A DNA stretch of 21,702 bases from a virus, in IMG/VR virus record IMGVR_UViG_3300031578_000391, positions 1-21,702 of that record, one strand, 5' to 3'. Made by a program: the position numbers and the translations under genes. Below are positions 1-21,702 of this stretch, in pieces (position 1 is the stretch's first letter; each line of letters starts with the position of its first letter). A model generated the notes under the pieces. It was not told the DNA's origin. It saw nothing but the letters and a program-made list of their open reading frames with translations, and searched no databases.

Positions 1-126
1 ATTGCACTGGGCGACATAGAAATTGCCCCCCGCAGTCACCTTGTCCGACAGGACGCAGGGCAGAGTCCCTGTCCCGTCATCGTCGTGTGCTGTCCACGGC
101 CCCGGCGTGTGTTTCGTCTTGTCCAT
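1..126 (-). CDS. Small phage protein with HTPGPW motif (3' end outside window)
   Basis: A leftward reading frame starts at ATG 126-124 and stays open to the window edge, giving 42 codons with no stop. It begins MDKTKHTPGPWTAHDDDGTG. The N-terminal HTPGPW signature is common in small phage early proteins of unknown function; those usually continue to an NArLIAAAP-like segment, which would lie outside the window. The start is supported by a GGAGGT ribosome-binding site (135-140 on the plus strand as ACCTCC) eight bases upstream. It lies 48 bases downstream of the 60-aa gene at 175-357 and probably shares its promoter. The identity of the family is known from the motif; its biochemical role is not known. 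Confidence 0.75.
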   Translation of the reverse strand, partial: MDKTKHTPGPWTAHDDDGTGTLPCVLSDKVTAGGNFYVAQCN

Positions 127-174
127 CTGATTCGACCTCCGGCCTGCCCGGGCTCACGCCTCGGGGCTTACGAC

Positions 175-357
175 CTAAACGATTTTATGATGTCCGCACA
201 TGGCGCAGACAAATACCCGGACAGCTCCGAAGTGGCCGATGTCGATCTTGACTGCGGCATAGTAGTTGTGCCGACAGGCGGCGACTCGGGGGCCGTTCGG
301 GTGTCTCCACCACAGGGGGCGTTCTTTGCCCCGTTCCTCGTTCCTTAAAACTTGCAT
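175..357 (-). CDS. 60-aa hypothetical protein with C-terminal CxxC/HH cluster
   Basis: The frame is open from 408, but ATG 357-355 is the likely start: it has an AGGAGA site (366-371) eight bases upstream, and the promoter at 380-408 lies just before it, inside the longer frame. The 60-aa product is basic and aromatic, starts MQVLRNEERGKERPLWWRHP, and ends in VFVCAMCGHHKIV. The CAMCGHH cluster, together with C28 and H30 of the ACRHNYY segment, could bind a metal ion as a minimal zinc ribbon; this is inference. It is the first gene of a short leftward unit that continues into the HTPGPW gene. I do not recognise the family. A small DNA-, RNA- or host-protein-binding early protein would fit its size and promoter. 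Confidence 0.65.
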   Translation of the reverse strand: MQVLRNEERGKERPLWWRHPNGPRVAACRHNYYAAVKIDIGHFGAVRVFVCAMCGHHKIV

Positions 358-379
358 CTTGGCTTTCTCCTCTGGTATT

Positions 380-408
380 AATATACTACCGGAGGGAGTG
401 ATTGTCAA
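380..408 (-). promoter_or_regulatory. Consensus sigma70-type leftward promoter
   Basis: On the minus strand there is TTGACA (408-403), a 17-base spacer, then TATATT (385-380). The expected transcription start near 373 gives a leader of about 15 bases that contains the ribosome-binding site of the 175-357 gene. It matches the promoter at 877-905 in both boxes and in spacing. Confidence 0.8.
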
Positions 409-428
409 GCATTATTTAGCAATACTTC

Positions 429-440
429 GTAATACATTAC
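429..440. promoter_or_regulatory. 12-bp dyad GTAATACATTAC, possible operator
   Basis: This is a perfect inverted repeat, GTAAT-AC-ATTAC, 21 bases upstream of the -35 box of the 380-408 promoter. A similar dyad, GTAAC-CA-GTTAC, lies at 2260-2271 just before the tRNA. The ribbon-helix-helix protein encoded next to this site is a natural candidate ligand. Short dyads arise by chance, so confidence is low. Confidence 0.25.
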
Positions 441-477
441 ACATCAGGAAATCAGGGGACGGGTGGAGGGTTAGGAG

Positions 478-663
478 TTACTTAGAGGCTGGGGGCGGCG
501 GAGTTAGCCGCGCATCGAGATATTCTCGGATTGCGTGCTTAATGATGGACGACACGGTGCGGACCTCGCGGCTAGCCAGGGCGGCTAGTTGTTCGGCCCA
601 TTCTCGCGGGATGCGGACCCCGAGTTGAACAGAGTCGGCTTTTTTCATCTCGTGGCTACTCAT
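478..663 (-). CDS. Ribbon-helix-helix (CopG/Arc-like) regulator
   Basis: A 61-aa protein, MSSHEMKKADSVQLGVRIPR onward. It shows the ribbon-helix-helix pattern: a short strand (VQLGVRIP, about residues 12-19) that would form the dimeric DNA-reading ribbon, helix 1 (REWAEQLAALASREVR), a TVSS turn, then helix 2 (IIKHAIREYLDAR), with a short proline-rich tail. Such proteins are sequence-specific repressors or antitoxins that bind short dyads. The chosen start ATG 663-661 overlaps the stop of the TM gene (656-811) as ATGAGTAG, which suggests translational coupling and explains the lack of a clear ribosome-binding site. An internal ATG at 648 is an alternative start. No toxin partner is apparent, so a phage transcription regulator is the simplest reading. 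Confidence 0.75.
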   Translation of the reverse strand: MSSHEMKKADSVQLGVRIPREWAEQLAALASREVRTVSSIIKHAIREYLDARLTPPPPASK

Positions 664-811
664 GGAATAATCTGACAAAAATGCGCAGCTTGTCGACCAG
701 TACGAATAGCACAAACAGGGCAAGAAGCACAGAGACGATAATCTCCAGCGTCCGCCCCGGCCGCCCGACATTGAGCTTCATTACCCCCAAAATAACCCTA
801 TTCTCCCCCAT
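656..811 (-). CDS. Small single-TM membrane protein
   Basis: A 51-aa product from ATG 811-809. Residues about 22-40 (LEIIVSVLLALFVLFVLVD) form one strong membrane helix. A basic N-terminal stretch (KLNVGRPGR) precedes it and a basic tail (KLRIFVRLFHE) follows. A purine-rich AAGGGGA lies seven bases upstream. ATG 781 (MKLNVG...) is an alternative start, and the frame extends further upstream to 871. It is the first gene behind the promoter at 877-905 and overlaps the ribbon-helix-helix gene by eight bases. No family is recognised. Holin-like, superinfection-exclusion or other membrane roles are all possible. Confidence 0.55.
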   Translation of the reverse strand: MGENRVILGVMKLNVGRPGRTLEIIVSVLLALFVLFVLVDKLRIFVRLFHE

Positions 812-817
812 TGTCAA
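789..817 (-). promoter_or_regulatory. Possible second leftward promoter inside the TM-gene leader
   Basis: On the minus strand there is TTGACA (817-812), a 17-base spacer and TATTTT (794-789). The -35 box and spacing match the two neighbouring promoters; the -10 is weaker. Transcription would begin close to the internal ATG at 781, so it may be a chance match or may serve the downstream regulator. Confidence 0.3.
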
Positions 818-876
818 GTCCCCTTTCTCGCTCCTTTCCCGGCGATCGTTCGCCCCTGAAATCATCGGCATTATAC

Positions 877-905
877 AATATAAGACAATGACCGGCCCTT
901 GTCAA
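877..905 (-). promoter_or_regulatory. Consensus sigma70-type leftward promoter
   Basis: On the minus strand there is TTGACA (905-900), a 17-base spacer and TATATT (882-877), followed directly by a further TATAAT-like string. It drives the TM and ribbon-helix-helix genes. A 6-bp inverted repeat, TGATAT/ATATCA (916-936), lies just upstream of the -35 box. Confidence 0.8.
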
Positions 906-1180
906 GTGTTATCTGTGATATTCCGGTGATATATCAGCCCGCGCCCCAGAGCTTGTCCCTAGGAGAAACGCGGCGCCGCTCCTCACTAACCTTGTTGCCG
1001 CATACCAACCCCGGCCATGTTATCGTGCGCCGTCCCCGGTCGCGGTCCGTTCGGCGGGGCCGTCTTCACACTCCCCAGGATCCTCTGCCGGCGAGCTCCC
1101 GGGCGTGCCCCGGTCAGACTGTCCTCAAAATAGGACGGCGGCGCGCTCTTCTCTTTCTTCTCTTCTCTTCTTCTTCTCTT

Positions 1181-1226
1181 AAGAGAAGATAAGATAAGAA
1201 AGACTATCTCTTTGGTGAGATAGTCT
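1181..1226 (-). terminator. Perfect 10-bp hairpin, terminator-like when read leftward
   Basis: AGACTATCTC (1201-1210) and GAGATAGTCT (1217-1226) pair perfectly around a six-base loop. Read leftward, the stem is followed by a T-rich tract (TTCTTATCTTATCTTCTCTT, 1200-1181), as in intrinsic terminators. Read rightward, purines follow. No leftward gene or good leftward promoter is visible between here and 1700, so the transcript it would end is unknown. Confidence 0.4.
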
Positions 1227-1353
1227 TAAAGAGAAGATTCTTCTCTTCTTTCTTTGCTTCTTTCTTTTTTCTCTTCTCTTCTTCCCACCTAGCAACCTCC
1301 AGCTGTCAAGGGCTGATGGTGTCGTCTCACCTATCTCTACCTTGTTAAGCCTA

Positions 1354-1374
1354 ATACTGTATCACACACAGTAT
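1354..1374. promoter_or_regulatory. 21-bp dyad, operator-like
   Basis: ATACTGT (1354-1360) and ACAGTAT (1368-1374) form a perfect 7-bp inverted repeat around ATCACAC. The half-site spacing (14 bases from start to start) and AT-rich ends suit a dimeric repressor. It is not close to any promoter I can recognise. Confidence 0.3.
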
Positions 1375-1700
1375 GGTCTTATCTGAAGAGAGTCTTGTTC
1401 CTTGTCTCTTGTCTTCTCTTCTCCTCCCCCCTCCCCCCCTACCAACACCCTGAGGGGGTCTAGGGTAGCGGAAAGAGGAAGGTCTGTCCTCCTCCAGATG
1501 CGTGTAATGGTTCTTATAGCGATTTCTCACAGGGGATCTGGCGGCGCGAACGGGGGTTGACAGGGGGGATTCGGCTGTTTTGGAGAAAGTGTGCCAACGG
1601 GCCGCGAAAAAAGGTTCTGGGGAGAATTATTTTCAAAATAGTTTCTCGAATATAATCAGCGACTTGGCCGCGCGGTTGGCCCAAAAAGGGCAAACGTGGG

Positions 1701-1730
1701 TTGACAGAAAGGTTCCAAGTGTGGTATAAT
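1701..1730 (+). promoter_or_regulatory. Strong rightward sigma70-type promoter
   Basis: Perfect TTGACA (1701-1706), an 18-base spacer and perfect TATAAT (1725-1730). The expected start near 1737 gives a leader of about 17 bases with a GGGAGA ribosome-binding site before the ATG at 1754. It is the only clear rightward promoter seen, and probably serves the genes that lead into the packaging and structural module. Confidence 0.85.
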
Positions 1731-1753
1731 GAAGGGGGAAGGGAGATAGCACA

Positions 1754-1975
1754 ATGCCTGATACACGAAACGTGGCAAAGAAGACAGGTAGCGAGAGAGG
1801 CAAGGCTGGCGACCTAGCCCGGGACGTGGCTAGGCTGGCGGAAGAGGCTGGCGTTGCGACATCCGATGTATACGCCTTTCTCTGTAACGGATATGTTAGC
1901 GTCGGGGCGTCGAACTGGTTGGACAAGGATGTGTCACCCGACGCGCGGGAGTATCTCTCACGGACGATAGGTTAA
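1754..1975 (+). CDS. 73-aa hypothetical protein, first rightward gene
   Basis: Starts at ATG 1754 with GGGAGA seven bases upstream, directly behind the promoter at 1701-1730. The product is charged and mainly helical by composition: a basic N-terminus (RNVAKKTGSERGK), an amphipathic stretch DLARDVARLAEEAGVATSDVY (about residues 20-40), and an acidic-basic C-terminus ending REYLSRTIG. The LAEEAGVATSDVYAFL segment loosely resembles a short helix-turn-helix, but the match is not strong enough to name. The next gene begins one base after its stop codon, so the two are probably co-translated. I do not recognise the family. Confidence 0.65.
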   Translation: MPDTRNVAKKTGSERGKAGDLARDVARLAEEAGVATSDVYAFLCNGYVSVGASNWLDKDVSPDAREYLSRTIG

Positions 1976-1976
1976 G

Positions 1977-2237
1977 ATGCCGAACAACGGGAACGGGAAG
2001 CAACCTGAGCCGATGATCGCCTGGACCGTTCAACTTCAGATACCCGTTCCGGTGCGGCTGGCCCGGCGGGCCTCGAAGGTGGCCCTGGGGAAGCATCTGG
2101 CGAAGGTGCTGGGTGCGTCGTTTCAGGGGATCCCGCCGGAATTCGTGGCTCAGTCGGTCGAGAAGATCAAGGCCGACCTGGCGCGGGCCGGGCGGTCGGG
2201 CCTAGTCGGGGCCGACGGGCGACCGTATCGTATGTGA
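1977..2237 (+). CDS. 86-aa hypothetical protein
   Basis: Starts at ATG 1977, one base past the stop of the preceding gene, with no strong ribosome-binding site, so translation is probably coupled. The 86-aa product has a strand-rich segment (IAWTVQLQIPVPVRLARRAS, about residues 14-33) followed by likely helices (KVALGKHLAKVLG and PEFVAQSVEKIKADLARAG) and a short ADGRPYRM tail. Codon use resembles the neighbouring genes, which supports it being real. No family or catalytic motif is recognised. A small accessory protein of the rightward unit is all that can be said. Confidence 0.6.
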   Translation: MPNNGNGKQPEPMIAWTVQLQIPVPVRLARRASKVALGKHLAKVLGASFQGIPPEFVAQSVEKIKADLARAGRSGLVGADGRPYRM

Positions 2238-2259
2238 TGTCGGCAATTCCCCGGTAATT

Positions 2260-2271
2260 GTAACCAGTTAC
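2260..2271. promoter_or_regulatory. 12-bp dyad GTAACCAGTTAC
   Basis: A perfect GTAAC-CA-GTTAC inverted repeat between the 86-aa gene and the tRNA. It has the same form (GTAAY-N2-RTTAC) as the dyad at 429-440. It could be a second operator for the same regulator, or chance. Confidence 0.2.
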
Positions 2272-2284
2272 CTAGGAAATACAC

Positions 2285-2358
2285 GGGGGGGTGGTGTAGT
2301 GGCAACATCCCGGCCTCCAAATCCGGGGACGGGAGTTCGATTCTCTCCTCCCTCGCCA
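2285..2358 (+). tRNA. tRNA-Trp (CCA anticodon)
   Basis: A full cloverleaf can be drawn by hand. The acceptor 2285-2291 (seven G) pairs with 2348-2354 (CTCCCTC) using two G-U pairs. The D stem is GTGT/ACAT around AGTGGCA. The anticodon stem is CCGGC/TCCGG (one C-T mismatch next to the loop) around CTCCAAA, with anticodon CCA at 2317-2319 after U33. The T stem is GGGAG/CTCTC around TTCGATT. The discriminator is G73 (2355), as in bacterial tRNA-Trp, and the 3' CCA is encoded (2356-2358). The anticodon reads UGG, not UGA, so it does not suggest stop-codon recoding. Phage tRNAs usually supplement host decoding or replace tRNAs cut by host defences. Confidence 0.93.
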
Positions 2359-2413
2359 CCAGCAAATGGAGGTGCCTGTGAATACAGCACCTATAACCAA
2401 ATATCGGGAGTGG

Positions 2414-2492
2414 CCGGCGCAAGCCGGAGGGGACGGCATCAGGCACAGCGGGCTTGTCCCGCATTGATTTGCCGTGTCGGGAGTCGCCTGAT
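2414..2492 (+). other. Structured intergenic segment downstream of the tRNA
   Basis: Between the tRNA and the next gene there is a hairpin CCGGC-GCAA-GCCGG with a GNRA tetraloop (2414-2427), a hairpin GCGGG-CTTGT-CCCGC (2448-2462), a perfect 7-bp long-range pair ATCAGGC/GCCTGAT (2438-2444 with 2486-2492), and an alternative pair ACGGCA/TGCCGT (2433-2438 with 2470-2475) that crosses it, so either a switch or a pseudoknot is possible. A 33-codon frame (2366-2467) is an alternative explanation. The whole could be an RNA leader for the gene at 2512 or a small RNA. Confidence 0.35.
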
Positions 2493-2511
2493 TTCACGGG
2501 GGAAATTAACG

Positions 2512-2703
2512 ATGACGCTTTCTCGCTCGAACACCGGATTGATTCTTCTCGGGCTTATTTTCGTCGAGGGGATTCTTAAACATTTCCTCGCCGGATTCCC
2601 CTTCGATGCGGCGGTGGCCGCCGAACTCGGAGTCTACGCGACATTCGCCGCTACACGGACCGTGACGGATGTGAAGAACGGGAAGGTGGAAACGGAACTG
2701 TGA
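2512..2703 (+). CDS. 63-aa small membrane protein
   Basis: The frame is open from 2299 because it runs through the tRNA, so the start is placed at ATG 2512, where MTLSRSNTG begins; a GGGGGAAA purine tract lies just upstream. Residues about 8-28 (TGLILLGLIFVEGILKHFLAG) are hydrophobic enough for one membrane helix, and a second milder hydrophobic stretch (AAVAAELGVYATFAATRTV) follows before a charged tail (DVKNGKVETEL). The stop overlaps the GTG start of the next gene (GTGA). It sits in a run of three small membrane-type genes that may form a lysis cassette. A holin role is possible; no family is recognised. Confidence 0.65.
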   Translation: MTLSRSNTGLILLGLIFVEGILKHFLAGFPFDAAVAAELGVYATFAATRTVTDVKNGKVETEL

Positions 2704-3356
2704 AGAAGTTTCTGCCCCTACTGCCCTACGTCCTCGTCGGCGCCCTAATTCTGCTCGGCCTGACGTTTCTTGACCGCGCTTGTAACTCGACCGCCGCCCT
2801 CGTGAAGGCGAAGGCAGACTATGCCGAACTCCAGCGCATCACCGATGCCGACCACGCCATGTCGCTTGACAGGATAGCCGCAGACGAGGTGGCCCTAGCC
2901 GCCCTTCAGGGCCGGGTTGATACGGCTCAGGTCGTGATTGACGCCCGCGACACGACCATCGCCGCCCTCCGCGGTAAGGTCACGACGACCGATGCCGAGA
3001 ACAATCGGCTCCGCACGGAAGTCCAGCCCGTAATTGACGCCAACCCCGCGCTCGCCGAGTTCGTTGCCTCGCTCGATGCTGGGATAGCCCTGCGCAACGC
3101 GCTCCTCGTTGAGCAGGATACGCAGATCAAGGATCTCAAGGAACAGGGGCGGCTCAAGGACGAGCGTTTCGCCGTCCAGGTTGAGTTGACCGAGGAATGG
3201 AAGGCCAACTATGAGCGGGAACACGCCCTTCGTATCCAGGCCGAGGGATTGTTCAAGGTGGCCGAACACGCCGTCAAGATAAGCGAGTTCTGGGCGGCTG
3301 TCGGGAAATATGGTCCGCCCGTGACCTTTATTGCTGGAATCATCTGCGGGAAATAG
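2700..3356 (+). CDS. 218-aa membrane-anchored coiled-coil protein, spanin-like topology
   Basis: Starts at GTG 2700, overlapping the preceding stop by four bases. The N-terminus (KKFLPLLPYVLVGALILLGLTFLD, residues 2-25) is a signal anchor with a positive cytoplasmic end. It is followed by about 160 residues rich in Ala, Glu, Asp, Lys and Arg with heptad-like spacing (for example LRGKVTTTDAENNRLRTEV), predicted coiled coil. The C-terminus has another hydrophobic stretch (GPPVTFIAGIICGK). An N-terminal anchor plus periplasmic coiled coil is the layout of inner-membrane spanins (Rz-like), which fuse the membranes in the last step of lysis of diderm hosts. The protein is longer than usual, and the C-terminal hydrophobic segment is not typical. 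A structural or other membrane role remains possible. Confidence 0.6.
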   Translation: MKKFLPLLPYVLVGALILLGLTFLDRACNSTAALVKAKADYAELQRITDADHAMSLDRIAADEVALAALQGRVDTAQVVIDARDTTIAALRGKVTTTDAENNRLRTEVQPVIDANPALAEFVASLDAGIALRNALLVEQDTQIKDLKEQGRLKDERFAVQVELTEEWKANYEREHALRIQAEGLFKVAEHAVKISEFWAAVGKYGPPVTFIAGIICGK

Positions 3357-3364
3357 GAGTTACC

Positions 3365-3535
3365 ATGAAAAATTCAACCCTCTTCCTCATCGCCGGTTAC
3401 GCCCTGATTCTTGTCGGCGGGTTCGTCGGAGTGCCGCGGGTGTCGTTTCTCACGGCCGCCGTCGCTTTCGTCATCTTCACCGTGGTTTACTGGGGCGGCG
3501 TCTGGTTCGTCAAGAAGTTCATCGTTGCGAAGTAA
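3365..3535 (+). CDS. 56-aa two-TM protein, holin candidate
   Basis: A short gene starting at ATG 3365, with TAGGAG five bases upstream, and ending TAA 3533-3535. The product is almost all membrane: helix 1 LFLIAGYALILVGGFVGV (about residues 6-23), a short VPRVS turn, helix 2 FLTAAVAFVIFTVVYWGGVWF (about 28-48), then a basic tail KKFIVAK. Two helices, small size and a positively charged C-terminus resemble class II holins. The neighbouring spanin-like gene supports a lysis role, but no endolysin is in the window, so this is inference. The TerS start codon lies two bases past its stop. Confidence 0.6.
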   Translation: MKNSTLFLIAGYALILVGGFVGVPRVSFLTAAVAFVIFTVVYWGGVWFVKKFIVAK

Positions 3536-3537
3536 CG

Positions 3538-4152
3538 ATGGCGGGCGTGAAACTGGTCCGTAAGCAACCGCCTAACGTCCGGCGCAAGAAGTTCGTAAAG
3601 AACCTCGTTGACGGTTTGGGCGTCGGGCAGGCGTCCCTTCGGGCCGGGTACGCCCATGCCAGCGAGGGTTCGGCTCTTCTGCGGGAACCGGCCGTCCTGA
3701 CCGCGCTTCAGACGGCGATGGTGAAGGCCGGGATAGATGACAAATACTTGTCCTCGAAAATCAAGGACGGATTAGAGGCCACCTACCCCGAGAAGAAGTC
3801 GAAGGACGGGGGTGTTCTTCAGGCCGCCGGACAAGCCGACTTTTTCACGCGGTCGATATACGTTGACAAGGCCCTGAAGGTCCGGGGCGACTACTCCCCT
3901 GAGCGGCACATCGAGGAGAAGCGGACCCTGACCATCAACGTGAACATGGAGATGGCCCGGGGACTGATAGACTGCGGGGCCGTGACCATCGAGGAAATTC
4001 AACGACTGGATGGAGATGACGATGCTGGAAATATCAAGCGACAAAGTAACGAAAACCGAAACCTCCTTACCGGCGGCGGAGAAGCCCCCGGAGGCGGTCA
4101 AAAAGATAGCCAAAAACCTCAAGGAGTTCGAGAAGAAGCCGAACACACCTGA
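3538..4152 (+). CDS. terS: Terminase small subunit
   Basis: A 204-aa protein from ATG 3538; the frame is open upstream to 3331 but that part lies over the holin-like gene in another frame. Residues about 16-56 (KKFVKNLVDGLGVGQASLRAGY, then SEGSALLREPAVLTAL) form the helix-turn-helix typical of small terminase subunits, which recognise the packaging site and feed DNA to the large subunit. A middle region with YVDKALKVRGDYSPERHIEEKRT and the VNMEMARGLIDCGAVTIEEI segment is typical of the family's oligomerisation and C-terminal part. The last 45 or so residues are low-complexity (Gly, Gln, Glu) and overlap the next gene in another frame. Position two genes ahead of TerL supports the call. Confidence 0.8.
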   Translation: MAGVKLVRKQPPNVRRKKFVKNLVDGLGVGQASLRAGYAHASEGSALLREPAVLTALQTAMVKAGIDDKYLSSKIKDGLEATYPEKKSKDGGVLQAAGQADFFTRSIYVDKALKVRGDYSPERHIEEKRTLTINVNMEMARGLIDCGAVTIEEIQRLDGDDDAGNIKRQSNENRNLLTGGGEAPGGGQKDSQKPQGVREEAEHT

Positions 4153-4258
4153 GCGCATCACGACCCGCGAGGCGTTCCTGAAGAAAGCCAACGCCGAGAA
4201 GGACCCCAAGAAACGGAAGGCCATCCTGGCGGCCCTGCGCGGACGGATGTTCCAATGA
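4022..4258 (+). CDS. 78-aa Lys/Glu-rich protein overlapping the TerS 3' end
   Basis: Starts at ATG 4022 (MLEISSDKVTK...) with GGAG six bases upstream; ATG 4010 is an alternative. It lies in the +1 frame relative to TerS and overlaps it by 131 bases. The product is highly charged and helical (PEAVKKIAKNLKEFEKKP, then REAFLKKANAEKDPKKRKAILAALRGRMFQ). In the overlap, third codon positions look more phage-like (GC-rich) in this frame than in TerS, so this frame appears to be the constrained one. Its stop overlaps the ATG of the HNH gene (ATGA). A packaging accessory role is possible from location; no family is recognised. Confidence 0.6.
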   Translation: MLEISSDKVTKTETSLPAAEKPPEAVKKIAKNLKEFEKKPNTPERITTREAFLKKANAEKDPKKRKAILAALRGRMFQ

Positions 4259-4647
4259 TTCGGGGTTCGCATCACTCTCCCGAAACCTGTGCGAAGATGT
4301 CCGATGGTCGGAGTCTGGGCCGCCAAAAGAGCCCCGAAACTCGTGCCAAGATGAGTGCGGCCCAGTTGGGCGCAAGGGGGTCGGGTTGGAAGGGCGGGAA
4401 AACGACCGATAGTCGTGGACATACTTTAATTCTGCGACACGACCACCCGCAAGTGCGTAGCGATGGTTACGTGCTGGAACACCGGTTGATAATGGAGCAG
4501 ATCTTGAGTCGCCCGCTCCTTCGTTCCGAGGTGGTACATCACGGTCCCGGTGGCCCGGGCGACAACCGAATTGAGAATCTTGTCCTCTGTAATAATCGGG
4601 CCAGCCATATTGCCCTGCATCGCGGCGAAATTTATTTACCCTGGTAG
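4255..4647 (+). CDS. HNH homing-type endonuclease with NUMOD3 motifs
   Basis: A 130-aa protein. The N-terminus holds two NUMOD3-type DNA-binding motifs, HSPETCAKMSDG (residues 7-18) and KSPETRAKMSAAQLG (25-39). The nuclease follows: GYVLEHRLIMEQILSRPLLR (71-90), then the HNH core with H95-H96, DNRIENLVL (103-111) and H118/H122, fitting the usual H-H...N...H order. The linker after the double His reads GPGGPG rather than the usual (I/N)DGN-like loop. Such proteins nick or cut DNA and often behave as free-standing homing endonucleases. HNH proteins beside terminases can also assist packaging in some long-tailed phages. NUMOD3 favours the mobile interpretation. It starts on the preceding stop codon and ends nine bases before TerL. 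Confidence 0.88.
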   Translation: MIRGSHHSPETCAKMSDGRSLGRQKSPETRAKMSAAQLGARGSGWKGGKTTDSRGHTLILRHDHPQVRSDGYVLEHRLIMEQILSRPLLRSEVVHHGPGGPGDNRIENLVLCNNRASHIALHRGEIYLPW

Positions 4648-4656
4648 GCGACTAGA

Positions 4657-6297
4657 TTGGAGGCAATCCAGCAAAAGTTATCAGACGTTCGCTGGTGGCG
4701 CGAACGGTGTCTGAATGACCTTTTTTTCATTTGTAGAATGGTTCTCTGTACGTTGGACGACCCGGTTCCCGGGTACAAAGACTTGTGGCCCGCCACGCAC
4801 AAGCGGCTGTGCGATTTCATAACGAAGTACGCCCAGCCCGGGAATATCCTGCTTATCCTCCTTCCCCGCGGATGGGTGAAGAGCTACATCATAACCGTCG
4901 GGTGGATGATCCAGCGGTTGTTACAGAACTTGGTGCTACGCCGTCAAGAGCAGTACATCATCAACAACGCGACGTTGCCGAACAGTTTGGAGTTCCTGTC
5001 GAAGATTCAGTACAACCTCATGTACAACGAACTACTCAGGAAGATTTTTTCGGATGTTATCCCCGAGAATCCGGCGACGGAGGCCCGCCGGTGGACGCAG
5101 AGCGAGATAGACCTCGGCGGGACGAAGATAGAAACGGGGTCGGCTGAAGGGAACCTGGTTTCCCGGCACTACTCGGGGGGCCTCATCAACGACGACTTAG
5201 TGAACCGCGAGAATTCGGCTACGTCCGACCAGATTCTGAAGGTCAAGGACTTCTGGCGGCTGGGTCAGTCGCTGAAGATGCCGAAATCGGTTGAGTTCAT
5301 CCCGGGGACTCGCTGGGCGTTTGACGATCTCTATGGCGACCTGATGGAGCGGTTCCTGAAGATCCCCACGGCGGACTTCAAGCGGTATCAGGAAGAACCG
5401 TATTTCGAGTGGCACACCGGGAAGTGGCATCTGTTCCACGCCTCCTGCTGGGCCGATCCGATAAACGAAAAGGGTTCGACATTTCCCACCCTGTTCTCGG
5501 AGAAGAAACTCCACGAGATCAAGGAGGAGCAGGGGGACAGGTTTGGCGGTCAGTACCTGAACGACCCGTTGGCGTTATCGGCCACGAAGTTCAAGCCCGC
5601 CTGGTTCAAGAACTGGAGTGTCTTGCCCCCGCAACGGGCGACCTACCAGTTGATCGACTTCGCCGGGACGGATAACAAGGACAACGACGAGAGTGGGATG
5701 GTCGTAGTTGACGCCGGTGTCGATAAGACGCTGTATGTCCGGCACGCGGCCCGGCGGAGGCTGACCGACCACCAGGCGATCGAGTGGATTATCGAAACGG
5801 CCCTGGCGTATCAGCCGGGACTCATCGGGATAGAGAGTCATAAGTTCGGACTCGTGCGGGACTTGCTCCCGTTCATCCTGGGCCAGATGGTTAGGGTGGG
5901 GAAGGTTCCGAAGGCCCTGCTTGAGTACGCCCACCGGATTCCGTATCGGTTGGTGGAACTCCAGCACCACTCCCGACCGAAGGGATTGCGTATCGGAAAC
6001 CTGTCTGGCTGGGTCGAGAAGGGGCAGGTTCTATTTGCCCCGGACGGGATGACGGACCTGCGGGATGAACTCATCCGGTTCGACAAGTCCCAGCGGGACA
6101 ACATCATCGACGCCCTGGCGTACATCCTAGACGTGGTGGTGTTTCCGTCGGCAACGGACCCGGTGAAGACACTGGTGGTTCCTGACCATCTGAAGAAGAC
6201 CGATTTGGAACGGGAGAAGGAATTTTGGGAAAAAATGCCCGACGTCGTTAGGCCGGGGCAACTGTCGCTCTCGGACGACGTGGAACATTTGTTCTGA
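4657..6297 (+). CDS. terL: Terminase large subunit (packaging ATPase/nuclease)
   Basis: A 546-aa protein with a TTG start; the next Met (residue 28) would remove conserved N-terminal sequence. The ATPase domain has a variant Walker A, PRGWVKS (70-76), and a Walker B-like LINDDLV (176-182). The GTRWAFDDLYGDL segment (217-229) matches the conserved region near the coupling motif. The RNase H-like nuclease carries the expected acids: D334 (LIDFAGTD), E393 (IGIES) and D485 (NIIDALAYILD). The enzyme pumps DNA into the prohead and cuts the concatemer; TerS supplies site recognition. The unusual start may result from insertion of the HNH gene just upstream. Confidence 0.93.
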   Translation: MEAIQQKLSDVRWWRERCLNDLFFICRMVLCTLDDPVPGYKDLWPATHKRLCDFITKYAQPGNILLILLPRGWVKSYIITVGWMIQRLLQNLVLRRQEQYIINNATLPNSLEFLSKIQYNLMYNELLRKIFSDVIPENPATEARRWTQSEIDLGGTKIETGSAEGNLVSRHYSGGLINDDLVNRENSATSDQILKVKDFWRLGQSLKMPKSVEFIPGTRWAFDDLYGDLMERFLKIPTADFKRYQEEPYFEWHTGKWHLFHASCWADPINEKGSTFPTLFSEKKLHEIKEEQGDRFGGQYLNDPLALSATKFKPAWFKNWSVLPPQRATYQLIDFAGTDNKDNDESGMVVVDAGVDKTLYVRHAARRRLTDHQAIEWIIETALAYQPGLIGIESHKFGLVRDLLPFILGQMVRVGKVPKALLEYAHRIPYRLVELQHHSRPKGLRIGNLSGWVEKGQVLFAPDGMTDLRDELIRFDKSQRDNIIDALAYILDVVVFPSATDPVKTLVVPDHLKKTDLEREKEFWEKMPDVVRPGQLSLSDDVEHLF

Positions 6298-6307
6298 GGA
6301 GGAAAAC

Positions 6308-6529
6308 ATGGACGCACCCTATGAAATCATCGGTGGAAAAAAGGTATTCACCGACCTGGTGGAGTTGATTGGCCGTCAGACGGCCCACATCGCTGATGCC
6401 AAGGTGAACTACACGACCCTGGACCTCGACACCGAGGCCGAAATTATTGCCGCACTCAACACGACCAACGGCAAAATCAACGCCATTCTGGCCGTGTTGG
6501 AAAAACTCGGCCCCGTGGCCTCGGCGTAA
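6308..6529 (+). CDS. 73-aa hypothetical protein between TerL and portal
   Basis: Starts at ATG 6308 with a GAGGAAAAC ribosome-binding region, eleven bases after the TerL stop. The product begins MDAPYEIIGGKKVFTDLVEL and ends in a helical segment (EAEIIAALNTTNGKINAILAVLEKLG, about residues 43-68) with a heptad-like hydrophobic pattern, suggesting a short coiled coil or trimerising helix. No cysteine or catalytic motif is seen. Position among head genes suggests a small virion or assembly protein, but the family is not recognised. Confidence 0.7.
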   Translation: MDAPYEIIGGKKVFTDLVELIGRQTAHIADAKVNYTTLDLDTEAEIIAALNTTNGKINAILAVLEKLGPVASA

Positions 6530-6538
6530 GGGGGACAC

Positions 6539-6793
6539 ATGATCGAATACATTGTAATCGCCGCTCTTGCCTTATATGTCATCAGTGAGTCTTTCAACCG
6601 TCGAGAGCGTGGCAAACTCCTCAATCGGCTCATGGCTAAGGACTACAAGGAGTTCAAGTATTACGAGGACAAGTGGAAGGGCGACTTGAAGGAGATTGCG
6701 GTCGTCAGGGAAGAAACACGGGAAGAGTTGAAAGAAGAACTAAAGACGGCCAAGAAGGAAGGAGAGGACGAGGGCGACGAAGACCTCTTCTAA
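6539..6793 (+). CDS. 84-aa membrane-anchored charged helical protein
   Basis: Starts at ATG 6539 with GGGGG four bases upstream. Residues about 2-16 (IEYIVIAALALYVIS) are a hydrophobic anchor. The rest is a long charged helix, first basic (NRRERGKLLNRLMAKD), then alternating Lys and Glu (REETREELKEELKTAKKEG), ending in an acidic tail EDEGDEDLF. The layout, one short TM helix plus a charged coiled coil, recurs in small unnamed phage proteins near portal genes. Its function is unknown; an assembly or membrane-docking role for prohead formation would be speculative. It ends eleven bases before the portal start. Confidence 0.7.
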   Translation: MIEYIVIAALALYVISESFNRRERGKLLNRLMAKDYKEFKYYEDKWKGDLKEIAVVREETREELKEELKTAKKEGEDEGDEDLF

Positions 6794-6804
6794 AAGGGTA
6801 GGCC

Positions 6805-8763
6805 ATGAATCTCAGACAGATAGAAACCAAGATCGTTGACGGGAAGAAACTCGGCCAGGAAGAAGAAGAATATCTAATTGACAAGATAAATTCGTGCTGG
6901 GACGATCATCCCGACGTAACGATACGTTTCCCGCGCTGGAAGAAGATTCTAGCGTGGGTCAGCGGGTATCAGTATTACGATTACGCCACGGGGTCGAAGA
7001 CTCTCCGGCCCGTTCAGATAAAACGGAAACGGAAACTTGTCTTCAACCGGATGCGGTCGTTCGCTCGGACGATGCTGGCGAAACTGACTCAGACTTCCGC
7101 GAACATGGGGGTCATCCCGAATACCGAAGAATACGAAGACACCCAAGCCGCCGATGTCGGCGACAAGGTTCTGGAGTTTCTGTCGGATAAGCTCCACTTC
7201 CCGTCCCTCCGGCGGTCGTTCAATGCCTGGTTCATCCTGACGAACCGGGCCTATCTCCGGGTCTTCTGGAACTCCGAGGACTCTGGGATTGTCGCTCGCC
7301 AGCAGGAACCCGTCCTAGACGACGGCGGCCAGCCCATCGGCGACAGGTTCAGTAATATCACGGAGCCGGGGGACATCGGGATGGAAGTGCTGTCCCCGTT
7401 CAACTGCCGCGTTGACCCCCTGAACTTTGACCGGAACAAGTGGCGGTGGTTCATGCACGGCGAGGAAGTCGAGGCCGACGCACTCGAAGAGGAATACGAC
7501 CTAGAGGAAGGTTCGCTCAACGAGAAGTCCAACGTCCACGACACGATGCTATCGCTCGACAACTCCGGGGACGAGGACTTCCAATTCAGTCAGTCCTCCG
7601 ACAACGAGAAGATTACCGGGAAACTGGTCATCAAAAAGCATTTCTGGACGCCGAGGATATACGTCATCACGGCGGCGGACAAGGTACTCAAAAGCCGAGA
7701 GAACACCTACGGGGCAATCCCGGTTTTCTTCCACGAGGATAGGTTGGTTCCCATCAATCACTACGAGAGGGGCGTTGTTTATAACGATGGACCCATGAAG
7801 GACTTGGTTCCCGTCCAGCGGGCGTACAACCGTCACAAGTCCATCATTTCCCAGGCCGAACAACGGGCGAGTCAGGTTCGCATCCTGGGTGGATTTGACG
7901 GGATGGTGAACAAGGAACACATCCTCGACCAGTCCGGGGCTATCTTCATCGACTACAACATGACCGCAGGCCGGCCGGAGCAGTTGCGGATGGACGCGAT
8001 GCCGCCATGGGTCATCCAGAACGGGACGGAGTTGGAACGCGAATTCGAGATGGTCGCGGGTGTCCACGAGGCGTCGTTCGGACGGCTCCCGAACCGGGCC
8101 AGCCACGCTTCGGGGGCGTTAGTCAACGTCCTTCTGGAACAGGACGACCAGGTTCTCGACCCGATGATTACCGACATGGACGCGGTTTTCTCGGATGCTT
8201 GGAGTCTGGCCCTGCGGATCGTGCAGGAGAAGTACACGGTCGGGCGGCTCATCAAGGTCTGCGGCAAGAACAGCATCGAGGGGGCCATCAAGTTCCGGGG
8301 GTCCGACCTTCGGGGCAACACGGATGTCAAGGTCAGTTCCAAGACCGGACTCCCCCGCTCCCGCGCACTCCGCATCGACTACATCCAGAAGTTGTGGGAT
8401 TCCAAGATTCTGAGCGACCCCAAGACCGTTCTCGAACTCATCGAACTCGGGGAGGTAAAGAAACTCTTTTCGGACACGCTCCTCCACGAGAAGCGGGCCA
8501 TGCGCGAGAACGCGATGATCGAGAACAACCCGAACATCAACCCCCAGGACGTGGTGGCGTGGGTTTACGACCTGGACGACAATCTGGCCCACCTGAAGTT
8601 CCATCTTCGGGACCGACTCAGCCCTAAGTTTGACCATTACACGGATGCTCAGAAACAAGCGTCCGAATTACATATTCAGACGACGGTGGCGAAATTACAA
8701 CCGCCACAACCCGCAAACGCACCACAACCAACCGCGACGCCCGCGCCGACCCCCCAGGGATAA
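6805..8763 (+). CDS. Portal protein
   Basis: A 652-aa protein, a typical length for portals of short-tailed phages. Recognisable portal features include the N-terminal WKKILAWVSGYQYYDYATGS region, an RMRSFARTMLAKLTQT helix, the SPFNCRVDPLNFDRNKWRW segment in the wing, and NDGPMKDLVPVQRAYNRHKSIISQAEQRA in the stem/clip part, followed by the helical EFEMVAGVHEASFGRLPNRASHASGALVNVL crown-side region. The C-terminus is low-complexity (Pro, Ala, Thr, Gln). The portal is the dodecameric ring at the capsid vertex where terminase docks and to which the tail attaches. Place between TerL and scaffold fits the canonical order. The assignment rests on overall resemblance and context; no search was run. 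Confidence 0.85.
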   Translation: MNLRQIETKIVDGKKLGQEEEEYLIDKINSCWDDHPDVTIRFPRWKKILAWVSGYQYYDYATGSKTLRPVQIKRKRKLVFNRMRSFARTMLAKLTQTSANMGVIPNTEEYEDTQAADVGDKVLEFLSDKLHFPSLRRSFNAWFILTNRAYLRVFWNSEDSGIVARQQEPVLDDGGQPIGDRFSNITEPGDIGMEVLSPFNCRVDPLNFDRNKWRWFMHGEEVEADALEEEYDLEEGSLNEKSNVHDTMLSLDNSGDEDFQFSQSSDNEKITGKLVIKKHFWTPRIYVITAADKVLKSRENTYGAIPVFFHEDRLVPINHYERGVVYNDGPMKDLVPVQRAYNRHKSIISQAEQRASQVRILGGFDGMVNKEHILDQSGAIFIDYNMTAGRPEQLRMDAMPPWVIQNGTELEREFEMVAGVHEASFGRLPNRASHASGALVNVLLEQDDQVLDPMITDMDAVFSDAWSLALRIVQEKYTVGRLIKVCGKNSIEGAIKFRGSDLRGNTDVKVSSKTGLPRSRALRIDYIQKLWDSKILSDPKTVLELIELGEVKKLFSDTLLHEKRAMRENAMIENNPNINPQDVVAWVYDLDDNLAHLKFHLRDRLSPKFDHYTDAQKQASELHIQTTVAKLQPPQPANAPQPTATPAPTPQG

Positions 8764-8801
8764 TCGGCAAGACGGCAACTGCGGCGTTTTAGGAGTTTGA
8801 T

Positions 8802-9848
8802 ATGCCAGGAACGAGCTTAACAGACTTCGACCCGGAAGATACGGGCGAAGCAACGGCAGACAAAGACCCCGCCGAGGACATCACGCTCGATGACTTGGGA
8901 ACGGACAAGGAGATAAATACTCCCCCCGAAGACGAACCCGAGCAGGATGAACCCGAGGAGGACAAGCCGGAGGAAGCCGAGGTAGCGAAGGAAGAGAAAC
9001 CGGGGGCCGAACAGGCGGCCGCCAAGACAGAAGCAGACAAGACTACGGAAGCAGTCCTGAAATATCTGGGCATGGACTCGCCCCTGAAGATCAAGGGCAA
9101 GGAGTACAAGCTTTCCGATTTCGGAAAGGAAGATCTCCTGGCCTTCGTTCAGAAGGGCGTGAGGATGACCCAGATCGGGACCGAACTCTCGAAGAGAGAG
9201 CAAACGGTCGCGGATCGAGAACGAGTGGCGGAATCTAACGCTTTACAGGCCACGCAACTTCGGGAGCAGTACCGCCCGGCCGCGGCAACGAAGGTGGAGG
9301 CAACTCCTCCCCCGGAACTTCAGCCGAGCGAGTACGACACCGAGGACGTGAAGTCCGTGAAGCAGGCCGCCCTGTCGATATGGAAAGAGAACCAGTCGCA
9401 GGCTCAACGCTTGAACGCCATCGAGGGCGGGATCCAGAGTCAGCAAACGGAAGCGAAGACGCGGAAGTTCCTTGACGACCTTACGTTGCACAAGACAGAC
9501 TTCCCGTTGGCGAGTACCGAAGAGGTCATCGCCGTTCATTCACTCCGTCCCGACATCCCGCTGGCCGATTTGGTGCGGCGCAGTCACGCGATTTACGGTT
9601 CCATCGAACACGTCAGAGAGGTCTTCAAGCACGCGCCCGAGGTTCGGAAGGCGGTCGAGGATGAGGTCATCGCGGCCTACCTGGCCCGGAACTCCAAGGC
9701 GCGGGTCATTCCCCAGAAGCCCTCTACCCAGGGTGCGCGGTCGGTTCCTGCCGCGAAAGCGAAGGTCCGCGGATTCGACGACGCTGGACAGGCGGCGAAA
9801 AAGGCGTTTGCCCGAATGGTCGAAGGCCAAGAGGCAGACAACGAGTAA
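8802..9848 (+). CDS. Acidic scaffolding-type protein
   Basis: A 348-aa protein from ATG 8802, with TTAGGAG seven bases upstream. Residues about 8-80 are very acidic and Pro/Glu-rich (DEPEQDEPEEDKPEEAE). A KIKGKEYKLSDFGKEDLLAF segment (about 98-117) follows, then a long helical part with coiled-coil character (TELSKREQTVADRERVAESN), and a basic Ala-rich C-terminus (QKPSTQGARSVPAAKAKV). Acidic disordered N-terminus, central coil and basic C-terminus, immediately before the major capsid gene, are the hallmarks of internal scaffold proteins that template prohead assembly and are later lost. No protease signature is visible. Confidence 0.82.
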   Translation: MPGTSLTDFDPEDTGEATADKDPAEDITLDDLGTDKEINTPPEDEPEQDEPEEDKPEEAEVAKEEKPGAEQAAAKTEADKTTEAVLKYLGMDSPLKIKGKEYKLSDFGKEDLLAFVQKGVRMTQIGTELSKREQTVADRERVAESNALQATQLREQYRPAAATKVEATPPPELQPSEYDTEDVKSVKQAALSIWKENQSQAQRLNAIEGGIQSQQTEAKTRKFLDDLTLHKTDFPLASTEEVIAVHSLRPDIPLADLVRRSHAIYGSIEHVREVFKHAPEVRKAVEDEVIAAYLARNSKARVIPQKPSTQGARSVPAAKAKVRGFDDAGQAAKKAFARMVEGQEADNE

Positions 9849-9883
9849 CGCTTCCTGACGGCATTTTTTAGCGAGACATCCAA

Positions 9884-11116
9884 GTGGCTCAAGAATATCA
9901 GTATATCTCTGACATTTTGAAGGAGTTTTACACTCCTGCGATCATCAATCAGCTCTGGAAAAAGTCCATACTCTGGGCACTTCTAAAGAAGAAAACCCAG
10001 GACATGGTTGGCAAGCGGGTTGTCATTCCCGTTCGCATCGGTCTGACGGAGGCCGTCGGCGCCAGGGCTGAAAACGACTACACGCTCCCCACGGCCCAGA
10101 GGAACCTCTACGACCAGGCGTACATCACAATGAAGCGGATGTATGGCCGCGTTCAGGTTGACGGTTTCTCCATCGAATCGGCCAAGGGCAAGGGCGGCTG
10201 GATTGACGTTCTTCAGGGCGAAATCCAGGGCGTCACCGACGCCTTCACGCTCGACATCGACAGGCAGTTACTCTGCGGCGGCAAGGGCATTTTGGGTCTT
10301 TGTTCCGGCGCCGAGTCCACGCTGACTATCCCGGTTGATGACCCCGGCGGCATCACCGGTGATACCCCTCTGGAAAAGTTCTACCGCAAGGGCCAGGTCA
10401 TCGACATCATTGACACTACCCCCCCCACCAAGAATGTTACCGCGGCCCAGATTGCGTCTATTGACACGGCCGGGCACACCATCACGATTACCGGCACCAT
10501 CTCCACCTCTGTTGCGAACGGCGACGCCATTTACAGGGCCAACACCTACGGGGCCGATGATGCCATCGGCGAACTGATGGGCATTGACGGCGTTGTCAGC
10601 GCGGGCGCTACCCCTGGCGCGACTCTGTTTGAGGGCATCCCGGTCACGGAAACCTCCTGGCGGTCGATGGTCAACACTACGGGCGGAGTTCTTTCCGAGC
10701 TACTCATTCAGCAGGACCTGGATTCCATTGACAACAACACGGACGGCGAACCCGTGGATCTGATGCTCACAACGCACCTGCTCCGCAATAAGCTCATCAC
10801 CTTGATGAAGACCGCCTACAAAACGGAAACTCTAGACCTCACCGCCGGATGGAAGGCCATCAAGTACCTCGGCGGTAACGTGGACCTCCCCATTGTCACG
10901 CACAAGAACTGCCCCACGAAGTACGTGTACTACCTCTCTCGCCCCCATCTCAAACTCTGGGTTCTCAAGAACCTCGTTTGGGACGACAAGGGCGGAGGCG
11001 TGGTCAAGCCCGTTGCCGGGTCGGACGCCTACGAGGCGTGGTTCAAGATTTACGCGAACCTCGGCACCGACTGCCGCAACGCTCACGGCAAGTGCACCAA
11101 CTACACCGCTGCATAA
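9884..11116 (+). CDS. Major capsid protein
   Basis: A 410-aa protein with a GTG start (9884) beginning MAQEYQYISDILKEFYTPAI. The N-terminal helix, the LKKKTQDMVGKRVVIPVRIG strand region, the LPTAQRNLYDQAYITMKRMYGRVQVDGFSIES segment and a Thr/Gly-rich insertion (about residues 155-225) before a C-terminal FEGIPVTETSW...LLIQQDLDSID region resemble HK97-fold capsid proteins with an inserted domain. Position right after scaffold supports it. A terminator-like hairpin follows the stop, as is common after this highly expressed gene. The ribosome-binding site is not strong by eye, which is odd for a capsid gene. ATG codons further in would cut the conserved N-terminus. Confidence 0.88.
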   Translation: MAQEYQYISDILKEFYTPAIINQLWKKSILWALLKKKTQDMVGKRVVIPVRIGLTEAVGARAENDYTLPTAQRNLYDQAYITMKRMYGRVQVDGFSIESAKGKGGWIDVLQGEIQGVTDAFTLDIDRQLLCGGKGILGLCSGAESTLTIPVDDPGGITGDTPLEKFYRKGQVIDIIDTTPPTKNVTAAQIASIDTAGHTITITGTISTSVANGDAIYRANTYGADDAIGELMGIDGVVSAGATPGATLFEGIPVTETSWRSMVNTTGGVLSELLIQQDLDSIDNNTDGEPVDLMLTTHLLRNKLITLMKTAYKTETLDLTAGWKAIKYLGGNVDLPIVTHKNCPTKYVYYLSRPHLKLWVLKNLVWDDKGGGVVKPVAGSDAYEAWFKIYANLGTDCRNAHGKCTNYTAA

Positions 11117-11130
11117 TTTCTGATTCTCAA

Positions 11131-11175
11131 GAGGACGGACGGCTCCTTCGCGGGGGCCGTCCGCCCCTCTCTCTT
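11131..11175 (+). terminator. Terminator-like hairpin after the capsid gene
   Basis: CGGACGGC (11136-11143) pairs with GCCGTCCG (11156-11163), extended inward by T-G and C-G pairs, with a short GAGG/CCTC outer stem. A pyrimidine tract (CCCTCTCTCTTTCT) follows rather than a pure U-run, so termination is probably partial. The next gene's ribosome-binding site lies just beyond. Confidence 0.6.
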
Positions 11176-11189
11176 TCTATGGAGACCCC

Positions 11190-11618
11190 ATGATACCGGA
11201 CAGAAACTTCGTAAAAGACCTATCCATTCAGGACAAAGACCTGATTGCCGTTTGGCATCCCCGGGTGAAGCGGTGGCAAATTAGAGTGTGGGTACTCCCC
11301 CACCGCAACGGGGATGAGCGGCGTTACAACATCTGGAGGTTGCGGAGCTTACCGATTCAGACGGTCTGCTACCGGGACGATGAATACTACGACATCGGCT
11401 ATCACCCGCTGGACGAGCGGGTTCTCTACGCCCTGAAGCTGTCCCGTAAACTGTCGCTCAACCCGGAGAAGACGGCCCGGATGGTGGACGACAGCAACAA
11501 GAAGCTCGAAGACGCCTGGGACGCGGACAACGCGGACATTTCGAGGGAAGTGGCCAGCTCAATTTACTCCCATTATCGGGAGCCATCAATAGACCTAGGC
11601 CAACGATCGGCCCGGTAA
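11190..11618 (+). CDS. 142-aa hypothetical structural-module protein
   Basis: Starts at ATG 11190 with GGAG five bases upstream. The N-terminal half is strand-rich and aromatic (DLIAVWHPRVKRWQIRVWVLP, about residues 17-37; VCYRDDEYYDIGYHPLDERV), and the C-terminal half is helical (YALKLSRKLSLNPEKTARMV, then NKKLEDAWDADNADISREVAS). No catalytic motif or membrane segment is seen. It lies first after the terminator-like hairpin, between capsid and decoration-like genes, so a minor head or connector protein is likely. The family is not recognised. Confidence 0.7.
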   Translation: MIPDRNFVKDLSIQDKDLIAVWHPRVKRWQIRVWVLPHRNGDERRYNIWRLRSLPIQTVCYRDDEYYDIGYHPLDERVLYALKLSRKLSLNPEKTARMVDDSNKKLEDAWDADNADISREVASSIYSHYREPSIDLGQRSAR

Positions 11619-11634
11619 CAAAACAGGAGGCTTT

Positions 11635-11823
11635 ATGCTTATATCAACGACAAAAGGCCCGATGGACGAGGCCCTACTTATCAAGTCCGAGGGCGTCGTG
11701 GACAACGAAAACGAGCGCACAACGTGGGTTGAGTACCGCCTGGGCGGCGAGATTGTCCATCGCTCCGCCCACGTCACGCTCAAGAAAAACATCTTCGCCG
11801 AGCCGATAGTCGGCGGATTCTAA
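11635..11823 (+). CDS. 62-aa hypothetical protein
   Basis: Starts at ATG 11635 with a strong AGGAGG five bases upstream. The product, MLISTTKGPMDEALLIKSEG onward, is probably all beta (VDNENERTTWVEYRLGGEIVHRSAHVTLKK), without cysteines or membrane segments. The strong ribosome-binding site suggests good expression in the structural unit. Size and composition would suit a small capsid-decorating or assembly protein, which is inference. The stop is eleven bases from the start of the next gene. Confidence 0.7.
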   Translation: MLISTTKGPMDEALLIKSEGVVDNENERTTWVEYRLGGEIVHRSAHVTLKKNIFAEPIVGGF

Positions 11824-11834
11824 GGAGAACTACT

Positions 11835-12299
11835 TTGGCAAACACTCAAGCGATGTGTACTTCTTTCAAGGTGGAAATTCTCAACGGACTTCATGCGCTG
11901 GGAACTTCCGTGGTCCGTGGGGCCACTACGCCCGATTCGTTCAAGGCCGCGCTCTATCTGGCTTCGGCCACCATGAACGCAGGGGCCACGGTTTACACGG
12001 CGACCGGCGAGGTGAGCGGGACCGGCTATACGGCCGGCGGCGTTGACCTTACGGGTACGCCGGACTGGATCGCCCCGGCGAGTTCCGGCACAACGGCCTA
12101 CACGACTCCGAGCGCGAGCATCGTCTACACCACGGTGACGCTGACAACTGCGTTCGACGCCGTGCTGATCTACAACGCGACGCAGGGCAACAAGGCCGTG
12201 AGCGTTCATACGTTCGGATCGCAGACGATTACGGCGGGGACCTTTACGCTGACAATGCCTACTAACGACAGCTCGACTGGCTTACTTCGTATTGCTTAA
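11835..12299 (+). CDS. Conserved phage structural protein, decoration-like
   Basis: A 154-aa protein with a TTG start at 11835, supported by AAGGAG six bases upstream. It opens MANTQAMCTSFKVEILNGLH and contains FKAALYLASATMNAGATVYTATGEVSGTGYTAGG, then VLIYNATQGNKAVSVHTFGSQTITAGTFTLTMP and a terminal LLRIA. This pattern, with the TATGEVSGTGYTAGG signature and the final strand pair, is familiar from a widespread phage protein encoded among head and tail genes and thought to be a virion component. The sequence is Thr/Ala/Gly-rich and probably all beta. Its exact place (capsid decoration or tail) cannot be told from sequence. Confidence 0.75.
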   Translation: MANTQAMCTSFKVEILNGLHALGTSVVRGATTPDSFKAALYLASATMNAGATVYTATGEVSGTGYTAGGVDLTGTPDWIAPASSGTTAYTTPSASIVYTTVTLTTAFDAVLIYNATQGNKAVSVHTFGSQTITAGTFTLTMPTNDSSTGLLRIA

Positions 12300-12328
12300 G
12301 GCTAATCTGAACGCATAGAGGAGGCCAT

Positions 12329-15133
12329 ATGAGTCCTGCCATTTCTGGGGTGTCGAGGACTGTCTTGCCCGGAACGATAACCCCGGGCCGGGCGGTGGGT
12401 CTGTCCGGCTGGTTTGCCCCTCCGGGGTTCGGCGGACCGATTGCCGGGGTTTCCGGTACGGTGGCGGTCGGTAACGTGCTTTATACGCTCGCGGGTTCTT
12501 ACGACTGGCTCCTCGTCACGAACGCCGACCGCCTCGTTGACTGGTCCCAGGTTGGGGCATGGGATGGCGCGGTCAGGGGGATTCCAGATACGAGTGCATG
12601 GACAGTTATCAACGTCAAAACGGCTTACGGGGCGCATGGCGATGGCGTCAGCGATGACACAGTGCACATCCAGAACGCCATCAATGCGGCGCCTCAGAAC
12701 TCAATCATCTACTTCCCCGAAGGCACATATGTTTACACTTATCTAAACTGCGCCGGAAAGAACAGGATGGTATTGCGCGGAGACGGGGCGACGAAAACCA
12801 CGTTACTCAGGACCGGGGCGGGGACATATTCCATCTACTTCAACGGAGAGGGGACACAGGCCGGACCCTTTACCATCACCTCGGGGGCAACGAAGGGGTC
12901 AACCTCGATGGTCCTGTCCAGTGTTACGGGGCTTGCCGTGGGGAACACCATCACTGTATATCCTGCGCTCCCTGCGGGGTTCCCCGGAACAGCTGGTGTC
13001 CAACGGCTCCCCTTCGAGGCGACCTCCGGTTATGCGACAGGAAATCCCGGCACTCCGTTCCCTAATCTGACCATAGAACCTAGACCGCCGGAATCCGCAG
13101 GGTATTACTATGGCTGGTCGTGGAACAGCGGCCTATACCCTCGGGCGACGATATGGAATAACTGCCAATGGTATGAAGGGTTCGGCCAACTCGTTGAGAT
13201 AACCGGGATCAACGGAACCACGGTCAGTTTCAAAGAGTCCTTGTATTACAACTACACATCCTATTCGCCTCGAGTCGTGAAGATGGCCTCGTTCATCAAG
13301 CACGTTGGGGTCGAGGACTTGAAGGTCGAGCATCCCGTTGGTTCTGCCCCGAGCGCACACAGCATCTTTTTCAAGTATGTCGCTAACGGGTGGGTAAAAC
13401 GGTGCGAGATTAAGAACACGACCAATCATGCGATATACGTTAGATATAGTCGAGCCTGCGAGTTCTCAAAGAACTACATTCATCACGGAGTGACCTATGC
13501 CAGCGGCATGTCCTACCTGATGAGTTTTGCCGATTACAACTCCGACCACTACGTTTATGACAACATCATTCAGCATGGCCGACATAACATCACGTTTGAG
13601 GGGGGCGGCCAGGGCTGTGTCGTCGGTTACAACTATTCGATGGAGCCGGCCGGCGGAGCGCCCGTAGAGAACTGGCTCCACGCCGATGTCGGGATGCACG
13701 GTCGGCATCCGTTCATGAATCTGTTTGAAGGGAACCTTGGAGCCAGGTTCGATGCCGACAACATCCACGGCGGGAGTAGCCATAACGTCATCTTCAGGAA
13801 CTGGTGGAGCGGGCGGGGAAAGAACGATGCATACCCCGCTGGAATAACCAATGCTCGGAACGCCCTGACGCTACAGAAAAACTCTATTTATTACAGCATC
13901 ATCGGCAACGTCCTCGGCTATCCCGGGTGCGCCGCCGACGGCTATATCTACGAGAATTATACGCTCGGACAGTATGACAGGCACATGGTTTATCTGGGTT
14001 CCACGGCCGATACGGCTGGAGCTGATTACAATTCCAGCATCAACCCGGACCATCAATTCCCTTGGCCGATGCCTAAAGCGACTGCGCTCATGCATGGGAA
14101 TTACGATTACGCCGACCAAGCGACGAAGTGGGACGCGGGGATAGTAGACCATTCAATTCCAGATTCGCTTTATCTCGACGCGAAGCCGGACTGGTTCGGA
14201 TCCTCGGTTTGGCCTCCGGTTGGGCCAGACGTTTCGGGGATGAACAATGACATTCCGGCCAAGGTCAGATGGGATAGGTATTTATCAAGCGCAGACCTAG
14301 ACGACTTGTTCGATACGAGAGAGGGGTTTGTCATCAACCATCTGAATACGGACATCGCGGACATCCCTGATGCCTATATTACGGCGGCGAAGGCCAGCCT
14401 ACACATCGGATATGGGACGGCATCTCACGGGAGCCAGATCGTGTTCGGGATGGCGGGCATCGACACGTTCCTAGGAACGGGGACAAAGTATGCGGCCAAC
14501 AATGGCGGCTCGGGAGGGGCGCTGGACTGGCGGGCCTATGTCGGGAACTTCGGCGGCCTTAACATCGCCACGAGCATCGAGCTGGACCACGTTCAAAGCA
14601 CCTGCCACACCTGTTGGGATACAGCGACAAGGACTTATCTTCCCGCTCACCCGGAGGTCAATGTCATCATGTGGGCCTGGTGTTGGGGCCTCACGGACGG
14701 AACGACTTGGGCGATTGACTATCTTGCGCGGATGGAACAGTTGGAGTTGGATTTTCCTAACGTCACTTTCGTCTATATGACGGGTCGGACGATGGCGGCT
14801 GGGGCCTATGTGACAGGCGACCAGGTTGGCAATGCGTACATCCGAAATTACTGCATAGCCAACAACAAGGTTCTTTACGACTTTAACGACATCGAGAGTT
14901 ACGACCCGGATGGCGTTCTTTACGGGTATCCGAAGGTTCAGGACGAGGCCGGGGCCTATGACAGCAACGCCGACGGGGTGCGTGATTCCAACTGGATGAC
15001 GGCGTGGCAGACGGCTCACCCGGGCCAGTGGTTCAACTGCGAATCGCCGCACTCTCAGCCGATTACGGCAAACCAGAAGGCATACGCCGCATGGCATCTT
15101 TGGGCGCGGCTGGCAGGATGGGCAGGACCGTAA
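12329..15133 (+). CDS. Tailspike-like protein: pectate-lyase-type beta-helix plus SGNH-like C-terminal domain
   Basis: A 934-aa protein with AGAGGAGG just upstream of ATG 12329. Residues 1-60 hold short Gly-rich repeats (ISGVSRTVLPG, IAGVSGTVAVGNV) like those in the next gene. From about residue 98, AYGAHGDGVSDDTVHIQNAI plus YFPEGTYVY is the opening of the pectate-lyase-like (Pectate_lyase_3) beta-helix, continuing to roughly residue 560 with many Asn/Tyr/His rungs. After a linker, about 685-934 forms a separate domain: IGYGTASHGSQIVFGM (693-708, candidate nucleophile S702), LPAHPEVNVIMWAWCWG, FPNVTFVYMTGR, and a final ESPHSQPITANQKAYAAWHL with a candidate catalytic His. This order resembles an SGNH-type esterase. 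Likely a surface-polysaccharide depolymerase and esterase on the tail. Confidence 0.8.
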   Translation: MSPAISGVSRTVLPGTITPGRAVGLSGWFAPPGFGGPIAGVSGTVAVGNVLYTLAGSYDWLLVTNADRLVDWSQVGAWDGAVRGIPDTSAWTVINVKTAYGAHGDGVSDDTVHIQNAINAAPQNSIIYFPEGTYVYTYLNCAGKNRMVLRGDGATKTTLLRTGAGTYSIYFNGEGTQAGPFTITSGATKGSTSMVLSSVTGLAVGNTITVYPALPAGFPGTAGVQRLPFEATSGYATGNPGTPFPNLTIEPRPPESAGYYYGWSWNSGLYPRATIWNNCQWYEGFGQLVEITGINGTTVSFKESLYYNYTSYSPRVVKMASFIKHVGVEDLKVEHPVGSAPSAHSIFFKYVANGWVKRCEIKNTTNHAIYVRYSRACEFSKNYIHHGVTYASGMSYLMSFADYNSDHYVYDNIIQHGRHNITFEGGGQGCVVGYNYSMEPAGGAPVENWLHADVGMHGRHPFMNLFEGNLGARFDADNIHGGSSHNVIFRNWWSGRGKNDAYPAGITNARNALTLQKNSIYYSIIGNVLGYPGCAADGYIYENYTLGQYDRHMVYLGSTADTAGADYNSSINPDHQFPWPMPKATALMHGNYDYADQATKWDAGIVDHSIPDSLYLDAKPDWFGSSVWPPVGPDVSGMNNDIPAKVRWDRYLSSADLDDLFDTREGFVINHLNTDIADIPDAYITAAKASLHIGYGTASHGSQIVFGMAGIDTFLGTGTKYAANNGGSGGALDWRAYVGNFGGLNIATSIELDHVQSTCHTCWDTATRTYLPAHPEVNVIMWAWCWGLTDGTTWAIDYLARMEQLELDFPNVTFVYMTGRTMAAGAYVTGDQVGNAYIRNYCIANNKVLYDFNDIESYDPDGVLYGYPKVQDEAGAYDSNADGVRDSNWMTAWQTAHPGQWFNCESPHSQPITANQKAYAAWHLWARLAGWAGP

Positions 15134-15143
15134 GGAGAAAAAC

Positions 15144-17129
15144 ATGGCTGAAATAGTAAAATATCTTGACCCGGAAGCAACCGGCAACGGGGACGGCAAT
15201 AGCTGGGCCAATGCCTACGTGTCCATCGCGGCTGTCGAGGCGGCCAATGCTCAACTGAGCGGGTCGGGGAACTGGTGGCACGTTTATTTCCGCTCACTCG
15301 GCGGCACCGCCGACACAACCCAGGTTCTCTGGGACGGCTGGACGACGAGCGACACGGAATACGTGCTGTTTGAGGGCATCGCCGGGCAACGGGCCGTCGC
15401 CGATGGGTGGAAAACCGACCGCTACCGCTGGTCTGTGACGAACCCGGCAAACACAATGGCCCTCATCCTGTCCGATAACTACATCTACTTCGACGGGATG
15501 CAGGTGGAGATGCTGTCGAACCACGCCGAGGATGCCCTCATTTACCACAGCAATCCAGGCCTCCGGCTGACCAACTGCCGGTTGCGGGTTGGGGCGACCG
15601 CCGGAACTGGAATCACCGTTTGGATTTACACGGCACAGAACGCCGCTTGCGAGGCGAAAGTCTGGAACACCATCATCGAGAAACACCCGTCGCACAATGA
15701 GAGTGACGTGGCCAGAGGCTGGTTTGGGCAACTTGGACACGGCGACCTCTACAACTGCGTCGTCTACGGGTTCAACCGGGGAGTTCTCTCAAACGATGCC
15801 AATACGGACACCTATGATTCGGCGGTGTTCAATAATGACGACGACTTCTACTACGTCACGAATCCCGGGACGATAGATTACTGCGCCTCTGATGACAATG
15901 ATGGGACGAACAACGTGGCCGAGGGGACGACGGGCGGTGCGGCCTGGCCCAATGTCTTCACGGACGCGGCAAACGGGGACTTCACGCTCAAGGTCGGGGT
16001 CGCACTCATCGGGGCGGGAGGAATGGCCGGGAGCGGCCTGTTCTCTACGGACATCGACGGAACGACCCGAGGCGCGGCCTGGGACGTTGGGGCGCATGAG
16101 TACGTGTCGCCGGGGACAAGCGTTGCCCTGACCGGCGTTTCGGGAACCGCTTCGGTCGGCGCGGTCGCCCTGAGTCTGGCAATGGCCCTCGGCGGCGTTC
16201 TGGGAACCGGGGCGGTCGGAAATCTTGCGCCCACGACCGCCATGCCCTTATCCGGTATTTCTGTTCCCGCGTCCGTTGGAACAATGCCTCCGGCGATGGA
16301 GGCGGTCCTGGCCGGGATCGCGGCCCTGGGCGAGGCGGGGACGGTAACCCCTAGCGGCTCCGTCACCCTGCCATTGACGGGGAATTCCGCACCGGGCGCA
16401 GTCGGCACCGTAAGCCCCACGCCGACGGTTGCCATTTCTGGCGTCTCGGCTAACCCGGCTTATCCTGTCTCCGGTGTATCGGCGACGGGTACCGTCGGTA
16501 ATCTAGATGTTCTCAACTCCAGCATTACCCTTCCCCTCACTGGTGTCTCGGCCGGCCCCGCCTATCCTCTTTCCAGCGTAGCGGCTATCGGAGAGGTCGG
16601 CACCATCGTTTATGCCGAGGAGACCGCAGATATACCCATTTCGGGCGTAGCGGCTACGGGAGAACTCGGCACCGTCGCCCCTTCGGGCGGAGCCCCCGAG
16701 GGCGCGGCCATGACGGGTTCCGTGGGGTCCGTGGCCGTGGCCCCGGCCATACCCGTAACGGGCAATGCGGGGACGGGCGCGGTCGGCACAAGTCCCCCCG
16801 CTCGCAGTAAGGCACTTTCCGGCCTGTCGGCCCCGGCGGCCATTGGCACGGTCGGTGTCGTTATTACTCACGAGGGGGACATCGACGTTGCCCTCACGAG
16901 CATAGCGGGAACGGGCCAATCCGGAGCGGTAGTCCCAAAAAATACTATCGCTTTCTCCGGCGTAACCGGCGCGGGGGCAGTCGGGACACCGACGACCGCG
17001 GCCCCCTGCGTCTGTGTTCCATTAGAGCCGCCGTGGCCGGCGGGGGACGGGGACGTTACCTTTGAACCCTCCTGGCCCGCCGGAGACGGGGATGTGGTCT
17101 TTGAACCTCCCTGGCCCCCCGTTTGCTGA
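15144..17129 (+). CDS. Beta-helix tail protein with Gly/Ala-rich repeats and EPPW tail
   Basis: A 661-aa protein from ATG 15144, with AAGGAG seven bases upstream. Residues 1 to about 325 read as a right-handed beta-helix (LILSDNYIYFDGMQVEML, LRLTNCRLRVG, GDLYNCVVYGFNRGV) ending in the cap-like motif DIDGTTRGAAWDVGAHEY. From residue 327 to about 626 there are about 15 degenerate repeats of roughly 20 residues with consensus L(S/T)GVSATGxVGTVxP. The C-terminus (628-661) holds three EPxWPAGDGDVxF-type units and ends in Cys. It is probably a tail spike or fibre: the helix could bind or cut polysaccharide, and the repeats would form an extended spacer. No lyase active site can be assigned. Some units contain a PAYP element at a 34-residue offset. 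Confidence 0.75.
   Translation: MAEIVKYLDPEATGNGDGNSWANAYVSIAAVEAANAQLSGSGNWWHVYFRSLGGTADTTQVLWDGWTTSDTEYVLFEGIAGQRAVADGWKTDRYRWSVTNPANTMALILSDNYIYFDGMQVEMLSNHAEDALIYHSNPGLRLTNCRLRVGATAGTGITVWIYTAQNAACEAKVWNTIIEKHPSHNESDVARGWFGQLGHGDLYNCVVYGFNRGVLSNDANTDTYDSAVFNNDDDFYYVTNPGTIDYCASDDNDGTNNVAEGTTGGAAWPNVFTDAANGDFTLKVGVALIGAGGMAGSGLFSTDIDGTTRGAAWDVGAHEYVSPGTSVALTGVSGTASVGAVALSLAMALGGVLGTGAVGNLAPTTAMPLSGISVPASVGTMPPAMEAVLAGIAALGEAGTVTPSGSVTLPLTGNSAPGAVGTVSPTPTVAISGVSANPAYPVSGVSATGTVGNLDVLNSSITLPLTGVSAGPAYPLSSVAAIGEVGTIVYAEETADIPISGVAATGELGTVAPSGGAPEGAAMTGSVGSVAVAPAIPVTGNAGTGAVGTSPPARSKALSGLSAPAAIGTVGVVITHEGDIDVALTSIAGTGQSGAVVPKNTIAFSGVTGAGAVGTPTTAAPCVCVPLEPPWPAGDGDVTFEPSWPAGDGDVVFEPPWPPVC
16122..17015 (+). 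repeat. About 15 degenerate protein-level repeats, L(S/T)GVSATGxVGTVxP
   Basis: Successive units include LTGVSGTASVGAV, LGGVLGTGAVGNL, LSGISVPASVGTM, SGVSATGTVGNL, ISGVAATGELGTV, VTGNAGTGAVGTS, LSGLSAPAAIGTV and FSGVTGAGAVGTP. At DNA level they are diverged; the clearest near-copies begin at 16440 and 16542, 102 bases (34 codons) apart, each with a PAYP element. Related units occur at the N-terminus of the protein encoded at 12329-15133. Confidence 0.75.
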
Positions 17130-17147
17130 ACAGATTAGGAGAAAAAC

Positions 17148-17759
17148 ATGACGGACGCCGAGTTTGAAACCTATGCCCGCTCGCTCTTAAACGATGCCAC
17201 GTCCGTGTTATGGACGGCGGCGGAGTTCGCAGTCTATAAGACCGTTGCCATTGGTCTAGTCAATTCAATCTTCTGGAATCTGCTCTTCCCTCTCAAAAAG
17301 CGGCCGCTCCTTTATTCGCTTGCCGCCGGGGAGAACCATCTGGACCTCCCCGTGGGCTGGCACAAGATTGTCCGGGTAGAGATTGCTTCGACGGGTCAGT
17401 CGTTGAAACCCATTCCCGACACCGAACTTCCCGACTACCTGAACGCCGATGCCGGTGAGCCTGCGGGCTACGCCTTCATGCGGGGCAAGTTGCGGATTCT
17501 GCCCGATTGTGCCGCGGCGATGACCGACTACCTTCGGGTTTATTACCTTCCCCGGGCGACGACCCTGGCCGACCTGCCGGAAGACTTGCACCCGCTCGTG
17601 GCGGTGGAGACGGTCATCTGCGGTCGGACGAAGGACGAGAACGTATCGCCGTACCTGGCGAACCTGCGAGACCGATACGAATGGATTGCGCGGAAATCTC
17701 TCGTCCAGTTCCAGACACAATCCCCGCTTTCGATCCCCGACGATTACGACATGGATTAA
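17148..17759 (+). CDS. Head-tail adaptor-like protein
   Basis: A 203-aa protein from ATG 17148, with AGGAG seven bases upstream. The N-terminus is helical (AEFETYARSLLNDATSVLWTAAEFAVYKTVAIGLVNSIFWN), followed by LYSLAAGENHLDLPVGWHKIVRVEI, where a strand pair leads into the core, and RGKLRILPDCAAAMTDYLRVYYLPRATTLADLPEDLHPLVAVETVICGRTKDE, then a helical end and an acidic tail. The 'L.LP.d....v..v' strand region and the 'YY..p..l.dLPe..h..iv..a' segment are characteristic of adaptor proteins that sit under the portal in short-tailed phages (P22 gp4 or T7 gp11 type). The following gene looks like the matching tail-hub protein. No search was possible, so the name is by pattern and context. Confidence 0.6.
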   Translation: MTDAEFETYARSLLNDATSVLWTAAEFAVYKTVAIGLVNSIFWNLLFPLKKRPLLYSLAAGENHLDLPVGWHKIVRVEIASTGQSLKPIPDTELPDYLNADAGEPAGYAFMRGKLRILPDCAAAMTDYLRVYYLPRATTLADLPEDLHPLVAVETVICGRTKDENVSPYLANLRDRYEWIARKSLVQFQTQSPLSIPDDYDMD

Positions 17760-17761
17760 GC

Positions 17762-19633
17762 ATGGCATACAACACGCCCTCCTCGTACATCTTGGCCGAT
17801 TGGAGCTTCGGATGGGATTTGTCTACCTCTCCCCTCGACCTCGATAAGCGGGCCCTGACGGACTGCAAAAATTTCAACCTGACGATGAAACGGGGTCTGG
17901 AGAAGCGGGGGGGGATGACGAAACTCTATGCCACGCCCGCTGGCGGCGGGGCGCAAGTCCAAGACCTGTTCGAGTACAAGGCCCCGAACGGCACAACCTA
18001 CGTTCTGGTCGCGGCGGGTACGAAGATTCAGGCGTATTACTCGGCGGCGTGGCACGACCTCACGACGGTCACGCCGGGTCTGCGGTACAGCTTCACCGTC
18101 CATCAGGGGTTCTGCTATGGCGTCAATGGGACGGACGCGAACTTCAAGTTCTATAACACGACGGCCTACGGGGTCGGGATAGCCCCGCCAGCGGCGGCCC
18201 CGACTGTCACGGACGGCGGTGCCGGGGCGTTGACGGGCAAGTATCAGTACGTCTACTGCTACAAGCGGAGTACGCCGAACTCGTTTACCGGGAATCCGTC
18301 TGCGGCGAACGTGGCACTCGACCTGACGACCGAGATATTCCACGTCCACTACCTTGCGAGTACGGACGCGCAAGTGGATTACATCGTCATCTACCGGACG
18401 TTGAACCTAAACACGCCGGGGACTGACCCGTTGGCGTTTTTTAAGGTCACGGAAGTTGCCAACGCTGACGGCTCCTACGATGATGAGGCGGCGGACTCGG
18501 CTCTCGGCACGTCACTCCAGATTGACAACACGGTTCCCCCGAAGTCCAAGTTCGTCCTTCTCCACAAGGACCGGATTTTCTACATCAACTGCCCGGACGA
18601 AACGGACGGCGGGAGTCTGGTGCGGTGGAGCAAGGTCGGGATAGGCGACGCCGCGCCGAGTGTCAACTACCAGTATTTCGACCGGAAGGACGGGGAGGAC
18701 ATCACGGGGGCCGCGTCGGTCGGCGACTACCTCATCGTCTTCAAACGGAACCGGATATTTGTCCTGGAGGGCGACTTCGCTAATTTCTACGCCGTTTCGC
18801 ACGGGGTGGGGTGTATCGCCTCTTGGGGCATCATCCCGTTCGAGGACAAGGTTATCTTCCTCGCGGAAGAGGGTTGGAAGTCGTTTGACGGAGTGAACCT
18901 TTACGACCTGTCGAAGTCCATCCGCCCCTTGGCCGAGATGGGTTATATCTCGCCCAGCCAGAACACCCGCTACTCGGCGGCCTACTACCCCGTCAAGGAC
19001 CAGTTCCTTTACCTCTGTAACCACTCGTCGCTGACGAAGAGGGTGTTCGCGGGGCATTTCCTCGTGCCGCTCCTCTACATCAATAAGGGGATCCCTGAAC
19101 AGTTGTCGCAGAACATCGTTGGCTGGACGTACCACGAGTACCCGAACCACACGTTGGCGTGCCTTGGGACGTACACGGACGCGCTCGGGATTACTCGGGT
19201 CCTCGCTGGGTCTTACGACGGCTATGTGTACCTTCTCGATTCGGGGACAGCCGACGTCACTGACGACATCCCGTATGCGATGCAGACGGGTTGGCAACCG
19301 CTGGGGAAGTCTCCGGGTGTGTCCAAGACGATCAGGCTCGGCTTCATCTCGCTGACGGCATCGGGCGGTTGTGCCCCCACGCTCACGGTCGATAGGGATT
19401 ACGAGTTCTCGTCCTATTCCACGGTCCTGGCGATAGACGAACTCAGCACGGCCTTCTGCGGGTACTGTTACTGTGGTTATACTCACATCGGGTCTCTGAT
19501 GGGGCGCACTAAGCGGGTGGCAATTCCCGGCACGCCGGGTCAGTTGTACCGCTTCGGACTGAGCGGGAGTGACCAAGTGGATTTGACACTTCAGGCGATG
19601 ACGTTCCAATACCGAAGCGAGGGCGTGAAATGA
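17762..19633 (+). CDS. Tail hub / DNA-stabilisation-like protein
   Basis: A 623-aa protein. The frame is open from 17507, but that part overlaps the adaptor gene, so the start is ATG 17762, two bases past the adaptor stop. The N-terminus reads DWSFGWDLSTSPLDLDKRAL followed by CKNFNLTMKRGLEKRGGMTKLY; 'N......G.l.kRpG' is the signature of proteins that follow the adaptor in short-tailed phages (P22 gp10 or T7 gp12 type). The rest is strand-rich with repeated motifs such as DRIFYINCPDE, GDYLIVFKRNRIFVLEGDF and AGSYDGYVYLLDSG, which suggest a beta-propeller-like fold. It would plug or extend the tail tube and anchor fibres. The stop overlaps the next start (ATGA). Confidence 0.6.
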   Translation: MAYNTPSSYILADWSFGWDLSTSPLDLDKRALTDCKNFNLTMKRGLEKRGGMTKLYATPAGGGAQVQDLFEYKAPNGTTYVLVAAGTKIQAYYSAAWHDLTTVTPGLRYSFTVHQGFCYGVNGTDANFKFYNTTAYGVGIAPPAAAPTVTDGGAGALTGKYQYVYCYKRSTPNSFTGNPSAANVALDLTTEIFHVHYLASTDAQVDYIVIYRTLNLNTPGTDPLAFFKVTEVANADGSYDDEAADSALGTSLQIDNTVPPKSKFVLLHKDRIFYINCPDETDGGSLVRWSKVGIGDAAPSVNYQYFDRKDGEDITGAASVGDYLIVFKRNRIFVLEGDFANFYAVSHGVGCIASWGIIPFEDKVIFLAEEGWKSFDGVNLYDLSKSIRPLAEMGYISPSQNTRYSAAYYPVKDQFLYLCNHSSLTKRVFAGHFLVPLLYINKGIPEQLSQNIVGWTYHEYPNHTLACLGTYTDALGITRVLAGSYDGYVYLLDSGTADVTDDIPYAMQTGWQPLGKSPGVSKTIRLGFISLTASGGCAPTLTVDRDYEFSSYSTVLAIDELSTAFCGYCYCGYTHIGSLMGRTKRVAIPGTPGQLYRFGLSGSDQVDLTLQAMTFQYRSEGVK

Positions 19634-21012
19634 CGATTGACAACCTTTCTCTTCCGCCCACCCCATCCGATGTGCGCACAAAGCAGGCACTGGAGCGAAT
19701 AAGAAGCAAGCTAAACGAGTTGGTGGATAACGCCAACATCGTCCAGGTCGGGGACACGGGGGGCACGGTTAACCAGGCCGCAAACGCCGACACGGTTGAC
19801 GGCTACCATCACGACCAGAGTTTATTGAAGGCGGCCACCCCGACCTTCGCGGCGGTCAAGACCAACGCCATCAATGTTTTCTCCAGGACGATACAGTCCG
19901 TCGTCACGTTCTCTTTCGACGATGGACAGGATTCCGTATTAACACTCGGGAAGCCCGTATTCGATGCACACGCTGTCGCCGCTACGCTGTTCATAGTCAC
20001 GGACTGGATTGGAACCGAAGGGAAACTAACAACCGCTAATCTAGCTACCCTTTTCGCCGCCGGGTGGGAAATTGCCAGCCACACCAAGACGCACGCAGAT
20101 CTGGCTCTCGCTACCCCAGAAGAATTGACGACAGAACTAGCCACATCGCAGTCCGTATTGCGCGGTCTCGGGTATCCTTGTCGGACGCTGGCCTACCCCT
20201 ACGGGTCAACCAACGTGACCGTCCGAAACGCGGTGAAGCAATACTACGAATTGGCACGGCGGGCGTGGGGATGGGGCGGAGTGGATTGGCAGCCGCTCCC
20301 CCTGACATCGTTCCGACTCTCGGCAATCGGCCTGGACGGGTTATCCCTCGCCGCCGCCAAGGCTTATGTGGACGCCGCCGTGGGGACAACCATGATGCTC
20401 AACTTCTTTGGGCATCAGGTAAACGCGGCGATGGCGACATTGCTGGATGACTTGATTACTTACATAGAGTCAAAAGGCATAGCGATCGTAACGTATGAAG
20501 ATGCTATCCCCATTGTTGGGAACGTCTTTGAGTATGAGTCCTCAGACGAGGCGGACAGATTTACGGTCGGGGCAGACGGCCGCCTGGGGATAGAAAACTT
20601 AGACATTACCGCCCTTACCGCAGACACCGTGTGCGCGGGGTGCGCTATTAATTTTCGTTCCGTCATTACTGGTCGGTCAACGGCAAGTTTGGAACTAAAC
20701 TCTGGTCAGATAATGTGTGAAGACCTCACCGACCCGGCCAAGAGACTTGTGTTTGCCAGATTCGGCGACCCAAACATTTCTGTCATACAGAGTTGGTGGA
20801 CATCCGGTCCCACCGGGTGTTTTTGGCCGCTGTGCTTGAATCCCGAGGGTGGGAATGTGGGCATCGGGACGTTTACGCCCGGGAGCGCGTTGTCCGTAGT
20901 CGGTCTTCCGACATACGCCACCGACGCCTTGGCTGGAACCGGGGGACTGGTTACCGGGGATTTATATACGGTTACAGGAACAAGCCCCCTGCAATTAGCC
21001 GTGAAAATATAA
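19630..21012 (+). CDS. Tail fibre with embedded polysaccharide deacetylase (CE4/NodB) domain
   Basis: A 460-aa protein overlapping the previous stop by four bases. The N-terminus is helical (RTKQALERIRSKLNELVDNA), then the fibre motif ADTVDGYHHDQ (about residues 53-63). Residues about 90-285 show the CE4 deacetylase motifs in order: TFSFDDG with D97-D98, SHTKTH with metal-ligand candidates H151 and H155, RTLAYPYG with R185, and NFFGHQV with candidate catalytic H262. All expected residues look present, so it may be active. The enzymes remove N- or O-acetyl groups from polysaccharides such as chitin, peptidoglycan or PNAG. The C-terminus (NVGIGTFTPGSALSVVGLPT and YTVTGTSPLQLAVKI) is fibre-like. 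It probably modifies or recognises an acetylated host surface glycan. Confidence 0.87.
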   Translation: MTIDNLSLPPTPSDVRTKQALERIRSKLNELVDNANIVQVGDTGGTVNQAANADTVDGYHHDQSLLKAATPTFAAVKTNAINVFSRTIQSVVTFSFDDGQDSVLTLGKPVFDAHAVAATLFIVTDWIGTEGKLTTANLATLFAAGWEIASHTKTHADLALATPEELTTELATSQSVLRGLGYPCRTLAYPYGSTNVTVRNAVKQYYELARRAWGWGGVDWQPLPLTSFRLSAIGLDGLSLAAAKAYVDAAVGTTMMLNFFGHQVNAAMATLLDDLITYIESKGIAIVTYEDAIPIVGNVFEYESSDEADRFTVGADGRLGIENLDITALTADTVCAGCAINFRSVITGRSTASLELNSGQIMCEDLTDPAKRLVFARFGDPNISVIQSWWTSGPTGCFWPLCLNPEGGNVGIGTFTPGSALSVVGLPTYATDALAGTGGLVTGDLYTVTGTSPLQLAVKI

Positions 21013-21022
21013 GGAGATAATC

Positions 21023-21702
21023 ATGGGAGTGCCAACGAAGTTCTTTACCTTCGTAGATTCTCAGGCCGCGGCGGGGTTGATTACGGCGGCGCGGCTCAAC
21101 GGCGACTTCGACCCCCTCTATGCGTGCCTCGACCCCGCTGTGGGCGGGCTAGAGGATACCAACGTCAAGTCCGGGGCGAAGATCGTCTGCACCGACCGCG
21201 CACATACCATCACCGGGATTTGGACGTTCACGACTGCCCCGGTCCTGCCAGATGGTTCCGTTGCGGATGCCAAGCTCACGTCCAACGTGATGCTCAAGAC
21301 GACCTACGACACGGACATAGACGGGCAGGTAGAAGACGCGGACACGGTTGACGGACAGCACGCCGCCGCGTTCGCCGCCGCCGCGCACAATCACAACCTC
21401 AACGACCTTACGGAGAAATCCTATAACTCCCTAACCGACAAGCCCTCCACGGGTTATGCGCTGTGTGTAACCGCCGCCGCCCTTAGCCCGGCTGATGGCC
21501 TGACGTATTATTTTGGTAGTCGCTATTCGGCCCCGACGACCACGGCGGACTTTTGCCGAGTCTATATTCCAACGGCCGGAACTATCAAGACGGCGTATGT
21601 TTTTTGGGCCGGGTCGGCCCCAACGGCCGAAAACATCTCTGTGTACATCCGGCTCAACAACACATCGGACACGCTCATTGAGACCATCGGCGATGTGGCG
21701 GA
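21023..21702 (+). CDS. Tail fibre protein, 5' part (continues beyond window)
   Basis: An open frame from ATG 21023, with AAGGAG six bases upstream, to the window edge: 226 codons and no stop. It starts MGVPTKFFTFVDSQAAAGLI. The DADTVDGQHAAAF segment (about residues 111-123), with AHNHNLNDLTEKSYNSLTDKPS just after it, is typical of phage fibre shafts, and the ADTVDGxH element is shared with the deacetylase fibre upstream. The following YYFGSRYSAPTTTADFCRVYIPTAGTIKTAYVFW and NISVYIRLNNTSDTLIET region is strand-rich and looks like a receptor-binding or shaft module. The receptor specificity cannot be told because the C-terminus lies outside the window. Confidence 0.8.
   Translation, partial: MGVPTKFFTFVDSQAAAGLITAARLNGDFDPLYACLDPAVGGLEDTNVKSGAKIVCTDRAHTITGIWTFTTAPVLPDGSVADAKLTSNVMLKTTYDTDIDGQVEDADTVDGQHAAAFAAAAHNHNLNDLTEKSYNSLTDKPSTGYALCVTAAALSPADGLTYYFGSRYSAPTTTADFCRVYIPTAGTIKTAYVFWAGSAPTAENISVYIRLNNTSDTLIETIGDVA

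Follow-up and report, generated by a model that had tools for sequence, protein, structure and literature searches.

For a phage, enzymatic tail fibres determine access to glycan-coated cells. Among deacetylating tail proteins, those found in the literature with reported activity are SGNH esterases, which remove O-acetyl groups. Described here is a 460-residue tail-fibre-like protein with an internal CE4 polysaccharide deacetylase domain. From such a CE4 fibre, removal of N-acetyl groups would be expected, and this other chemistry could extend to polymers such as PNAG or peptidoglycan. The gene lies in a 21,702-base virus record, the whole of which is referred to here as the window, and the structural gene order of this record is like that of P22 and SU10 according to Pfam and PHROG profile matches (Table 1). 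The protein probably serves a short-tailed, P22/SU10-like phage as a tail fibre or minor tail protein and carries an active-looking CE4 deacetylase. This reading is based on the domain, its motif set, the position of the gene and fibre-linked relatives, together with a predicted fold, and from these we infer virion location, activity and substrate.

Table 1. Features of the window and of the CE4 protein, in order of position
Feature	Coordinates	Strand	Evidence or content
Terminase	4657-6297		Profile matches
Portal	6805-8763		Profile matches
Major capsid protein	9884-11116		Profile matches
934-aa tailspike, pectate-lyase-like beta-helix	12329-15133	+	PF12708 5.3e-15; phrog_7458 tail spike 1.6e-14
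SU10-type head-tail adaptor protein	17148-17759	+	PF24175 6.8e-7
Upstream structural protein, nozzle- or internal virion-like	17762-19633	+	phrog_3287 7.5e-16; phrog_511 8.3e-12
460-aa tail-fibre-like protein with internal CE4 polysaccharide deacetylase domain	19630-21012	+	ORF; PF01522
Residues 1-84, putative virion-attachment part	19630-19881	+	Predicted helix 15-34 and ADTVDGYHHDQSLL fibre stretch
CE4 catalytic domain, residues ~88-299	19891-20526	+	D97, D98/H151/H155, AYPYG 188-192, H262
Residues 300-460, C-terminal region, fibre-like tail at end	20527-21009	+	
Downstream fibre-like gene with second DADTVDG motif, cut by contig end	21023-21700	+	74% identity to L005:13414-14142

The CE4 Domain and Its Catalytic Residues

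The ORF is real and runs from an ATG at 19630 to a stop codon at 21010-21012, and the residues numbered D97, D98, H151, H155, R185 and H262 in the initial annotation are numbered correctly. Its assignment to CE4 was confirmed by a profile search, in which PF01522 (Polysacc_deac_1) matched residues 88-205 with 71.2 bits (E = 9.8e-20) against a curated cut-off of 23.1 bits. The NCBIfam CE4 models HfsH (1.8e-14) and NodB (3.1e-9) also match, all of them below their equivalog cut-offs, and the sequence matches solved CE4 structures such as 4hd5 (2e-8). An SGNH domain was considered as well and is unsupported; the profile searches and Foldseek found a CE4 domain and fold instead.

The catalytic residues were compared across viral, bacterial and archaeal relatives in an alignment of 16 rows. 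No variation occurs in it at D97, D98, H155 or P190, and almost none at H151. The Asp-Asp of motif 1 (D97-D98) and the H-x3-H of motif 2 (H151 and H155) are thus present and kept in the viral relatives. The motif 5 His, H262, lies toward the C-terminus of the domain and is nearly invariant in a 10-row alignment of the viral domains. The complete motif set that had been proposed therefore stands for D97, D98, H151, H155 and H262, while R185 is ruled out as the motif-3 residue. This Arg is not conserved, being common only to records L027, L028 and L030 in the 16-row alignment. The conserved core of motif 3 is instead A188-Y189-P190-Y191-G192, in which G192 is nearly invariant.

In many CE4 members, but not in all, motif 3 has an Arg before P-Y/F-G. 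Because this Arg is missing in some members, the Ala at its position (A188) does not exclude membership of the family. The same Ala is found in the AYP-type subgroup represented by 4hd5, 6go1 and 6dq3, which were deposited as polysaccharide deacetylases. It also means that the substrate cannot be read off the sequence. By analogy with the established CE4 mechanism, the metal would be bound by D98, H151 and H155, with D97 as the base and H262 as the acid.

Predicted Structure

The AlphaFold2 model of the protein, built with a 16-row alignment as input, is consistent with the CE4 assignment. Residues ~91-190 have a pLDDT of 95-98, and most of residues ~231-290 lie at 83-98. Lower blocks occur at 211-230 (two, at 59 and 68) and at 291-300 (70), and values fall below 50 for residues 36-86 and 299-460. 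The top Foldseek match of the model is the turret protein of HFTV1 (8qpg; E = 4.2e-12, rmsd 2.3 Å over 211 columns), followed by many CE4 esterases and deacetylases with a probability of 1.00, which points to the NodB distorted barrel fold. A profile built from the CE4 relatives likewise finds 8qpg at 6.3e-15. When the model was compared with viral predicted structures, the matches included gp673 of Bacillus phage G, minor tail proteins of Arthrobacter phages and the HFTV1 protein.

Fibre Context and the Gene Slot

The initial annotation placed the domain between an ADTVDG fibre motif and a fibre-like C-terminus. The first part of this description holds. The ADTVDG element occupies residues 53-58, and residues 46-73 share 64% identity over 28 aa with a stretch in the long fibres of L001 and L003, where it recurs in the L003 fibre as ADTVDG...HHDQSLL. 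The alignment with the L003 fibre scores 89, whereas 500 shuffles averaged 38.7 and reached 59 at most. The second part is less firm. The C-terminal 160 aa have no Pfam match and a pLDDT of about 30-40, and their similarity to the downstream fibre at 21023 does not rise above that of shuffles. The fibre-like character of residues ~300-460 is suggested solely by the appearance of the sequence (GNVGIGTFTPGSALSV...). The start of this region aligns with the stretch that follows the CE4 domain in the proteins of phages EvePickles and Alsa_2.

The position of the gene also links it to the tail. Its start codon lies in the last four bases (ATGA) of the nozzle-like gene, so that a CE4 protein with a fibre stretch is encoded among tail genes and in overlap with a structural gene, which places it with the CE4 tail proteins. 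In the related phage L003, a 1898-aa fibre directly follows the homologue of the nozzle-like gene, so that a long fibre takes the place of the CE4 gene. Fibre-like genes also occupy the slot in the relatives L007 and L010, and the N-termini of the slot proteins are weakly similar. L005 has other genes between flanking genes that share 86% and 74% identity with those of the window. Taken together, the profile, fold, synteny and relatives provide good support for a CE4 deacetylase domain inside a tail-fibre-like protein.

PF01522 was found in none of 12 viral records, comprising relatives of the phage and three records fetched through the shared fibre stretch, most of which are fragments. The CE4 domain is therefore likely to be a gained cassette and is not a conserved part of the virion in this phage group. 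The GC3 of the gene, 0.64 compared with 0.72-0.80 in most structural genes, is weakly compatible with such a gain.

The window also encodes a 661-aa protein at 15144-17129, the second half of which is a run of similar short segments (SGVSATGTVG-like), and a homologue of this segment-rich half (L005:12598-13401) occupies the CE4 slot in L005. A 154-aa protein at 11835-12299, with 88-90% identity to its counterparts in L005 and L008, is encoded before the tailspike in the window and after the nozzle-like gene in L005, which points to cassette shuffling.

Relatives of the Domain and Possible Module Swapping

The closest domain found, with 59% identity to that of the window, belongs to L027 (IMGVR_UViG_3300032020_000053), and the domain of L028 has 43% identity. 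Both genes directly follow a tape-measure-like gene, with strong support in L027 (phrog_8462, 3.6e-35) and weak support in L028 (1.7e-5). Some relatives are joined to further modules. In L022 and L023, CE4 is fused to the baseplate domain BppU_N, and in L028 it is joined to a Laminin_G_3 lectin domain. In a tree of 20 rows, the window and L027 are paired with a support of 97/96. Another split (85/91) separates four bacterial enzymes from most of the viral domains together with one Parcubacteria sequence; the deeper forks are weak. A search of genome contigs with the single protein found only distant bacterial and archaeal relatives.

The L027 protein differs from that of the window in belonging to a siphovirus-type phage, in following the tape-measure gene, in its N-terminal anchor and in having an SO2946-like_C domain at its end. 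Its first 28 residues are almost identical to those of a beta-helix-like protein of L005 (score 108, shuffle maximum 40). This N-terminus, MA[TS]WT.KVD..DKILAA..NALQTLKAD, is thus shared by a podovirus-type protein (L005:6385-8013) and the siphovirus-type CE4 protein (L027:5905-7311). L005 is a member of the phage group of the window, and both records come from the same metagenome (3300032020). These alignments suggest that different phages have combined one virion-anchor sequence with different catalytic domains. A broader proposal, for which the chances are slightly short of even, is that CE4 deacetylases are a widespread enzymatic cassette that viral adsorption proteins exchange, that within a community they move between short-tailed and long-tailed phages by being swapped onto common virion-anchor sequences, and that archaeal viruses recruited them independently.

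Proposed Function of the Protein

In the proposed mechanism, the metal-dependent CE4 deacetylase would have an attachment part on its N-terminal side and a fibre part on its C-terminal side, and during adsorption the fibre would bind a surface glycan of the host and remove its acetyl groups. Judging from the family, the N-acetyl groups of GlcNAc-type sugars in capsule, exopolysaccharide or peptidoglycan would be the likelier target, and O-acetyl groups would be a possible one.

It is rather unlikely that the enzyme, although part of the virion, serves mainly to remodel peptidoglycan at DNA entry instead of deacetylating capsule or exopolysaccharide at adsorption. The solved CE4 structures matched do include the peptidoglycan deacetylases 2c1g, 4l1g and 6h8l. 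However, peptidoglycan is not opened by deacetylation alone, and both the position of the gene among fibre genes and the beta-helix tailspike of the phage fit outer glycans better. There is a small chance that the protein is instead a virion pseudoenzyme, in which the CE4 fold has lost catalysis and is mainly a glycan-binding module. Binding without cutting is frequent in tail fibres, and CE4 pseudoenzymes exist among the solved structures (BA3943, 7bkf), but the core catalytic and metal residues of this protein are all present and are conserved in its viral relatives. Least probable, and very unlikely, is a non-virion enzyme that alters host surface glycans during infection, for instance to block superinfection or aid release: bacterial CE4 enzymes usually work on the envelope of their own cell, and in EvePickles glycosyltransferase and acetyltransferase genes lie after the CE4 gene on the opposite strand, but here no signal peptide is apparent in the translation, which lacks a hydrophobic N-terminal stretch, a fibre-type stretch precedes the domain, the gene sits in the tail cassette and overlaps a structural gene, and CE4 relatives are fused to BppU_N or adjoin tape-measure genes.

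Comparison with Known Systems

The view that CE4 enzymes are mainly secreted enzymes of bacteria and fungi, on which the initial annotation relied, is outdated for viruses in light of Gordonia, Arthrobacter and Staphylococcus phages and the HFTV1 turret (PMC12494034). PF01522 occurs in 50 phage records (46 of them from Gordonia phages), many with proteins named glucosaminyl deacetylase or minor tail protein. There are further cases in Arthrobacter and Staphylococcus phages. Across the phages of these three host genera, the domain is carried by minor tail, fibre and baseplate-type proteins. Phage CE4 tail proteins are thus already known, and what the window contributes is a case in a short-tailed-type phage, with hints that modules have been swapped. 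PF01522 is shared with gp31 of Gordonia phage ZiggyZoo, gp30 of Arthrobacter phage EvePickles and the tail protein of Staphylococcus phage Alsa_2, and the last two also share the stretch after the CE4 domain. However, these proteins have 24-27% identity and different N-termini, and they belong to Gordonia, Arthrobacter and Herelleviridae phages and not to a short-tailed-type phage.

Cryo-EM of HFTV1 revealed a CE4-like turret protein in the virion with Zn, and glycan modification at adsorption has been proposed (PMC12494034). This head protein (8qpg) has a CE4-like domain in common with the protein of the window, and its virion exposure and Zn have been seen. In contrast, HFTV1 is an archaeal virus, and its protein forms a trimer on capsid turrets and not a tail fibre, possesses an N-terminal galactose-binding-like domain and shares 18% identity.

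The SGNH tail proteins of Possum (gp66) and Aristophanes (gp41) deacetylate host polysaccharide (PMC9569702, PMC8471582), and G7C gp63.1 is cited in these papers for the same activity. These three tailspikes are also virion proteins, but their SGNH fold is unrelated and they carry out O-deacetylation, whereas N-deacetylation is expected of most CE4 enzymes. Beyond HFTV1 and the SGNH cases, the literature searched yielded nothing on point on CE4, NodB or BppU-deacetylase fusions in phage tails. Because none of the papers found in it reports activity measured directly on a CE4 tail protein of a phage, the protein of the window and its 59% identical relative in L027 are reasonable test cases.

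The tailspike of the window is a second candidate carbohydrate-active receptor-binding protein, and from its sequence the phage may have two carbohydrate-active adsorption proteins. The C-terminal ~240 aa of this tailspike have no convincing family match. Near its left end, at 2285-2358, the window also carries a tRNA-Trp gene with the anticodon CCA.
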